A stretch of DNA of 64,000 bases from Oceanihabitans sediminis (GTDB taxonomy: Bacteria > Bacteroidota > Bacteroidia > Flavobacteriales > Flavobacteriaceae), in contig NZ_QPIG01000001.1 of assembly GCF_003337215.1 (NCBI RefSeq), positions 124,001 to 188,000 of the forward strand, read 5' to 3'. Below, in pieces: positions 1-64,000 of this stretch (its first letter is position 1; every line of letters starts with the position of its first letter). The position numbers were made by a program, and so were the translations under genes. A model generated the notes under the pieces. That model was not told the origin of the DNA. It saw only the letters and a list, made by a program, of their open reading frames with translations, and did no database searches.

Positions 1-6
1 TAGTTA

Positions 7-1155
7 TTACGACACTTTGTATTTACTGGCAAAAAATGGATACAACTCTTTTAACAAAGCCACTCCATTCTCAGAAGATTCAATAATTATGATTTTATCA
101 CCAATTTTATTATTACGTTCTACGTAACCTTTATTTAATAAATATTTATCACAAAAATAATTGCCATTATCATCTTGAGCTATTATGCCCTTATGAAGAA
201 ATTCCTCTTCTTTCTTTAACTCCCATTTTGCTTTATTTCTTTCAATATTCGAATTATCATCGATAAACTCCTTCATATAGTCAACAATATCCAGTAGCAG
301 ATAAATAGTGCTCTTATAAAGGTTATGATTTTTACTTAAAGATAGATATTCATCCGCTCGTAGTTTTTTTCCGTTATCATGAGATCCATCCTGAGTTATA
401 TTTAATATTCTATAAATGTTTTCAGCTACCATGGGGTGAATCAATTCACTGTAATACTCGTAACTAGTATTTTGCCCTGATAGGAAGTAACTTGAACCAC
501 TGATTCCTCCATGAACGTGACGAATTTCATCTGGGATCAATCCGATTTCATTTAATTTATCTAAAATAGCTTCCATAATCTTTCTTATCGGGTTCAGCAT
601 ATCTTGAGCTAACTTAATTTTTTCTGGATTTTCTATATCTTTTATGAGGCCAATCATTCTTTCAAAATGATTTGCTCCAATATATTTATTTGTGCAAATT
701 TCAAACTGATTTGGGTATTTATGTTTCAACTGTGTGATTTCTTGTTGATCAGCAGCCGCTATAACTTTTTCTATAAACCCCTTATTATCAACACCTTTAA
801 TTACAATAGGCACATTAAATCTTTCAACCCATTTTATATCCCCTTTATATTCCAATTTGTTTAACTCACCAGTAAAAACAAAAACAGGAAACCATTTTAA
901 TTGCCTTAACTCAGAAATTTTATTAAGAGAATTAATTAAGCCATCAATACTATGTTCTTCATTCTCACTTTCATTGTAAGCAAGACCATCCAATATCACT
1001 GCATCGAAATAGTTCGTTTTCATACCTGACTCTAATATAGCCATCCCTTCTTTTGATGTTTTGTAATGAACAAGCTCAATTCCATTTTGATAAGCAAGCC
1101 TATCAAAATCTTTGTTAAAATCATCATCAATCCACAGAACTTTATATTCTTTCAT
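7..1155 (-). CDS. Response regulator with unassigned helical C-terminal domain
   Basis: This 382-residue protein begins with a receiver domain (about residues 3-135). All key residues are visible: the acidic pair D10/D11 in WIDDD, phospho-acceptor D56 in VILDG, T95 in FVFTGE and K120 in VIKG. The rest (about 140-382) is not a DNA-binding output domain I recognise. It is mostly helical, with a helix starting at R191 and a later QDGSH motif, vaguely like DUF4145/HEPN-type helical domains; that resemblance is only a guess. The start overlaps the 3' end of the methylase-kinase gene by 14 bp, so the two are probably translationally coupled. By inference this is the phospho-acceptor partner and effector of the fused kinase. 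The stop lies 7 bases from the window edge, so more cassette genes could follow outside. Confidence 0.8.
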   Translation of the reverse strand: MKEYKVLWIDDDFNKDFDRLAYQNGIELVHYKTSKEGMAILESGMKTNYFDAVILDGLAYNESENEEHSIDGLINSLNKISELRQLKWFPVFVFTGELNKLEYKGDIKWVERFNVPIVIKGVDNKGFIEKVIAAADQQEITQLKHKYPNQFEICTNKYIGANHFERMIGLIKDIENPEKIKLAQDMLNPIRKIMEAILDKLNEIGLIPDEIRHVHGGISGSSYFLSGQNTSYEYYSELIHPMVAENIYRILNITQDGSHDNGKKLRADEYLSLSKNHNLYKSTIYLLLDIVDYMKEFIDDNSNIERNKAKWELKKEEEFLHKGIIAQDDNGNYFCDKYLLNKGYVERNNKIGDKIIIIESSENGVALLKELYPFFASKYKVS

Positions 1156-3658
1156 GTTTTTCTAGTTTAAACATTACACCTACTTTAAATTCTTCGTTTT
1201 CATTATTAATTAAATCCCATTTCAAATTGTGAGATTTTGCAAATATGCCAACATGCCAGCCCCCGATACCAGTGTTACCGGTTTTACCAGCTTTCATAGA
1301 TTTTGTACTATAACTTTGTTTAGTTACTCCCTTTGGTAAAGGATCACCATTATTTTCCAAGAGTAAGTCAATGTATTCTCCGTTATCTTTCAATGTGATT
1401 TTAAAAACATTATTTTTTGAATTACCGCCAAACCCATGTCTTATTGCATTATTTAGAACACACTTAAAAGCATTTCTAAGCTGACTTTTATCTGCATATA
1501 TTTTAGTGTAAAATTCATCCTCATCATAAGACTCTACAATACTGAAGGACTTGCAGGATTCTCTTTTGGCTAATTGTTTTATGAATAATTTCACATCAAA
1601 TACTTCTTTTTTTATATCTTCTACAGTATTGGATAATGAGTTAACCTGTTCAGAGATAACCCTAACTGTATCTGTTAAAGAGTTTAATAGTATATCCATG
1701 GTAGTACCATCTCTTTTATCTAAGACAGTCCCTAATTGTATACCATTTGTACGAGAATTAAACTCTCCTTTAATATATTCAACAATAGAATTTAAGCTTG
1801 AAACATCTTGATTTAACATATGACGTTTAGAGCTTAGATCAGCTTCTTGTTCTTTCTTGAAATTATCGAGTTGTTTTTGATATCCCGATTCTAAAACTAA
1901 TTTTTGAAAACGTATTTTCTTTTCACGTTTTACAATATCACTTTGCTGACTCGTTAAACTAGGCACATCTATGATAAGTGATTTGATATCTTTTTTATTA
2001 ATATACTTTATTGCTGCGCCCTTTAAAAAACCAAGTAATTGCCTTTCAACATAGTCTTTATTTAGTTCCTGAACTAAAAAATCTACTAAAACTCTATTTT
2101 CATCAACAGTAAAAATTGCAACATTCTTCTGAATAGCTATTTCTTGATTTAAAGTATCAACAAATGACGGTTTCAAGTCACCCCCTATAGTAGATAAAAG
2201 TAAAGCTCTTCCATTAAATAGAACATGATTTTTAAGATTCCCTCTTTCTTCTAATTTTGAAATATCAATTTCAAAATTATCTATGTTATTAGATAAATCT
2301 TTAATGCTAATAGCTTTCAATAATTCCGAAGGTTGAGACTTATTAATTTTTGCCGGGACAACAAACTCATCCAATCGTTTAGGGTTTGAAAGCTCCCCTT
2401 CAGTTAAAATGTCAAAATATTGAGACGGATATAAGCTATATTTCTTTTTTCTTATCTCTTCTAAGGTAACTATTCTAGAAACATCTTTAACCTCTACAAA
2501 GTCATTATAAATATGGTTTATTTTATTTATAGATTTTTCTGAAAAATACGATCCTTTTACTAACCTTTCTACTAAGGAATCTGTTTCAATCATCAATACA
2601 CTGTCTGTGTTCTTTGCTTTATTTAAAATCCAAATGCAAGTCCTTATTCCAGTGTAATTTATTATCCCACTTGGCATCGTGATAATAGATTCAACGAAAT
2701 TATTTTCTAATAACTGTTTTCGAATCGCAATTTCTTCTTTTTGAGTTGCAAACAATGAACTCTGACCTAATAAAATGACAGCTTTCCCTTTGGAATTAAG
2801 AAGATGAATTGCGTGTTGTACCCAAGCTAAATTCGCATTATTTTTATGAGGTAATCCATACTTAAATCTTGGATCTAATGGACTTACATCTCTACTCCAA
2901 TTAGGTACCTTAAAAGGGGGTTGCATAATTACAAAGTCAGAATCTAAATTTGGAAATTGATTCTCTGCTAGAGTATTTTTAGCTTCACCAAATTGAAATG
3001 AATTTTTATAATTAAATGCGAAACGTAGCTTTGCGATAGCCAGCACAGATCTATCTAGTTCTTGTCCGTAAAATTGAAATTTTTTCTGAGGATAAGTATC
3101 GGCAATTTCCTGAAAAAAACCACCTGAACCACAAGTTGAATCTAAAACAGAACCTTCTGTTGGCGCTAATAATTGAACCATTAATTTTGAAACTGAATCA
3201 GGTGTTGTGAAACTGGTTACGTTTCTTCCTTCATAATCAGAAAACCTTGTAAGTAAGTTACCAATAAGTTTAGAGAAACTTAAATCATCTTGTGGTAACT
3301 CAAGACTTGAAGTTATTTCAAAAAGCTCCCTAATTATATTTAAATCATATTCACCTTTGAATTTTCGGCTAAAATCAAAAAGACTAAATGTATCTTTAAT
3401 CTTATCATTTTGATCCTCTACTGATCTGAAAGCTTCGATTAGAAGGTCCAAAAAATTGAGATTTCGTGAATTTTCAGCTAGATAATCCCAATTAGCCTTT
3501 TGCGTTACTGAAATTTCATTTATTGGGTTATTTGAACACTTATCACTTGCATACTTTAAGAATATTAAAGAAATCACTATTTCTCTAAGTTCTTTTATAT
3601 CCTTACTTCCTCGAACATTGTTAAAAAAACTCCAAAAATTATTTTCTAGACCACTCAT
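1142..3658 (-). CDS. Fused HsdM-like methylase, HsdS-like recognition part and GHKL kinase/ATPase
   Basis: An 838-residue multidomain protein. Residues 1-140 look like the helical N-terminus of type I HsdM. Residues 145-420 are an N6-adenine methylase fold with SAM motif I at 171-182 (DSTCGSGGFF), but motif IV reads QPPF at 246-249 instead of NPPF/Y. Residues 430-590 resemble an HsdS target-recognition half-subunit (STIGGDLKPS, then the AAIKYINKKDIKSLIIDVP...QQSDIV ending). Residues 590-700 are a coiled-coil/DHp-like stretch with H613 as a possible phospho-acceptor, although the usual acidic residue after the His is missing. Residues 715-832 are a GHKL ATPase with N-box NNAIRHGFGG (736-745), G1-like ENNGDPLP (768-775) and G2 GNTGIGGWHVG (794-804). 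It is followed by a coupled response-regulator gene and preceded by a WYL regulator. No HsdR is visible. By inference it senses DNA sequence or methylation state and signals by phosphorelay. Confidence 0.82.
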   Translation of the reverse strand: MSGLENNFWSFFNNVRGSKDIKELREIVISLIFLKYASDKCSNNPINEISVTQKANWDYLAENSRNLNFLDLLIEAFRSVEDQNDKIKDTFSLFDFSRKFKGEYDLNIIRELFEITSSLELPQDDLSFSKLIGNLLTRFSDYEGRNVTSFTTPDSVSKLMVQLLAPTEGSVLDSTCGSGGFFQEIADTYPQKKFQFYGQELDRSVLAIAKLRFAFNYKNSFQFGEAKNTLAENQFPNLDSDFVIMQPPFKVPNWSRDVSPLDPRFKYGLPHKNNANLAWVQHAIHLLNSKGKAVILLGQSSLFATQKEEIAIRKQLLENNFVESIITMPSGIINYTGIRTCIWILNKAKNTDSVLMIETDSLVERLVKGSYFSEKSINKINHIYNDFVEVKDVSRIVTLEEIRKKKYSLYPSQYFDILTEGELSNPKRLDEFVVPAKINKSQPSELLKAISIKDLSNNIDNFEIDISKLEERGNLKNHVLFNGRALLLSTIGGDLKPSFVDTLNQEIAIQKNVAIFTVDENRVLVDFLVQELNKDYVERQLLGFLKGAAIKYINKKDIKSLIIDVPSLTSQQSDIVKREKKIRFQKLVLESGYQKQLDNFKKEQEADLSSKRHMLNQDVSSLNSIVEYIKGEFNSRTNGIQLGTVLDKRDGTTMDILLNSLTDTVRVISEQVNSLSNTVEDIKKEVFDVKLFIKQLAKRESCKSFSIVESYDEDEFYTKIYADKSQLRNAFKCVLNNAIRHGFGGNSKNNVFKITLKDNGEYIDLLLENNGDPLPKGVTKQSYSTKSMKAGKTGNTGIGGWHVGIFAKSHNLKWDLINNENEEFKVGVMFKLEKHERI

Positions 3659-3701
3659 TAATCACAATTTTAAAATTACTCTACAAATTAAAGTCATAAT
3701 A

Positions 3702-3718
3702 ATGCAAAGTAATTGCAT
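3702..3718. promoter_or_regulatory. Inverted repeat ahead of the methylase-kinase gene
   Basis: A perfect inverted repeat, ATGCAA-N5-TTGCAT, lies in the 62-bp gap between the WYL gene stop (3721) and the methylase-kinase start (3658). A TTGCAA half-site also lies upstream of the WYL gene near 4777. The position suits an operator for the WYL protein, but that is inference. The gap has no T-run that would make it a terminator. Confidence 0.4.
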
Positions 3719-3720
3719 AG

Positions 3721-4743
3721 TTAATTTAAATAATATTCACTCATTTTTCTCGTATGTTCACTCAATTGTTCTTTAAGCTTTTCTGGTGCTAAAACTTCAA
3801 CATCTTTACCGTAAGATAATAACTGCTGAACCAACTCATTATTTATAATAGTTTCGAACCATACTTGATCTTGTTTATCATCTTCAAAAAACTCTTCGTA
3901 ATCTGGATGGAATGGTTTTGTTTTAAAATAGTTTTCTCTACCATTATAAAACCGTAAAATCACTTTTTCTATTGGAGCATTTAAAGGCCTTACGACACCT
4001 ACCATGGTTCTGAAAAAATTATTCCAGTCCGTATCTGACTCGACATACTCAACATCTTCAAGAACATTAAACCCAATAATTCTTTCATCTAAAGGAATAC
4101 TCCATTGTTTGATTCCTTTCGAACTATTTAGCCCAAATACAAACCATCGCCTATTATATTGTTTTAGAAGGTACGGATGAAAATCAAAAACACTCGATTG
4201 CTGATCTTTGAAGCCTTTATAATTCATTTGAAGAACTTCTTTTTTCTTAATAGCTAAATAAAGTGGTTTCAGATGTTTAATTCCCTTATATTCTTCATTT
4301 TGGTCGTAAAATAAAATTTTTGAATTATCAGTTTCTGGGTCTTCTTCATCCTGAAACTTGATTAAAGCCTCCGCAAGTTTGTTATATTTTGGATGGTTTT
4401 GAAATCTTTCCAACAACTGTTGGGCGGCATCAATTAAATATTGCTCCTCTTTTAGTAAAGATTTTTGTGCTATTGAGTAATTGGGGTTTGTATATTTTAA
4501 GATTCTTATTTTTTCTGGTAATGGTGCAGCAAACCCATTTTCTTTATCTCTAAACACCTTAAGGTCTTCTCGTAAAGTTCTTGTAGATATACCTTCTCCC
4601 GGATAATATTCAGCAATTCTTTCATTTACATACCTCAACAATTCTTCAAAATTGTAAGATTTATTACGAAAGCAATAATCTAAAATATTATATCTTAAAT
4701 GTGCGTGGGTACTATTTGCCATTCCATAATTTTTTGAAAACAT
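3721..4743 (-). CDS. WYL-domain transcriptional regulator
   Basis: A 340-residue protein with an N-terminal helical/wHTH part (about 12-65), a WYL domain (about 160-245, with the HPYLLKQYNRRWFVFGLN segment) and a WCX-like C-terminal extension (about 255-335). WYL proteins are ligand-sensing DNA-binding regulators that often control phage-defence operons such as BREX and CBASS islands. It is the first gene of the cassette and lies 62 bp ahead of the methylase-kinase gene on the same strand, so it probably autoregulates and controls the cassette. A second in-frame ATG at codon 8 is an alternative start. The family assignment is secure; the target is inferred. Confidence 0.87.
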   Translation of the reverse strand: MFSKNYGMANSTHAHLRYNILDYCFRNKSYNFEELLRYVNERIAEYYPGEGISTRTLREDLKVFRDKENGFAAPLPEKIRILKYTNPNYSIAQKSLLKEEQYLIDAAQQLLERFQNHPKYNKLAEALIKFQDEEDPETDNSKILFYDQNEEYKGIKHLKPLYLAIKKKEVLQMNYKGFKDQQSSVFDFHPYLLKQYNRRWFVFGLNSSKGIKQWSIPLDERIIGFNVLEDVEYVESDTDWNNFFRTMVGVVRPLNAPIEKVILRFYNGRENYFKTKPFHPDYEEFFEDDKQDQVWFETIINNELVQQLLSYGKDVEVLAPEKLKEQLSEHTRKMSEYYLN

Positions 4744-4820
4744 TAAAAATATAACTTTTAAACTATAAAGTATAATTGCAAATGATATAATTCAATTGTT
4801 TACATCTTACGCCTAATAAA

Positions 4821-5261
4821 TTATGATCTTCTCAACTTTAACAAATAATTCAATTGCTGTATTTCTTGTTTCAATAGTTCAATATCCTTTTTTGTAGCAG
4901 GCAAGCTATTTGGCATAAACATCTTTTTTGCAGTGTAGATAGCAGCATCAGCTGCTACAGAACCTAACGCTACATTTTTAATATCCGAAGCAAGAGCCCC
5001 TTTAGTTTCTTTTTTTTGATTTGCTAAAAATTCCACTTTATTTTCTAACTCCACAAGTTGTTTACTAATTAAATCAGGAGCCATTAATTTATCTTGCGAC
5101 TCTACCTCTTTCTTTTCTTTTTGGTAATGACCAGAAATATATTTGTAGTTATTACGCTTATAACTTGCTTTTGTTTTACAACTTGTAGTGCAGTAAACAT
5201 GATTACTTCTTCTTGATTGAAATGGCTCATAACAATGCTTACAATTTTTAATTTTTTTCAT
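4821..5261 (-). CDS. Small zinc-ribbon protein with coiled coil
   Basis: A 146-residue protein with an N-terminal zinc-binding signature C7-x2-C10-x13-C24-x3-C28, followed by a basic stretch, a heptad-like segment (about 58-85) and a C-terminal helix (about 122-146). I do not recognise a named family beyond zinc-ribbon proteins of mobile elements. It sits between the DnaC-like ATPase gene and the WYL gene, all on one strand, so it is probably part of the element's replication/maintenance set rather than of the cargo. A DNA-binding accessory role is plausible but not shown. Confidence 0.6.
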   Translation of the reverse strand: MKKIKNCKHCYEPFQSRRSNHVYCTTSCKTKASYKRNNYKYISGHYQKEKKEVESQDKLMAPDLISKQLVELENKVEFLANQKKETKGALASDIKNVALGSVAADAAIYTAKKMFMPNSLPATKKDIELLKQEIQQLNYLLKLRRS

Positions 5262-5318
5262 GTTTTTGTCGTTGATTTGGTTATTAATACGTTAAATAAG
5301 GTTTAATTTAACCTTTTA

Positions 5319-6044
5319 CTATGTTCTTAAACTTGGACCTGAAAAAGTTATAACGTTAAACATTTCGAACAACCTATCATATATTCTGTGTCCATACCTT
5401 ACTCCCATCGCTTCAAGTGTTTCATCAACATCATTTGATGAGGAAGCAAAGTTTGCAGTTGCATAGGTTACTAACTTTTTTTCATACCTATTAGATAGCA
5501 AATTTCCTACTACATCAAAAATGCCATAATTACTTGCGTTATTCTCTGCTCCTAAATCATCTATACAAAGTAGTTTTCTTTCTTTATCCGAAAAAAAATA
5601 TTCTTTTTCCATAGGAGTTGAACATTTTTCATAATCGCTAACAAGAGATTTTGAACTATAGACCTTAAATCTTAATGGATTATAGAACTTAAATACTCTT
5701 TCAAAAACCTTAAAATAGTCTGTTTTACCTATACCTACTCCTCCAATTATCAATAAACCTTTATTGAAGCTTGGTGTATTCAAACCTTTTATAAGATTGC
5801 TACAATTGAAAAACTCTAAGTCATTTAAAAAATAATAAAACAACACTTTAATATTTTTGATTGTATATGCATTTTCAATAAAATGCTTACCATACATATC
5901 AAAAAAAGTGTACTTAAAAACTTTCCATAATTCTTCTTTAGTTGGTGGATTTGGTTGCTTGATCACATTTTCATCAATAATGTTTTTCACTCCTTGCATG
6001 TTACTAAACAATTGCCCTACAGATTGTGTATCGTTGTATCTCAT
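5319..6044 (-). CDS. DnaC/IstB-like AAA+ ATPase (helicase-loader type)
   Basis: A 241-residue ATPase with a Walker A motif GGVGIGKT at 101-108 and a Walker B motif LLCIDDLG at 158-165, as in DnaC/DnaI/IstB-type helicase loaders. A sensor-like Thr/Asn segment (TYATANF) follows. The N-terminal 90 residues are helical and would contact a helicase or initiator. The gene starts one base after the stop of the winged-helix gene, so the two are cotranscribed. This pairing resembles phage and plasmid replication modules. By inference it loads the host replicative helicase at the element's origin. IstB is less likely because no transposase gene is adjacent. Confidence 0.75.
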   Translation of the reverse strand: MRYNDTQSVGQLFSNMQGVKNIIDENVIKQPNPPTKEELWKVFKYTFFDMYGKHFIENAYTIKNIKVLFYYFLNDLEFFNCSNLIKGLNTPSFNKGLLIIGGVGIGKTDYFKVFERVFKFYNPLRFKVYSSKSLVSDYEKCSTPMEKEYFFSDKERKLLCIDDLGAENNASNYGIFDVVGNLLSNRYEKKLVTYATANFASSSNDVDETLEAMGVRYGHRIYDRLFEMFNVITFSGPSLRT

Positions 6045-6045
6045 T

Positions 6046-6732
6046 TTAAGCTAACTTTCTATTGGTTTGTAATTCTGTTTTCTGATTGTATCTGCTTATC
6101 GTAGTCCTCTCATTTTCTTTCCATTTATTTAAGCGTGTTTCAATTTCAAAAAATTGCTCTTTTTCAAATCTCATTTTTGTTTTATCTGAATTTAACTCAC
6201 TCCAATAATTAAAAAAGGATTCTAAAGTTTTAATATTAAAATTAGAGAAAGAGAAAACCTGCTCTCTAAATATTTTTTTTCTATTTATTATATTATTATT
6301 TTTATTATTAGTTGTTGCTATTTGATTGTTAAATGATTGTGATTCGTTTGCTAAGCGATTGTCAAATCGTATGCTATTTTGTGTGCTACTTTGATTGTCA
6401 ATGTTTCCATAATTGACTTCTGCTACAAAATCATTTAAATTAGGGATAGAAATTTTAGTGTAACTGGTTGTGGTTTCAATAGCTAAAGCACTTGTCAGTT
6501 CTAGTTTTGATAAAGCAGTCCTTACTTTACTAACTGTAAGTCCAGTTTCAACAGCTAACCTCTCATAAGAAGTAATAAACTCTCCTTTCCTTACAACGAT
6601 TCCTTGCCACTTTTTATCACTATAATTAACTTTAATTAAGCAATGAAAAAAAACCTTACATGCATTTAAGTCTGTATACCATTCCCAGTCCACTATCCCG
6701 CGTAACAACATAATAAATCCTGAATTTGTCAT
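6046..6732 (-). CDS. Winged-helix replication protein, DnaD/RepA-like
   Basis: A 228-residue protein. The first ~110 residues look like the winged-helix N-terminus of phage/plasmid replisome organisers (GFIMLLRGIVDWEWYTD, then KGEFITSYERLAVETGLTVSKVRTALSKLE as a recognition wing/helix). The middle (about 120-155) is Asn- and Ser-rich and probably disordered. The C-terminal ~75 residues are helical with an FFNYWSELN segment that recalls DnaD-type domains. It lies immediately upstream of the helicase-loader gene and about 350 bp from the repeat array, as expected for a protein that binds an iteron origin. The role is inferred from order and domain likeness. Confidence 0.65.
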   Translation of the reverse strand: MTNSGFIMLLRGIVDWEWYTDLNACKVFFHCLIKVNYSDKKWQGIVVRKGEFITSYERLAVETGLTVSKVRTALSKLELTSALAIETTTSYTKISIPNLNDFVAEVNYGNIDNQSSTQNSIRFDNRLANESQSFNNQIATTNNKNNNIINRKKIFREQVFSFSNFNIKTLESFFNYWSELNSDKTKMRFEKEQFFEIETRLNKWKENERTTISRYNQKTELQTNRKLA

Positions 6733-6796
6733 TTTTACCTATTTTTAATTCTAATAAACTATCTATCATACAATTTCAACATACCTGTGTTCACCT

Positions 6797-7000
6797 CTAA
6801 ATCTTTAGATTTTTGAACAAGAAATCTTGAGCATCCTGTTCTGTAAAAACAGGCATTCTTTTTTTCTGTTTTTTATTAATTGATTTAGGTTTTGGTAACA
6901 CATCAAGTGTAGACAATTTTGTCTCCAGCAAACAATATAGCCTTACCAATTCCTCTTCCGGAAGTAGCTTAGTTATTTCCATTACTGTTGATGCGTCCAT
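6797..7000 (-). CDS. Small helical protein of unknown function
   Basis: A 67-residue, mostly helical, charged protein (first half MEITKLLPEEELVRLYCLLETKL, then a basic KPKSINKKQKKR stretch). I recognise no family. It lies between the repeat array and the winged-helix gene, on the same strand and with only 64 bp to the next gene, which argues that it is real and belongs to the replication module. It could be an excisionase-like or copy-control protein, but no motif supports either. Confidence 0.45.
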   Translation of the reverse strand: MDASTVMEITKLLPEEELVRLYCLLETKLSTLDVLPKPKSINKKQKKRMPVFTEQDAQDFLFKNLKI

Positions 7001-7080
7001 AATCCCCTTAAGAAAACAGCTTATTAGGTGTTTGTTATTAATTATTTAAGACAAACATAACACAGCACTTTTTTGGGGTG

Positions 7081-7220
7081 TGCCGATTTGCGCACCTTTG
7101 CGCACCTTTGTGCCGGTTTTTGCCGATTTGCGCACCTTTGATCCGTTTTGCGCACCTTTGCGCACCTTTGATCTGTTTTGCACACCTTTGATCCGTTTTG
7201 CACACCTTTGATCCTTTTGG
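7081..7220. repeat. 10-bp-phased iteron-like array (putative origin)
   Basis: Fourteen consecutive 10-mers are in perfect register. Most end in TTTG and alternate between CGCACCTTTG (or CACACCTTTG), ATCCGTTTTG and TGCCGATTTG. Pairs give 20-bp units such as CGCACCTTTG-ATCCGTTTTG. A period of 10 matches about one DNA turn, so all units face the same side of the helix. The array lies between the replication genes and the integrase and is followed by AT-rich DNA. Plasmid iterons are usually 17-22 bp, so the 20-bp pairs fit. It is probably where the element's initiator binds. Confidence 0.75.
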
Positions 7221-7346
7221 ATTTGATCCAAGGCTTTAGAAAACTCCTAACAATACAGGAATAGATCTTAATACAGAAATGATCACCTGAATTTCATTAT
7301 ATTAATCAATACTTAATTAATATAAATTAGAAAATCCTTAAAAAAC
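7221..7346. other. AT-rich tract beside the repeat array
   Basis: About 125 bp of non-coding, strongly AT-rich sequence (for example 7300-7345) directly after the repeat array. It would suit an origin unwinding element, but no DnaA box matching TTATCCACA was seen. Nothing coding is supported here. Confidence 0.3.
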
Positions 7347-7387
7347 AAAGGCTCAGACCTTGGTAATAACCATGGTTCTGAGCCTTT
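7347..7387 (-). terminator. Terminator after the integrase gene
   Basis: A long inverted repeat with arms of about 17-18 bases (AAAGGCTCAGA...TCTGAGCCTTT) around a short loop. On the minus strand it is followed by a T-rich run, 47 bp beyond the integrase stop. Confidence 0.75.
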
Positions 7388-7433
7388 ATTCTATGTGGCA
7401 AAATAATCTAAATTAAAAATTAAACTATAGCTA

Positions 7434-8834
7434 TCATTTATAAAAACGAGAAAAATCTTCTGGCAATTCTGCATCAATATCTCTTAGGTAACTTTCTAAT
7501 GCAGACATAGAAGAATGACCTGTTATAAGCATCAGTTTACTTTTAACAGCATGTGGTGACATATTAGGCTCTTTTGATATTTTCTTATAAAGCTCTGTAG
7601 TAGCTGTATGCCTAAAGCTATGTAAACTATAATCTACACTTAAGCCAAAATGTTGTTTTACTTTTTTAAATCGATTTGTAAAATACTCACGTTTAGACCC
7701 TTCCTTAATTTCCCATTCCCCACCTATTTGAGATTTTGTAAATAAGTAATCCGAAGGTGAAAACGAACTTAAGTCAGGTATTTTATCTAGTAGGATTTTA
7801 GGAATAATTTTTTCTTTCACTAACTTATTTTTAGCTTGAACATGCATTTTATTATCAATTAGATTTATATCTCCTATTTTAAGTCTACACACCTCTATTG
7901 GCCTTAAAAAACCATAATAAATAAAGTCAACAAAAAGAGATAAAAGAGGATCGTTTTCCTCCATATATTCTTTTATATCTCTAAGCTGTGTTGAATTATA
8001 AGACTTATTACGTTTAGCTTTTGACGTAAGTTTATTTATTTCTTTTACAAAGTTATTGTGTAATACATCATTGTCTATTAAGGTTTGTATAAAAGTACTA
8101 ATATCAGTTCTAGCGTTGTTTCGGGTTCTAGCGCTAGTCTTTTGCAATACTTGATTTAAATATTGTATCACAATCTTTTTATTGATCTTATCAATTGAAT
8201 CTGTTTCTTTAAATCCATTCTCATATAGCCATCTATAAAATTGATTTATTCGACTTTTAAATTTTGGAAATGAATTACTATTAAGGACTTGTTCTTTAGT
8301 ATCTAAAACTAATTTTTGCGCCTCTACAATCGTAATATTCTCCTCCTTAGCAGCAACATCTTTCACTTGTAAAGTTTCTTTAGGTATAGCTCTAATAACT
8401 TCAACTGTTTTTGGAGCATCGTTAATGATTGGTTTTGGCTCCTCCTTAACAACTATTTTCCTACCACCCATTAAATTATCTCTAACATGTGAATTATCTT
8501 TTAAGTAAGGATTATATCCTGCATCAAGAATATCTGCAAGTTTACGTTGAATAGGTTTTAGAATAGCTAATCTTTCTTTCCTTGTCTTATAACTATTAGC
8601 AGATGCTTTAATTCTTTTTTGCTGTATTAACTTACCTGTCTCAGGATTTCGAAAAGAATAATACACATACCATGGTTTACTAAGAGCTGTTTTTTGCTCT
8701 TTTTTGGTAAGCTTAGACCAGTTATTAATATCCACACCTCCTGTGTAGATTTTAGGTTCATTGTAGTCGGGTTTCATAGCAAAATCATGTACTGAATCAT
8801 GTACCTGCAATATAAAACTTAAAATTGAAGACAT
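7434..8834 (-). CDS. Tyrosine recombinase (element integrase)
   Basis: A 466-residue phage-type integrase. The N-terminal ~160 residues form an arm-type and linker region. A SAM-like core-binding domain (about 165-270) and a catalytic domain (about 280-455) follow. Catalytic residues can be placed: R311 (GFLRPIEV), a beta-hairpin Lys near 335, H405-x2-R408 (HSFRHT), H440 (TGHSS) and nucleophile Y449. It catalyses site-specific integration and excision. It lies 54 bp from the 3' end of an initiator tRNA gene and reads away from it, the classic layout for a tRNA-targeting element. The longest start (8834) sits directly on the U-tract of the tRNA terminator, so Met20 at 8777 is a credible alternative. 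Confidence 0.9.
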   Translation of the reverse strand: MSSILSFILQVHDSVHDFAMKPDYNEPKIYTGGVDINNWSKLTKKEQKTALSKPWYVYYSFRNPETGKLIQQKRIKASANSYKTRKERLAILKPIQRKLADILDAGYNPYLKDNSHVRDNLMGGRKIVVKEEPKPIINDAPKTVEVIRAIPKETLQVKDVAAKEENITIVEAQKLVLDTKEQVLNSNSFPKFKSRINQFYRWLYENGFKETDSIDKINKKIVIQYLNQVLQKTSARTRNNARTDISTFIQTLIDNDVLHNNFVKEINKLTSKAKRNKSYNSTQLRDIKEYMEENDPLLSLFVDFIYYGFLRPIEVCRLKIGDINLIDNKMHVQAKNKLVKEKIIPKILLDKIPDLSSFSPSDYLFTKSQIGGEWEIKEGSKREYFTNRFKKVKQHFGLSVDYSLHSFRHTATTELYKKISKEPNMSPHAVKSKLMLITGHSSMSALESYLRDIDAELPEDFSRFYK

Positions 8835-8865
8835 AAAAAAAAGGGTTGTGAATACACAACCCTTT
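8835..8865 (-). terminator. Terminator of the tRNA gene, abutting the integrase start
   Basis: A hairpin AAAGGGTTGTG-AATA-CACAACCCTTT (8840-8865) followed on the minus strand by six Ts (8840-8835). It lies 24 bp past the tRNA 3' end. The first possible ATG of the integrase (8834-8832) follows the T-run at once, so integrase transcription either starts inside or depends on read-through. Confidence 0.8.
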
Positions 8866-8888
8866 GATTTAATTAGCTTTAAGCTTCG

Positions 8889-8961
<73 letters not shown>

Positions 8962-9033
8962 ATTTATATTTAGAAATGATTGTCTTAGCTTTTAACTTTC
9001 GGTTCATAATGCCGACTCAATCATTTCCGGTTG

Positions 9034-9063
9034 CAAATATACAACGCTTTTTCGTTATTACAA
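9034..9063 (-). promoter_or_regulatory. Bacteroidetes-type promoter of the tRNA gene
   Basis: On the minus strand TTG, then exactly 19 bases, then TATATTTG: an excellent match to the Bacteroidetes TTG-N19-TAnnTTTG consensus. It lies about 73 bp upstream of the mature tRNA 5' end. Confidence 0.75.
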
Positions 9064-9117
9064 GGAAAATTCTAAAAAAGTTTATTGTTCGATATTTTTC
9101 ACTTGAATATCAACTAA

Positions 9118-9267
9118 TTATGAGTTATTAAATTGAACAATAATCTCTATTGGATTACAACACACCTCGCAATCTTCAATATAAGATTGTTTTTTTATGC
9201 TAGTATCTACAAGCATCAATATTTCTAGCCAACAATAAGGGCAAGAAAAACTGCTCTTTAATAAAAT
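9118..9267 (-). pseudogene. CPXCG-type cysteine-rich small protein without a normal start
   Basis: On the minus strand this reads SFSCPYCWLEILMLVD..., ending YIEDCEVCCNPIEIIVQFNNS and a stop. That matches the small CPXCG cysteine-rich family (CPYC...CEVCCNPIE, normally about 60 residues). The four metal-type Cys pairs are intact, yet no ATG, GTG or TTG lies in a suitable position. Only ATT (9265-9267) or TTA would give the usual 7-9 residue lead before the first Cys. The U-tract of the upstream LRR gene terminator overlaps its beginning. Either it uses a rare ATT start or its start has decayed. Confidence 0.6.
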
Positions 9268-9270
9268 AAA

Positions 9271-9296
9271 AATAGGCAAAATAAATTTTGCCTATT
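9271..9296 (-). terminator. Terminator after the LRR protein gene
   Basis: An inverted repeat AATAGGCAAAAT-AA-ATTTTGCCTATT followed on the minus strand by a T-rich run, about 22 bp beyond the LRR gene stop. Confidence 0.7.
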
Positions 9297-9317
9297 CTAT
9301 AAGTAAGTATATCTATA

Positions 9318-10139
9318 TTAATCTGTTGCAATAGCAGATTCTGAAGCAAATTGAAACTTTGTTAATATATCTGTAGGGTCCTGTTCTATTAAGCTTGCTA
9401 CATCACTATTTGTTAAGTTATTGTCACCTAACATTACGGTTCTTAATTCTTTAAGGTTTGCTAATTCATATGGCAAATACCCCGACAAATTATTGCTTGT
9501 TAAAATCAGCTCTTTTAGGTTTACAAGACTACCAATTTCTGAAGGAATTTGACCTTCTAACTTATTATCTATCAAACTTAGTTCTTCTAATTGGACTAAT
9601 TCACTAATCTGTGTTGGAATTGATCCTGTTAAAAAGTTACTTCCTAAAATTAATTTCTTAAGATTTTTTAAACTACCAATAGTACTTGGAATTTCTCCTG
9701 TTAAGTTATTACTAAACAATTCTAAAACTTCTAAGTTTGTTAACTGGCCTACAGCCTCAGGAATACTTCCATTAAAAGAGTTCATAAATAACTTTAAAGT
9801 TCTCAATGCTCTTAAATTGAAAAGGGATTCTGGTAAATTCCCTTCTAATTTATTAAAACCTAAGTTTAATTCTTGGAGCGAAACTAGATTGCCTATTTCT
9901 TGAGGCAGTTCTCCTTGTAAGTTGTTCATTTGTAAGTTTAGTCCTACAACCTTATTGTCTTTAACTGTAACTCCATACCAAGAAGATACTGGTTTTTGTA
10001 AATCCCATGAAGTATTCCACTCTGCCCCTTGTGTTGCATGATATATACTAACCAATGCATCTCTTTCTGCTTTTGAAACATTTGCTGTCGCAAAAACACA
10101 AACAAAAAGACAGATTATAGTAAGTTTAAAATTCTTCAT
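9318..10139 (-). CDS. Secreted leucine-rich-repeat protein
   Basis: A 273-residue protein with a signal peptide (residues 1-24: MKNFK, then a hydrophobic core ending around KAE) and an N-terminal cap (YHATQGAEWNTSWD...WYGV) like plant-type LRR caps. About seven ~24-residue repeats of the LxxLxLxxNxLxGxIPxxIGxL type follow (about 62-245), then a short tail. There is no C-terminal sorting domain. Bacteroidetes use such proteins outside the cell for protein or surface contacts; the ligand is unknown. It stands alone between two terminators. The family call is safe and the function is not known. Confidence 0.85.
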   Translation of the reverse strand: MKNFKLTIICLFVCVFATANVSKAERDALVSIYHATQGAEWNTSWDLQKPVSSWYGVTVKDNKVVGLNLQMNNLQGELPQEIGNLVSLQELNLGFNKLEGNLPESLFNLRALRTLKLFMNSFNGSIPEAVGQLTNLEVLELFSNNLTGEIPSTIGSLKNLKKLILGSNFLTGSIPTQISELVQLEELSLIDNKLEGQIPSEIGSLVNLKELILTSNNLSGYLPYELANLKELRTVMLGDNNLTNSDVASLIEQDPTDILTKFQFASESAIATD

Positions 10140-10452
10140 CCTTAACTGATTTGGGATTAATTTTATACGAATCTAAAAGATATATAGATTAAAAACAAAT
10201 TTATTCGATGAAGTGCACAGGTTTATAAAATGGCTTTAATTTTATTACATAAAAAAAAGCTTTGTAAACTGCTCTCTTAACAAGTTTAACTATATGATAA
10301 TAAGTAAATAATTTCTTTTTGTTATTTATGAGTAAAAACTCCAATAACCCAAAAAGGGTTACACAAGTTATATCTACTATATACATTTCTACTTAGGGTG
10401 TTTTACACATAACAAATACTACATGTAATTTCAAATGGAAGTATTATTATAA
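10140..10452. other. Non-coding gap upstream of the LRR gene
   Basis: About 310 bp of AT-rich DNA. The 61-codon open frame inside it (10201-10386) has no family likeness and an implausible composition, and I regard it as chance. The promoter of the LRR gene should lie near its left end, but I cannot place it with confidence. Confidence 0.4.
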
Positions 10453-10493
10453 AATCGACCTTTCTTTAAAAATCATTAAATGAAAGGTCGATT
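10453..10493 (-). terminator. Terminator after the beta-helix lipoprotein gene
   Basis: Perfect 12-base arms AATCGACCTTTC / GAAAGGTCGATT around a 17-base loop, 38 bp past the stop of the lipoprotein gene. On the minus strand the sequence after it is T-rich. Confidence 0.65.
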
Positions 10494-10530
10494 ATAACTA
10501 ACTAAATAAAATAGCTTTTAATTACTCCTA

Positions 10531-11805
10531 TTAGAGCTCCTCACAAATATCGTTTCCAATATTATTAGTAAAAGTAAGGTTGGTATAATTTAAACTAGAA
10601 TTAGCTGCAATTTTTCTTTCTACTATTCCACATCCACCACTATTAGAAATTTGAACATTATTTAATGTTAATGTTATAGATTGACTTGTTTGATCTCCTA
10701 AAGAAAGACCTCCATTTTGATTAAACCAGTTCCAATGTGATTGACCAGCATCAGAAATAATAGTATTTTCAATTTTATTTAAACTACTTACACTTTGAGT
10801 TATATTAATTCCTTTCCAACTACCTTGCCCATTTAGTCCTGAAAAATTTACAGGATTTTCTTGTGTACCTAAAACCTCTAATACTGTATTATTATGGATC
10901 ATTTGAATACCATAATCTTCAGCGAAAATGATATTGCAACCATCCATGATTTTTAAATGACCAGGTCTTTCATTCACCCTATCTTGTCGCACATAAATAT
11001 TCTCTTCTATAAAAATCGGAATACCAGGATTTAACCAGGTATGAACTGGTCCATCTACCTCGTCTTCAATATAACCTCGGTTATATATAGAACCAGAGTT
11101 TACATAAATTTGGTTGTTACCATTATCGGCATACGTAGTTTGTTCTCCATCTAAAAACTTAACTTTCCTTGCTGCTATTTGCATAGGAAAACCTTGATTT
11201 TCAATTATCATATTAGCTTGCCAACCATCAATATTTGCGGAAGTAGTAACAAAAACTCCATCACCTTTGTTTTTACGAATAATAGTGTTTTTAACCTCTA
11301 CTTTGCTGCCATTTACATTAGATAATGCAGGTAAACTTCCATCAGTTCCTCCAGCAAATTCTATAATACAATGATTTAAAATATTATTGATATCTCCTGA
11401 ATCCATATAAATTCGATTCCAAGCTCCAGGTGTTTGATTGGTTCCTGTAAACACAATAGGCTTAGAAGTTGTACCATTTGCAATTAATGCTCCTGTTCTT
11501 GTATCGTAATCGTCTATAATTAAACCCCCTCCTTGCTCAAAAGCAATTGTAACACCTGGCTCTATAGTTAACGGTGCTCTAACCTTTACCTCACAAGGCC
11601 ATATATAATCAATTCCTGAACCGCGGTCTTCAAGAACCATGGCTTCTGTTATGATAGAACAGTCCAGGACCAAAGGCTCTACTGTTGGGTCTGGCTCATC
11701 AGCTATTGGGCCTAAACTATCATCATCTGAGCTACAACTAATTAATACTATACAAGTTATGGACATGTATAAAAGTGTTTGCATTTTAAATTGAAAATTT
11801 TTCAT
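10531..11805 (-). CDS. Lipoprotein with right-handed beta-helix-like repeats
   Basis: A 424-residue protein with a lipoprotein signal (hydrophobic stretch ending LISC, then SSDDD). The S/D-rich residues after the Cys match the flavobacterial surface-lipoprotein export signal. The remainder is rich in short beta repeats with Asn ladders and phrases such as LTIEPGVTIAFEQGGGLIID and KPIVFTG, as in parallel beta-helix proteins. No catalytic site was recognised. It probably sits on the cell surface and binds or processes a glycan or another surface, but that is inference. A 12-bp direct repeat with 21-bp period lies about 185 bp upstream. Confidence 0.75.
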   Translation of the reverse strand: MKNFQFKMQTLLYMSITCIVLISCSSDDDSLGPIADEPDPTVEPLVLDCSIITEAMVLEDRGSGIDYIWPCEVKVRAPLTIEPGVTIAFEQGGGLIIDDYDTRTGALIANGTTSKPIVFTGTNQTPGAWNRIYMDSGDINNILNHCIIEFAGGTDGSLPALSNVNGSKVEVKNTIIRKNKGDGVFVTTSANIDGWQANMIIENQGFPMQIAARKVKFLDGEQTTYADNGNNQIYVNSGSIYNRGYIEDEVDGPVHTWLNPGIPIFIEENIYVRQDRVNERPGHLKIMDGCNIIFAEDYGIQMIHNNTVLEVLGTQENPVNFSGLNGQGSWKGINITQSVSSLNKIENTIISDAGQSHWNWFNQNGGLSLGDQTSQSITLTLNNVQISNSGGCGIVERKIAANSSLNYTNLTFTNNIGNDICEEL

Positions 11806-11989
11806 GTTTGATTTTTTTTAATTATTGAATTTATTATTGATTGAAATTTAATTAATAGGCTAAATTTTTATTTGTATATGTTTACTACTGAAGCCATTTA
11901 GTTAATGTATTCAGAAGCTAGTGTATTGGTTTCTTTGAGACAATTCTGACACAAACATATAGACGAAGTAAGAGTAGCACAACCGCAAA

Positions 11990-12022
11990 TTAGAATTTGG
12001 AGGTTATGATTTAGAATTTGGA
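11990..12022. promoter_or_regulatory. 12-bp direct repeat with 21-bp period
   Basis: TTAGAATTTGGA occurs at 11990-12001 and again at 12011-12022, 21 bp apart (two helical turns). The only nearby gene start is the lipoprotein gene at 11805. Tandem sites with this spacing are typical of dimeric response regulators such as LytTR types. The assignment is inferred. Confidence 0.4.
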
Positions 12023-12051
12023 TAAAACAGTGTCAAATAGGTATAAACAAA

Positions 12052-12083
12052 AAATACCCAGTTATATATATAACTGGGTATTT
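12052..12083 (-). terminator. Terminator after the ABC-F gene
   Basis: A perfect 15-base inverted repeat, AAATACCCAGTTATA and its complement, followed on the minus strand by a run of Ts. It lies about 92 bp beyond the ABC-F stop. The rest of the 11806-12175 gap shows only the direct repeat listed separately. Confidence 0.75.
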
Positions 12084-12175
12084 AAAAATGTTTTTTTGAA
12101 ACGCACTGACAACTCTTATTTACTTATGAATTTATTAAGTAAGAGCTTTCAGTATAATCTAAATTGTAAGGTAAT

Positions 12176-14083
12176 TTACGCGTAGTCCTCAAGCTTTAAT
12201 GTAATGTTTTCCCAATCTTCCATTAACTTAGAAAGCTTATCCTTTTTAGATTGATAATTATCGAAAAAATTAGGCTTAGAAACGACTTCGTCATAGTTTG
12301 TAGCTAATTCAACATCTATTTCTTTAATTTCTTTTTCTAACTGATTTATTTTCGATTCTATATTGCTCAGTTTATTATTAAGAGATTTTAGCTTCTTTTG
12401 TTCTTCGTAGCTATGTGTTTGTTTTTCTTTAGGAGCAGATTTAATTACGGTACGTTTTTCTACTTCACGCAAGTTAGCAACATTACGCTGTTCTAGATAA
12501 TAGTCAATATCACCAAGATATTTTTTAATCTTTTCGTCTTTAAACTCGTAAACAGTATCTGTTAATCCTTGAAGAAAATCTCTATCGTGAGAAACTAGAA
12601 TAAGAGTTCCTTCGAAACGCTTTAGGGCATCCTTTAAAACGTTCTTAGATTTAATATCTAAATGGTTTGTAGGCTCATCCATAATAAGCACATTGAAAGG
12701 CTGAAGCATTAATTTAGCTAATGCTAAACGGTTTCTTTCTCCTCCAGAAAGTACTCGTACAAATTTTTCGACTTCGTCTCCTCGAAATAAAAACGAACCA
12801 AGAATATCTCTTACTTTACTTCTATTGGTTTCGTTTGCAGCATTAATCATTGTATCTAATACGGTTTTGCTTCCGTTTAAATACTCTGCTTGATTTTGAG
12901 CAAAATAGCCTATTTGTACATTATGACCTAGTTTTAGCTTTCCGTCGTGCTGAATATCTCCAACAAGAATTTTTGCTAATGTAGATTTACCTTGTCCGTT
13001 TTGACCAACAAAAGCAGTTTTCTCATCACGCTCTATCATCAAACTAATGTTAGATAACACTTGATTATCTCCATAGTTTTTTGAGATGTTTTCAGCTTCA
13101 ACAACTACTTTACCTGGTGTAACGGAAACAGGAAAATTAAGCGTCATTACACTATTGTCATCTTCGTCTACTTCAATTCTATCAATCTTATCTAATTTTT
13201 TAATTAGAGATTGCGCCATAGTAGCTTTACTTGCTTTAGCTCTAAATTTTTCTATTAGCTTTTCGGTTTGCTCAATCTGTTTTTGTTGATTCTTTTGTGA
13301 AGCTAATTGTTGCTCTTTTATTTCGTTACGAAGCACTAGATACTTCGTATATGGTTTTGGATAATCATAAATTCTACCTAATGAAATTTCAATGGTTCTA
13401 TTGGTTACATTATCTAAAAACATCTTATCATGCGATACAATTACAACGGCTCCGTTATAGTTGTTTAAGAAACTTTCTAACCATATTATAGATTCAATAT
13501 CTAAGTGGTTTGTAGGCTCATCTAAAAGAAGTAAATCATTATTTTGCAGAAGTAGCTTTGCCAATTCAATTCGCATTCTCCATCCTCCGGAAAAAGTATC
13601 GGTAAGTTTATTAAAATCTTCTCTTTTAAAACCTAAACCTTGTAATATTTTTTCGGTTTCCCCTTGATAGTTATAACCACCTAGAATTTCATATTGATGC
13701 TGCAGATCATTCACATCTACCATCAACTGATGATATCCGTCACTTTCATAATCTTCACGTTCTGCTAGCTGTGTATTTATATCTTCTAACTGTGCTTCTA
13801 CCTTTTTTATTTCGGTAAAAGCTTCGTAGGATTCCTCTAAAACCGTTCTTCCTAAAACGAAATCAATATCCTGCTTTAAAAAACCAATTTTCAAATCCTT
13901 ATCTGAAGCTAATTGTCCAGAATCCGGCTCCATTTCTTTAGATAATATTTTAAGCATGGTTGACTTTCCAGCACCATTTTTTCCGATTAAACCAACTCGG
14001 TCTCCAGAATTAAGTTTAAAAGTGATTTCTTCAAATAAGTATTCACCTTGAAAAGAAATAGATAAGTTATGGATATTAAGCAT
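12176..14083 (-). CDS. ABC-F family ATPase (ribosome-associated type)
   Basis: A 635-residue protein with two ABC cassettes and no membrane segments. Walker A motifs are GKNGAGKST (about 34-42) and GQNGQGKST. The signature motifs SGGWRMR and SGGERNR and the Walker B motifs LLLLDEPTNHLD and LIMDEPTNHLD are all present. A basic P-site-tRNA-type linker (about 250-310, KFRAKASKATMAQSLIKKLDKI) and a C-terminal coiled coil (about 545-635) match the YdiF/Uup-like group. These proteins act on ribosomes to relieve stalling. It is a single-gene unit with its own terminator. Which ABC-F subfamily it belongs to, and whether it gives antibiotic protection, cannot be told here. Confidence 0.9.
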   Translation of the reverse strand: MLNIHNLSISFQGEYLFEEITFKLNSGDRVGLIGKNGAGKSTMLKILSKEMEPDSGQLASDKDLKIGFLKQDIDFVLGRTVLEESYEAFTEIKKVEAQLEDINTQLAEREDYESDGYHQLMVDVNDLQHQYEILGGYNYQGETEKILQGLGFKREDFNKLTDTFSGGWRMRIELAKLLLQNNDLLLLDEPTNHLDIESIIWLESFLNNYNGAVVIVSHDKMFLDNVTNRTIEISLGRIYDYPKPYTKYLVLRNEIKEQQLASQKNQQKQIEQTEKLIEKFRAKASKATMAQSLIKKLDKIDRIEVDEDDNSVMTLNFPVSVTPGKVVVEAENISKNYGDNQVLSNISLMIERDEKTAFVGQNGQGKSTLAKILVGDIQHDGKLKLGHNVQIGYFAQNQAEYLNGSKTVLDTMINAANETNRSKVRDILGSFLFRGDEVEKFVRVLSGGERNRLALAKLMLQPFNVLIMDEPTNHLDIKSKNVLKDALKRFEGTLILVSHDRDFLQGLTDTVYEFKDEKIKKYLGDIDYYLEQRNVANLREVEKRTVIKSAPKEKQTHSYEEQKKLKSLNNKLSNIESKINQLEKEIKEIDVELATNYDEVVSKPNFFDNYQSKKDKLSKLMEDWENITLKLEDYA

Positions 14084-14168
14084 AGATTGGTAACAATAGT
14101 TACGTGATTTTAAGAATTAAAAGTTAATTTTGTAGTATTAACTAGTTTGCAAAAGTACATTAAAAATT

Positions 14169-14579
14169 ATGTTTAAAAAAGGTTCTAAAATATATAGTAT
14201 AGTAACTGGTGTATGTCCTAAATGTCACCAAGAATCCATGTATTATCATAAAAACCCATATTACTTACGCCATGTAATAAACGTTAAAGAAAATTGCTCA
14301 AAATGTGGTACCCAGTATCGTTTAGAGCCTTCTTTTTTCTTTGGCGCAATGTATGTTAGTTACGCATTAGGAGTTGCTTTTGCAGTAGCAGGATTTGTGG
14401 TTAGTTATTTTGTTTTTGACGCTTCTATACATGCTATATTTATTTCGATAATTGCTACTTTAACGGTATTTGCACCAATTATTTTACGTTGGTCTAGAAG
14501 TATTTGGGTAAATATCTTTATCCACTATGATAAAGAGATAGCTGAGAAAGTCAAACAAAATAAGATAGAGCAGGTTTAG
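14169..14579 (+). CDS. DUF983 membrane protein
   Basis: A 136-residue protein of the DUF983 family. The N-terminal zinc-ribbon-like part has two CxxC pairs (VCPKCHQES and NCSKCGTQY, with the RLEPSFFFGAMY signature), followed by two hydrophobic helices (about 58-82 and 86-106). Its role is unknown; homologues occur across Bacteroidetes and Alphaproteobacteria. It is transcribed divergently from the ABC-F gene, and its stop overlaps the convergent oxidoreductase stop by 4 bp. Confidence 0.85.
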   Translation: MFKKGSKIYSIVTGVCPKCHQESMYYHKNPYYLRHVINVKENCSKCGTQYRLEPSFFFGAMYVSYALGVAFAVAGFVVSYFVFDASIHAIFISIIATLTVFAPIILRWSRSIWVNIFIHYDKEIAEKVKQNKIEQV

Positions 14580-15619
14580 TACTTGATAAACCTCTCTATA
14601 TTAATCTCCTCTTCTAAGGGCAAACTTAACTCTATGAATTCATATAACTGTTTTGCAATATAAGGTGCTATCATAACACCTCTAGTTCCAAGACCATTTA
14701 AAACAAACATGTTTTTATGTGAAGTATGTTTTCCAACTAGCGGTCTTCTGTCTGATACCGTTGGTCTAATACCTGCTACTTGATCTACAACCTCAAAATC
14801 ACATTTTAAAAAGGTTTTTAGCTTATTTAAGAGCTCTTCTCTTGCTTGTTGTGTTATTGCGTTAGTTTTATCTTTCCAATTGTATGTGGCTCCTACAGTA
14901 TATAAATCCTTTCCTAAAGGAATTAAAAATACACTAGATTTTAAAACATAATCTATTTTTAAATCTGGAGCATGAATAACTAACAACTCCCCTTTTGCTT
15001 CTTTTAAAGGTAGATGATTAAAGAAAAGATTTTGTATAATTCCAAAACCTTCAGCGAAGACAATATGTTTCGCTCTAATATACTTGTATTGTAGTGTATC
15101 TGAAATTTGTAGAGAATCATAATTAAAAGATTCTTCCACCAGTTGCTGATTACTTAAAAGTGATTTTTTATAACTTTCAATTAATAATTGGGTATCTATC
15201 CTACCTGTTTCTAAAACTTTACCAAATCCAAACGGAGCTTCAATAGCAGGGTTCTCATTTTTAATTATTTCTGATGAAAGATATGTTGACAATTCAGGTT
15301 TATCTGCTGCTACAAACCAATTGTTTTGTTCTTCTACAGAAGTGAAGCGTCTATACACAGGAGTTTTATGATCTAGTATAACACCACATTCCTTTTCAAT
15401 CTTATTGTAAATAGGTAAAGCTAGTTGTATTTGCTCCGTGCTTTTCCAAACAGAAGTGAATCGTTTTAATACCACCGGATTATATAATCCGCCAGCAACT
15501 AAAGATGACGTTTGAGATTTATCATCAAAGACAACAAAACTTTTATTATTCTCTTTTAGTTTCTCACAGAAATGAATTCCAGCTAAACCACAACCAACTA
15601 TAATATAATCTACGTTCAA
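14576..15619 (-). CDS. FAD-dependent oxidoreductase (DAO family)
   Basis: A flavoprotein with an N-terminal Rossmann dinucleotide site (VDYIIVGCGLAGIHFCEKL, GxGxxG pattern) and a C-terminal DAO signature (AGIRPTVSDRRPLVGKH...NGLGTRGVMIAPY). It is closest in appearance to glycine-oxidase/MnmC-like amine oxidases. The substrate is unknown. I place the start at TTG 15619 because the FAD motif begins right there. The longer frame to 15730 would run through the gldN terminator and add a spurious hydrophobic leader. That gives about 347 residues. Confidence 0.8.
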   Translation of the reverse strand: MNVDYIIVGCGLAGIHFCEKLKENNKSFVVFDDKSQTSSLVAGGLYNPVVLKRFTSVWKSTEQIQLALPIYNKIEKECGVILDHKTPVYRRFTSVEEQNNWFVAADKPELSTYLSSEIIKNENPAIEAPFGFGKVLETGRIDTQLLIESYKKSLLSNQQLVEESFNYDSLQISDTLQYKYIRAKHIVFAEGFGIIQNLFFNHLPLKEAKGELLVIHAPDLKIDYVLKSSVFLIPLGKDLYTVGATYNWKDKTNAITQQAREELLNKLKTFLKCDFEVVDQVAGIRPTVSDRRPLVGKHTSHKNMFVLNGLGTRGVMIAPYIAKQLYEFIELSLPLEEEINIERFIKY

Positions 15620-15704
15620 AATATCGTTATTATTTTTATTCAAATATACAGATTTATAAGCTCGAGTAATTTGATTAAATAAAGAAACAAAAATTATAAA
15701 AAAC

Positions 15705-15734
15705 AAAAATGCCCACTTAAAAGTGGGCATTTTT
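15705..15734. terminator. Terminator after gldN
   Basis: A perfect inverted repeat AAAAATGCCCACTT-AA-AAGTGGGCATTTTT, 18 bp beyond the gldN stop, with a T-run on both strands. Confidence 0.85.
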
Positions 15735-15751
15735 TATAATTTACAATGTGA

Positions 15752-16651
15752 CTAGTAAGACCACATATCCATTTCAAAGTTTCTGATTTTTTCTTTAATT
15801 CTATCAGACTCTAATAATTGCATTAACGCATTATCATTAATATACTCATCAACGGTTCTGTCGCCATATACATTTTCTTCTTTGTAGATATAACCGTTAA
15901 AACGTCTAGAGTTTAGGATATGATCGTAAGAAAATGGCACTGCACTGTTTTTATTGTTAAAAGTTTTTGCTTCGTGTAGCACTTCTCTTGCATCTGGAAA
16001 GAAAATCCAGTATAAAGGGTTTGGCTCTCTATTTTCTTCGTCTGCACTATCAATAAAGTTTACGTCTGGTGCTGCAGGTGCAATACCTAGTAATCTGTAT
16101 TTAAGTTCACCTTGACGTTTATCAAAGTACCAAAGACCTTTAATTAAATAAGCACTAATATCATACGAAGAAATTTCTCTCTTTGTAATATATTCAGGGT
16201 CTACATAACCATCAGCATTTAACTGATCGTAACCAATATCTAGAGTATCAATTTTTCTAGTAATATCTTGTAAATCTTTTAAACTACGTTTTGCAGTAAA
16301 GTAAGAATCGTCATATACATTTTCAATTTTACCTTCTTTAATTGCTTTAGTTAAAACATCAAATAGAGAACGTCTTTCACTTCCAATATTATTAGTATCT
16401 ATTGGATAGTATAAAGGAAAGTTTATACGTTCATCTAAAACCACTTTTTCCCAAGTCATTTTAGAGTACATAATGTCTCTATCATCTACATAACCATATT
16501 CTAATGGTTTGTCATTATCTACAGCTTTTTGTGCTTCAGTTCTAACTCCGATTTCTTGCGGTGTTTTTGCATTTAAAATATTTGCTTGCGAAAAACCTGT
16601 AGTCGTTACTGCTACACTAAAAATGGTTAATAAAAAAGATTTATAATTCAT
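15752..16651 (-). CDS. gldN: Gliding motility / type IX secretion protein GldN
   Basis: A 299-residue periplasmic protein with a signal peptide (residues 1-21, MNYKSF...TGFSQ). The body matches GldN/PorN, with the MYSKMTWEKVVLDERINFPLYYP, PLYWIFFPDAREVLHEA and RRFNGYIYKEENVYGDR segments. GldN and GldK form the ring under the outer membrane in the type IX secretion system that exports gliding adhesins and secreted enzymes. It is the last gene of gldK-gldL-gldM-gldN, 41 bp after gldM, and is closed by a strong terminator. Length is normal for the family. Confidence 0.95.
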   Translation of the reverse strand: MNYKSFLLTIFSVAVTTTGFSQANILNAKTPQEIGVRTEAQKAVDNDKPLEYGYVDDRDIMYSKMTWEKVVLDERINFPLYYPIDTNNIGSERRSLFDVLTKAIKEGKIENVYDDSYFTAKRSLKDLQDITRKIDTLDIGYDQLNADGYVDPEYITKREISSYDISAYLIKGLWYFDKRQGELKYRLLGIAPAAPDVNFIDSADEENREPNPLYWIFFPDAREVLHEAKTFNNKNSAVPFSYDHILNSRRFNGYIYKEENVYGDRTVDEYINDNALMQLLESDRIKEKIRNFEMDMWSY

Positions 16652-16692
16652 CTTACAATTGATTTATTTTTAAATAATACTATAAAGTTTGA

Positions 16693-18252
16693 TTAGTTAG
16701 ATAACTCTATAATAATTGGTGCTGCTGGCTTAATTCTTGGACCGTTACTTTTAGACTTAATATCAAAGATTGTTACATCTGCACCTCTCTTAGCTTTACG
16801 TAAAGCTGCTTTTGCTTGAGAGTTCAGTCTGTTTCCTTGACAAGTTACACTTGGTGATCCAGGTACTTTAAACTTGAATGATGTTACTGTTAAAGGCAAA
16901 TCGAAATCAAAGTCTTCAAGTACTGCCTCCACTTTTCCGATCTCTACGTTATTTCTAGGTAAAGAGAATTGTCCAGTTTTCCCAACCATTTGTCCAGAAG
17001 GCTTTGGAATATCTTTAATTCTAAAGCTTTTCTTATCTCCTACAGTTGAACCATCTTCTAATTTAGCTGTAACATTAATAGTTACTTCACTACCAGTAGT
17101 TGGAACCATATTATATTTACCTGCTCCTGACCCTTTTCTTAAACCAGCACCTGTAGCATTTACTTTACTATCTGGAACACCTGCGAAAGAAATAGTCATT
17201 GGGTTATTTACGCCACGGTAAACAACATTCATTTTATCTGCAGATATAGTTGCAGAGTTTGGTCTTGGTACAACAACATAGTTAGCTGAAATAGGAATTT
17301 TTAATTCTTCATTGTTTTCAATAAAAGTAAATTCTCCTTTTAATTCGTGCTCTCCCACGTTTCCTACGTTAAAGTCTAAAGTAGCTGCTCCTGAAGAATC
17401 GATAGCTTTAGAAAGATCTACTTCTTTACCTTGAACTGTTAATTTAGTTGGTGGTACATTAGCATATTTTCCAATTACTACTCTACCTTTAAACTGCTCT
17501 CCTGCGAAGAATGCAGATTTTTCTGGCAATACGATAGCTTTATAGTTGTTAAGTGTTGTTGCTTCAGAAACAATATTTCCTAAGAATAAACTGAAAATAT
17601 CAGATTCTGTTACCTTAACATCATTTTGCATTGCTGTTAACTTTGTATAGGATGCAATTGCAGGGAATCCTTGATAGTGGTATGATAACCAATCAATTTT
17701 CTTTCCTTCTTTGTCTTCTACTGGGTTCGTGCTGAAAGTTTTTTCAAAAGCTTCTGCTCTTCCTCTATAACTTTCGTCTGTAGCTAGAATTTCATTAATT
17801 GCTTTTTTATACTCATTAATGTTATCCATTACCTCTTGACCTTTTTTTGTTAAACGGTCTCCAGTAAACCAAGCTGCATCAAGGATATCTGTTTTATCCA
17901 TTGCTTCGAAGTCACCTTCTTTAATAGACTCTTGATATTTTCCTGCTTTAATTAAATCTGCTTTTAAAGATTCTAGGTAATTAAAGAATTTATCTGATGC
18001 AATTTTCACCTGCTTTGCTCTTGCTGCAGGCACTTTAAATTGTTGTGGATTCTCTTCCGCTTTAACATCTAATTCTGCTAACAACTTCTCATTTCTTTCT
18101 GTTGTAGCTTCGTTAGATTCCGCGAATTTAGCTTCCATTAATCCAAATGCTGAAAGCACTTCTTTTGACATATTCATAGCCATCATTGCGATGAATACTA
18201 AATACATCAAGTTAATCATTTTTTGTCTTGCAGACGCTTTTCCTCCTGCCAT
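16693..18252 (-). CDS. gldM: Gliding motility / type IX secretion protein GldM
   Basis: A 519-residue protein with the GldM/PorM hallmark N-terminus (MAGGKASARQKMINLMYLVF): a single membrane helix (about 13-35) with the basic KxRQKMINLMYL start that packs into the GldL bundle. A periplasmic helical domain and several beta domains follow, ending with the PRNNVEIGKVEAVLEDFDFDL and TIFDIKSK segments. GldM dimers carry torque or conformational change from the GldL motor to the GldK/N ring. It lies 49 bp after gldL in the operon. Normal length. Confidence 0.95.
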   Translation of the reverse strand: MAGGKASARQKMINLMYLVFIAMMAMNMSKEVLSAFGLMEAKFAESNEATTERNEKLLAELDVKAEENPQQFKVPAARAKQVKIASDKFFNYLESLKADLIKAGKYQESIKEGDFEAMDKTDILDAAWFTGDRLTKKGQEVMDNINEYKKAINEILATDESYRGRAEAFEKTFSTNPVEDKEGKKIDWLSYHYQGFPAIASYTKLTAMQNDVKVTESDIFSLFLGNIVSEATTLNNYKAIVLPEKSAFFAGEQFKGRVVIGKYANVPPTKLTVQGKEVDLSKAIDSSGAATLDFNVGNVGEHELKGEFTFIENNEELKIPISANYVVVPRPNSATISADKMNVVYRGVNNPMTISFAGVPDSKVNATGAGLRKGSGAGKYNMVPTTGSEVTINVTAKLEDGSTVGDKKSFRIKDIPKPSGQMVGKTGQFSLPRNNVEIGKVEAVLEDFDFDLPLTVTSFKFKVPGSPSVTCQGNRLNSQAKAALRKAKRGADVTIFDIKSKSNGPRIKPAAPIIIELSN

Positions 18253-18301
18253 GTCTAATTAGTTTTTTAGGTTAATAATTATAATTAATAACTAATACTA
18301 A

Positions 18302-18937
18302 TTAGTTTTTGTTCATTGCAGATAACATTCCACCATATACTCCATTTAATGAAGATAAGTTAGATGCTAAAGATTGCATTTGTTCTTTAAGTTTAGCAGC
18401 ATTTTCTACAGCCTCTTCGTTAATTGAAGCTTGTCTACTTGCACTTTCTACTTGTAATTTATAAAGACTGTTTAAAGACTCCATTTGAGATGCAGCTAAA
18501 GAAAGCTCTTCGCTATATTTCTTTTGAGATGCAATAGAATCTACTGTTGGAGCAATTCCTTTTGCAGCTCCTTCAAAATTCTTAATGCTTGCTCCTAAGC
18601 TAGCCATTAAGTCTCCGTCAATTTTAGCCTCTTTTAATAAGTTGTCTAATTTTTTAGAAAGTAAACCATCAGCATCTTTAGGGTCTTCTTGTTTTACTTT
18701 TTTAACACCAGTTGAAGTTCCTCCAGCTAATTCAGGGTATACTAAAGACCAATCAATTTCACCAGCTTGCTTTTCGAAAGCTGAATAGGTAAATACTAAT
18801 GCTTCCACAATCATACCAAGAGTTAAAATTTCAGAAGCGTAAGGCCAATGCTGAATTTTAAATAAAGCTCCAATAATTACTATTGCTGCTCCTAATCCGT
18901 AGATCATGTTAGTGATGGTCATTTTTTTCTGTGCCAT
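18302..18937 (-). CDS. gldL: Gliding motility / type IX secretion motor protein GldL
   Basis: A 211-residue inner-membrane protein with two N-terminal membrane helices (about 11-28 and 35-53, MIYGLGAAIVIIGALFKIQHWPY...LTLGMIVEALVFTYSAFE) and a cytoplasmic coiled-coil tail. A Lys and a Glu in the helices (K22 and E44) lie where the proton path is described in GldL. With GldM it makes the proton-driven motor of type IX secretion and gliding. The gap to gldK is 65 bp. Confidence 0.95.
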   Translation of the reverse strand: MAQKKMTITNMIYGLGAAIVIIGALFKIQHWPYASEILTLGMIVEALVFTYSAFEKQAGEIDWSLVYPELAGGTSTGVKKVKQEDPKDADGLLSKKLDNLLKEAKIDGDLMASLGASIKNFEGAAKGIAPTVDSIASQKKYSEELSLAASQMESLNSLYKLQVESASRQASINEEAVENAAKLKEQMQSLASNLSSLNGVYGGMLSAMNKN

Positions 18938-19002
18938 AATTTTTGTTTGTTTTTTAAAGTATTTCTACTTAAGGTTGATTAATTATTAATTTTGGTTGTT
19001 TA

Positions 19003-20373
19003 TTAGTTTGCGTTTGCTGTAACATCAGTTCCCATATAATCTTGAACAGTTCTGAAGCCAATATAACTTCTTGCAGAATCTGCATATTCAAAATCTCTAG
19101 AACTAACTTGTAAGTAGTAAGCTACGTCTTTCCAAGACCCTCCTCTTACAACTTTACGTTGGTTATTAATATCGTTTACACTTGGGTTGATAGTTGAAAC
19201 GTATTCGTATGAGTTAGGATCGTAGGATGCACTTACCCATTCTGAAACGTTACCAGCCATATTATATAAGTTATAATCATTAGGCTCGTAAGATTTTGCT
19301 TCAACAGTATATAATGCTTGATCTGCAGCATAATCTCCTCTTAAAGGCTTAAAGTTTGCCATGAAACATCCTCTATCATTGATAGCGTATGGTCCACCCC
19401 AAGGGAAAGTAGCTCCTTGTAAACCACCTCTTGCTGCGTACTCCCATTCTGCTTCAGATGGTAATCTGTACTTATTAACGTAGTGTTGTTTTTTAGATTT
19501 TCTATAAGCGTTGTGATATAGTGTTCTCCACTCACAAAATGCTTTAGCTTGTTTCCAAGACACTCCTACTACTGGATAATCTCCATAAGCATCATGCCAG
19601 AAATAATCATTATGCATTGGCTCGTTGTAGGAGTAAGCGAAATCTCTAATCCAAGCTGTTGTATCTGGATAAACCTCAACTGCTTCCGTGATAATAAACT
19701 CAGATCTTCTTTTTCCTTTGTTACTTACTTTTGCTGCTTTTTCAATATCCATATACGAATATTGGAATTTAAATTTTGAAACATCCCAGGTGCGTTGTCC
19801 GTTATAAGACTCTTCAATAGGAAGATACATAGTATCCATAACCTCTACATAATACTCATCTGGATATTCTGCTGTATCAAAAATAATATCTACATCGTGG
19901 TTTAGTTTTCTACCTTCATAACCAGTCTCACCCATTCCGCTATAGTTATCATACATGTACTTTTCGTAAGCGTTCATGTTTTCTGGATCTGCATCTTTAA
20001 AGGCAAATTCTCCAATACCACCATCACCTGGAGTTGCTCCAACCTCATCTGCTAATATTGCTAGTTTTGTTCTAATAGTTGAATCTCTAACCCAGTTTAC
20101 AAATTGTCTGTACTCACTATTTGTAATTTCTGTAGCATCCATATAGAATGATCTTACGGTAACTGTTTTTGTTGGTGCATCTTGTATACCAGCTAAGTCA
20201 TCATCTGACTTACCCATTATAAATGCTCCACCAGGAATTAATTCCATTCCGTAAGGTTTTTCCGGGTGCCATTTTTTTCCTTTAACACCAACCAACTGTC
20301 CTCTGTCACCAGAACCACAACTTGCAAGGAATGCTAAAACTACTGTTAATAATAGAAACTTCTTCATATTCAT
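19003..20373 (-). CDS. gldK: Gliding motility / type IX secretion lipoprotein GldK
   Basis: A lipoprotein of about 456 residues. A signal peptide ends LAFLASC, giving the lipidated Cys. The body is a formylglycine-generating-enzyme/SUMF1-like fold with YGDYPVVGVSWKQAKAFCEWR, RLPSEAEWEYAARGG and MAGNVSEWV. GldK (PorK) forms the periplasmic ring with GldN. I prefer the ATG at 20373 (or 20367) because the longest frame adds eleven residues ahead of a normal lipoprotein signal. It is the first gene of the gldKLMN operon; its promoter should lie in 20407-20530 but no convincing match was found. Confidence 0.95.
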   Translation of the reverse strand: MNMKKFLLLTVVLAFLASCGSGDRGQLVGVKGKKWHPEKPYGMELIPGGAFIMGKSDDDLAGIQDAPTKTVTVRSFYMDATEITNSEYRQFVNWVRDSTIRTKLAILADEVGATPGDGGIGEFAFKDADPENMNAYEKYMYDNYSGMGETGYEGRKLNHDVDIIFDTAEYPDEYYVEVMDTMYLPIEESYNGQRTWDVSKFKFQYSYMDIEKAAKVSNKGKRRSEFIITEAVEVYPDTTAWIRDFAYSYNEPMHNDYFWHDAYGDYPVVGVSWKQAKAFCEWRTLYHNAYRKSKKQHYVNKYRLPSEAEWEYAARGGLQGATFPWGGPYAINDRGCFMANFKPLRGDYAADQALYTVEAKSYEPNDYNLYNMAGNVSEWVSASYDPNSYEYVSTINPSVNDINNQRKVVRGGSWKDVAYYLQVSSRDFEYADSARSYIGFRTVQDYMGTDVTANAN

Positions 20374-20533
20374 TAAAAACTCGAGGTTAATTATATTTAT
20401 TCTCAAAATTAAAGAGCGTAAACTTATTTATATATTTTTTAATTACCAACTTTTTCTTTTAAAAATAACTCTAGTTATCGTAAAAATAAACCATTTCAAC
20501 GACAATTATAGCATTTTATTTTAGTTAAATTTT

Positions 20534-21700
20534 TTAAACACAATTCTTCTGAAAAGCTTTATACCATCTTTCAGGTACATTATTGTTACAAGCATCTTCA
20601 TAATCTTGATGCGTGCAAGGTAATAACGTATGTTTTTTTAGTTTATTATTCACTTCACTTAAAAAAGGTATTTCTATCCACCATCTACCTGTTCTAATAC
20701 TCTTATAAAAAATCAATTCTTGATCTTCTACAAGTGTGATAAATTTCTGGTAACTATCCGCATCTTTGAAGTCATCATCTTTTACTCTGTAGTTAACGCC
20801 TTCAATAAAATACCAAATGATTTGTGAGATTAACATGGCAGTGACTTCATCATCTGTTGATGGTTTGTACTCCCATATACCTAAGGAAGATACTTTATTG
20901 CTTATTCCCGCATAGCGAGAAATAGCACATATTTCTTTTCCGTCTAAACCGTTTGGGCTCACTCGTTGCTTTGCACTAACTTCTGAAGCTTTTATAGACC
21001 CCAAATCAATACTTACAATATTTGCATCTCGAAGTATTGGCTCTACAATAGTAATATCTTTAGAAACGTCTCCTAATCTATAAGCATCAAAATACAACCT
21101 ATCCATCAAATCTATTTCCTCCTGAGAATTGAAATAAGTTTGATAGCCTAAAGTGGAATAATTAAATAAGTTGAATGGTTGATCTAAAATAATCTTTCCA
21201 ACAAAGCTATTGTTCTTTATTGGTTTTGCAGAATCACCTATGTCAAATTTAGAATCTACATTCACAATATTAACCATAGGAATCAAATCATCATAAGCAC
21301 GATAATTTGCATAAGTCAAATCTTGACTCCCTCCTAATATAATAGGTATCACCTTTTTCTGAACTAAAACAGAAATAGCAGATTTTAAAGCGAAGTAAGT
21401 ATCTTCTACTGTTTCTCCTTTATTAATGTCCCCTAAATCTGCTATAGTTGTTGTCCAACTTCCAGGAAAAAGTGCATAGAATGATTTTCGGATTTCATTT
21501 AAGTTGAAATCTTCTCCTATATAGTTTTCATCATTCCTGTTTTCAATTACACCTAATATTGCAAGCTGTACTCCGTCTAAATCTGGAATACCATTTTGCT
21601 TTGAATGTATTCTTATTTTTCTTCCTAGCGCTTGCTGTGGTAACAACTCGTTATGAGCCAAAACCATATCGGATACTGGCGAGAGAAAATTAAAATTCAT
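20534..21700 (-). CDS. Arginase-superfamily protein with missing metal ligands
   Basis: A 388-residue protein that aligns with the arginase/agmatinase/formimidoylglutamase fold. The usual manganese-binding motifs are altered: GGDHS is GGSQD (123-127), DAHxD is DSKFD (149-153) and SFDVD is SIDLG (230-234). About half of the six metal ligands are lost, including both His. A normal hydrolase activity is therefore doubtful. Automated naming in Bacteroidetes tends to be formimidoylglutamase. It follows topA with no gap (its ATG directly abuts the topA stop) and precedes gldK. A regulatory or structural role is possible. Confidence 0.7.
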   Translation of the reverse strand: MNFNFLSPVSDMVLAHNELLPQQALGRKIRIHSKQNGIPDLDGVQLAILGVIENRNDENYIGEDFNLNEIRKSFYALFPGSWTTTIADLGDINKGETVEDTYFALKSAISVLVQKKVIPIILGGSQDLTYANYRAYDDLIPMVNIVNVDSKFDIGDSAKPIKNNSFVGKIILDQPFNLFNYSTLGYQTYFNSQEEIDLMDRLYFDAYRLGDVSKDITIVEPILRDANIVSIDLGSIKASEVSAKQRVSPNGLDGKEICAISRYAGISNKVSSLGIWEYKPSTDDEVTAMLISQIIWYFIEGVNYRVKDDDFKDADSYQKFITLVEDQELIFYKSIRTGRWWIEIPFLSEVNNKLKKHTLLPCTHQDYEDACNNNVPERWYKAFQKNCV

Positions 21701-24211
21701 TTATTTTTTCTTTTTAGTAGCCGGCTTTTTCTTAGCAGCAGCTTTTTTCTTAGTAGTTTTCTTTTTTGGTGCGTTCTTTTCAATTATTGCTTGAACTTCT
21801 TCTAAAGTAAATTTAGAAACATCCACCGTTTTAGGTAATTCTATTTTTGTTTTACCCTTAATAATATTGTGTCTTCCCCATCTTGCCTTCTCTACTTTTA
21901 TTCCTTCTTCTTCCCAATGGTGAATTACCTTATCTTTTTCTTTTTGAATTTTATCTTCAATAAGTGTTACAATATCGGTTTCAGATAAATTATCCCAATC
22001 GTATTTTTTGTTTACGTTAATAAACATATTGTTCCATTTAATATATGGACCAAAACGACCTTTTCCTTTTTGTACTGGCAAATCTTGGTAGTGATAAATA
22101 GGCGCATCTGCTTTTTGTTTTTCTTTTATTAAAACTATAGCATCGTCTAAATCTACACTTAAAGGATCTGTTCCTTTTGGTAAAGAAACATAAGCCGAAC
22201 CAAATTTCACATAAGGCCCGAAACGACCATTATTTACCTGTACTTCTTCTCCTTCGTATGTTCCTAAATCTTTTGGAAGCTGAAATAAATCCATAGCCTC
22301 CTCATAAGTAATAGTGTTTAACTGTTGGTCTGGAGATAAACTTGCGAAACTTGGTTTCTCCTCATCATCTACAGTTCCAATTTGCACCATTGGTCCGAAT
22401 TTACCCAAACGAACACTTACTTGTTTTCCTGTTTTTGGATCTGTACCTAAAATACGTTCACCAGATTCTCTATCTGCATTCTCTTGTACGTCGATAACTA
22501 TTGGGTGGAAAGTTTTATAGAAAGACTTCATCATCTTTTTCCAATCCTTCTTTCCTTCTGCTATATCATCAAACTGATTTTCAACTTTAGCTGTAAAGTT
22601 ATAATCTAAAATGCTTTCAAAATGATTCACTAAAAAATCTGTAACAATCATACCAATATCGGTTGGTACTAGTTTTCCTTTATCTGACCCTACTTTTTCT
22701 GTAAGCTTTTTATCTTTTACCGTTCCGTTTTTAAGAGTAAGCTGTGTATAGTTACGTTCTATTCCTTCTACAGTTCCTTTTTCAACATAGTTTCTATTTT
22801 GAATAGTAGAAATTGTTGGCGCATAAGTAGATGGTCTACCAATACCAAGCTCTTCTAATTTCTTTACCAAAGAAGCTTCAGTATATCGTGCTGGTGGTCT
22901 TGTGTAACGCTCTGTCGCGGTAATATATTTATTTAAAAGCGTTTCGTTTACCTTTAATGCAGGTAGCATTCCGTCTTGCTCTACATCTTCATCATCTGTT
23001 CCTTCTAAATACACTTTTAAGAAACCATCGAATTTAATCATCTCTCCATTTGCAGTGAATACTTCACTATTTTTAGATGATTCTATTTTAACATTTGTAC
23101 GCTCTAATTGTGCTTCACTCATTTGTGATGCAATAGCACGTTTCCAAATTAAATCGTATAATCTTGCTTGATCTCTATCTATATTTACAGAATGTGTAGC
23201 AAAATTTGTAGGACGAATAGCCTCATGCGCTTCTTGCGCGCCTTTTGACTTTCCTTTGTAATTTCTAGGTTTGCTATATTTTTCACCGTAAGCCGAAATA
23301 ATTTCTGCTTGGGCTCCGTTTTTAGCTTCTTCAGATAAGTTTACACTATCTGTTCTCATATAAGTAATTAATCCAGCTTCATATAAACGCTGTGCCATAT
23401 TCATGGTTTTACTTACCGAGAAATATAATTTTCTTGCTGCCTCTTGTTGTAAGGTAGAAGTTGTAAATGGTGCTGCAGGCGCTTTCTGTGCAGGTTTTTT
23501 CTGCAAATCTGCAACTTTAAAATCTGCACCAATATTACTTTCTAAGAAAGCATAGGCTTCTTTTTTTGTAGCAAAGTTCTTTGGAAGTTTCGCTTTAAAA
23601 GACTGGCCTTCTTCGTTAGAGAATTCTGCATCAATTCTATAAGATGCTTCAGCTTTAAACTCTTGAATCTCTCTTTCTTTTTCAACAATTAATCTTACAG
23701 ATACAGACTGTACACGTCCTGCTGAAAGACCTCCTTTTACTTTCCTCCATAAAACTGGAGAAAGCTCATATCCTACAATTCTATCTAAAACCCTACGTGC
23801 TTGTTGTGCATCTACTAAGTGATAATCAATACCTCTAGGGTTTTCTATTGCTTTTTGTATCGCTGCTTTCGTGATTTCGTGAAAAACGATACGTTTAGTT
23901 TTCTCTTTATCTAATTTTAACGTTTCTGCTAAATGCCATGCTATCGCCTCACCCTCGCGATCTTCATCACTAGCTAGCCATATCATTTCTGCTTTCTTCG
24001 CTAAATCTTTCAGTTTTTTTACAACTGCTTTTTTATCTTTAGAAACCTCGTATTTAGGGTCAAAATCACCCTCAACGTCTACTCCTAATTCTTTTGAAGG
24101 CAAATCTGCAATATGCCCAAAACTAGACTCCACTTTAAAATCTTTTCCTAGAAATTTCTCTATTGTTTTTGCTTTTGCAGGTGACTCTACGATTACTAAA
24201 TTCTTCGCCAT
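21701..24211 (-). CDS. topA: DNA topoisomerase I
   Basis: An 836-residue type IA topoisomerase that relaxes negative supercoils. It has an N-terminal Toprim domain (LVIVESPAKAKTIEKFLG, later SDEDREGEAIAWH with the metal-binding DxDxE pattern) and the active-site Tyr in GLITYMRTDS. C-terminal repeats of the GRFGPYVKFG type (about 570-760, at least three) replace the zinc fingers of E. coli TopA. The last ~25 residues are almost all Lys, Ala, Thr and Pro, a basic DNA-binding tail common in Bacteroidetes. A -7-like TACCTTTG lies just upstream. Confidence 0.96.
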   Translation of the reverse strand: MAKNLVIVESPAKAKTIEKFLGKDFKVESSFGHIADLPSKELGVDVEGDFDPKYEVSKDKKAVVKKLKDLAKKAEMIWLASDEDREGEAIAWHLAETLKLDKEKTKRIVFHEITKAAIQKAIENPRGIDYHLVDAQQARRVLDRIVGYELSPVLWRKVKGGLSAGRVQSVSVRLIVEKEREIQEFKAEASYRIDAEFSNEEGQSFKAKLPKNFATKKEAYAFLESNIGADFKVADLQKKPAQKAPAAPFTTSTLQQEAARKLYFSVSKTMNMAQRLYEAGLITYMRTDSVNLSEEAKNGAQAEIISAYGEKYSKPRNYKGKSKGAQEAHEAIRPTNFATHSVNIDRDQARLYDLIWKRAIASQMSEAQLERTNVKIESSKNSEVFTANGEMIKFDGFLKVYLEGTDDEDVEQDGMLPALKVNETLLNKYITATERYTRPPARYTEASLVKKLEELGIGRPSTYAPTISTIQNRNYVEKGTVEGIERNYTQLTLKNGTVKDKKLTEKVGSDKGKLVPTDIGMIVTDFLVNHFESILDYNFTAKVENQFDDIAEGKKDWKKMMKSFYKTFHPIVIDVQENADRESGERILGTDPKTGKQVSVRLGKFGPMVQIGTVDDEEKPSFASLSPDQQLNTITYEEAMDLFQLPKDLGTYEGEEVQVNNGRFGPYVKFGSAYVSLPKGTDPLSVDLDDAIVLIKEKQKADAPIYHYQDLPVQKGKGRFGPYIKWNNMFINVNKKYDWDNLSETDIVTLIEDKIQKEKDKVIHHWEEEGIKVEKARWGRHNIIKGKTKIELPKTVDVSKFTLEEVQAIIEKNAPKKKTTKKKAAAKKKPATKKKK

Positions 24212-24231
24212 ATTTCTATTTTTTCAGTTTG

Positions 24232-24239
24232 CAAAGGTA
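24232..24239 (-). promoter_or_regulatory. Probable -7 element of the topA promoter
   Basis: TACCTTTG on the minus strand matches TAnnTTTG and lies 21 bp ahead of the topA ATG. No clear TTG is found 19 bases upstream. Confidence 0.4.
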
Positions 24240-24309
24240 TGCGAAAAAAAATTTACGTTCCTAATTTATTATAATTTGACCAAATTCTCCGTCCTATTAA
24301 AGTATAAAA

Positions 24310-24331
24310 AAAGCCTGAATAAACAGGCTTT
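24310..24331 (-). terminator. Terminator after the 24.4-kb membrane protein gene
   Basis: AAAGCCTG-AATAAA-CAGGCTTT followed by a T-run on the minus strand, 37 bp beyond the stop at 24368. Confidence 0.75.
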
Positions 24332-24367
24332 CCTTTTTTGAAAATTAAAGTATTAAGTATTTTCTAT

Positions 24368-25111
24368 CTACTTGTTTACTTCTATAACATCAAAACCAAT
24401 ACTGTCCTTATATATATAGTAAGCAGGAATATATGAAAAAGATGCTGTTACAAAAATTCCAACAAAACAAAGTATCATACCCACCAAAGAAGCTAGAATA
24501 GAACTCACCATAATTAAACCGAAAGAAATTAACCATTTTTTATTTCCTAAGGCAAAACCCGATTTTATGATGTCAGAAACCGATTGCTCTGGATTAAAAG
24601 CAAAAATCAGATTCATTAGTGTTATTGGTACGATAACATAAAACACAGGCAAATAACATAAAAGCACTGCTATTAAAGAAATAACGAAGGTTGCTAGTGA
24701 TAATTTTATCATTTTTGGCAAATACGGTTTCTTTAAGTAGAAGAAATAATCATCGGAACCAACTTCATTCAAATCTTTCATTTTACATATTCTATAAAAT
24801 CCCGCTCGCATACCAAAGCTAATTACCGAAGCTACTAAAGCTAACAAAAAAGAAAATATCACAAACGGAACCATTACAACAGGGTTTGGCTCACTACTTT
24901 GTTCGAACATACTTGGGTCTATAATTCCAGCACCTAATAAAGGCAAATACATTAATAAGTAAAAAGGCAGCATTACCAATATTGTTAAAAGCAACATGAT
25001 CAAACCTTGCAACCATACTTTTTTAAAGAGATCTATACTTCTATTAAAAATATCTCCAAAATCTAATTCTTTAGCGTTTTGCACTTTACTCTCAAACTCT
25101 TGTAAGGTCAT
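24368..25111 (-). CDS. Multipass membrane protein of unknown function
   Basis: A 247-residue protein with an amphipathic N-terminus (FGDIFNRSIDLFKKVW) and about five or six hydrophobic segments (near 34-62, 78-103, 133-152, 153-172, 195-222). The pattern of a long first cytoplasmic segment and Gly-rich membrane helices recalls DUF4013/DUF975-type or glycerophosphodiester-phosphodiesterase-associated membrane domains, but I cannot assign a family firmly. It stands alone, divergent from miaB, and has its own terminator. Confidence 0.6.
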   Translation of the reverse strand: MTLQEFESKVQNAKELDFGDIFNRSIDLFKKVWLQGLIMLLLTILVMLPFYLLMYLPLLGAGIIDPSMFEQSSEPNPVVMVPFVIFSFLLALVASVISFGMRAGFYRICKMKDLNEVGSDDYFFYLKKPYLPKMIKLSLATFVISLIAVLLCYLPVFYVIVPITLMNLIFAFNPEQSVSDIIKSGFALGNKKWLISFGLIMVSSILASLVGMILCFVGIFVTASFSYIPAYYIYKDSIGFDVIEVNK

Positions 25112-25187
25112 CTTATTGTTTTTTGTGGTTAGTATTCAAATGTAGGGAATTATCTATAAAAAATTTCGAATATTTACATTCTGCCAC

Positions 25188-25220
25188 TTTGTCACTTTAC
25201 TTAAAATAATTGTATCTTTG
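25188..25220 (+). promoter_or_regulatory. Promoter of miaB
   Basis: TTTG at 25188-25191, then 21 bases, then TATCTTTG at 25213-25220, close to the Bacteroidetes consensus. It implies transcription starting near 25227, which supports the ATG at 25277 rather than the TTG at 25229 as the miaB start. Confidence 0.55.
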
Positions 25221-25253
25221 CAATATTATTGAAAAAGTTTATAACTAATGATA

Positions 25254-25269
25254 TTCCGCCTTTGCGGAA
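25254..25269. repeat. Short palindrome TTCCGC-N4-GCGGAA
   Basis: A perfect 6-base-arm palindrome in the probable 5' leader of miaB. It belongs to a small set of TTCC...GGAA palindromes in this window (see also 30431, 34151, 41689 and 57292). Confidence 0.5.
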
Positions 25270-25276
25270 AACAGGT

Positions 25277-26722
25277 ATGGAGAAAATAATAGACGAAAGC
25301 AAACAAGGTGAAAGCCTAGTTTTAGAAAACAAAAAAGAAAACACTCGCAAGCTTTTTATTGAAAGTTATGGTTGTGCTATGAACTTTAGTGATAGTGAAA
25401 TTGTAGCTTCCATATTATCTAACGAAGGTTTTAATACAACAAACAAACTAGAAGATGCAGATTTAGTTCTTGTAAACACCTGCTCTATTCGCGATAAAGC
25501 AGAACAAACCGTTAGAAAACGTTTAGAAAAATACAATGCCGTTAAAAAGACAAACCCAAAGATGAAGGTAGGAGTCTTAGGTTGTATGGCCGAACGCTTA
25601 AAGAGTAAATTTCTTGAAGAAGAAAAAATTGTAGACCTTGTTGTTGGACCTGATGCTTATAAAGATTTACCAAATCTACTTGCAGAAGTAGAAGATGGTA
25701 GAGACGCTATAAACGTAATACTTTCTAAAGAAGAAACTTACGGAGACATTTCTCCAGTACGTTTAAATAGCAACGGAGTTACCGCTTTCGTTTCTATTAC
25801 ACGTGGATGTGATAACATGTGTACGTTCTGCGTAGTTCCTTTTACAAGAGGAAGAGAACGCAGCCGTGATCCACAAAGTATTTTAGAAGAAGTAAACGAT
25901 TTATGGAGCAAAGGCTACAAAGAAATCACCTTACTCGGACAAAACGTAGACAGCTACCTTTGGTATGGCGGTGGATTAAAAAAAGATTTTGATAAAGCTA
26001 CAGACATGCAGAAAGCAACTGCAACAAATTTTGCGAAGCTTTTAGAAATGTGTGCAGAAGCGCAACCAAAAATGCGTATTCGTTTTTCAACTTCTAATCC
26101 GCAGGACATGACGCTAGATGTGGTTGAAACAATGGCGAAATACGATAATATTTGTAAGTACATTCACTTACCCGTTCAAAGTGGTAGCGACAGAATTTTA
26201 AAAGAAATGAACAGACAACATACTCGCGAAGAGTATATTGAGCTTATAAACAACATCAAACGTATTTTACCAGACTGTACAATTAGTCAAGATATGATTA
26301 CTGGTTTTCCTACAGAAACAGAAGAAGATCATCAAGATACGCTAAGCCTAATGAGAGAAGTAAAATATGCCTTCGGATATATGTTTGCTTACTCCGAAAG
26401 ACCTGGAACTTTAGCAGAACGTAAAATGGAAGATGATGTTCCTCTAGAAGTAAAGAAAAGACGTTTACAAGAAGTAATCGACTTACAATTAGAGCATAGC
26501 TATGAAAAAACACAATCTTTTATTGGTAAAACAGTTGAGATTTTAATTGAAAAAGAAGCTAGAAAAGGAGATAAAGATTGGTCTGGAAGAAACAGCCAAA
26601 ACCTTCTTTGTGTATTCCCTAAAGAACACTATAAGGTTGGTGATTATGTAAATGTAAAAATTACAAGCGCTACAAAAACCACATTAATTGGTGAGCCAGT
26701 AGGCTATTCAGAAAACAACTAA
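25277..26722 (+). CDS. miaB: tRNA-2-methylthio-N6-isopentenyladenosine synthase MiaB
   Basis: A radical-SAM methylthiotransferase that converts i6A37 of tRNA to ms2i6A. The N-terminal UPF0004 domain carries three Fe-S cysteines (GCAMN, NTCSIR, LGCMAE). The radical-SAM core has CDNMCTFC, and the C-terminal TRAM domain ends in [10 protein letters not shown]. The start at ATG 25277 gives 481 residues, close to the usual length; the 16 extra codons from TTG 25229 would run through a hairpin. It heads a plus-strand group with the sigma-54-type activator gene. Confidence 0.95.
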
Positions 26723-26771
26723 TTTTTTATTAAATTTAAGGAAACTCTCAATTTAGAGAATAGTTAATTAT

Positions 26772-28031
26772 ATGGAATCCATTCAAGCAATAAAACAACG
26801 TTTTGGAATTATTGGTAACGACCCAACACTAAATCGCGCTATTGAAAAAGCAATTCAAGTAGCCCCAACAGATATTTCGGTTTTAGTAACTGGAGAATCT
26901 GGTGTTGGTAAAGAAAGTATTCCTAAAATTATTCACCAATTATCACACAGAAAACACGGAAAATACATTGCCGTTAACTGTGGTGCTATTCCTGAAGGCA
27001 CTATAGACTCCGAACTTTTTGGTCATGAAAAAGGGGCCTTTACAGGGGCTACAGCTACCAGAAGTGGTTATTTTGAAGTTGCCGATGGTGGAACCATTTT
27101 TTTAGATGAAGTTGGAGAGCTTCCGCTTACCACACAAGTACGCTTATTACGTGTGTTAGAAAACGGAGAATTCATCAAAGTAGGTTCTTCAAAAGTACAA
27201 AAAACTAATGTTAGAATTGTAGCTGCTACAAACGTAAACATGTTTGAAGCCATTAAAAAAGAAAAGTTTAGAGAAGACTTATATTACAGATTAAGCACCA
27301 TAGAAATTAACCTTCCTGCCCTACGCGAACGCAAAGAAGATATTCATTTACTGTTTAGAAAATTCGCTAGTGACTTTGCTTTAAAATATAAAATGCCAAC
27401 CATCAAATTACAAGATGATGCGGTAGATTTGCTAGTTAAATTCAGATGGCCAGGAAACATTAGGCAGTTACGAAATGTAGCAGAGCAAGTTTCAGTTTTA
27501 GAACAAAACAGAACTATAAATGCCCAAGCACTTCAAGAATATTTACCTAAAGGAAGCACAAACTTGCCGGTTTTAGTAAATAACACAAAAGCTGAAAGCG
27601 ACTTTAGTAATGAGCGTGAAATTCTATACAAAGTATTATTCGACATGAAAAGCGATTTAAATGATCTTAAAAAGCTTACCATGGAATTAATGAAAAACAG
27701 TAACACCTCTGAAGTTCAAAAAGACAACGAGCATTTAATTCAGAAGATTTACGGAAACGAAGAAGACGCCGAATACGAAGAAGCAAAAGAAGAATTAAGA
27801 GTACTTGCTGTTTCTCAAAATGAAGATGCAGAAGTTATTCAAGATACTACAGACAAGTATCACTTTGCGGAAGAAATTGAAGAAGAAGAAACCCTGTCCT
27901 TACACGATAAAGAATTAGAGTTGATTAAAAAATCTTTAGAACGTCATCAAGGAAAACGTAAATTAGCAGCTGCAGAACTTGGTATTAGCGAACGCACCTT
28001 ATACCGAAAAATTAAACAATTCGACCTTTAG
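26772..28031 (+). CDS. Sigma-54 interaction-domain activator without a receiver
   Basis: A 419-residue AAA+ activator. Walker A is GESGVGKE (41-48) and the sigma-54 contact loop GAFTGA is intact (88-93). Walker B is GGTIFLDEVGEL (about 106-117), and an R-finger region and WPGNIRQLRN follow. An acidic linker (about 310-375) leads to a Fis-type helix-turn-helix (about 385-417, GKRKLAAAELGISERTLYRKIKQF). There is no N-terminal receiver or sensor domain, so control must come from another protein or from expression level. It lies 50 bp after miaB. A sigma-54-like site precedes groES 2 kb downstream; a link is possible but inferred. Confidence 0.9.
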   Translation: MESIQAIKQRFGIIGNDPTLNRAIEKAIQVAPTDISVLVTGESGVGKESIPKIIHQLSHRKHGKYIAVNCGAIPEGTIDSELFGHEKGAFTGATATRSGYFEVADGGTIFLDEVGELPLTTQVRLLRVLENGEFIKVGSSKVQKTNVRIVAATNVNMFEAIKKEKFREDLYYRLSTIEINLPALRERKEDIHLLFRKFASDFALKYKMPTIKLQDDAVDLLVKFRWPGNIRQLRNVAEQVSVLEQNRTINAQALQEYLPKGSTNLPVLVNNTKAESDFSNEREILYKVLFDMKSDLNDLKKLTMELMKNSNTSEVQKDNEHLIQKIYGNEEDAEYEEAKEELRVLAVSQNEDAEVIQDTTDKYHFAEEIEEEETLSLHDKELELIKKSLERHQGKRKLAAAELGISERTLYRKIKQFDL

Positions 28032-28100
28032 GTATATTTGACAAATCAAACTCCACTTGAAAAAGGGTTTACAACAATTTTATTTTAACAACACGTATTA

Positions 28101-28607
28101 ATGAAACACCTTAATTACATCTTTCTTTTTACAATAAGCACGATATTTTTTTCTTGCGGACCATATTCGTTCACAGGAACTTCTATTGCTTCCGATGTAA
28201 AAACATTTCAAGTAAATTACTTTCAAAATAATGCCATCTTAGTAGAACCAGGAATCGAAAGAGATTTCACCATAGCATTACAAGATTTAATTACAAATCA
28301 AACCAATTTAAGCTTGGTTAATTCTAATGCCGATTTAGTTTACGAAGGAGAAATTGTAGAATATAGGATTTCACCAACAACAGCAACATCTCAAAATACA
28401 GCAGCTCAAAATCGACTAACAATTGGTATTAACGTGCGTTTTTTCAACAAAAAGAATGAAGAAGATAATTTTGAACAACGCTTCACCTTTTATTACGATT
28501 ACAAAGGAAGCTCGCAACTTATAGGATCGATTAAAACTACTGCATTTGAAGAAATTTTTGAACGTATTACACAAGATGTTTTCAACGCTTCTTTAGCAAA
28601 GTGGTAA
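28101..28607 (+). CDS. lptE: LptE-like lipoprotein (LPS assembly)
   Basis: A 168-residue lipoprotein with a signal peptide ending FFSCGPYSFTGTS. This is the Bacteroidetes LptE/LptE-like family (PF04390) pattern: lipidated Cys, then GPYSFTG and a beta-rich domain. LptE plugs the LptD barrel that inserts lipopolysaccharide into the outer membrane. It sits 69 bp after the activator gene and ahead of a TPR-like gene and secG, an order I associate with flavobacteria. Confidence 0.85.
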   Translation: MKHLNYIFLFTISTIFFSCGPYSFTGTSIASDVKTFQVNYFQNNAILVEPGIERDFTIALQDLITNQTNLSLVNSNADLVYEGEIVEYRISPTTATSQNTAAQNRLTIGINVRFFNKKNEEDNFEQRFTFYYDYKGSSQLIGSIKTTAFEEIFERITQDVFNASLAKW

Positions 28608-28638
28608 TTATAACAAAGAAATAAATTTGGCTTAGCCA

Positions 28639-29589
28639 ATGAACAATACAGAATTCACATATTTATTACAAAATCCGCAAGAGGTTACAGCTTCACAAAC
28701 CGAAGCTCTAAAAACCATTCTGGATACTTTTCCGTATTGTCAATCTGCAAGAGCACTGTATCTAAAAGGTTTAAAAAACAAAGAAAGTTTCAATTATAAC
28801 CAAGAGCTTAAAACAACGGCTAGTTATACCACAGACAGGAGTATTTTATTTGATTTTATCACTTCAGAAAAATTCCTTCAAAACGAAATTTCTAAAAACA
28901 TCAAGCAAAACACAGAGCATCTAAAAGATATTCCCGTTGATGTTGAAGATATTTCTGTAAACAAAAAAGTCACTTTAGATGATCGCCTAAAACAACAAAT
29001 AGAAGAAACCACAGGTGTTCTAGACCCTGATTTATTCGAGCCAAAAACTAAAACTTCTAAAGTTGAAGAAGTTAAGGAAGTTGAAGAAAATGCTCAATCA
29101 GATATAGAAGAACAACCTAAAGAAGTTCCTTCACAAGAAACGAAACAAGAAAAAGATTCACCAGATAAAATCTTAAACATAGGAAAGCCATTGCAATTTG
29201 GTCAAAACGAAACACATTCGTTTAACGAATGGCTAAAACTAGCAAGCTACACCCCTATTGAGCGTGAAGAAAAACCGAAACCAAAGAAAAAAACGAAGTC
29301 TGAAAAGGAGAAAAAATTCGATTTAATAGAAAAATTTATCTCTAAAAATCCAAAGTTAAAACCAACAAAAACTGCTACAAAAAACAATAATATTGCCGAA
29401 GAGCGTATGATTCAGCCAGAGTCTCTAATGACAGAAACTTTAGCTCGAATATATGTAGAACAAAAAAACTACAAAAAAGCCATACAATCTTATAAAATAT
29501 TAATTTTGAAATATCCAGAAAAAAGTGGTTTCTTTGCAGACCAAATTTATGCAATAAAACAATTACAAGAACAAAACAACAAAGAATAA
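28639..29589 (+). CDS. TPR-like protein of unknown function
   Basis: A 316-residue protein without a signal peptide. The N-terminal part (about 1-75) is helical (TEALKTILDTFPYCQSARALYLKGLKN). The middle (about 110-255) is a low-complexity Glu/Lys region. The C-terminus holds one TPR-like pair (TETLARIYVEQKNYKKAIQSYKILILKYPEKS, about 270-302). It lies between lptE and secG, one base before secG, so it is probably cotranscribed with them. It may link to envelope assembly, but no direct clue is present. Confidence 0.7.
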   Translation: MNNTEFTYLLQNPQEVTASQTEALKTILDTFPYCQSARALYLKGLKNKESFNYNQELKTTASYTTDRSILFDFITSEKFLQNEISKNIKQNTEHLKDIPVDVEDISVNKKVTLDDRLKQQIEETTGVLDPDLFEPKTKTSKVEEVKEVEENAQSDIEEQPKEVPSQETKQEKDSPDKILNIGKPLQFGQNETHSFNEWLKLASYTPIEREEKPKPKKKTKSEKEKKFDLIEKFISKNPKLKPTKTATKNNNIAEERMIQPESLMTETLARIYVEQKNYKKAIQSYKILILKYPEKSGFFADQIYAIKQLQEQNNKE

Positions 29590-29590
29590 T

Positions 29591-29932
29591 ATGTTTACAG
29601 TATTTTTAATATTAATAGTAGTGGTCGCTTTTTTACTAGTTGTAGTAGTAATGGTACAAAACCCAAAAGGCGGCGGATTATCATCATCTTTTGGTGGTGG
29701 AGGAACACAGCAATTAGGTGGTGTTCAGAAAACAACCGACTTTTTAGACAAAAGCACATGGACCCTTGCAACTATACTAATAGCATTAATTTTACTTTCT
29801 AACGTAGCAATTAATAAAAGTGGTGTTGTTAAAGAATCTAAAGCTTTAGATATCGAAAATGTAACTACTCCAGTTGCTCCAACTACACCTGCCACTCCAG
29901 CAGTACAAACAGAAGAAACTCCAGCAGAATAA
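29591..29932 (+). CDS. secG: Preprotein translocase subunit SecG
   Basis: A 113-residue inner-membrane protein with two hydrophobic helices (about 1-22 and 58-76) joined by the SecG loop VVMVQNPKGGGLSSSFGGGG. SecG assists SecYE during protein export. The Ala/Pro/Thr-rich tail after residue 85 is typical of Bacteroidetes forms. It is followed by a terminator. Confidence 0.93.
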   Translation: MFTVFLILIVVVAFLLVVVVMVQNPKGGGLSSSFGGGGTQQLGGVQKTTDFLDKSTWTLATILIALILLSNVAINKSGVVKESKALDIENVTTPVAPTTPATPAVQTEETPAE

Positions 29933-29956
29933 TCTGTTTCACAAAATATATCGAAA

Positions 29957-29987
29957 AATGCCAGCTATCAAGTTGGCATTTTTTTTT
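29957..29987 (+). terminator. Terminator after secG
   Basis: AATGCCA...TGGCATT stem (29957-29963 / 29974-29980) followed by nine Ts. Confidence 0.85.
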
Positions 29988-30014
29988 GCCCATTACCTAC
30001 CTAAATCTGAAACT

Positions 30015-30047
30015 TTGTCAGACAATTTTTATTGGCACATTTTTCGC
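30015..30047 (+). promoter_or_regulatory. Sigma-54-like promoter and palindrome upstream of groES
   Basis: The palindrome TTGTC-A-GACAA (30015-30025) is followed by TGGCAC (30033-30038) and TCGC (30044-30047). GG and GC are exactly 10 bases apart, as in -24/-12 sigma-54 promoters (consensus TGGCAC-N5-TTGC, one mismatch). It ends 52 bp before the groES ATG. Use by sigma-54 is inferred. Confidence 0.5.
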
Positions 30048-30098
30048 TCATTAGCTAATCGTTAAACAAAATTTTAATTAACTAAAAAAATATATAAA

Positions 30099-30377
30099 AT
30101 GAGTAAAGTAAATATCAAACCGCTTGCAGATCGCGTTCTTGTAGAACCACTTCCTGCAGAAACTCAAACAGCTTCTGGTTTATTCATTCCAGATTCTGCG
30201 CAAGAAAAACAACACAAAGGAACTGTTGTAGCAATAGGTCAAGGTAAAAAAGATGAGCCTCTTACAGTAAAAGTTGGTGACACTGTTCTTTACGGAAAAT
30301 ATTCAGGCAGTGAATTAAAATTAGATGGTACAGACTATTTAATGATGCGTGAAGAAGATATTATGGCAATCATCTAG
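30099..30377 (+). CDS. groES: Co-chaperonin GroES
   Basis: A 92-residue co-chaperonin that caps the GroEL cavity. The GroES fold is clear: [13 protein letters not shown] start, the mobile loop EEKQ-like segment ([29 protein letters not shown]), [13 protein letters not shown], and an [10 protein letters not shown] end. It is followed by groEL after a 93-bp gap that holds two short hairpins. Confidence 0.97.
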
Positions 30378-30384
30378 ATGGCTA

Positions 30385-30450
30385 CTGCGAAAGCAGATAT
30401 CTTAAATCAAAATACTTAACAAAAAACAAGATTCCTGCTTAGGTGGGAAT
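30385..30450 (+). repeat. Two small hairpins between groES and groEL
   Basis: CTGC-GAAA-GCAG (30385-30396) and ATTCCTGC-TTAG-GTGGGAAT (30431-30450). The second pairs fully if two G-U pairs are allowed. No T-run follows, so they are not obvious terminators. They may set groES/groEL stoichiometry or mRNA stability. The second belongs to the TTCC...GGAA palindrome set. Confidence 0.45.
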
Positions 30451-30452
30451 AA

Positions 30453-32108
<1,656 letters not shown>

Positions 32109-32134
32109 AAATCGTTTTTAAATTAATTAACATC

Positions 32135-32169
32135 AAAACGCTTCTAGAGAAATCTGGAGGCGTTTTTTT
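32135..32169 (+). terminator. Terminator after groEL
   Basis: AAAACGC...GCGTTTT stem with further wobble pairing inside and seven Ts. Confidence 0.8.
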
Positions 32170-32197
32170 ATATCTATCATTTAAATACAACAAGCAA

Positions 32198-32398
32198 TTA
32201 TAACAGATCTTTTATAAGTGTTTTTGCTTTCACCTCATCTGCTTCATGAACAAAAATTTCAATCTCCCCTAAGATACCTGGATAGGAAGAATCTGATTTA
32301 TTAATTTCAAAATAAGCAATACCTGCCTCGTCAAGTTTGTTTTTAACTCCAGACACTAAAACTTGTGAGTTCCCCGAAAAAATTAACTTTCTATCCAT
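32198..32398 (-). CDS. DUF2007 small protein
   Basis: A 66-residue protein of the DUF2007 (putative signal-transducing, PII-like fold) type: KLIFSGNSQVLVSGVKNKLDEAGIAYFE then IEIFVHEADEVKAKTLIKDL. Homologues are small stand-alone proteins in Bacteroidetes with no established role. It is convergent with groEL. Confidence 0.75.
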   Translation of the reverse strand: MDRKLIFSGNSQVLVSGVKNKLDEAGIAYFEINKSDSSYPGILGEIEIFVHEADEVKAKTLIKDLL

Positions 32399-32627
32399 AA
32401 CGTATATTTTTATATGCTATCCTAAGTTACGCATTTAATTAGTAATTCCACTAAGTTAGAAACCTAAAAACTTAAATCTAACTTGTTTATTATAAACAAT
32501 TTGAATCTAACTTCAACTTTTCAAAATTATGTTTAAGCGATGTAAAATCTATTTTTAGATAAGTATTTTTTCGGTGTGGTTAAATTGAAATAAAAAAACT
32601 GTATCCTGTTTATTAAATACATTCATA
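32399..32627. other. Non-coding AT-rich stretch
   Basis: About 230 bp with no reading frame of note. It contains scattered ATCTAACTT-like repeats (near 32475 and 32510) but no recognised element. Confidence 0.3.
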
Positions 32628-32852
32628 ATGAAAAGGTATATTTCTCTGCTTACTTTCTCTATTTTAGCCTTTAATAAAAGCTTCAAACAAGAGCTTGAAA
32701 CTAAGAAAAAAGCGCAAGAGAGGTAATAGTTGAAAATGGTTTTGCTTCTGAAAAAAAAATTTATAGTCAGTCTAAAAGTAATTTCATTAAATATGAAGCC
32801 ATTAGCTGGAACAGATATTCATGACAACACTTCGTTTAAGTTCTTTAACTAA
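32628..32852 (+). pseudogene. Decayed small secreted-protein gene
   Basis: An ATG at 32628 opens a 32-codon frame with a signal-peptide-like start (MKRYISLLTFSILAFNKS) that ends in TAA at 32724. Coding-like sequence continues in another frame (VENGFASEKKIYSQSKSN, then FIKYEAISWNRYS) up to about 32822. It then shifts again to DNTSFKFFN and a stop at 32850. Two frame changes in 220 bp suggest a decayed gene. I do not recognise the parent. Confidence 0.4.
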
Positions 32853-32899
32853 ACATAAAAAGTTTTATGGTAATCACCATTGAAATTGATTTTAGACAA

Positions 32900-33652
32900 T
32901 TACATAGTTCTACGCATTGTACCTCGCTCCTTATATTTTCTTTTTACTTTTATAAGTTTATATCTAAAGTCATCAAACAACAAACTCATTAACAAAACCA
33001 AAGCAGCCACCAATAAGGTTTGAAGTTTTAATTCTACAGTTGAATAGAAAAACCCACCTACTAAACCTCCTACAAAAAAGGAAAGAATTATATATGTTCG
33101 AAGTTGAATATTGGCTTTCAGTTTTTTTTTCTTTCTAGCTGATTTTTTAAAAAACAATTGCGAAATATCAATTCCTAAATCTGTAAAAAGCCCTGTTAAA
33201 TGGGTGGTTCTAACAACTGCATTGGAGATTTTCGTCACAAAAGAATTCTGAATTCCCATAGCTAAAAGCAATAAGCAAACAACTAAATTAGGTGATTGTA
33301 TTTCGATATAAATACTATAAAAACCTATGGCTAATAAAATAAAAAACTCAATAATGGTGGGAACTAAATAAATATTTAATCGCTTAGTATCTTTAAACCT
33401 CAAGATTAAAAAACTAGACAAAAAAGAGCCAAAAAGGAAAGAAAATATATAAAGGAAATAAATGGTTCCTTTCCAAAACTGAAAATCTGCAACGTCATTT
33501 ATAAATAGAGCAAAGTGACCGGTAACATTTGTTGTTAATTGCTTAAAAGATAGAATCCCAGTTACATTTACCATTCCCGCTACAAAAGAAAGTATAGTCG
33601 CTATCTGAAGATTGTGCTTTAATGTTCGGCTTTTACCCTGATGTCTAAACAT
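32900..33652 (-). CDS. DUF1275 (YoaK-like) membrane protein
   Basis: A 250-residue inner-membrane protein with about six helices. The DUF1275 signatures are TILSFVAGMVNVTGILSF, TNVTGHFALF, LLAMGIQNSFVTKISNAVVRTTHLTGLFTDLGIDI and FFVGGLVGGF. The biochemical role is unknown. It lies alone between a pseudogene and a bidirectional terminator. The basic KKSARKKKKLK loop (about 168-180) is probably cytoplasmic. Confidence 0.85.
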   Translation of the reverse strand: MFRHQGKSRTLKHNLQIATILSFVAGMVNVTGILSFKQLTTNVTGHFALFINDVADFQFWKGTIYFLYIFSFLFGSFLSSFLILRFKDTKRLNIYLVPTIIEFFILLAIGFYSIYIEIQSPNLVVCLLLLAMGIQNSFVTKISNAVVRTTHLTGLFTDLGIDISQLFFKKSARKKKKLKANIQLRTYIILSFFVGGLVGGFFYSTVELKLQTLLVAALVLLMSLLFDDFRYKLIKVKRKYKERGTMRRTM

Positions 33653-33715
33653 ACTTGACTTTTAAATTATATTGCTACACTCACAAACTATTAATGTAAG
33701 ATTTAAAATAAAACT

Positions 33716-33751
33716 AAAAAAGCCTGAATGTAAATATATTCAAGCTTTTTT
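33716..33751. terminator. Bidirectional terminator after the metal-uptake genes
   Basis: AAAAAAGCCTGAAT...ATTCAAGCTTTTTT with one mismatch, Ts on both sides, 21 bp past the HMA gene stop on the minus strand. Confidence 0.75.
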
Positions 33752-33771
33752 TAAATGGATTTCAAAACGAA

Positions 33772-34131
33772 TTATTCGTCTTTATGGTCATCAACCACTT
33801 CGTCATCACGATATTTACAACATGCATGTACAGCATCATAAGCTTCATCTGAAGCTTTTATTTCTTTGGTATCATGACCAACTGCAGCAATACTATTATG
33901 AATTTCGTTTAAATTTGTTTTCTCTTCATTATAAATTACTTGTAATTCATGTGTTTTCACATCCCAAATTGCAGATTTCACACCTTTAATCTTAAAACAT
34001 GCTTTCTCAATTCGGTTTTTACACATTCCACAAACACCATCTACTTCTAAAGATGCCTTTGCATTTTTATTTTGCGCAAAACTTGTTGCACTAATAAATA
34101 TTAAAGCGATAATTGCTATTGTTTTTTTCAT
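33772..34131 (-). CDS. Secreted heavy-metal-associated (HMA) domain protein
   Basis: A 119-residue protein with a signal peptide (residues 1-19, ending SFAQ) and an HMA ferredoxin-like fold with the metal site GVCGMCKNRIEKA (CxxC) about residues 33-45. The C-terminus carries CCKYRDDEVVDDHKDE, a second possible metal-binding tail. It should be a periplasmic copper(I) or similar soft-metal carrier. It lies 55 bp after the TonB-dependent receptor gene and is probably cotranscribed with it. Confidence 0.85.
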   Translation of the reverse strand: MKKTIAIIALIFISATSFAQNKNAKASLEVDGVCGMCKNRIEKACFKIKGVKSAIWDVKTHELQVIYNEEKTNLNEIHNSIAAVGHDTKEIKASDEAYDAVHACCKYRDDEVVDDHKDE

Positions 34132-34150
34132 TTTAATAGATTTTTTTTAA

Positions 34151-34168
34151 TTCCCGCATGCACGGGAA
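34151..34168. repeat. Palindrome TTCCCG-N6-CGGGAA
   Basis: Perfect 6-base arms between the TonB receptor and HMA genes. A member of the TTCC...GGAA set. Confidence 0.5.
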
Positions 34169-34186
34169 ACACTGTTGTTATAATTA

Positions 34187-36427
34187 TTAATTTATTCTAA
34201 ATCGCAATCCTGCATAATAGTTAGATCCAAAAATTGGGCCATATACAAAAGTCGTATCAAAATATGGTCCGAATGGATTATCTGCTCCTAAAACAGGATT
34301 GTATTGTTGTACATTTGTAATGTTTTCACCTCCTAAATATACTTCAAATTTTGGAGAAAACACTTTGGTTATTTGCACATTTACAGTCCCTACACTTGAA
34401 GAATACTCCCCTAACTGATACTGTAAAGGATTTGTTTCAGTGGAAGAAAATCGCTGTTTCCCTAACCAGTTAAAGGTAGCATCAAATTTCCATTGTGATA
34501 AATTCGTTTCAGAAATCGCTGTTTCATAGGAAGCATTTGCGAAAAATCTATTCTTAGGAACAAGAGGTTTTTCTAATTTTTCTGAACCATATTGCGTTTG
34601 TACATCGTAGTATTTATATGCTAATCGCATATCGAAATTTTCAAACACATTATAATTTATTTCCACTTGAAAACTATTCGCATAACTATCTCCTTCTAAA
34701 TTATAGAAATTCACCTCTTGAGGGTTTTCAAAATCAACAACTACTTGATTTTGAAAATCTGTTCTATAGTAATCAAACGTGATATCTGCCTTTCTAGAAA
34801 AAAAATCGAAACCTTGTAAGAATGACACTCCGTAATTCCAAGCTATCTCCGGGTCTAAACCATAGATTTCCCCATTAGCATTCAAGATATTTATGCTTCT
34901 AGAAGTTGAGAAAACACTTTGGTTTTCTGCAAATATATTAGCGCTTCGTTTTCCTCTTCCAAAAGAAGCTCGTAAGGCAGATTTTACCCAAGGAGTATAT
35001 CTAGCATGCACTCTCGGACTTATAAAAGTTCCTAAAAGGTTATGAGAGTCTACACGCAGACCAGCTGTTATATTCACATCATTTAAATTATCAAAAGCAT
35101 ATTCAAAAAAGGCTCCAATAGCCGACTCTGTTCTGCCATAATCGGTAGTATTTACCAACTCATCATAATGGTCATAAGTATAGCTTATTCCGGTTTTAAA
35201 CTTGTTTCTAGAATCGGAAATAATAGAATTATAAACCACCGATGTATATAAGCTATTATGCGTTATGTCATAATTATTTAATCCGAAATAAGAATCTTGT
35301 TCATGACTACTAAAAGCTGCTTGTACTCCTACACTTTGCCACGGAATCTCTGTATTTACATAGCCTAATTTTGTAGAAACTTCATATCTTTTTGTGTCTA
35401 TTTCACCTCCCCATGCATTGGTAGTACCTCTATCTTTTATCGGATCAAAGTTTACTTGTCCGGTTTGTTTTTCGTCATTTAAAAACTTAAAGTTTATAAA
35501 ACTTACAAAACCATTTTCTGTGTTTGTGTATTGCCAACGGTTCATCACATTTATTTGATTATAAATTGGCATATCCATAAAACCATCGTCATTTACATCG
35601 TGTTTTTTACTACTTGTATTTCCATGTAAATAAATTCCAGTATCCCATTTTTCACTAACCTTTGTGTTGATATGAGTATTAAGCTCTAATCGTTCATTTA
35701 TTGCCCCGTAAAGGTTCACAAACAACCTATCGTCTGTAGATGGCTTAACTAGCTCTGCATTAATTTGTCCTGCAATACTTTCAAAACCGTTTACAACACT
35801 CCCCGCTCCTTTGGTTATTTGAATACTTTCTACCCAAGTTCCTGGAATAAAACTCAATCCGTAGGCCTGAGAAGCTCCTCGAATTGATGGAATATTTTCT
35901 GTTGCAATTAGTAAATACGGACTTGTTAAACCAAGCATTTTGATCTGTCTAGTGCCTGTAACAGCATCTGCGAAATTCACATCTATTGATGGATTTGTTT
36001 CAAAGCTTTCAGATAAATTACAGCAGGCTGCTTTTAATAGTTCATCACTACTTACCGTGAATGTATTGGTTGCATTCAAGTAGGATTTTGCTGTAGTTTG
36101 TTTTCTAGAAGTTATGGTGACTTCTTCTAATTCGCTTTTTGGTTCTAAAGTAATTTGAAGCTTTTTGGCACTAGTAACTTGAATGGTATCGGTTTTAAAA
36201 CCTACATAACTTACTACTAATTTTGTATATGATTTATCATAAGGAATTGTGAAATTTCCATCAAAATCTGAAGTTGTTCCTACGGAAGTCCCCAACCAGT
36301 AAACATTCGCTCCAAATAAAGGAGCTTCTTTTTTACTTTCTGTTGCTTCTAAGATTTTTCCACTAATTTGCTCTTGAGAAAAGATTACTAATGGAAAAAT
36401 GAATAATATATATAATATGTTTTTCAT
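34187..36427 (-). CDS. TonB-dependent outer-membrane receptor
   Basis: About 746 residues from the ATG at 36427, where a signal peptide (MKNILYILFIFPLVIFSQ) begins; the 38 codons upstream in frame are unlikely. An N-terminal carboxypeptidase-regulatory-like domain (ISGKILEA...GTSVGTTSDFDGNFTI) is followed by a plug domain (AACCNLSESFETNPSIDVNF, LGLTSPYLLIATENIPSIRG, KGAGSVVNGFESIAGQIN) and a C-terminal beta barrel. The AACCNLSESF segment adds a Cys pair in the plug. The neighbours (HMA and HYC_CC_PP proteins) suggest a metal or metallophore, possibly copper, as substrate. The substrate is inferred. Confidence 0.9.
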   Translation of the reverse strand: MKNILYILFIFPLVIFSQEQISGKILEATESKKEAPLFGANVYWLGTSVGTTSDFDGNFTIPYDKSYTKLVVSYVGFKTDTIQVTSAKKLQITLEPKSELEEVTITSRKQTTAKSYLNATNTFTVSSDELLKAACCNLSESFETNPSIDVNFADAVTGTRQIKMLGLTSPYLLIATENIPSIRGASQAYGLSFIPGTWVESIQITKGAGSVVNGFESIAGQINAELVKPSTDDRLFVNLYGAINERLELNTHINTKVSEKWDTGIYLHGNTSSKKHDVNDDGFMDMPIYNQINVMNRWQYTNTENGFVSFINFKFLNDEKQTGQVNFDPIKDRGTTNAWGGEIDTKRYEVSTKLGYVNTEIPWQSVGVQAAFSSHEQDSYFGLNNYDITHNSLYTSVVYNSIISDSRNKFKTGISYTYDHYDELVNTTDYGRTESAIGAFFEYAFDNLNDVNITAGLRVDSHNLLGTFISPRVHARYTPWVKSALRASFGRGKRSANIFAENQSVFSTSRSINILNANGEIYGLDPEIAWNYGVSFLQGFDFFSRKADITFDYYRTDFQNQVVVDFENPQEVNFYNLEGDSYANSFQVEINYNVFENFDMRLAYKYYDVQTQYGSEKLEKPLVPKNRFFANASYETAISETNLSQWKFDATFNWLGKQRFSSTETNPLQYQLGEYSSSVGTVNVQITKVFSPKFEVYLGGENITNVQQYNPVLGADNPFGPYFDTTFVYGPIFGSNYYAGLRFRIN

Positions 36428-36587
36428 TTTTTTATACTCGTCTGAACGAGAAATATTTAATTTTAGTTTTACTATTAAAATCTGTTGCACAAATAAATAC
36501 AAGCAAGTGCATACTGCTATATATTGTGTTTTAAAACACAATACAGCGTCTTCATTTTCATGAGAAACTTTTAAAAGAAAAATTAAA

Positions 36588-37004
36588 TCAAATTAGAAAA
36601 ACATCGTTAACCAACTGTATGTCAACAACTATATTAGGTGGAGTATAATTTTTATGCGGAATGATTTGTTCTAAATCAATCTCAAAAAGATTCATATAAG
36701 AAAAGGCAAATGTTGTTAAAAACACTTGTTCTTCAATATCTATATCGTCAAATGAAGGAGTTTTTACTGCATCTTGCCCTTGAATAACTTCTATCTCATC
36801 TTTACAACAAGACATCATTTCTACTGAAGTTTCAGCAGAAACTTCCTCTATTTCTGGACCACAACTTTTTGCTTCAGAAAACAGAGAAATATCTATTAAA
36901 TTATCACCACAAAAATGCTTTTCAACAGTCATAGAAACAGTTGAAAATAGCACCAAAAAGGCTAATACTATAGAAAAACTTGTATGTAGTACTTTTTTTA
37001 TCAT
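36588..37004 (-). CDS. HYC_CC_PP family protein (metal-linked)
   Basis: About 138 residues from ATG 37004. It has a signal peptide or membrane anchor (about 1-26), then VEKHFCGDNLIDIS, a CC pair in MMSCCKDE, and YTPPNI near the end: the H-Y/F-C, CC, PP pattern of a small Bacteroidetes family found beside copper and HMA genes. Its function is not established; metal binding is likely from the Cys residues. It is transcribed toward the TonB receptor gene, 160 bp away. Confidence 0.75.
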   Translation of the reverse strand: MIKKVLHTSFSIVLAFLVLFSTVSMTVEKHFCGDNLIDISLFSEAKSCGPEIEEVSAETSVEMMSCCKDEIEVIQGQDAVKTPSFDDIDIEEQVFLTTFAFSYMNLFEIDLEQIIPHKNYTPPNIVVDIQLVNDVFLI

Positions 37005-37072
37005 TTGTAATCTTCGATTCAAAATTACAAAAAAGAATATAATTAGTCCTCTTTTACCAAAGGATTAACAGT

Positions 37073-37501
37073 TTAGTCCTGCTGTTTATAATAATAAAAA
37101 GCCGGAATTAAAAGTAGTAAGATTAGCGGCTGAATTAAAAATCTTCTAATATTAAAGAATAAGTAGTAGTCCTCCTGTTTTGGGTTTATTACAAAGTACA
37201 AAAACAAGACCAATAGAATTATTAGAGACAAAGTATAAATAATAGTAGAAAACTTAATAATGCTTTTATCTCGAAAAAGCACAAATAAGATAGCAAGAGA
37301 TATTACGGTATTAATAAAATAACGTAACACAGTTGAAAAGGTTAATTTTAATGCTTCTCGTCTTGGAGAATCTATATACAAGTAATCGCTTTTGAAGAAA
37401 TCTAAATATGGGTCATAAAAAAGCTGTGTTTCAAAAAACCGAACAAGTATTAATAAGACTACCAAAACGGCTAATAGTACATATTTTGAAACTTTATGCA
37501 T
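37073..37501 (-). CDS. Exosortase F system-associated membrane protein
   Basis: A 142-residue protein with four hydrophobic helices (about 5-22, 55-76, 81-103, 118-138) and a conserved N-terminal FFETQLFYDPYLDFFKSDY segment. It directly follows xrtF with an 8-bp overlap, the layout of the XrtF partner protein. It presumably aids the exosortase in processing sorted surface proteins. The role rests on gene order. Confidence 0.8.
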   Translation of the reverse strand: MHKVSKYVLLAVLVVLLILVRFFETQLFYDPYLDFFKSDYLYIDSPRREALKLTFSTVLRYFINTVISLAILFVLFRDKSIIKFSTIIYTLSLIILLVLFLYFVINPKQEDYYLFFNIRRFLIQPLILLLLIPAFYYYKQQD

Positions 37502-38045
37502 CTCCTTCTTTTTTTAAAGAGAAATGATTTACCCAAACTACCCACAGTAAACATACCATACCATAAATTATAGCAGGAAAAATTATATCATGTAAAATAT
37601 ACTCGTGCTTTGGGTAATGATACAAACCAGCAGTTATAGCTGCAATTCTAACCAAATTTGTAATATAAATCAAAACGCTACCAGCCAAAATATAAATAGC
37701 CGTAGTTTTAAATTTTCCTGCAAAAGCAATTATAAATGAAATAAATAAAATAATAACACTAATAGAGTTACATCCCTCAATAACCCGAGCAAGATATTTG
37801 TTGTTTATAATTAATTTTAAAGAAGGCTCATCTGGATGCGGAAGAAGTTTCACATCATAATCTAAAACAGTTAGCAGCTCTGCACTTTGCACCCCAACTA
37901 AATGCGTCATATAATCTGGATAATATTCTGAATCTGAAGAATATTGCAAATACATTTTATAAGCAAAAGTTAAAACAATATACACCAATAGAAAAGTCAC
38001 TATAAACCTAATTACCGATTTGTATTTTATAAAAAGTTCCTTCAA
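37494..38045 (-). CDS. xrtF: Exosortase family protein XrtF
   Basis: A 183-residue multipass membrane cysteine protease/transpeptidase of the exosortase family. The catalytic triad is visible: C92 in RVIEGCNSISV, R133 in TNLVRIA and H152 in EYILHDIIFPAIIY. Exosortases cleave C-terminal sorting signals of secreted proteins. No target with a matching sorting signal is seen in this window. The short overlap with the partner gene indicates a two-gene operon. Confidence 0.9.
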   Translation of the reverse strand: MKELFIKYKSVIRFIVTFLLVYIVLTFAYKMYLQYSSDSEYYPDYMTHLVGVQSAELLTVLDYDVKLLPHPDEPSLKLIINNKYLARVIEGCNSISVIILFISFIIAFAGKFKTTAIYILAGSVLIYITNLVRIAAITAGLYHYPKHEYILHDIIFPAIIYGMVCLLWVVWVNHFSLKKEGDA

Positions 38046-38135
38046 AAGTTATCTATTATTTTACAAGGTTAAATTTATGCAAAATGTTCTTAATTAAATT
38101 GGTTTTTAAATACTTTTACCAAAAGTTTAAAACAT

Positions 38136-38591
38136 ATGAATTTTGAGCAATTAAAACCAGAAATTGAAAAAATCACCCAAAAGACAGAAGGGACTGTAAA
38201 CGACAAACTTCTTTCTATTTGTACGCTTTTAGAAAAACATATTCCTTACTATAATTGGGTTGGTTTTTATTTTAAAAACGGAGATAAAAACGAACTAAAA
38301 CTAGGTCCGTATGTTGGAGAACCAACAGACCATACCATCATCCCATTTGGGAAAGGTATTTGCGGACAAGTTGCTGTGAGTAATAAAAACTTTGTTGTTC
38401 CAGATGTTGCAGCTCAAGACAATTACATAGCTTGTAGCATAACGGTTAAAGCTGAAATCGTAATCCCTATTTTTGTAAACGGTGAAAATATTGGTCAAAT
38501 TGATATAGATTCAAACACGCCTGATCCTTTTACCGAAGCTGATGAGCGCTTCCTTGAATTTGTTTGCGAGCAAGTAGCTTCAATACTTTAG
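38136..38591 (+). CDS. GAF-domain protein (free-methionine-R-sulfoxide reductase-like)
   Basis: A 151-residue single GAF domain (YNWVGFYF...LKLGPYVG...IPFGKGICGQVA...VVPDVAAQDNYIACS...EIVIPIF...GQIDIDSN). Free-methionine sulfoxide reductases (YebR type) use the Cys in GKGxCG and the one in IACD. Both positions are Cys here (C76 and C100), so such an activity is plausible. A simple sensor GAF protein is the alternative. Divergent from xrtF. Confidence 0.75.
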   Translation: MNFEQLKPEIEKITQKTEGTVNDKLLSICTLLEKHIPYYNWVGFYFKNGDKNELKLGPYVGEPTDHTIIPFGKGICGQVAVSNKNFVVPDVAAQDNYIACSITVKAEIVIPIFVNGENIGQIDIDSNTPDPFTEADERFLEFVCEQVASIL

Positions 38592-38613
38592 ATAGGGCAT
38601 TATCAAACATAAC

Positions 38614-38659
38614 AAACCCCTTAAATCTTCATTTAATGAATCAAGATTTAAGGGGGTTT
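38614..38659. terminator. Bidirectional terminator between convergent genes
   Basis: AAACCCCTTAAATCTT (38614-38629) pairs with AAGATTTAAGGGGGTTT (38643-38659, one bulge). It serves the GAF gene on one strand and the permease gene on the other. Confidence 0.8.
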
Positions 38660-38685
38660 CTATTTTTAGGTTTTATATTGAAAAT

Positions 38686-39939
38686 TTACATTCCTGTTCT
38701 AATTGCTTCAACAGGATCTAACTTAGATGCTGATAAGGCAGGAATAACTCCTGAAACCAAGCCAATAATGGTGGAAAGTATAAAACCAAGAAGCATATTA
38801 CTAAATGATAGCACAAACTCAAAACTATCAGAAAAATTAGTCAATACTATAGAGACCACCCAAACTAGGAAAAGTCCGACTAAACCTCCAATTACAGCTA
38901 AAATTACAGCTTCAAACAAAAATTGAAACAATATAAACCTATTCTTTGCTCCTAGCGATTTTTGGATTCCTATTAAATTGGTTCTTTCTTTTACACTAAC
39001 AAACATAATATTTGCAATTCCGAAGCCACCAACTAAGAGAGAAAAGCCACTAATAATCCATCCCATCAAGTTTAATTGCCCAGTAATATTATCTATTAAA
39101 TCGGTAAAACCCTGAAGTTCATTTACAAAAAAATTATTTATCTCTCCTGCCTTCAATCCTCTAAAGTTTCTTAATCCTTGAGAAATAACTGCATTAAACT
39201 CCGATAAATCTATTCCCGATTTTGGCTTTACAACTATTGCTGGAAAAGCTCTTTTATTATTATCTCCAAGCAACCTTCTAACAAAATTTACCGGTAAAAT
39301 TGCCGCAGTATCTTTAGAACCACCAAACAAGCCAGAACCTTGTTTTTTAAGCACACCAATTACGGTAAATTTCCTTCCGTAAAGTCTAACTTCTTTTCCT
39401 ATCGGGTCAAAATTTCCAAATAAGCTACTTGCTATTTCATCTCCTAAAACTACTACTGGAGAACCAGAATTAGATTCAGCTTCATTAAAAAACCTTCCTT
39501 TTTCTAATTCTAAACTTTCAATATTATAATAACCACTTGTTACTGCTGCTATTTCTACATTTTCAACAGAAGCTCCATCATATTTTATGGTTTCCGGGTT
39601 TACATTTAAAGTATACGAAACAGCTTCTACATCTGGAATCTTACTTTCAATAAACTGATATTCTTCGTAGGTAACGTCTGGAAATTGTTCTCGTTTCCAT
39701 TGCGGAATAGTTGTAGGTCCAAACGAAAACCGCATGATATAAATTGTACTATTATCTAAAGAACTAACTGTACCTTTAATTTCATTTTTTAGGGAATCTA
39801 CTGCTGCTAAAACTGCAATAATGGAAAAAATACCAATAGTTACACCTAATAAAGACAAAAATGTTCGTAACACATTGTTTTTAAGTGCACTTATTGCAAA
39901 AGAAAAGCTCTCTTTAAAGAGACGCAAATACATTAACAT
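38686..39939 (-). CDS. MacB/FtsX-type ABC transporter permease
   Basis: A 417-residue permease with the MacB layout: a first helix (about 20-45, NVLRTFLSLLGVTIGIFSIIAVLAAVDS), a periplasmic MacB-PCD domain (about 46-270), and three C-terminal FtsX helices (about 290-315, 335-360, 375-400) ending DPVEAIRTGM. Such proteins couple ATP hydrolysis to export or lipoprotein work at the inner membrane. No ATPase or membrane-fusion gene is adjacent, so its partner must be encoded elsewhere. Confidence 0.9.
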   Translation of the reverse strand: MLMYLRLFKESFSFAISALKNNVLRTFLSLLGVTIGIFSIIAVLAAVDSLKNEIKGTVSSLDNSTIYIMRFSFGPTTIPQWKREQFPDVTYEEYQFIESKIPDVEAVSYTLNVNPETIKYDGASVENVEIAAVTSGYYNIESLELEKGRFFNEAESNSGSPVVVLGDEIASSLFGNFDPIGKEVRLYGRKFTVIGVLKKQGSGLFGGSKDTAAILPVNFVRRLLGDNNKRAFPAIVVKPKSGIDLSEFNAVISQGLRNFRGLKAGEINNFFVNELQGFTDLIDNITGQLNLMGWIISGFSLLVGGFGIANIMFVSVKERTNLIGIQKSLGAKNRFILFQFLFEAVILAVIGGLVGLFLVWVVSIVLTNFSDSFEFVLSFSNMLLGFILSTIIGLVSGVIPALSASKLDPVEAIRTGM

Positions 39940-40106
39940 AGGTAGTAGATTTATTCGTTTTTAACGTGATATAAAGGTAAGACGTTTTTAAATAAGTTTT
40001 GTTACAAAAAAGGAAAAACAAAGTTCCAAGCAAACCTTGTTAATAACTACTAGATTAATTTAAAAAAACAATTAGCTTTTCTTTAATTAAAAGCACTTTA
40101 TATTAT

Positions 40107-40114
40107 TATTTTTG
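40107..40114 (+). promoter_or_regulatory. Probable -7 element of the purH promoter
   Basis: TATTTTTG matches TAnnTTTG, 39 bp ahead of the purH ATG. A clear TTG partner is lacking. Confidence 0.4.
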
Positions 40115-40153
40115 CACCCATACAACAACATTTTACAACACAACAAATAAAAA

Positions 40154-41686
40154 ATGAGCAACAACAAAACAATTAAGTCGGCTTTAATTTCGGTTTTTAG
40201 CAAAGATGGTCTTGAACCAATTGTAAAAAAACTTAACGAACAAAGTGTAACTATCTACTCTACAGGTGGTACAGAAAAATTTATCAATGATTTAGGAATT
40301 AATGTAGTACCTGTTGAAGATGTAACTTCTTACCCATCTATTTTAGGAGGGCGAGTAAAAACTTTACACCCAAAAGTGTTTGGAGGAATCTTAAACAGAC
40401 AAAATCATTCGGGTGATGCTGCAGAATTAGCAGAATACGAAATCCCACAAATAGATTGTGTAATCGTAGACTTATATCCTTTTGAAAAAACAGTTGCTTC
40501 AGGAGCAAGTGAACAAGATATAATTGAAAAAATTGATATAGGAGGAATTTCATTAATTCGTGCAGCTGCAAAAAACTATGCAGATGTAGTTTGTGTTTCT
40601 TCGGTAGAAGATTATGCGGAATTCTTAGAATTAATCACAGAAAAGAACGGAAGTTTATCGGAAGCTGACAGAAAATTATTTGCTGCAAAAGCCTTTAATG
40701 TTTCGTCGCACTACGATGCTGCTATATTCAATTATTTCAATAAAAATCAAGAAATCACTTCACTAAAAATTAGTGAAACAACCGGAAAGGTTTTACGTTA
40801 TGGAGAAAATCCACACCAAAAAGGATACTTCTACGGGGATTTTGATGAACTTTTCACGCAACTACACGGAAAAGAATTAAGCTACAACAACCTTTTAGAT
40901 GTGGATGCAGCAGTAAACTTAATGAACGAGTTTAAAGGTGAAGCTCCAACTTTTGCTGTTTTAAAACACAATAATGCTTGCGGATTTGCGCAACGCGAAA
41001 CTGTTCTTGACGCTTACCTAGATGCTTTAGCTGGAGATCCAGTTTCAGCTTTTGGAGGGGTTTTAATTTCAAATACTGAAATTGATAAAGCTGCAGCAGA
41101 AGAAATTCATAAATTATTTTGTGAAGTAGTAATCGCTCCTTCTTTTTCTTCTGAAGCTGAAGAAATTTTAAAAGGAAAGAAAAATAGAATATTACTAGTT
41201 CTAAACGATGTAGAATTTAAAGAAACTACAGTAAGAACTTGCCTAAACGGAATTCTAGTTCAAGACAGAAACTCTAAAACAGATAAGCTTGAAGATTTAA
41301 AACAAGCTACAAACAATAAACCAACAGAAAACGAGTTAGATGATTTAATCTTTGCATCTAAAATTTGTAAACACACAAAGTCTAACACGATTGTTTTAGT
41401 AAAAGACAAACAATTATGCGCAAGCGGAACAGGTCAAACTAGCCGTGTAGATGCATTAAATCAAGCTATTCATAAAGCACAATCTTTTGATTTCGAGTTA
41501 AAAGGTGCAGTAATGGCGAGTGATGCCTTTTTCCCGTTCCCGGACTGTGTAGAAATTGCAAATAATGCAGGAATCACAGCAGTGATTCAACCAGGAGGAT
41601 CTATTAAAGACCAATTAAGCATTGATTATTGTAATGAAAACAATGTAGCAATGGTATTTACTGGAACAAGACATTTTAAACACTAA
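40154..41686 (+). CDS. purH: AICAR transformylase / IMP cyclohydrolase
   Basis: A 510-residue bifunctional enzyme that carries out the last two steps of IMP synthesis. The N-terminal MGS-like cyclohydrolase domain (LISVFSKDGLEPIV..., STGGTEKFINDLG, ILGGRVKTLHPKVFGGIL) is followed by the transformylase domain (LRYGENPHQKGYFYG, LSYNNLLDVDAAVNL, VLKHNNACGFA, ASDAFFPFPDCVE). It lies alone with its own promoter-like element and terminator. Confidence 0.97.
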   Translation: MSNNKTIKSALISVFSKDGLEPIVKKLNEQSVTIYSTGGTEKFINDLGINVVPVEDVTSYPSILGGRVKTLHPKVFGGILNRQNHSGDAAELAEYEIPQIDCVIVDLYPFEKTVASGASEQDIIEKIDIGGISLIRAAAKNYADVVCVSSVEDYAEFLELITEKNGSLSEADRKLFAAKAFNVSSHYDAAIFNYFNKNQEITSLKISETTGKVLRYGENPHQKGYFYGDFDELFTQLHGKELSYNNLLDVDAAVNLMNEFKGEAPTFAVLKHNNACGFAQRETVLDAYLDALAGDPVSAFGGVLISNTEIDKAAAEEIHKLFCEVVIAPSFSSEAEEILKGKKNRILLVLNDVEFKETTVRTCLNGILVQDRNSKTDKLEDLKQATNNKPTENELDDLIFASKICKHTKSNTIVLVKDKQLCASGTGQTSRVDALNQAIHKAQSFDFELKGAVMASDAFFPFPDCVEIANNAGITAVIQPGGSIKDQLSIDYCNENNVAMVFTGTRHFKH

Positions 41687-41688
41687 AA

Positions 41689-41704
41689 TCCTGCTCAGTC
41701 AGGA
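41689..41704. repeat. Palindrome TCCTG-N6-CAGGA
   Basis: Five-base arms just after the purH stop; a member of the TTCC...GGAA palindrome set. Confidence 0.4.
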
Positions 41705-41727
41705 AATAAACAGACAATAAAAACACT

Positions 41728-41778
41728 ATCTGCTTTGTTTAATAAAAGCTATTTTAAAGAACAAAGCAGATGTTTTTT
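41728..41778 (+). terminator. Terminator after purH
   Basis: ATCTGCTTTGTT (41728-41739) and AACAAAGCAGAT (41760-41771) form a perfect stem followed by TTTTTT. Confidence 0.85.
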
Positions 41779-41920
41779 AACAATAATTAAAAGCCGAAAA
41801 TCATAGAGCTAGCACTATGAATTAGAAGCTATTAAAACATGAATATAAAAATCAATTTTATAAAGCTTTTTATTATCTTTACAAGATTTGATTGTTAACA
41901 TTATAATTACAGAATAAAGA

Positions 41921-42949
41921 ATGGGATTTTTTGACTTCTTAACCGAAGATATTGCAATAGATTTAGGAACAGCAAACACTTTAATTATTCATAATGATAA
42001 GGTTGTGGTAGATAGTCCTTCTATAGTTGCTAGAGACAGAATTACTGGAAAAATTATTGCAGTTGGAAAAGAAGCTAGCATGATGCAAGGTAAAACTCAC
42101 GAAAACATTAAAACAATTAGACCTTTGAAAGATGGTGTAATTGCAGATTTTGATGCCAGTGAGCAAATGATAAGCATGTTTATTAAAAACATTCCAGCTT
42201 TAAAAAAGAAATTATTCACTCCTTCTCTACGCATGGTAATTTGTATTCCATCAGGAATTACAGAGGTTGAAATGCGTGCAGTAAAGGAAAGTGCAGAACG
42301 TGTTAACGGAAAAGAAGTTTATTTAATCATGGAGCCTATGGCTGCAGCAATTGGTATTGGTGTAGATATTATGCAACCAAAAGGTAATATGATTGTTGAT
42401 ATAGGAGGTGGTACAACAGAAATTGCTGTAATTGCTCTAGGAGGTATTGTTTGTGACAAATCTGTAAAAATTGCAGGAGATGTTTTCACCAACGATATCA
42501 TCTATTATATGAGAACACAACATAACTTATATGTTGGAGAACGTACTGCTGAAAAAATTAAAATTCAAATTGGTGCTGCTACCGAAGATTTAGATCTACC
42601 GCCAGAAGATATGAGTGTTCAAGGTCGTGATTTACTGACAGGAAAACCTAAGCAGGTACAAATTTCCTATCGCGAAATTGCTAAAGCTTTAGACAAGTCT
42701 ATTTTAAGAATTGAAGATGCGGTAATGGAAACACTTTCTCAAACACCGCCAGAATTAGCTGCAGATATTTACAATACAGGAATTTACCTTGCAGGTGGAG
42801 GTTCTATGTTACGTGGTTTAGACAAGCGTTTATCTCAAAAAACAGATTTACCAGTTTATATAGCTGAAGACCCATTACGTGCAGTTGTTCGTGGAACAGG
42901 CATTACACTTAAAAACATTGCTAAATTCAAAAGCGTATTGATTAAATAA
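41921..42949 (+). CDS. mreB: Rod shape-determining protein MreB
   Basis: A 342-residue actin homologue that organises lateral cell-wall synthesis. Actin-type phosphate loops are visible: DIAIDLGTANTLI, IVDIGGGTTEIAVIALGG, and ILLAGG-like IYLAGGGSMLRGLDKRL. The N-terminal MGFFDFLTEDIAID carries the usual membrane-binding start. It is first in mreB-mreC-mreD-mrdA-rodA. A TATCTTTA element in the 41.87-kb region may be its -7 box. Confidence 0.97.
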   Translation: MGFFDFLTEDIAIDLGTANTLIIHNDKVVVDSPSIVARDRITGKIIAVGKEASMMQGKTHENIKTIRPLKDGVIADFDASEQMISMFIKNIPALKKKLFTPSLRMVICIPSGITEVEMRAVKESAERVNGKEVYLIMEPMAAAIGIGVDIMQPKGNMIVDIGGGTTEIAVIALGGIVCDKSVKIAGDVFTNDIIYYMRTQHNLYVGERTAEKIKIQIGAATEDLDLPPEDMSVQGRDLLTGKPKQVQISYREIAKALDKSILRIEDAVMETLSQTPPELAADIYNTGIYLAGGGSMLRGLDKRLSQKTDLPVYIAEDPLRAVVRGTGITLKNIAKFKSVLIK

Positions 42950-42969
42950 GAAATAGACCTACTTAAATC

Positions 42970-43788
42970 ATGCAGCAAATTGTTAATTTTATTATTCGTA
43001 ACAAAACCTTTTTGTTATACATACTGCTGTTTGCTATTTCTGTAGTCTTTACTATTCAAAATCATTCCTATCATAAAAGCAAATTTGTAAATTCTGCAAA
43101 TTTTGTTTCAGGAGGTATTTATACCCAAATGAACGAGATTAGTCAGTATTTCGGATTAAAACATCAAAACAAACTACTTCAAGAGGAAAATAACAGACTT
43201 AGGTCTATTGTATCATCCAAGTTAGAAACGAAGCCTTCTTTTATAGATAGTCTAACTTTTGCTTCTACTTATAAGTTTACTCCTGCACTAGTTTTAAAAA
43301 ACTCCTATACGATTAGCACCAATATTCTACTAATTAACAAAGGAAAAAGAGATAGTATACAACAGGATCATGGGGTAATTACTTCGAAAGGAATTTTAGG
43401 AATTGTTGACCAAACAAGTAAAAAATACGCTACGGTTATTTCTATACTAAACACTAAAAGTAAAATTAGTGCGCAACTAAAAAGAACAAATCATTTTGGT
43501 ACACTAAAATGGAATGGAGAATCACCTAATATCGTGCAGCTTATTGATATTCCTTCTAATGCAAAACCTATAAAAGGAGATAGCATCATTACATCTGGTA
43601 GATCGGCTATTTTCCCTAAAGGAATTCCGGTAGGAAAAATCACTAATATAGAATTGGATGCTGCAGGAGACTTTTACGAATTAGATATTGAGTTATTCAA
43701 TGATATGACGAATATTGAACATGTATATATAATTGAAAATAAAGACGCTCAAGAAATTACGAACCTACTAAATTCTAAAAATGAATAG
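42970..43788 (+). CDS. mreC: Rod shape-determining protein MreC
   Basis: A 272-residue protein with one N-terminal membrane helix (about 12-28), a coiled coil (about 50-80) and the periplasmic double beta-barrel of MreC (LLINKGKRDSIQQDHGVITSKGILGIVDQTSKKYATVISILN..., SGRSAIFPKGIPVGKI). MreC links MreB to PBP2 and RodA. It overlaps mreD by 8 bp. Confidence 0.93.
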   Translation: MQQIVNFIIRNKTFLLYILLFAISVVFTIQNHSYHKSKFVNSANFVSGGIYTQMNEISQYFGLKHQNKLLQEENNRLRSIVSSKLETKPSFIDSLTFASTYKFTPALVLKNSYTISTNILLINKGKRDSIQQDHGVITSKGILGIVDQTSKKYATVISILNTKSKISAQLKRTNHFGTLKWNGESPNIVQLIDIPSNAKPIKGDSIITSGRSAIFPKGIPVGKITNIELDAAGDFYELDIELFNDMTNIEHVYIIENKDAQEITNLLNSKNE

Positions 43789-44287
43789 CATAGCTTCTGT
43801 AAATACAATTCGTTTTATTACACTTGTTTTATTGCAAGTTCTTGTGCTTTCTCATATTTATTTCTTAGGGTATATAAATCCGTATTTATACATTCTTTTT
43901 ATCATCTTGTTTCCTGTTAAAAACAACAGAATCGTTTTATTACTTCTAAGTTTTTTATTAGGAATTACAGTAGATATGTTTCTAGATTCTGGAGGAATGC
44001 ACGCAGCTGCATGTGTTACCATTGCATACATAAGGCCTATGGTTTTAAAATTTTGTTTCGGTACCATTTACGAGCACCAAACCATCAAGTTTAATCAGGT
44101 AGAAATTGGCCAGAAACTGACCTATATCAGCATATTAACCTTAATCCATCATTTCATCTTATTTCTTTTTGAAGTTTTTAACTTTTCTAAGATAATTTTA
44201 GTACTTCAAAAAACGTTATTCTCAAGTATATTTACTATTATACTCTGTGTTCTAGTAACTATAATATTCAGTAGAAAAACTAAATGA
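43781..44287 (+). CDS. mreD: Rod shape-determining protein MreD
   Basis: A 168-residue integral membrane protein with about five helices and the conserved segment LSFLLGITVDMFLDSGGMHAAACVTIAYIRP. It belongs to the elongasome. It overlaps mreC at its start and mrdA at its stop by a few bases, which indicates coupled translation. Confidence 0.9.
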   Translation: MNSIASVNTIRFITLVLLQVLVLSHIYFLGYINPYLYILFIILFPVKNNRIVLLLLSFLLGITVDMFLDSGGMHAAACVTIAYIRPMVLKFCFGTIYEHQTIKFNQVEIGQKLTYISILTLIHHFILFLFEVFNFSKIILVLQKTLFSSIFTIILCVLVTIIFSRKTK

Positions 44288-46212
44288 GACAATTATTACT
44301 TTTCATTTCCATAATATTTGTTGGTTTACTTTTTATTGCAAGACTTTTTTATCTGCAAGTATATCAAGGAAACACCAATAATTTATACGAAGACAATGCC
44401 ATACGTAAGGTATATGACTACCCTAAACGCGGATTTGTTTATGACAGAAACGGAAAACTTTTAGTTTCAAACCAACCGTCGTATGACGTGATGGTAATTC
44501 CTAATGAAGTAAAGCCTTTAGACACTTTAGAATTCTGTTCTTTGTTAAAAATCACAAAAGATCAATTTAAAAATACCTACGAAAAAGCATGGAGGTATTC
44601 ACCAAGATTGCCTTATGTATTTCTTCCGCAACTTTCTAAAGAAGACTATGCCATTTTACAAGAAAAAATGCGAAAATTTGAAGGTTTCTATATTCAGAAA
44701 CGATCCTTAAGAAATTACGAAACAACCATAGGCGCTAACGTTATTGGGGATATTGGAGAAGTAAATCAAAGAATTATAAACAATAACCCTTATTATAAAA
44801 TGGGTGATTTAATAGGAATGCAAGGTATTGAAGCTTCCTATGAAAAAACCCTACGAGGTGTAAAAGGAATTAAGTTTATTCAAAAAGACAGATTCAACAG
44901 AGATATTGGTCCTTATAAAGATGGGAAATTCGACACCCTACCAGAATCTGGAAAAGACATAAAAACAACTATTGATGCTACTTTACAAGCATATGGTGAG
45001 GTTTTAATGCAAAATAAACGAGGAGGAATTATTGCCATAGAACCTGCAACGGGCGAAATACTTTCTATGGTTTCTGCACCCACTTATAACCCCAATTTAT
45101 TAGTAGGTAGAGATCGCTCTAAAAACTTTACAAAGCTGTTTAGAGACACTATTGCAAAACCATTATTTAATAGAAGTTTACAAGGGGTGTACGAACCTGG
45201 TTCTCCTTTTAAACTAATGAATGCCTTAGTTGCATTACAAGAAGGGGTGATTTCTACAGAAGAAAGAATTACATGCTATACCGGATATAGATATGGTAAT
45301 AGGTTTATGAAATGCCATTGTAGAAGTGGTAAGCAAAACAATATGATTGACGGAATTCAAGAATCCTGTAATGCTTATTTCGCAACTATATATAGACGAA
45401 TTTTAGATAAACCTGGAGATGCTTCTGTTGGTATTGATATCTGGAGTAATCATGTAAAAAGTTTCGGTTTAGGAAATTTCCTAAATAACGATTTATATGT
45501 AGGTCAAAAAGGAAGAATTCCAGACAGAGAATATTATAGAGGAATTTACCCAAACACCTTTTATTCCACTTATACCATTTCAAATTCTATCGGACAAGGG
45601 GAAGTTGCTACAACCCCTATTCAATTAGCAAATATGGTTGCTGCTATTGCAAATAGAGGATTTTACTATACGCCACATATCATCAAAGAAATTAAAGGTG
45701 AAACAATTGATCCTAATTTCACCACCCCAAAGTATACTAGCATAGATAAAAGGCACTTTGAACCTGTAGTAGAAGGAATGCATAATGTATATAAAAACGG
45801 AACAGCAAAATATGTACAAGTACCAGAGATTGAAATTTGCGGAAAGACTGGAACGGTTGAAAACTTTGTAAGAATAGACGGTGTGAGAACACAATTAACA
45901 GACCACTCTATTTTTGTAGCATTTGCCCCAAAAGACGATCCAAAAATTGCCATTGCAGTATTTGTTGAAAACGGATATTTCGGTTCTAGATTTGCTGGAA
46001 AAATAGCAAGTTTAATGATTGAAAAATACATTAAGGGCGAGACAACAAGAAAGGATTTAGAAAACTGGATACTTTCGCATAGCTTAGAAAATGAATATGC
46101 AAAACCATATTCAGGAGAGCCTTTTAAAATTAATAGAGGAACAACTTTACAGGTAATTTCTCAAGAAGAAGTAAACGAACTAAAAAAACAACTTGCCAAA
46201 TTAGATAAATAA
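44284..46212 (+). CDS. mrdA: Penicillin-binding protein 2 (elongation transpeptidase)
   Basis: A 642-residue class B PBP. It has an N-terminal anchor (about 4-24), a dimerisation/pedestal domain with RGFVYDRNGKLLVSNQPSYD, and a transpeptidase domain. Its SxxK motif is S307-P-F-K310, the SxN motif is SCN and the KTG motif is CGKTGTVEN. The usual S-T-x-K is S-P-x-K here; the nucleophile and Lys are intact. It crosslinks peptidoglycan with RodA during rod elongation. Confidence 0.95.
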   Translation: MRQLLLFISIIFVGLLFIARLFYLQVYQGNTNNLYEDNAIRKVYDYPKRGFVYDRNGKLLVSNQPSYDVMVIPNEVKPLDTLEFCSLLKITKDQFKNTYEKAWRYSPRLPYVFLPQLSKEDYAILQEKMRKFEGFYIQKRSLRNYETTIGANVIGDIGEVNQRIINNNPYYKMGDLIGMQGIEASYEKTLRGVKGIKFIQKDRFNRDIGPYKDGKFDTLPESGKDIKTTIDATLQAYGEVLMQNKRGGIIAIEPATGEILSMVSAPTYNPNLLVGRDRSKNFTKLFRDTIAKPLFNRSLQGVYEPGSPFKLMNALVALQEGVISTEERITCYTGYRYGNRFMKCHCRSGKQNNMIDGIQESCNAYFATIYRRILDKPGDASVGIDIWSNHVKSFGLGNFLNNDLYVGQKGRIPDREYYRGIYPNTFYSTYTISNSIGQGEVATTPIQLANMVAAIANRGFYYTPHIIKEIKGETIDPNFTTPKYTSIDKRHFEPVVEGMHNVYKNGTAKYVQVPEIEICGKTGTVENFVRIDGVRTQLTDHSIFVAFAPKDDPKIAIAVFVENGYFGSRFAGKIASLMIEKYIKGETTRKDLENWILSHSLENEYAKPYSGEPFKINRGTTLQVISQEEVNELKKQLAKLDK

Positions 46213-46215
46213 AAT

Positions 46216-47493
46216 ATGTTTAGAGAAACAGATAGACATTTTAAATTTGATTGGGTAACAATAATTCTCTTTTTATTATTAGTTGGTTTTGGTTGGCTAA
46301 ATATAGTTTCGGCTTCGCATGTAGGTGTAGAGGTAGATTATTTTGATTTCTCACAACCCTACGGAAAACAATTAGCTTTTATCGGGCTTACCATATTACT
46401 CATCATCTTTATTCTATCTATTGAAGCAAGGTTTTATGAACGGTTTTCTAGTGTAATTTATCTTATTTCCATGCTTTCCTTGGTCGGAATTTTCTTTTTC
46501 GGAAAAACAGTAAATGGGGCAACATCTTGGTACGGAATTGGAGGCATGACCATACAGCCTAGCGAGTTTGCAAAGGCAGCAACAGCTCTTGCTGTAGCAA
46601 AATATATAAGCGATTTAAATACAGACCTAAAGACTTTTAAAGACCAATTAAACATTCTAGTTATTTTGGCCATTCCTGCTATTTTAATTCTTTTACAAAA
46701 CGACACAGGTAGTACATTGGTTTATGTTGCTTTCTTTTTTGTTTTATATAGAGAAGGACTACCAAAAGTATATTTATCACTTGGTGTAGCTTTGGCACTT
46801 ATTTCTATTTCTGCTTTAAAATTCGGGGAGGTTATTACTTCTATAGCCACTGTGCTAATTCTTATTTTAAATCATTTTAGCAAGAAAAAGAAGCCTAGCA
46901 TTTTACAGCCAATACTTATAGCTATAGCAAGTATCGCTTTAGCTTTTAGTGTAAATTTCTTTTACGACACTATTTTACAACAACACCAAAAAGACAGAAT
47001 AAGTCTTTGGTTAAGGTTAGAAAAAGATCCTGCAAAAATAGAATCTATGCGTAGAGATATTTTATACAATCTTTACGAATCTGAAAAAGCAATTAGTTCT
47101 GGCGGATTAACCGGAAGAGGTTTTCTAGAAGGAACTAGAACCACTGGAAAGTTTGTACCTGAACAACATACAGACTATATTTTTAGTACCGTAGGAGAAG
47201 AATGGGGCTTTTTAGGATCCACATTTGTAGTAGTTGTGTTTGTTCTTCTACTACTTCGCGTTTTACGATTAGCTGAGTTACAAAAATCGCAATTTAGTAG
47301 AGTCTATGGCTATGCCGTAGCCTCCATTATTTTCTTTCACTTCTTGATTAATATCGGGATGGTAATGGGACTAATTCCTACAATAGGTATACCACTTCCG
47401 TTTTTTAGTTATGGAGGCTCTGGACTTTGGGGATTTACTATTTTACTATTCATCTTCATAAAGTTAGACTCTAACAGAATTAATGAATGGTAA
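46216..47493 (+). CDS. rodA: SEDS peptidoglycan glycosyltransferase RodA
   Basis: A 425-residue polytopic protein with about ten helices. It carries the SEDS features TVNGATSWYGIGGMTIQPSEFAK, LQNDTGSTLVYVAFFFVLYREG, EQHTDYIFSTVGEEWGFLGS and GIPLPFFSYGGSGL. RodA polymerises glycan strands beside PBP2. It starts three bases after mrdA and closes the shape operon. Confidence 0.95.
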   Translation: MFRETDRHFKFDWVTIILFLLLVGFGWLNIVSASHVGVEVDYFDFSQPYGKQLAFIGLTILLIIFILSIEARFYERFSSVIYLISMLSLVGIFFFGKTVNGATSWYGIGGMTIQPSEFAKAATALAVAKYISDLNTDLKTFKDQLNILVILAIPAILILLQNDTGSTLVYVAFFFVLYREGLPKVYLSLGVALALISISALKFGEVITSIATVLILILNHFSKKKKPSILQPILIAIASIALAFSVNFFYDTILQQHQKDRISLWLRLEKDPAKIESMRRDILYNLYESEKAISSGGLTGRGFLEGTRTTGKFVPEQHTDYIFSTVGEEWGFLGSTFVVVVFVLLLLRVLRLAELQKSQFSRVYGYAVASIIFFHFLINIGMVMGLIPTIGIPLPFFSYGGSGLWGFTILLFIFIKLDSNRINEW

Positions 47494-47502
47494 TAGCTTA
47501 AA

Positions 47503-47838
47503 TTATTTCTTTTTAAGCTCTAATTTTTCAGCAAAATAATCGCAAAAATCTTTCATTGTTGCTGTCATCTTTTCGTCTTGCGTTGCTCTATTAAAGGTGT
47601 TTGCCATAGCAACTAAGGTCTGATGAAAAAATATTTTCATTTCATCTACAGGCATATCTTTTGTCCAAAGATCTATGCGTAACATTTCTTGTGTGTTGCT
47701 ATCCCAAACAGAAAGCATTACAGCTTTTGCTTCTTCATTAGTAATACCTCCATCTTCTGCAGACCAAGTTAATTTTTCAGGAACTCTGTTCTCGTCTAAT
47801 TCGACGTTTAATTCTATTTTCGATGTGATTTTAGACAT
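47503..47838 (-). CDS. gldC: Gliding motility protein GldC
   Basis: A 111-residue soluble protein matching GldC: IELNVELDENRVPEKLTWSAEDGGI, EAKAVMLSVWDSNTQEMLRIDLWTKDMPVDEMK and LVAMANTFNRATQDEKM. It is needed for or enhances gliding in flavobacteria; the mechanism is unknown. Its start overlaps the gldB stop by one base, and it is convergent with rodA. Confidence 0.93.
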   Translation of the reverse strand: MSKITSKIELNVELDENRVPEKLTWSAEDGGITNEEAKAVMLSVWDSNTQEMLRIDLWTKDMPVDEMKIFFHQTLVAMANTFNRATQDEKMTATMKDFCDYFAEKLELKKK

Positions 47839-48800
47839 TATAATTCTGGTTTAAATCTTGATTTATTAAATATTTCTTCTGCGTCTTTAATTAGCATTTC
47901 CTTTAAAGAAACAGAATTGTTTTCCATATATGCTTTTACAATCTGCCAACCAATGTATTGACCTATTCTTCCAGGAGATTCTCTATCTATTTCAACTAAT
48001 TGAAACTTAGAAAAAGGAGCTGGATTTATAAACCTATTTAGTAAATTAGGATCTGTACTATACAGTAACTCTCGCTCTACAAAGTACGCCCATATCTGTG
48101 CTTCGTTAGTTTTTGCCCAATCTAATTGCTCTTGTGCATAACCAATTCTTTCTGCATCTGTTTTAAAAGGAATCATAAGGTCTTTGAAGTACAATTGCTT
48201 GCCAAAGTATATCATCTCATCTAAAAAGGTTTTGTTTTTCTTCGGAAAAATATAAGCTTGTGCATATTCTGAAGCTAGATCGATAACGATATTATCTTGA
48301 GTAAAAGTTCTAGATATATATTTCTGAATTCCTTCATAAAAATGATGGTCGCTCCCTAAATACGTATCTATTGCAATTAATGAAATGGTATCGGTTACAA
48401 TTACTTTATTCCTATAGTCCACAAAAGACGTAGCACTTACTAAACGAGGTGTTTTAAACTCCGGAAAATAATATTTTATATGCTGAAAAAGGCTTTTCAC
48501 CTCTCCTTCTACTAAGTTTAAATCAGGAAAAACCTTCTTTACCTCCTTATTTAGCTCTATCTGAATAGTGTCTTGCATTTTAGCTATCCAAAAAGAATCG
48601 GCATATTTTTTAGAAAACATAAACGGAAAAGCATCTTTCAACTCCTGTAGTTGCGATGGCTTCGCGTTGGCAAATGCTAAATCAAAACGCTCAATAGTTG
48701 CAGACATTTCTATTTTAGAAATTTCTTTTTCGAGTTTTGAGTCTTGTTTACAGGAAACAAATAAAACTGTAATGAAAAGGAATAAAAAAATATTCTTCAT
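47838..48800 (-). CDS. gldB: Gliding motility lipoprotein GldB
   Basis: A 320-residue lipoprotein with a signal ending FVSCKQDSK. The body has the GldB features MSATIERFDLAFANA, FPFMFSKKYADSFW, YFPEFKTPRLVSATSFVDYRN and PGRIGQYIGWQIVKAYMENN, with a fold distantly like zinc-dependent proteases. GldB is needed for gliding in Flavobacterium johnsoniae. It is divergent from nadE and cotranscribed with gldC. Confidence 0.93.
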   Translation of the reverse strand: MKNIFLFLFITVLFVSCKQDSKLEKEISKIEMSATIERFDLAFANAKPSQLQELKDAFPFMFSKKYADSFWIAKMQDTIQIELNKEVKKVFPDLNLVEGEVKSLFQHIKYYFPEFKTPRLVSATSFVDYRNKVIVTDTISLIAIDTYLGSDHHFYEGIQKYISRTFTQDNIVIDLASEYAQAYIFPKKNKTFLDEMIYFGKQLYFKDLMIPFKTDAERIGYAQEQLDWAKTNEAQIWAYFVERELLYSTDPNLLNRFINPAPFSKFQLVEIDRESPGRIGQYIGWQIVKAYMENNSVSLKEMLIKDAEEIFNKSRFKPEL

Positions 48801-48879
48801 GAACTTATTTTTTTTATGGAGCTATTGAATTATTTTTGTTTGGCAAAGGTACTATTCTTTGTTTTAAATCCTTCAAAAA

Positions 48880-49668
48880 ATGCAAACAGAAAAAGTAACA
48901 CAACATATTATAAACTGGTTAAAAAACTACGCTTTAAACGCAAGAGTGAATGGCTTTGTTGTAGGAGTTTCTGGAGGGGTTGACTCTGCAGTCGTATCCA
49001 CACTATGTGCTGAAACTGGCTTAGAAGTTTTATGTCTTGAAATGCCAATACACCAAGCAGCAAGCCATGTTAACAGAGCACAAGAGCATATATCGCAATT
49101 AAAGAAAAGATACAAGAATGTTCGAGATGCCAAAACAGATTTAACGCCTGTTTTTGAAGAATTTAAAACGGAAGTTTCCTTAGAAGGAGAACAAGCAATT
49201 GTTGATATGGCTCTAGCCAACACTAGAGCAAGATTGCGAATGACCACTTTATACTACTATGCAGGACTTCATAAATTATTGGTTGCCGGTACTGGAAATA
49301 AAGTAGAAGATTTTGGTGTTGGATTTTATACAAAATATGGCGATGGCGGAGTAGATTTAAGTCCGATAGCCGATTTAATGAAATCGGAAGTTTACAAAAT
49401 TGGAGAGTACTTAAAAGTCCCAGGATCTATATTAAAAGCAGCACCTACAGATGGTTTATTTGGTGACGACAGAAGTGATGAAGACCAAATAGGTGCATCG
49501 TACCCAGAGTTAGAATGGGCAATGCAAGTTTATAATGAAGGAAAAACCGAAGAGGATTTTACAGGTAGAAAACAAGAGGTCTTTAAAATTTACAAACGCT
49601 ACAACAGAGCTAACAAACACAAGATGATTCCTATACCTATTTGTGAAATTCCAAAAAATCTGAAATAG
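48880..49668 (+). CDS. nadE: NH3-dependent NAD+ synthetase
   Basis: A 262-residue N-type ATP pyrophosphatase. The PP-loop GVSGGVDSAVV lies about residues 29-39, followed by ANTRARLRMTTLYYYA, VAGTGNKVEDFGVGFYTKYGDGGVDLSPIADLMKSEVY and APTDGLFGDDRSDEDQIG. It amidates nicotinate adenine dinucleotide with ammonia. There is no glutaminase domain, which fits the short form. Divergent from gldB. Confidence 0.96.
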   Translation: MQTEKVTQHIINWLKNYALNARVNGFVVGVSGGVDSAVVSTLCAETGLEVLCLEMPIHQAASHVNRAQEHISQLKKRYKNVRDAKTDLTPVFEEFKTEVSLEGEQAIVDMALANTRARLRMTTLYYYAGLHKLLVAGTGNKVEDFGVGFYTKYGDGGVDLSPIADLMKSEVYKIGEYLKVPGSILKAAPTDGLFGDDRSDEDQIGASYPELEWAMQVYNEGKTEEDFTGRKQEVFKIYKRYNRANKHKMIPIPICEIPKNLK

Positions 49669-49771
49669 ATTAGCTGTAATCAACTGAATTTCATTATCTT
49701 TACTTTACGACTAATAGCAAAACGTCTGTTGTTGCCCCAGCAGTTATAACAATCTTAAAAAAATTATAGTT

Positions 49772-50398
49772 ATGATTAAACTGTTGGTAGTTGACCATCA
49801 CCCGATTATTAGAAAAGGTCTAGAACTACTTTTTATTGCATCTCCTAACATAAAAGTTGTAGGAGCTTTAGACAATGGTGAAGCCATTTTTGACTTCCTA
49901 AACAAAAACAAGGTAGATATTATTATCGCTGAAATTGACTTGCCAAAACTTAATGGTTTAACTGCATTAAGAAGGCTAAAAAAAGAACACGCTGAAGTCA
50001 AGGTAATTATGTTTAGTGCACAGCCCGAAGAGATCTATGCTATTAACGCCATTAAAGCAGGAGCTTCTGGATATTTATCTAAAACAGCTAATATTGTTAC
50101 TATAAACGAAGCAATTTTAAAAGTTCATAATGGTGGTATTTATCTAAGTAATGACCTTGCTCAGCGATTAGCTGTTGGTAGAAGGGTAAGCAGAACTGGG
50201 AATTTCTATAAGAAGCTTTCTACAAGAGAAATTGAAGTGTTGAAACTTATTTCTTCAGGAAGAAAAAACAAGGAAATCGCAATAGAATTAGATATTAACG
50301 AAAAAACAGTTAGTACTTATAAAGCACGTTTAATGAAGAAACTTAATGTGTCTAATATTGTTGATTTAATTAATAGAGCGAAGCTATTAGAACTATAA
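49772..50398 (+). CDS. LuxR/NarL-type regulator with Glu at the phosphorylation site
   Basis: A 208-residue regulator with an N-terminal receiver fold and a C-terminal LuxR helix-turn-helix (about 143-205, KLSTREIEVLKLISSGRKNKEIAIELDINEKTVSTYKARLMKKL). In the receiver the usual phospho-acceptor Asp is E54 (IIAEIDLP) and the acidic pair is D8-H9. The switch Ser (MFSAQ) and Lys (YLSKTA) are kept. Glu there often mimics the phosphorylated state, so it may act without a kinase. No kinase gene is adjacent. It converges with dnaG with a 6-bp overlap. Confidence 0.9.
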   Translation: MIKLLVVDHHPIIRKGLELLFIASPNIKVVGALDNGEAIFDFLNKNKVDIIIAEIDLPKLNGLTALRRLKKEHAEVKVIMFSAQPEEIYAINAIKAGASGYLSKTANIVTINEAILKVHNGGIYLSNDLAQRLAVGRRVSRTGNFYKKLSTREIEVLKLISSGRKNKEIAIELDINEKTVSTYKARLMKKLNVSNIVDLINRAKLLEL

Positions 50399-52354
50399 AA
50401 CTCTGTTTAACTTTCTAGAAAGCAACATTTTTAAACTAGAATAATCTTTTACTTCTTCAAGTATATCTTTATTTACTTCCGATTTATTATTAAGAGTTTC
50501 CTGCATAAACTCGGTAACTTTTTGGTCTATTAAAAAGCAACGTAAGCTTAAAATAGTTTCACTTGCTAGTTGCGCAACGGTATGCTCTTTTTCCTTTGGA
50601 AATATATCCTTTCTGTGCCAATTAGATAAACTATAACGCTCATCATCCATTAAAATAGATGTGATTTCTGAAGCTACTTCAGGCTCTACGGTATTCACAA
50701 AATGTTCAATAGCAAAATCAGGATTTTGATTTAAGTTATCTATAATGGTATAGTACAAGTTTTTAAACTGCGGATTGGTGAATTGTATTTCGTCATCCTG
50801 TAAGTCTAAATATATCTTCTCAAACACTTTTGTTTGATGCTTCACAGGTTCTAAAACCAATTCATTTTGCTCGTTTTCTTTTAAAACCAAATCTTCAAAA
50901 TCCTCTACTCTGTTTCCGTACAATAAAAGGATTTCAATAATTTTTCTTTCTAATAAATACTGAACATCAACTTTTTTAGCTTGTTGCTCTTGTTTTATTA
51001 CTTGAAAAGCTGCTTTTTTCTCTTGAGGCTGTTGCTTTTTAGCATCTTGAAAATCTTTTTTATCAATCTGCGCTAAAGTTGTAAATAAAACTTGCTCGCT
51101 AATATCCATGATTCTAGAACACTCCTGAATATAGATTTCCTTTTTAATTCTATCTGGAATCTTTGCAATACTATTTACAATATCTCTAATGGTTTCCGCT
51201 TTTTTAATCGGATCATTTTTAGATTCCTCATATAAAACCGAAGCCTTAAACTGAATAAAATCTTGAGCGTTTTCGGTTAAATATGCCGTTAATTCTTCAA
51301 AAGTGTTTTGTTTAGCAAAACTATCTGGATCTTCACCTGCAGGGAACGTGCATATCTTCACATTCATTCCTTGTTCAAGAATCAAATCAATTCCTCGAAG
51401 CGAAGCCCTTAAACCAGCTGCATCTCCATCAAAAAGTACGGTGATGTTTTTGGTAAGTCTATTGATTAATCTTATTTGTTCAGGAGTTAAAGCTGTACCA
51501 GACGAAGAAACCACGTTATGCACACCAGTTTGATGAAACTGAATAACATCAGTATAACCTTCTACTAAGTAGCAATTATCTTCTTTTGCAATACTTTGCT
51601 TTGCCTGATAAATACCATAAAGCACTTTACTTTTATGGTAGATATCACTTTCTGGGGAATTTAGATATTTGGCTGCTTTTTTATCGTTGGTTAAAATACG
51701 TCCTCCAAAACCAAGCACACGCCCACTCATACTCTGAATAGGAAACATTACTCGACCTTTAAACCTGTCGAAACGTTTTTCTCCCTTTACAATGGTGAGT
51801 CCGGTTTTCTCTAAAAACTCCAGTTTATAAGCTTGTTTTAAAGCTTCATCTGTGAATGCTTGCCACTCATCTAAGGAATATCCTAGGGCAAACTTCTTAA
51901 TAGTTTCGTCTGTAAAACCACGTTCTTTAAAATAGCTTAACCCAATACTTTTTCCTTTATCGGTATTATGAAGTATTTTCTGAAAATAAGAGCTTGCATA
52001 TTCACTAACCAAGTACAAACTTTCACGTTCATTTGCTTGTTCTTTTTGTTCGTTAGTCTGCTCGGTTTCTTCAATTTCAATATTGTACTTTTTGGCTAAG
52101 TACTTGATAGCTTCTGGGTAGGTAAAATGTTCGTGTTCCATTAAAAAAGCAACAACATTCCCTCCTTTTCCGCTAGAGAAATCTTTCCAGATTTGTTTTA
52201 CAGGGGAAACCATAAAACTTGGAGAGCGTTCGTCACTAAACGGACTCAATCCTTTAAAGCTACTACCTGATTTTTTTAATTGTACAAAATCGCCAATAAC
52301 CTCCTCTACTCGAGCAGTTTCAAACACTTGGTCTATGGTGGATTTTGATATCAA
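50393..52354 (-). CDS. dnaG: DNA primase DnaG
   Basis: A 653-residue primase. The N-terminal CHC2-type region has lost its zinc ligands: the CPFH position reads SPFS (37-40) and the CFGC position reads DFSSGK (59-64), though the surrounding fold (PSFMVSPVKQIWK, GGNVVAFLMEHE) is kept. The TOPRIM/RNA-polymerase core is intact (YLVEGYTDVIQFHQTG, FDGDAAGLRASLRGID). The C-terminal part would bind DnaB. The zinc-less form is, to my knowledge, common in Bacteroidetes. Confidence 0.95.
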   Translation of the reverse strand: MISKSTIDQVFETARVEEVIGDFVQLKKSGSSFKGLSPFSDERSPSFMVSPVKQIWKDFSSGKGGNVVAFLMEHEHFTYPEAIKYLAKKYNIEIEETEQTNEQKEQANERESLYLVSEYASSYFQKILHNTDKGKSIGLSYFKERGFTDETIKKFALGYSLDEWQAFTDEALKQAYKLEFLEKTGLTIVKGEKRFDRFKGRVMFPIQSMSGRVLGFGGRILTNDKKAAKYLNSPESDIYHKSKVLYGIYQAKQSIAKEDNCYLVEGYTDVIQFHQTGVHNVVSSSGTALTPEQIRLINRLTKNITVLFDGDAAGLRASLRGIDLILEQGMNVKICTFPAGEDPDSFAKQNTFEELTAYLTENAQDFIQFKASVLYEESKNDPIKKAETIRDIVNSIAKIPDRIKKEIYIQECSRIMDISEQVLFTTLAQIDKKDFQDAKKQQPQEKKAAFQVIKQEQQAKKVDVQYLLERKIIEILLLYGNRVEDFEDLVLKENEQNELVLEPVKHQTKVFEKIYLDLQDDEIQFTNPQFKNLYYTIIDNLNQNPDFAIEHFVNTVEPEVASEITSILMDDERYSLSNWHRKDIFPKEKEHTVAQLASETILSLRCFLIDQKVTEFMQETLNNKSEVNKDILEEVKDYSSLKMLLSRKLNRVL

Positions 52355-52432
52355 ATTATAAGATTTAGTGAATGTAAAATTACAATATTCATCGAATATT
52401 AAAAGTAATATAGCAATTGTTTTGAAAAGAAA

Positions 52433-52462
52433 AAGCCAATAAATTTTATGAATTATTGGCTT
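52433..52462 (-). terminator. Terminator after the polyprenyl synthetase gene
   Basis: AAGCCAATAAATT...AATTATTGGCTT with a T-rich run on the minus strand, 25 bp beyond the stop. Confidence 0.8.
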
Positions 52463-52486
52463 GTATATTTAGAAATCGAAACGAGG

Positions 52487-53464
52487 TTACTTCTTTCTGT
52501 CTATCACGTAATTTACCATGAGCTCGAGAGAATTTCTATAATCGCTTTCTGGATATTTCTGTAAAATATTTAAAGCATCTACTTGAAACTCTTTCATTTT
52601 AGTTACCGCATAATCCAATCCGCCATTAGCCTTTACAAAAGCAATAACTTCTTTTACTCGTTTTTGATCTTTATTATGGTTTTTAATAGAATTGATTAAC
52701 CACTTTTTATCTTTTTTACTAGCATTATTTAAGACGTGAATTAAAGGCAAAGTCATTTTTTGCTCTTTAATATCAATTCCTGTTGGCTTACCGATTTGCT
52801 CTTTTCCGTAATCGAATAAATCATCTTTAATTTGAAAAGCCATACCAATAAGCTCTCCAAATTTTCTCATATTTTCTACATCTGAAGATTCTGGTTTTAC
52901 AGAAGCTGCTCCAAGACAACAACAAGCTGCAATTAAGGTTGCTGTTTTTTGTCGGATGATTTCATAATAAACTTCTTCTGTAATATCTAGCTTCCTTGCT
53001 TTTTCAATTTGAAGCAATTCCCCTTCACTCATTTCACGAACTGCAATGGAAATAATTTTCAGTAAATCGAAATCATTATTGTCTATAGAAAGTAGTAATC
53101 CTTTTGAAAGTAAATAATCCCCAACCAGAACGGCGATTTTATTTTTCCAAAGTGCATTTATAGAAAAGAAACCACGGCGACGATTACTCTCATCTACTAC
53201 ATCATCATGTACTAAAGTTGCTGTATGAATAAGCTCAATAACCGAAGCTCCACGATAGGTACGCTCGCTTACTTCACCATTAGAAACCATTTTTGAAACT
53301 AAAAACACGAACATTGGTCGCATTTGTTTTCCTTTTCGGTTTACAATATAGTGGGTAATTCTGTTTAGTAAGGCAACCTTAGAAGACATGGAAAGTTGAA
53401 ACTTTTGTTCAAAAAGCTCCATCTCATATGTAATAGGTTGTTTTATTTGTTCTACAATCTTCAA
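52487..53464 (-). CDS. Polyprenyl diphosphate synthase
   Basis: A 325-residue trans-prenyltransferase. The first Asp-rich motif is LVHDDVVDES, the second is FQIKDDLFDYGKEQIGKP, and the KGKQMRPMFVFL basic motif precedes them. It condenses isopentenyl diphosphate units, probably to the long side chain of menaquinone. Chain length cannot be told here. It stands 100 bp downstream of rlmN on the same strand. Confidence 0.92.
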   Translation of the reverse strand: MKIVEQIKQPITYEMELFEQKFQLSMSSKVALLNRITHYIVNRKGKQMRPMFVFLVSKMVSNGEVSERTYRGASVIELIHTATLVHDDVVDESNRRRGFFSINALWKNKIAVLVGDYLLSKGLLLSIDNNDFDLLKIISIAVREMSEGELLQIEKARKLDITEEVYYEIIRQKTATLIAACCCLGAASVKPESSDVENMRKFGELIGMAFQIKDDLFDYGKEQIGKPTGIDIKEQKMTLPLIHVLNNASKKDKKWLINSIKNHNKDQKRVKEVIAFVKANGGLDYAVTKMKEFQVDALNILQKYPESDYRNSLELMVNYVIDRKK

Positions 53465-53564
53465 AAGAAAATAAGTATAGGATATGTGATAGCAAACGTA
53501 CTAAAAAAGGGTGTGAAATGCTATTTTTCTTTTACAATTAGTATTCTTATTAAGGAATATTAAC

Positions 53565-54605
53565 TTATTTCTTATTAGCTAATTGTCCGCAAGCAGCATC
53601 AATATCTTTTCCTCTAGAGCGTCTAACTGTAACTGTTATATTATTGGCTTCTAGTGTAGAAACATACATATCTATAGCTTCTGGGTTTGCTTGTTGAAAC
53701 TCCCCATCATCAATAGGGTTGTATTCTATTAAGTTTACTTTACTTGGAGCAAACTTACAGAACTCTACTAGCGCATCTACATCCTCTATTTTGTCGTTAA
53801 TACCTTGCCAAACTACATACTCGTAGGTAATGCGGTTTTTAGTTTTTTCATACCAATAGACTAAAGCTTCTCGCAGATCTGCTAAAGGAAATGTTTTATT
53901 GAATGGCATGATAGAAGAACGAACAGAATCTCTTGCTGAATGCAAAGAAACTGCTAGTTTAAATCTCACCTCATCATCTGCCATTTTTTTAATCATTTTT
54001 GGCACTCCAGAAGTAGAAACTACAATTCTTTTTGGAGACATACCTAAACCTTCTGGCGAAGTGATTTTATCAATTGCCTTTAGTACGTTATTGTAATTCA
54101 TAAGTGGTTCTCCCATTCCCATGAAAACAATATTACTTAATGGCCTATTGTGGTATAATCTACTCTCATTGTCTATAGCAACTACTTGGTCATAAATTTC
54201 ATCTGGGTTTAGGTTACGCATACGTTTTAAACGTGCTGTTGCACAAAACCTACAATCTAAACTACATCCTACCTGACTAGAAACACATGCTGTTGTTCTG
54301 GTTTTAGTTGGAATTAAAACAGATTCCACAATTAATCCGTCATGTAAACGCACCGCGTTTTTTATAGTACCATCATTACTTTTTTGCATGGTATCTACAC
54401 GAATATGATTGATAACAAAGTTATCTTCTAGCATTTGCCTGGTTTCTTTGGATAGGTTTGTCATATCCTCAAAAGAGTGGGCAGATTTGCTCCACAACCA
54501 CTCGTATACCTGGTTTCCACGGAAAGCTTTTTCTCCTTCTTTTACAAAGAATTCTCTAAGCTGTTCTTTGGTTAATGCTCTTATGTCTTTTTTTGTTGTT
54601 GCCAT
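53565..54605 (-). CDS. rlmN: 23S rRNA/tRNA adenine-C2 methyltransferase RlmN
   Basis: A 346-residue radical-SAM enzyme that methylates A2503 of 23S rRNA and A37 of some tRNAs. The Fe-S motif C114-x3-C118-x2-C121 lies in GCSLDCRFCATA. The GMGEPLMNYNNV segment follows, and the catalytic C-terminal Cys is in AACGQLA (about C339). Normal length; start MATTKKDIRAL. Confidence 0.96.
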   Translation of the reverse strand: MATTKKDIRALTKEQLREFFVKEGEKAFRGNQVYEWLWSKSAHSFEDMTNLSKETRQMLEDNFVINHIRVDTMQKSNDGTIKNAVRLHDGLIVESVLIPTKTRTTACVSSQVGCSLDCRFCATARLKRMRNLNPDEIYDQVVAIDNESRLYHNRPLSNIVFMGMGEPLMNYNNVLKAIDKITSPEGLGMSPKRIVVSTSGVPKMIKKMADDEVRFKLAVSLHSARDSVRSSIMPFNKTFPLADLREALVYWYEKTKNRITYEYVVWQGINDKIEDVDALVEFCKFAPSKVNLIEYNPIDDGEFQQANPEAIDMYVSTLEANNITVTVRRSRGKDIDAACGQLANKK

Positions 54606-54715
54606 TATGATGCAAAAGTAATGAAAGGATTTTCTATGAGCGAATTAGATGAACTGATTTTTTCATTTTAAACTACTAGTTCGTTTTTACTGAAGCTGTT
54701 CTGCCTTAATCTAAA

Positions 54716-54850
54716 CCTCATCGTTAGGTTCGCATTAGTGATTGAACGGTCTGTTTGAGCTCTTTTTATGTTGTTGCACATATGCAACATAAAAAAGCGA
54801 GTAGTGAAAGCACGACGCAACGTAGCCTAAGCGGAGTTGGGTAATGCCAT
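54716..54850. other. Unexplained structured intergenic element
   Basis: A distinctive, less AT-rich stretch in the 294-bp gap between rlmN and queA, with a central perfect hairpin TTTTTATGTTG...CAACATAAAAA (about 54764-54795) around TTGCACATATG. It is flanked by phrases such as TGATTGAACGGTCTGTTTGAG and GCGAGTAGTGAAAGCACGAC. There is no reading frame. I recall similar phrases as dispersed repeats in flavobacterial genomes but cannot verify this. Confidence 0.4.
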
Positions 54851-54855
54851 AAAAA

Positions 54856-54876
54856 AAGCCTCTAAAAAAGAGGCTT
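54856..54876 (-). terminator. Terminator after queA
   Basis: AAGCCTCT-AAAAA-AGAGGCTT with seven Ts on the minus strand, 24 bp past the queA stop. Confidence 0.85.
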
Positions 54877-54899
54877 CGTTTATTTTGTGATTTGCTTTG

Positions 54900-55949
54900 T
54901 TAGATGATTAACATCGCGTCACCGTAGCTATAGAAATTGTATTTTTCTTTGATAGCTTCATCGTATGCTTTTTTGATGAATTCATGTCCTGCAAAGGCCG
55001 AAGCCATCATTAAAAGTGTTGATTTTGGTGTATGGAAGTTGGTAATCATACAGTTTGCAATGCTGAAATCGTATGGAGGGAAGATGAATTTGTTTGTCCA
55101 CCCTTCGAACTCATTTAGGGTTCCGTTTGTAGAAACCGAACTTTCAATGGCGCGCATTGCGGTTGTACCAACTGCACAAATACGTTTTTTATTTAGTTTT
55201 GCCGTGTTGATAATATTTGCTGCTGTTGCATCAATTTTAATTTCTTCACTATCCATTTTGTGCTTAGAAAGATCTTCTACCTCAACAGGGTTAAAAGTTC
55301 CTAAACCTACGTGGAGTGTTACTTCTGCAAAGTTTACTCCTTTAATTTCTAAACGCTTTAAAAGGTGTTTTGAGAAGTGTAAACCTGCTGTTGGTGCTGC
55401 TACAGCCCCTTCGTTTTTAGCAAAAATAGTTTGGTAACGAACTTCATCTTCTGGAGTTACCTCACGGTTTATATATTTAGGTAAAGGAGTTTCACCTAAT
55501 TCATTAAGTTTTCTTCTGAATTCTTGGTAAGATCCATCGTAAAGAAAACGTAGAGTTCTTCCTCTAGAAGTAGTATTATCTATTACCTCTGCTACTAGGG
55601 TTTCGTCTTCACCAAAGTACAGTTTATTACCTATACGAATTTTACGTGCTGGATCTACTAACACATCCCAAAGACGTTGCTCTTCATTAAGTTCTCTTAA
55701 TAAAAATACTTCGATACGTGCTCCGGTTTTTTCTTTATTACCGTATAAACGAGCTGGAAATACTTTTGTGTTGTTAAGTATTAATACATCATCTTCATCA
55801 AAATATTCAATTAGATCTTTAAACATTTTGTGTTCAATGGTTTGTTTTTCTCTGTTTAAAACCATTAAGCGAGATTCATCTCTGTTCTCTGCTGGGAACT
55901 CCGCTAATAACTCATCTGGTAAATCAAACTGGAAGTGAGACAACTTCAT
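54900..55949 (-). CDS. queA: tRNA preQ1(34) S-adenosylmethionine ribosyltransferase-isomerase
   Basis: About 349 residues from ATG 55949 ([20 protein letters not shown], the usual QueA start; five upstream codons are unlikely). It transfers the ribosyl part of SAM to preQ1 in tRNA to make epoxyqueuosine. Family segments are visible: [50 protein letters not shown] and [21 protein letters not shown] (here ITNFHTPKS). No other queuosine gene is nearby. Confidence 0.96.
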
Positions 55950-56048
55950 TTTAAAATTCTGCATGTAGTAATAATTAGATTATGTAATGTAGTTTACAAG
56001 ATTGCAAATATACAATCTCAAAGTAGGCGTTGTCAAGTAAATAGCCAA

Positions 56049-57281
56049 TTATCTTTTAAAAATTTTAAAGCCGATAGCATTTAAGTCGTCCCAAAATGTA
56101 GGGTAGGATTTTGAAACCACAGAAGCGTCTTGAATAATGATTGGTATTTTTAATGCTAAAGGCGCAAAAGCCATAGCCATCCTATGATCTTGGTAGGTTG
56201 CAATTTCTATATTTTCTTTTAAAGAAGCGCAAGTTTCTATGCTAAGGGAGCTATTTGTTATTTGAACCTTACCTCCTAATTTTTCTATTTCAGTTTTTAA
56301 AGCAACCAACCTGTCTGTTTCCTTGATTTTTAAAGTATGAAGACCGGTTAATTCACAAGCTAAACCTAATCCTAAACAAGTAACAGCAACAGTTTGTGCT
56401 ATATCTGGCGAATTTTTTAAGTCTAAACTTATAGTGGATTGAGAGTTAGTTTCTGAAACTTTTTTAAGAAGTAATCCTTGCGGAAGAAAAATAGTTTCCA
56501 CTCCAAATTTCTTATAAATTTCTACTAAGGAAGCATCTCCTTGCAGAGAGTTTTCTTTATAGTAAGCTAAGCTAATTTCTGTTCCAGCTTTACTCATCGC
56601 AATAATACTATAATAATAGGAAGCAGAAGACCAATCGGATTCTACCACAAAGGTTTTATCACGGATTGTAGCTTTTGGTTTTACCTTAATAGTATTACCT
56701 ATAAAACTTGTTTCCACTCCAATTCCCTGAAGTAAAGTCAAGGTCATGTTTATATATGGAATCGAGGTTATTTCGCCTTCTAGTGTAAGTTTTAATCCGT
56801 TCTCCAGCTTTGGTGCAATTAGTAATAATGCCGAAATATATTGACTACTAACATTTGCTTGGAGGTTGACTTTATTTTTAAATATTTTCTTTCCTTTTAT
56901 TTTTATTGGAGGAAAGCCTTCGTTTTTTAAATAAACTACTTCTACACCAAGTTGCTGAAGCGCATCCACCAAAATTGCAATGGGTCTTTCTTGCATTCTA
57001 GAAGAGCCTGTAAGTATAACTTCTCTATTTTGTTGAATAGAAAAATAAGCCGTTAGGAAACGCATAGCTGTTCCGGCATGGTGAACATCTATTTCATTGC
57101 AATCTACCTGCAAAGCTTCTTGCATGACTTTAGAATCATCTGAATTAGAAAGGTTTTCTATTTTCAGATTAGGATATAAAGCCTGCAACAACAGTAATCT
57201 GTTAGATTCACTTTTAGAACCCGTGATATCGATTTTTAGATTTCGATGTATAATTTCAGATTTATGTAGTTGCAGATTCAT
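56049..57281 (-). CDS. aroA: 3-phosphoshikimate 1-carboxyvinyltransferase
   Basis: A 410-residue EPSP synthase, sixth step of chorismate synthesis. Motifs: GSKSESNRLLLLQAL (substrate loop), HHAGTAMRFLTAYF, GSSRMQERPI, ADWSSASYYYS-like ESDWSSASYYYS, KETDRLVALKTEIEKLGG and DHRMAMAFAPLAL. The GTAMRFL reading differs from the usual NAGTAMRP (Phe for Pro). It is slightly shorter than the 430-residue average, which is common in Bacteroidetes. Confidence 0.95.
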   Translation of the reverse strand: MNLQLHKSEIIHRNLKIDITGSKSESNRLLLLQALYPNLKIENLSNSDDSKVMQEALQVDCNEIDVHHAGTAMRFLTAYFSIQQNREVILTGSSRMQERPIAILVDALQQLGVEVVYLKNEGFPPIKIKGKKIFKNKVNLQANVSSQYISALLLIAPKLENGLKLTLEGEITSIPYINMTLTLLQGIGVETSFIGNTIKVKPKATIRDKTFVVESDWSSASYYYSIIAMSKAGTEISLAYYKENSLQGDASLVEIYKKFGVETIFLPQGLLLKKVSETNSQSTISLDLKNSPDIAQTVAVTCLGLGLACELTGLHTLKIKETDRLVALKTEIEKLGGKVQITNSSLSIETCASLKENIEIATYQDHRMAMAFAPLALKIPIIIQDASVVSKSYPTFWDDLNAIGFKIFKR

Positions 57282-57291
57282 ATTAAAAAAG

Positions 57292-57311
57292 ATTCCTGCT
57301 TTCGCAGGAAT
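57292..57311. repeat. Palindrome ATTCCTGC-N4-GCAGGAAT, terminator-like
   Basis: A perfect 8-base-arm palindrome with a TTTC loop in the 36-bp gap between aroA and the MazG-like gene. On the minus strand it is followed by TCTTTTTT, so it can also end transcription of the MazG-like gene. It is the best-formed member of the TTCC...GGAA set. Confidence 0.7.
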
Positions 57312-57317
57312 TTTTAA

Positions 57318-57644
57318 TTATTTTAATTTTTCGTTATTATGGTGACGGTCGTGATCGCGTTTGGTTTTTAAGTCTAACTTTTTATCGAAAGCCTCTTGTA
57401 AATCTACTCCCGTTTGGTTTGCAAGACATAAAACTACAAACATAACGTCTGCTAGCTCTTCCCCTAGGTCTTTATTTTTATCGCTTTCTTTTTCACTTTG
57501 TTCCCCATAACGTCTTGCTATAATTCGCGCTACCTCACCTACTTCTTCGGTAAGTTGCGCCATATTTGTAAGCTCGTTAAAATAACGAACGCCATGGTTT
57601 TTAATCCAATTATCGACTTCTAATTGTGCGTTTTTTATATTCAT
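57318..57644 (-). CDS. MazG-like nucleotide pyrophosphohydrolase
   Basis: A 108-residue single-domain protein. The alpha-helical NTP pyrophosphatase pattern ExxE...ExxD is seen: LTEEVGEVARIIARR and KDLGEELADVMFVVLCLAN. It hydrolyses (d)NTPs to monophosphates, possibly for house-cleaning. It lies 2 bp after the DUF3857 gene and 36 bp before aroA on the same strand. Confidence 0.88.
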   Translation of the reverse strand: MNIKNAQLEVDNWIKNHGVRYFNELTNMAQLTEEVGEVARIIARRYGEQSEKESDKNKDLGEELADVMFVVLCLANQTGVDLQEAFDKKLDLKTKRDHDRHHNNEKLK

Positions 57645-57646
57645 AA

Positions 57647-59665
57647 TTATCCTTTTTTAAGCACTACCTTTTCAAGTTCTTTTTCTACTTTAAGCTGATA
57701 AAACTGTTTAAACTGCTCATAATCTGAAGCAAGAACTAAACTTTTGTTTAAGTCTAAAGATACAGTAAACTGTAGTATATTTCCTTTTTGATTAGATAAA
57801 AAAGTGTATTCTCCTTCTGTACCATTGAACTGGATTTTACTACTTTCTGGTAAAGTATCCACAACATATCCTTCAGGAAGTTGCATATTTATAATATACT
57901 TATCTGAAAATGGGTAAACAAAATCTATTGGATAGTTTCTGGTATCTTCTTTGAAAGGGTTTTCTTTAGATGCAAAAAACAACATCGGACTAAAATACAC
58001 CTTGTCTCCTATTTCTTCTAAAGCACTTTCTAGGTGAAAGTCATAAGTTTGCAAAATAGGCTTAGACAAGTCTTTAACATTCTTGTTATCATATTCTAAA
58101 ACTTCTAAGGCACCTCTGTTTTTTTCTAAGCTTGCCATCATTTCTTCCTTATTGAAGTTATGATATTTGTTTCTAAACCTAGCAGCTTGGTAATTTGTTA
58201 AATGGTTTCTAACTTTTCCTGTAGCAGACAAGTCTTCATTTAATTTTATACTTATAGAAACCATTTCTCGAGAAGACACTTTTGGTATTAGCTCTACCCA
58301 TTCTGATGTACCGTTTTCTCTGATTAATCTTCCTAACCAGTTTAATGTTTTTGATGGAAGAATATTTGCTGTTGTATAATGCTCTGAAGCATCTAAATAA
58401 ACAACACCTCCGTTTAACTCTGCTGCACAAATAACATAATTAAAACCTGAGCGAGTTGGAAGTAAAGGTATCCCGTTACTTTTAGTACTTACTAGGATAG
58501 GATTTGCTTCAATTCCTGCATAACGCAACATAGAAACTAGCATTAAGTTGATATCTGCAATATTACCAACTCCTTCTCTATAGGCTTTTGCAACACCTAA
58601 ATCGGTTGTATAGCCATGCAAATCATTCCATTTAACTTTAGCTTTTACAAAGTCGAAAATTAATGCAGTCTTTTCTTCTGGGCTACTAACCGAAGCTATT
58701 AAAGCATCTATATCTTTTTTAAAGTATCCTGTTTTATTTAATTCGCCTCCAAAGTCGGAATTATCATAAATTGTTTTAGTTACTTTATCCCAAGAAGTTG
58801 CAAGGTTCTTTATAGGTTCTCCTGGATACTGAATAGATTGTAATTCTAAAATTAATTTAGATTGATAGTTTCCTAAGTTATCTACATATTCTTCTCCTTT
58901 TAATGCTGGAATATTATCTAAACTTGCTGAAACAACATTATCTACATAATCGATAGTAGATTTATTAGTTGTTGATGCTGTTACAACTCTATTTGAAATA
59001 TTTCTTTCTTTTGAAGATATAGTAAAACTATTGGTAGCTTTTGTATTAGTAAATTTAGGAATATAACTAGCTCTTGGGTTTAACAGCGTTTGGTACAGGT
59101 AATATTCTGGTGTTTTTAATTCGAAATCTAGTTTTTTTATTGGAATTGATTGCTGAAATGGAATATCATCAATACCTGTAAAAGGAGATACTATGGTATA
59201 TCTGTACTCAATTACAGAACCTTCTTTAACAATAGGCATGGTGAATTTTGTAGTTTCCCAGTATTTATTTGTAGCTTCTTCAAAAATACCATTACTTCTA
59301 AGCTTATCTTCTTCTATTTTTTTGCCGTTTAAGTTATAGGTTACAGCTTTTAAGCCTATTAGTTTTTCTTTAGAATCATTAGAACTACCTACATACAGTC
59401 TAACAAATTTTGTTGCTTGATCAAATCCGTCTTTATTATAAATTTTAATTCGTTCATGGATTTCATTTTTTTGCATAAACCCTTTTCCTTGTTGGAAATC
59501 GAAATAAATTTTTTGACTTCTGTACAATACCGTTGCGTTTGCTTCGGGGTTAGTTGGGTTGGCTTTTTCTGTCAGCTCTTCTTTACTTACCTTACCAAAT
59601 TTATAGTCCTGAGCAAATGCTACCTGACTAACTATTAAGGCTACAATAAATACTATTTTTTTCAT
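57647..59665 (-). CDS. DUF3857 protein with degenerate transglutaminase domain
   Basis: A 672-residue secreted or periplasmic protein with a signal peptide (1-18, ending VAFAQ). An N-terminal DUF3857 beta domain (about 45-230) precedes a transglutaminase-like domain (about 300-440) and C-terminal beta segments. The usual catalytic Cys position reads GNIADINLMLVSMLRYAG (Ile for Cys), and the His position reads FNYVICAA (Tyr), so it is probably not catalytic. It forms a tandem pair with the upstream paralogue (4 bp gap). Function unknown. Confidence 0.85.
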   Translation of the reverse strand: MKKIVFIVALIVSQVAFAQDYKFGKVSKEELTEKANPTNPEANATVLYRSQKIYFDFQQGKGFMQKNEIHERIKIYNKDGFDQATKFVRLYVGSSNDSKEKLIGLKAVTYNLNGKKIEEDKLRSNGIFEEATNKYWETTKFTMPIVKEGSVIEYRYTIVSPFTGIDDIPFQQSIPIKKLDFELKTPEYYLYQTLLNPRASYIPKFTNTKATNSFTISSKERNISNRVVTASTTNKSTIDYVDNVVSASLDNIPALKGEEYVDNLGNYQSKLILELQSIQYPGEPIKNLATSWDKVTKTIYDNSDFGGELNKTGYFKKDIDALIASVSSPEEKTALIFDFVKAKVKWNDLHGYTTDLGVAKAYREGVGNIADINLMLVSMLRYAGIEANPILVSTKSNGIPLLPTRSGFNYVICAAELNGGVVYLDASEHYTTANILPSKTLNWLGRLIRENGTSEWVELIPKVSSREMVSISIKLNEDLSATGKVRNHLTNYQAARFRNKYHNFNKEEMMASLEKNRGALEVLEYDNKNVKDLSKPILQTYDFHLESALEEIGDKVYFSPMLFFASKENPFKEDTRNYPIDFVYPFSDKYIINMQLPEGYVVDTLPESSKIQFNGTEGEYTFLSNQKGNILQFTVSLDLNKSLVLASDYEQFKQFYQLKVEKELEKVVLKKG

Positions 59666-59669
59666 ATGA

Positions 59670-61577
59670 TTAGGGTTTGGTTTTTAATACTATTTTTGAT
59701 TTATCTTGCTTTACTACGCTTAACCAAAACGATCTAAATTCTTTATACTCGTCTTTAGTATAAGCACCTTTATTTAATACAAACTTACGATGGTATAGTA
59801 GTTTGTTATTTTCAATAGAAACACTCGCAATATATTCCCCGAATTTGTTTTTTATTGAAACCGGATTCATTGTAGCTTCTACCTCTAATGTTTCAGGAAT
59901 TTCGATAATATATTCATCTATATCTGTAAATCCTCTTTCTACTTCAAAAGGTAAATTTCTGTCTTTATAACGCTTTGGTGCGGTTTCAATTCTATTAAAC
60001 ATATTAGGCTGCAACAATAGTCTATCTCCTGTTTTCACAGCATATCTAGCAGCTTTAAGTTCCACTTCTTCGATAAATACTATACTATCTTTATTATTTG
60101 TAAAGTCTAAAGAGTTTATTTCTAAGTTATTTATATAATTCCAATAGTCTTTATAGTATAGTTGTTGGTTTTTTTCTGTTTCGTTTTGCACCCCTTCATG
60201 ACTTCCGTATTGTGTTCCATAAGAATTCATAACTACTTGGGCTTCTAAACTTCCTTCAGCATCTAATTTAATAGTTGCTTTTGTGTCTAATAAGTTTTCT
60301 TCTGTTTTATAAGATTTTGTTCGTACTATTTCACCTCCTTCTGGCTTGATTAATAATACATCCCTATCATCTGTAAAGTTTGCTGTATAACCAAACGGCA
60401 CTGTTTGACTAGTACATTCTAGAAATATATAATCGGATTTATTAGGGACTGTTAGAATGACATGGTTTCCTTGTAAAGAAGAAAAGGAATCGTCTATATT
60501 TCTTAGGTTAGAATCTCCATAAACCACCGTATAATAGGATGGCACTCCCACCTCTTGCAGTAATGCCATGGTGTAATTGGTAAGTCCTTTGCAATCTCCG
60601 TAACCTAGTCTATCTACATCACTAGCTAGCATTGGTTTCCATCCTCCAATTCCAACCTGAATACTAATATATCTGGTTTTATCTTGCATATAATTATATA
60701 CAATCTTCGCCTTTTCTATATCTGTTTCTGCATTTGCAGTTAAGGCTTTAATTTCATCTTTAACTGCTTGTGGCAATTCTTGGGTTCCAGCTATAAGCTT
60801 ATCGTTCATCCATTTTCCAAAATCTTGCCAGTTAGAATTTACTCCTTTTACACCTTTCATACTAAACTCCTTTAGAGTTGCTTTAACAGAAGGGACTATT
60901 TTAGCAAAGGACGGACTGTATTGTTCTGGTTTAATTGCTTTTAAGTTCTTGGCTTGGAAGCTATATTCGGAAAGAACATCTATGTTGTAGTTTTCTAAGT
61001 TTTCGGTTTTTAAACTTATTTCTACATTAGAATCATTAATAATAGTATAGGTACTATTTTCAACACTTGTGTAATACCCGTCTAAAGGATACCAACTTGG
61101 AAGGTTTACAGTGAAAGAAGTTTCGTATTCCTCGATATATTCAATTGTGTATGGATAATTTGTTGGTGTATAATCTAGATATTTAATTCTAGAATCGGAA
61201 TACAGTGAAAATCCGTCTACAGCATTGGCATCTGAAAACTTGTTTTTTCTTATTTTTTTTATTTCTTTCCCATAAGCATTGTAAACAATAGCTTCTAGTT
61301 TTTTTATATTTACATTCTCATCGTAATGTAAATAAGCATTAACTTTAGAGTTTCCACTAGAATTTAGGATTGTTACAACGCGCCTTTGTTTAACAAGGAT
61401 TTTATCATATTTTAAAACTTCAATACTTAAATCATTTTGCCTAACAATGGCATTTGCATTCTCTCTTAAACTAGAGTCAATAATTAAGGATTGTAACGAA
61501 AATTCTTGTGCTGTAGATGAGAAAACAAGCAACAGAAAGAAAAAATTTAATGTTGATTTAATAGCTGTAAATTTTAT
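59670..61577 (-). CDS. DUF3857 transglutaminase-like protein with no standard start codon
   Basis: About 635 residues. DUF3857 (about 45-215) is followed by a transglutaminase domain with an apparently intact triad (YGDCKGLTNYTMALL and LQGNHVIL, then a downstream acidic residue). A normal signal peptide (KFTAIKSTLNFFFLLLVFSSTAQ) is encoded, but its first codon is ATA at 61577. The only later standard start is TTG 61532, inside the signal's hydrophobic core. Either ATA is used, the start has mutated, or a base is wrong. An in-frame stop lies close upstream. It lies 4 bp before the degenerate paralogue. Confidence 0.75.
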   Translation of the reverse strand: MKFTAIKSTLNFFFLLLVFSSTAQEFSLQSLIIDSSLRENANAIVRQNDLSIEVLKYDKILVKQRRVVTILNSSGNSKVNAYLHYDENVNIKKLEAIVYNAYGKEIKKIRKNKFSDANAVDGFSLYSDSRIKYLDYTPTNYPYTIEYIEEYETSFTVNLPSWYPLDGYYTSVENSTYTIINDSNVEISLKTENLENYNIDVLSEYSFQAKNLKAIKPEQYSPSFAKIVPSVKATLKEFSMKGVKGVNSNWQDFGKWMNDKLIAGTQELPQAVKDEIKALTANAETDIEKAKIVYNYMQDKTRYISIQVGIGGWKPMLASDVDRLGYGDCKGLTNYTMALLQEVGVPSYYTVVYGDSNLRNIDDSFSSLQGNHVILTVPNKSDYIFLECTSQTVPFGYTANFTDDRDVLLIKPEGGEIVRTKSYKTEENLLDTKATIKLDAEGSLEAQVVMNSYGTQYGSHEGVQNETEKNQQLYYKDYWNYINNLEINSLDFTNNKDSIVFIEEVELKAARYAVKTGDRLLLQPNMFNRIETAPKRYKDRNLPFEVERGFTDIDEYIIEIPETLEVEATMNPVSIKNKFGEYIASVSIENNKLLYHRKFVLNKGAYTKDEYKEFRSFWLSVVKQDKSKIVLKTKP

Positions 61578-61631
61578 GGAGTTAAAAACAAAAATATTAA
61601 TTTAAAGTTTTCACACAAATTTGACAACTAT

Positions 61632-62081
61632 TTATTTGTTTTCTGTATCAATAATTATGGTTACTGGACCATCATTTAATAGTTCCACTTTCATATCTGC
61701 ACCAAATTCACCTGTTTGCACTTTTTTTCCTAAATCTTTTTCAATCTGTGCAACGAAGGATTCGTATAAAGGAATAGCAATATCTGGTTTGGCAGCCTTA
61801 ATATAACTTGGTCTATTTCCTTTTTTGGTATTTGCGTGTAAAGTGAATTGAGATACCACAATTGCATCGCCACTACTAGCCATTAGTGAATTATTCATAA
61901 CACCATCGGCATCATTAAAAATTCGAAGATTCACAATTTTGTTGGATAACCACTTTATATCTACTTGGGTGTCTTCTGCCACAATGCCCAAAAGAATTAA
62001 AAGTCCTTGTTGTATTGAAGCAACTTTTTCTCCTTCAATAGTAACACTTGCATGGGCAACTCTTTGAATTACTGCTTTCAT
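61632..62081 (-). CDS. dtd: D-aminoacyl-tRNA deacylase
   Basis: A 149-residue DTD enzyme that removes D-amino acids from mischarged tRNA. Conserved segments: MKAVIQRVAHASVTIEG, LLILLGI, KIVNLRIFND, DAIVVSQFTLHANTKKGNRPSY (SQFTL catalytic strand) and the Gly-Pro motif in NDGPVTIIID. It lies 23 bp after rsgA on the same strand. Normal length. Confidence 0.95.
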   Translation of the reverse strand: MKAVIQRVAHASVTIEGEKVASIQQGLLILLGIVAEDTQVDIKWLSNKIVNLRIFNDADGVMNNSLMASSGDAIVVSQFTLHANTKKGNRPSYIKAAKPDIAIPLYESFVAQIEKDLGKKVQTGEFGADMKVELLNDGPVTIIIDTENK

Positions 62082-62104
62082 TTAAGTAAGAACACTAAAG
62101 TATT

Positions 62105-63049
62105 TTAATTATAATTATCGGTTCTGTAGTGCTCGTCTTCCCCTTCGATAATGCTTACATAGCTACGGTAACGTGAATAAGCTATTTCATCTTTATCAAC
62201 AGCATCTTTAATAGCACATTTTGGCTCTTCAATATGCAAACAATTATTGAATTTACAATTCTGCTTTATTGCGAAGAACTCTGGAAAATAATCACTTATT
62301 TCTTCCTTTTCCATATCTACAACACCAAAACCTTTTATACCTGGAGTATCAATAATTTTAGCGTCAAAACTTAAATCGAACATCTCTGCAAAAGTAGTTG
62401 TATGTTGCCCTTGGCTGTGTTGTACAGAAATTTCTTTGGTTTTAAGGTCTAATCCTGGTTCTATAGCGTTTACTAAAGTGGACTTACCTACTCCCGAGTG
62501 ACCAGCAAACATACTTACTTTTCCATGCATCATAGCTTTTACCTTATCTACATTTTTGCCGGTTTCGGCCGAAATACCAATACATTCGTAGCCAATAGAC
62601 CTATAAACATGCGCTAAGTATCTAACCTCATCTAGAGTTTCTTTACTATAAGCATCTATCTTATTAAAAAGCAAAACTGTTTTTATTGAATATGCTTCGG
62701 TGGTAACTAAAAAGCGATCAATAAAGGAAGTGAATGTAGGAGGATTATCTATTGTAACTAATAAAAATACCTGATCAATATTGGCAGCAATAACATGGGT
62801 TTGCTTAGAAAGATTTACAGACTTTCTTACAATATAATTTTTTCTATCGTGAATGGAATGAATAACACCTGTTTCTTCATCGTTTTTTGTTTCTAATTCA
62901 AACTCAACAACATCTCCAACTGCTATGGGGTTGGTACTTCTAATACCTTGCAATCTAAACTTTCCTTTTATTCTGCACAGGTAGGTTGCACCCAAATCTG
63001 TTTTTACAGTGTACCAACTTCCGGTAGATTTATAAACTAGTCCTATCAT
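62105..63049 (-). CDS. rsgA: Ribosome small-subunit GTPase RsgA
   Basis: A 314-residue circularly permuted GTPase. An N-terminal OB fold is followed by G4 NKID, then G1 GHSGVGKST (in MFAGHSGVGKSTLVNAI), then G3 DTPGI. The C-terminal zinc-binding segment is CKFNNCLHIEEPKCAIK. It helps 30S subunit maturation. It sits between dtd and the DAHP synthase gene. Confidence 0.96.
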   Translation of the reverse strand: MIGLVYKSTGSWYTVKTDLGATYLCRIKGKFRLQGIRSTNPIAVGDVVEFELETKNDEETGVIHSIHDRKNYIVRKSVNLSKQTHVIAANIDQVFLLVTIDNPPTFTSFIDRFLVTTEAYSIKTVLLFNKIDAYSKETLDEVRYLAHVYRSIGYECIGISAETGKNVDKVKAMMHGKVSMFAGHSGVGKSTLVNAIEPGLDLKTKEISVQHSQGQHTTTFAEMFDLSFDAKIIDTPGIKGFGVVDMEKEEISDYFPEFFAIKQNCKFNNCLHIEEPKCAIKDAVDKDEIAYSRYRSYVSIIEGEDEHYRTDNYN

Positions 63050-63093
63050 TCTTACAAAGATGCTATTATTAAATTAAAAAGTAAATATACAAA

Positions 63094-64000
63094 CTAAGAC
63101 TTTAAAATTTTTCCTTGATGATTTATAGATTCTTGATGAATGGCTTTAAACATACTTAAAATAAACTCTTCACTTAATCCTTTTGACTTCCCTTCTACTA
63201 TCATTTTTTCAAGAATTTCTTTCCATCGTTTTCGCTGCAATACAGCAACATTTTTCTGTTTTTTAAGCACCCCAATATCATCTGCTACTTTCATTCTTTT
63301 TGCTAACAAATCAATAATTTGATTATCAACCAGGTCAATCTGTGATCTTAATTTATTCAATTCATTATTGTAGGCTGCTTCTGGATGCGATTCTTTTCTT
63401 ATTTGTAAATCCTTCATTATTTGCACTAAAGTAGCTGGTGTTACTTGTTGTGCTGCATCACTCCATGCATTGTCTGGATAGGTATGTGTTTCAATCATTA
63501 GTCCGTCAAAATTAAGATCTAATGCTGTTTGCGACACATCGAAAATCATATCTCGTCTTCCCGTGATATGCGAAGGGTCGTTTATTAAAGGTAGATCTGG
63601 AAACCTATTTTGAAACTCTATAGCCAATTGCCATTCTGGGATATTTCTATATTTAGATTTTTCGTAAGTAGAAAAACCTCTGTGAATTGCCCCTAGGTTT
63701 TTAACTCCGGCTTCGTACAACCTTTCAATTCCTCCTAACCACAAAGCCAAATCTGGGTTCACAGGATTTTTAACTAGTACTATTTTATCTGTACCACATA
63801 AAGCGTCTGCAATTTCTTGCATTATAAACGGACTTACGGTAGAACGCGCACCAATCCAAAGTAAATCTATATCATGCTCTAAAGCTAATTTTACATGGTA
63901 TGCATTTGCAACTTCTGTACAGGTTTTCATGCCTGTTTCTGCCTTCACTTTTTGCAACCATTTTAAACCTAAAGCCCCTACTCCTTCAAAATTTCCTGGT
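63094..64000 (-). CDS. DAHP synthase - chorismate mutase fusion (5' end outside window)
   Basis: The reading frame stays open through the right edge (upstream codons give GNFEGVGALGLKWLQK), so only the last ~302 residues are seen. The DAHP synthase part (type Ib/KDO8P-like barrel) has KTCTEVANAYH, LLWIGARSTVSPF, KNPVNPDLALWLGGIERL and INDPSHITGRRDM. The C-terminal AroQ chorismate mutase domain has LRSQIDLVDNQIIDLLAKRMKVADDIGVLKK. It joins the first step of the shikimate pathway to the prephenate branch. aroA lies 6 kb away on the same strand. Confidence 0.93.
   Translation of the reverse strand, partial: PGNFEGVGALGLKWLQKVKAETGMKTCTEVANAYHVKLALEHDIDLLWIGARSTVSPFIMQEIADALCGTDKIVLVKNPVNPDLALWLGGIERLYEAGVKNLGAIHRGFSTYEKSKYRNIPEWQLAIEFQNRFPDLPLINDPSHITGRRDMIFDVSQTALDLNFDGLMIETHTYPDNAWSDAAQQVTPATLVQIMKDLQIRKESHPEAAYNNELNKLRSQIDLVDNQIIDLLAKRMKVADDIGVLKKQKNVAVLQRKRWKEILEKMIVEGKSKGLSEEFILSMFKAIHQESINHQGKILKS

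Follow-up and report, generated by a model that had tools for sequence, protein, structure and literature searches.

A recurring WYL-kinase-receiver unit, a probable controller, beside restriction operons of Bacteroidota, with a candidate DNA-reading sensor built from type I methylase and specificity parts

CapK+CapS is a kinase-repressor pair found beside diverse immune operons, 88 of 443 lying just downstream of RM (EMBO J 2026, PMC13373217). According to the portion of that paper available, CapK has an HTH-STAS-GHKL architecture, is activated by ssDNA and has as its phosphorylation target a serine in a STAS-wHTH repressor. The locus described here encodes a WYL regulator, an HsdM-HsdS-histidine kinase fusion that we name MSK, and a receiver protein (RR). 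It resembles CapK+CapS, as far as the available text goes, in placing a kinase-containing controller next to immune or RM operons, but differs in its HsdM-HsdS sensor fold, its Asp-receiver partner and a WYL protein as the likely DNA-binding component. Domain searches did not find STAS in MSK or RR, and returned HsdM/HsdS-HK and receiver-helical-OB arrangements instead.

WYL repressors of defence loci include BrxR, which has two inverted-repeat operators in its island, with repeats of 11 bp and a 5-bp spacer (PMC9122601), and CapW, which is cited as sensing ssDNA (PMC13373217). Judged by the accessible parts of these sources, the present family shares with both a WYL regulator in a defence locus, and its predicted inverted-repeat operator would be a further likeness; it differs from BrxR in its 7-bp arms with an N7 spacer and in the attached kinase-RR pair. 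The CoCoNuT paper (PMC11090510) describes McrBC relatives in one operon with DNA methyltransferases and two-component genes, with details deferred. The kinds of parts are the same, and one locus reported below (L082) reads MSK-RR-McrB-McrC, but the accessible text of that paper mentions neither a fusion nor an operator, nor any link to type I RM. In the sections available, the DefensePredictor paper (PMC13092281) gives HATPase with REC in one figure legend and no methylase fusion, and the papers on BREX diversity (PMC12839542) and RptR (PMC12255303) contain no comparable system.

A literature search on titles and abstract openings, with subscription journals and preprints mostly outside its reach, found no published description of an HsdM-HsdS-kinase fusion. 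The N-terminal two thirds of MSK resemble HsdM plus half an HsdS of type I RM, and separate hsdM and hsdS genes, mostly with hsdR, usually lie alongside; unlike type I RM enzymes, MSK lacks conservation of the methylase motifs and comes with a kinase and an RR. Detocs uses histidine kinase and receiver proteins for defence and is not known to have a methylase or specificity sensor; its likeness to WYL-MSK-RR lies in the kinase and receiver, and the methylase/specificity sensor of MSK sets the two apart.

Architecture of the WYL-MSK-RR locus

The window (the whole stretch of 64,000 nucleotides of Oceanihabitans sediminis DNA that was analysed) carries, on the minus strand and in the order WYL > MSK > RR, genes for a WYL regulator of 340 residues (3721-4743), MSK of 838 residues (1142-3658) and RR of 382 residues (7-1155). 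The MSK and RR genes overlap by 14 bp. A sequence-only reading of this DNA had described the HsdM-HsdS-GHKL fusion, the overlap, the leading WYL gene and an intact receiver, and each of these was recovered in its place. The WYL and WCX domains of the regulator pass the Pfam cut-offs (2.8e-6 and 2.3e-10). No HTH family was returned for this protein in the Pfam search, and an HTH is suggested by its conserved N-terminal part.

MSK opens with HsdM_N (2e-6) and N6_Mtase (8e-60) matches in Pfam. Its methylase domain (residues 133-417; 2408-3262, minus strand) holds motif I as DSTCGSGG and motif IV as MQPPF, and is followed by a single HsdS-like specificity half (residues ~425-590; 1889-2386, minus), which is matched by HsdS chains and by PADLOC Specificity_I models (best 7e-9, residues 440-578). 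A coiled coil or DHp-like helical hairpin (residues 568-678; 1625-1957, minus) carries the invariant H613 (codon 1820-1822) and leads into a HATPase (GHKL) domain (residues 685-834; 1157-1606, minus) with conserved N737, N769 and G771. On the single sequence the HATPase_c match was weak (0.0056; 17.6 bits against a Pfam cut-off of 26.4). A family profile of 35 relatives compared with the PDB matched an HsdM chain and type I M subunits (2e-53), the HsdS chains 5ybb and 3okg (E ~4e-15, residues 489-569) and a histidine kinase (4e-11, residues 585-814). Because the family profiles match PDB chains, the kinase and specificity parts are firm. A kinase-only profile returned 3a0r first (6e-11) and the VicK-like 4i5s at 1e-10; 3a0r, which we take to be ThkA, has the nucleotide box NxGxPxP in common with MSK. 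The AlphaFold2 model, of moderate confidence (pLDDT 74.7, pTM 0.56), shows the methylase, the TRD, a long H613-bearing helix followed by another helix, and a GHKL-like domain; the hairpin helices span 568-636 and 654-678. For the methylase domain the best Foldseek match was the PacII M subunit (E 7e-21). The MADS MAD2 methyltransferase equivalog NF047738 scored 31.8 bits at this locus against a cut-off of 720.

Among the MSKs reaching each position, H613 is present in 55/55, N737 in 53/53 and both N769 and G771 in 53/53, and a histidine at the phosphoacceptor position, an N-box and glycine boxes (NxG, GxG) are all found in MSK. By its position and conservation H613, which lies outside the alignments to known kinases, would be the phosphoacceptor. 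Under a strict rule applied to a joint alignment, methylase motifs I and IV are both canonical in 0/56 MSKs as against 36/41 neighbouring HsdMs; NPP[FY] is kept in all 41 of the latter, and the five that fail have a near-canonical motif I. The 56 MSKs divide into 26 with NPP[FYW], three more with SPP[FYW], two with motif I only and 25 with neither, where motif I frequencies are skewed by the search pattern and the pattern-independent loci also include none with both motifs. In the O. sediminis MSK, motif I is near-canonical and fails the strict rule, and motif IV reads QPPF, with Q for N. Relaxed methylase motifs set against near-invariant kinase and receiver residues suggest selection for signalling, with catalysis left free to drift; the loss of catalytic-motif conservation fits a sensor role. 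Mean identity is similar in the MSK TRD (0.36-0.40) and the methylase part (0.38). We set aside the idea that this TRD recognises the target of the RM system beside it: when cognate HsdS were compared with non-cognate ones over 42 loci, the permutation p was 0.10 and the median rank of the cognate was 18 of 42.

RR comprises a receiver (residues 1-136), a helical domain (139-310) and a C-terminal OB-like part (311-382). Of 52 RRs, at least 51 keep each of the receiver residues D10, D11, D56, T/S95 and K120; K120 and the phosphoacceptor D56 (codon 988-990, minus strand) are present in all 52, and the helical domain has R191 in 51/52, E195 in 49/52 and H259 in 52/52. The AlphaFold2 model (pLDDT 88.2) shows these three parts, the C-terminal one being rich in beta structure, and its best 50 PDB matches in Foldseek are all receivers or response regulators, PorX first. 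The O. sediminis RR returned no Pfam family, and its OB part no S1CSD-TOTE-2 match. Among relatives, the C-terminal part matched S1CSD-TOTE-2 in 13/36 and CSD in 2/36 (E up to 0.1), the RR family profile matched cold-shock chains weakly (E 0.015-0.05), and several RRs lack the OB part, such as one of 305 residues (L046). The proposal in the sequence-only reading that the C-terminal domain of RR is the effector was not borne out: what is found is a helical domain, with an OB fold in many relatives, and no recognised effector.

Recurrence of the proposed control head and its changing cargo

Within the window no HsdR is visible, as had been noted from the sequence, but the same-strand run continues to the left with DUF2130, HsdM, HsdS, a Drt2-like RT and HsdR. 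The HsdR gene lies 6.4-9.9 kb left of window base 1, on the same strand and with its own HsdM and HsdS alongside (one run at L007:10096-18645; Pfam and PADLOC). The operon sits in a ~24-kb element at tRNA-Met (8888-8961, minus strand). This element has a tyrosine integrase (7434-8834, minus; Phage_integrase 1.7e-11) and a 144-bp direct repeat with two mismatches, whose right copy (8787-8930) includes the 3' half of tRNA-Met and whose left copy is outside the window (G000:C11:108686-108829). The Drt2-like RT gene (L007:13668-15197) is located between hsdS and hsdR, and similar genes follow hsdS in L114, L115 and L130. Downstream of HsdR, a 587-aa protein (L007:8245-10008) has its own operator-like site; it has no Pfam or PADLOC match, and similar ORFs occur in L109 and L119. 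The DUF2130 protein is encoded at L007:18666-19940.

RR searches covered two partly overlapping sets of 395 genomes each, one from the order and one from the phylum, and a pattern scan of an 84,980-species collection gave 46 loci, presumably all of Bacteroidota, judged by species names. A total of 63 loci have an MSK-labelled ORF, including the O. sediminis locus and one Myroides plasmid. Removal of seven at >=90% identity left 56 non-redundant loci; L080, in which Pfam sees no methylase, was counted by kinase similarity, and L047, L083 and L084, with weak RR matches and no MSK label, were excluded from the counts. RR adjoins MSK in 59/63 loci and is co-directional in all 59, with overlaps or gaps of -35 to +52 nt; the remaining four are three contig ends and one MSK broken in two. 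WYL lies directly upstream of MSK in 41 of the 54 loci having an upstream ORF, on the same strand in 38 of the 41. WYL-MSK-RR recurs in Bacteroidota as a three-gene unit, probably one of control, usually beside a restriction operon.

In the 52 non-redundant loci with >=3.5 kb of sequence beyond MSK, an HsdM is found downstream on the same strand within 14 ORFs in 41, M and S in 40 and M, S and R in 35; gene labels were taken from our own seed profiles, because of which unlike HsdMs could be missed. Two further loci (L101 and L106) have R-M-S upstream instead, bringing heads with a nearby HsdM to 43/52. In the remaining nine, no HsdM was recognised on the strand of the head; L081, which is among these, carries part of an HsdM on the opposite strand at its edge. 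The first gene after RR is HsdM in 30/56 loci and DUF2130 in 6/56, and in L045 oppositely oriented genes separate the RM genes from the head. Cargo around or instead of RM includes SIR2-HerA (L042), GmrSD (L040, L043, L076), PLD (L039), NERD-helicase (L043, L044), AAA_15 plus UvrD (L078) and McrBC (L082), and several genes near heads have no family match. In 33 loci with all five genes (528 pairs; raw values that ignore phylogeny), identities correlate between MSK and RR (rho 0.70), HsdM and HsdS (0.61) and MSK and WYL (0.28), and are near zero for MSK-HsdM (0.07) and MSK-HsdS (-0.01). MSK and RR therefore diverge together and independently of HsdM and HsdS, as a head swappable between RM cargos.

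A search of viral contigs matched 27 loci, which are mainly HsdM-like, since in 18 the query match stops at residue 374. Plasmids gave RR in three Myroides records only, and phages gave one match, an unannotated gut scaffold (L199; MT835483.1:14067-24492) deposited as 'Bacteriophage sp.' (unverified) with MSK-RR-HsdM, an operator and TTTG at 1996-7230; our guess is that it probably represents mobile DNA from Bacteroidales, or else a contig under a wrong label. In L080 (4759-10188), a weak-HATPase protein and an RR homologue are followed immediately by a weak Csx1-CARF match and by Cas6, possibly a CRISPR-linked version with no recognisable methylase.

A predicted operator-promoter and its likely binder

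Directly after the WYL stop codon begins a predicted operator, CTATGCA-N7-TGCATTA (3700-3720, minus strand; core TGCA-N7-TGCA at 3703-3717), with the core end 45 positions from the MSK start; the family consensus is CTRTGCA-N7-TGCAYAG. At a fixed offset from it lies a -7-like element, TTAATTTG (3684-3691, minus). The Bacteroidetes -7 consensus is TAnnTTTG. TGCA-N7-TGCA occurs near the MSK start in 40/56 loci (mean 0.07 and maximum 1 in 500 base shuffles), and the other spacers of 0-15 between TGCA arms in only 0-3 loci. With a PWM, a site was found before MSK in 45/56 loci, with TTT at offset 16-18 in 45/45 and G at 19 in 44/45. TTTG stands at this offset, to one side, in 15 of the 31 remaining PWM sites, among them all four that precede DUF2130 and one of the two that precede AAA15; in intragenic sites the count is 0/7. 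Two loci outside the training set have a site with TTTG, namely L199, with its MSK-RR-HsdM, and L162, where it faces a reverse transcriptase gene next to a WYL gene, with no MSK in the ~1.5 kb flank. In L162 (1492-4000) WYL is divergent from the reverse transcriptase gene and the operator lies in between, possibly a second use of the WYL-MSK operator.

Across 36 loci, differences between sites follow the WYL HTH region most closely (rho 0.33, p 0.001). The other correlations are 0.21 for RR (p 0.007), 0.18 for the methylase part of MSK (p 0.03), 0.15 for its TRD (p 0.06) and 0.06 for its kinase (p 0.20). The partial values are 0.31 for WYL given TRD, 0.08 for TRD given WYL and 0.15 for RR given WYL. 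In the sequence examined, the genomes of L079, L080 and L081 have neither a WYL of the head family nor a site. Against WYL as the binder, 22/24 WYL loci without MSK, from 30 of the matches examined, lack a site, L127 has a WYL and no site, and L090 and L040 have a site with no adjacent WYL, though each of the two genomes has a WYL match. On balance WYL is likely to be the protein that binds the predicted operator. The commonest 10-mer upstream of WYL, found in 7 of 38 loci (3 in shuffles), was rejected as a further motif and is apparently WYL coding sequence.

Proposed mechanism and rival explanations

The linkage, domain make-up, residue conservation, relaxed methylase motifs, operator-promoter geometry and head swapping established by computation lead us to a reading that we hold to be somewhat probable, in which WYL-MSK-RR is a DNA-sensing phosphorelay with a WYL regulator, a mobile head controlling modular restriction operons. 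The head probably switches the neighbouring restriction operon on and off. MSK would be a type I methylase/specificity half converted to a DNA-reading sensor kinase; a DNA cue would lead to its phosphorylation at H613 and the phosphate would pass to D56 of RR. A WYL dimer would sit on CTRTGCA-N7-TGCAYAG, at the expected -33 element of the MSK-RR promoter and of some cargo promoters, and would most likely repress these, rather than activate them, until an alarm. Phosphorylated RR may then relieve WYL repression or act on cargo or effectors. We infer these steps, from the cue to the link between RR and WYL or effectors; the OB part of RR and the sensing of ssDNA by CapW-type WYL repressors suggest, as a guess, a nucleic-acid alarm.

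More tentatively, the catalytically relaxed methylase/specificity half may read the modification state of DNA, and may be attachable to varied restriction or abortive cargo that is ON only when needed; candidate cues, offered with the same reserve, are unmodified invading DNA and under-methylated host DNA. A methylase-built sensor kinase would then couple the modification state of DNA directly to how restriction genes and embedded abortive genes are expressed. To our knowledge, the timing of RM and the sparing of host DNA during the methylation lag are largely open. The conserved head and the predicted operator also offer a handle for finding defence cargo, for example the Drt2-like RT, SIR2-HerA, GmrSD and McrBC.

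The sequence-only reading proposed that the cassette replaces restriction by signalling. The nine heads with no recognised HsdM nearby would agree, but this is hardly tenable in general and is refuted at the O. sediminis locus, where HsdM, HsdS and HsdR lie in the same run, as M, S and R do downstream in 35/52 loci. An HsdR gene just left of the window had been named beforehand as counting against replacement, and it is there; those nine loci in turn show that homologues do not always occur as plain RM systems. The sensor-RR part of that reading stands better, since MSK and RR recur together, their kinase core and receiver are conserved and the methylase motifs have drifted. MSK could instead be a working methyltransferase tuned by its kinase part and so serve an ordinary RM system as an additional modification enzyme. 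We regard this as very unlikely: the 29 MSKs with NPP[FYW] or SPP[FYW], the near-canonical motif I in O. sediminis and a fold resembling DNA-bound type I M subunits are in its favour, yet no MSK has both motifs canonical, the O. sediminis copy has QPPF, the kinase residues are the invariant ones, and separate HsdM and HsdS usually lie alongside.

Binding of the operator by MSK through a TRD dimer, and not by WYL, appears unlikely. TGCA-N7-TGCA has type I target-like geometry, a bipartite palindrome; the site precedes MSK in 45/56 loci, and L127, which encodes WYL and a divergent MSK, lacks it. Against this, the site tracks the WYL HTH region and hardly the MSK TRD, L162 combines site, TTTG and WYL with no MSK in its flank, and three genomes with MSK-like genes have neither a head-family WYL nor a site. 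A further alternative, which we judge somewhat unlikely, makes MSK-RR itself the effector: MSK would detect foreign or unmodified DNA, phosphorylated RR would act directly through its helical and OB domains and might be, for instance, a nuclease or a factor that arrests growth, and WYL alone would control transcription. The lack of a DNA-binding output domain in RR, the conserved R191, E195 and H259, an OB part that suggests nucleic-acid contact and the constancy of the MSK-RR pair while cargo changes all point this way. However, the RR model has receivers and response regulators as its best 50 PDB matches, several RRs have no OB part, and the helical domain could not be assigned to DUF4145/HEPN, as hhalign against a DUF4145-containing HsdR N-terminus was not significant (probability 1.3%, E 0.04).

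Two small ORFs in genomes of the same family (L017:1495-1719 and L018:1498-1719) resemble the C-terminal part of the O. sediminis RR and neighbour what looks like a ribonucleotide reductase gene.
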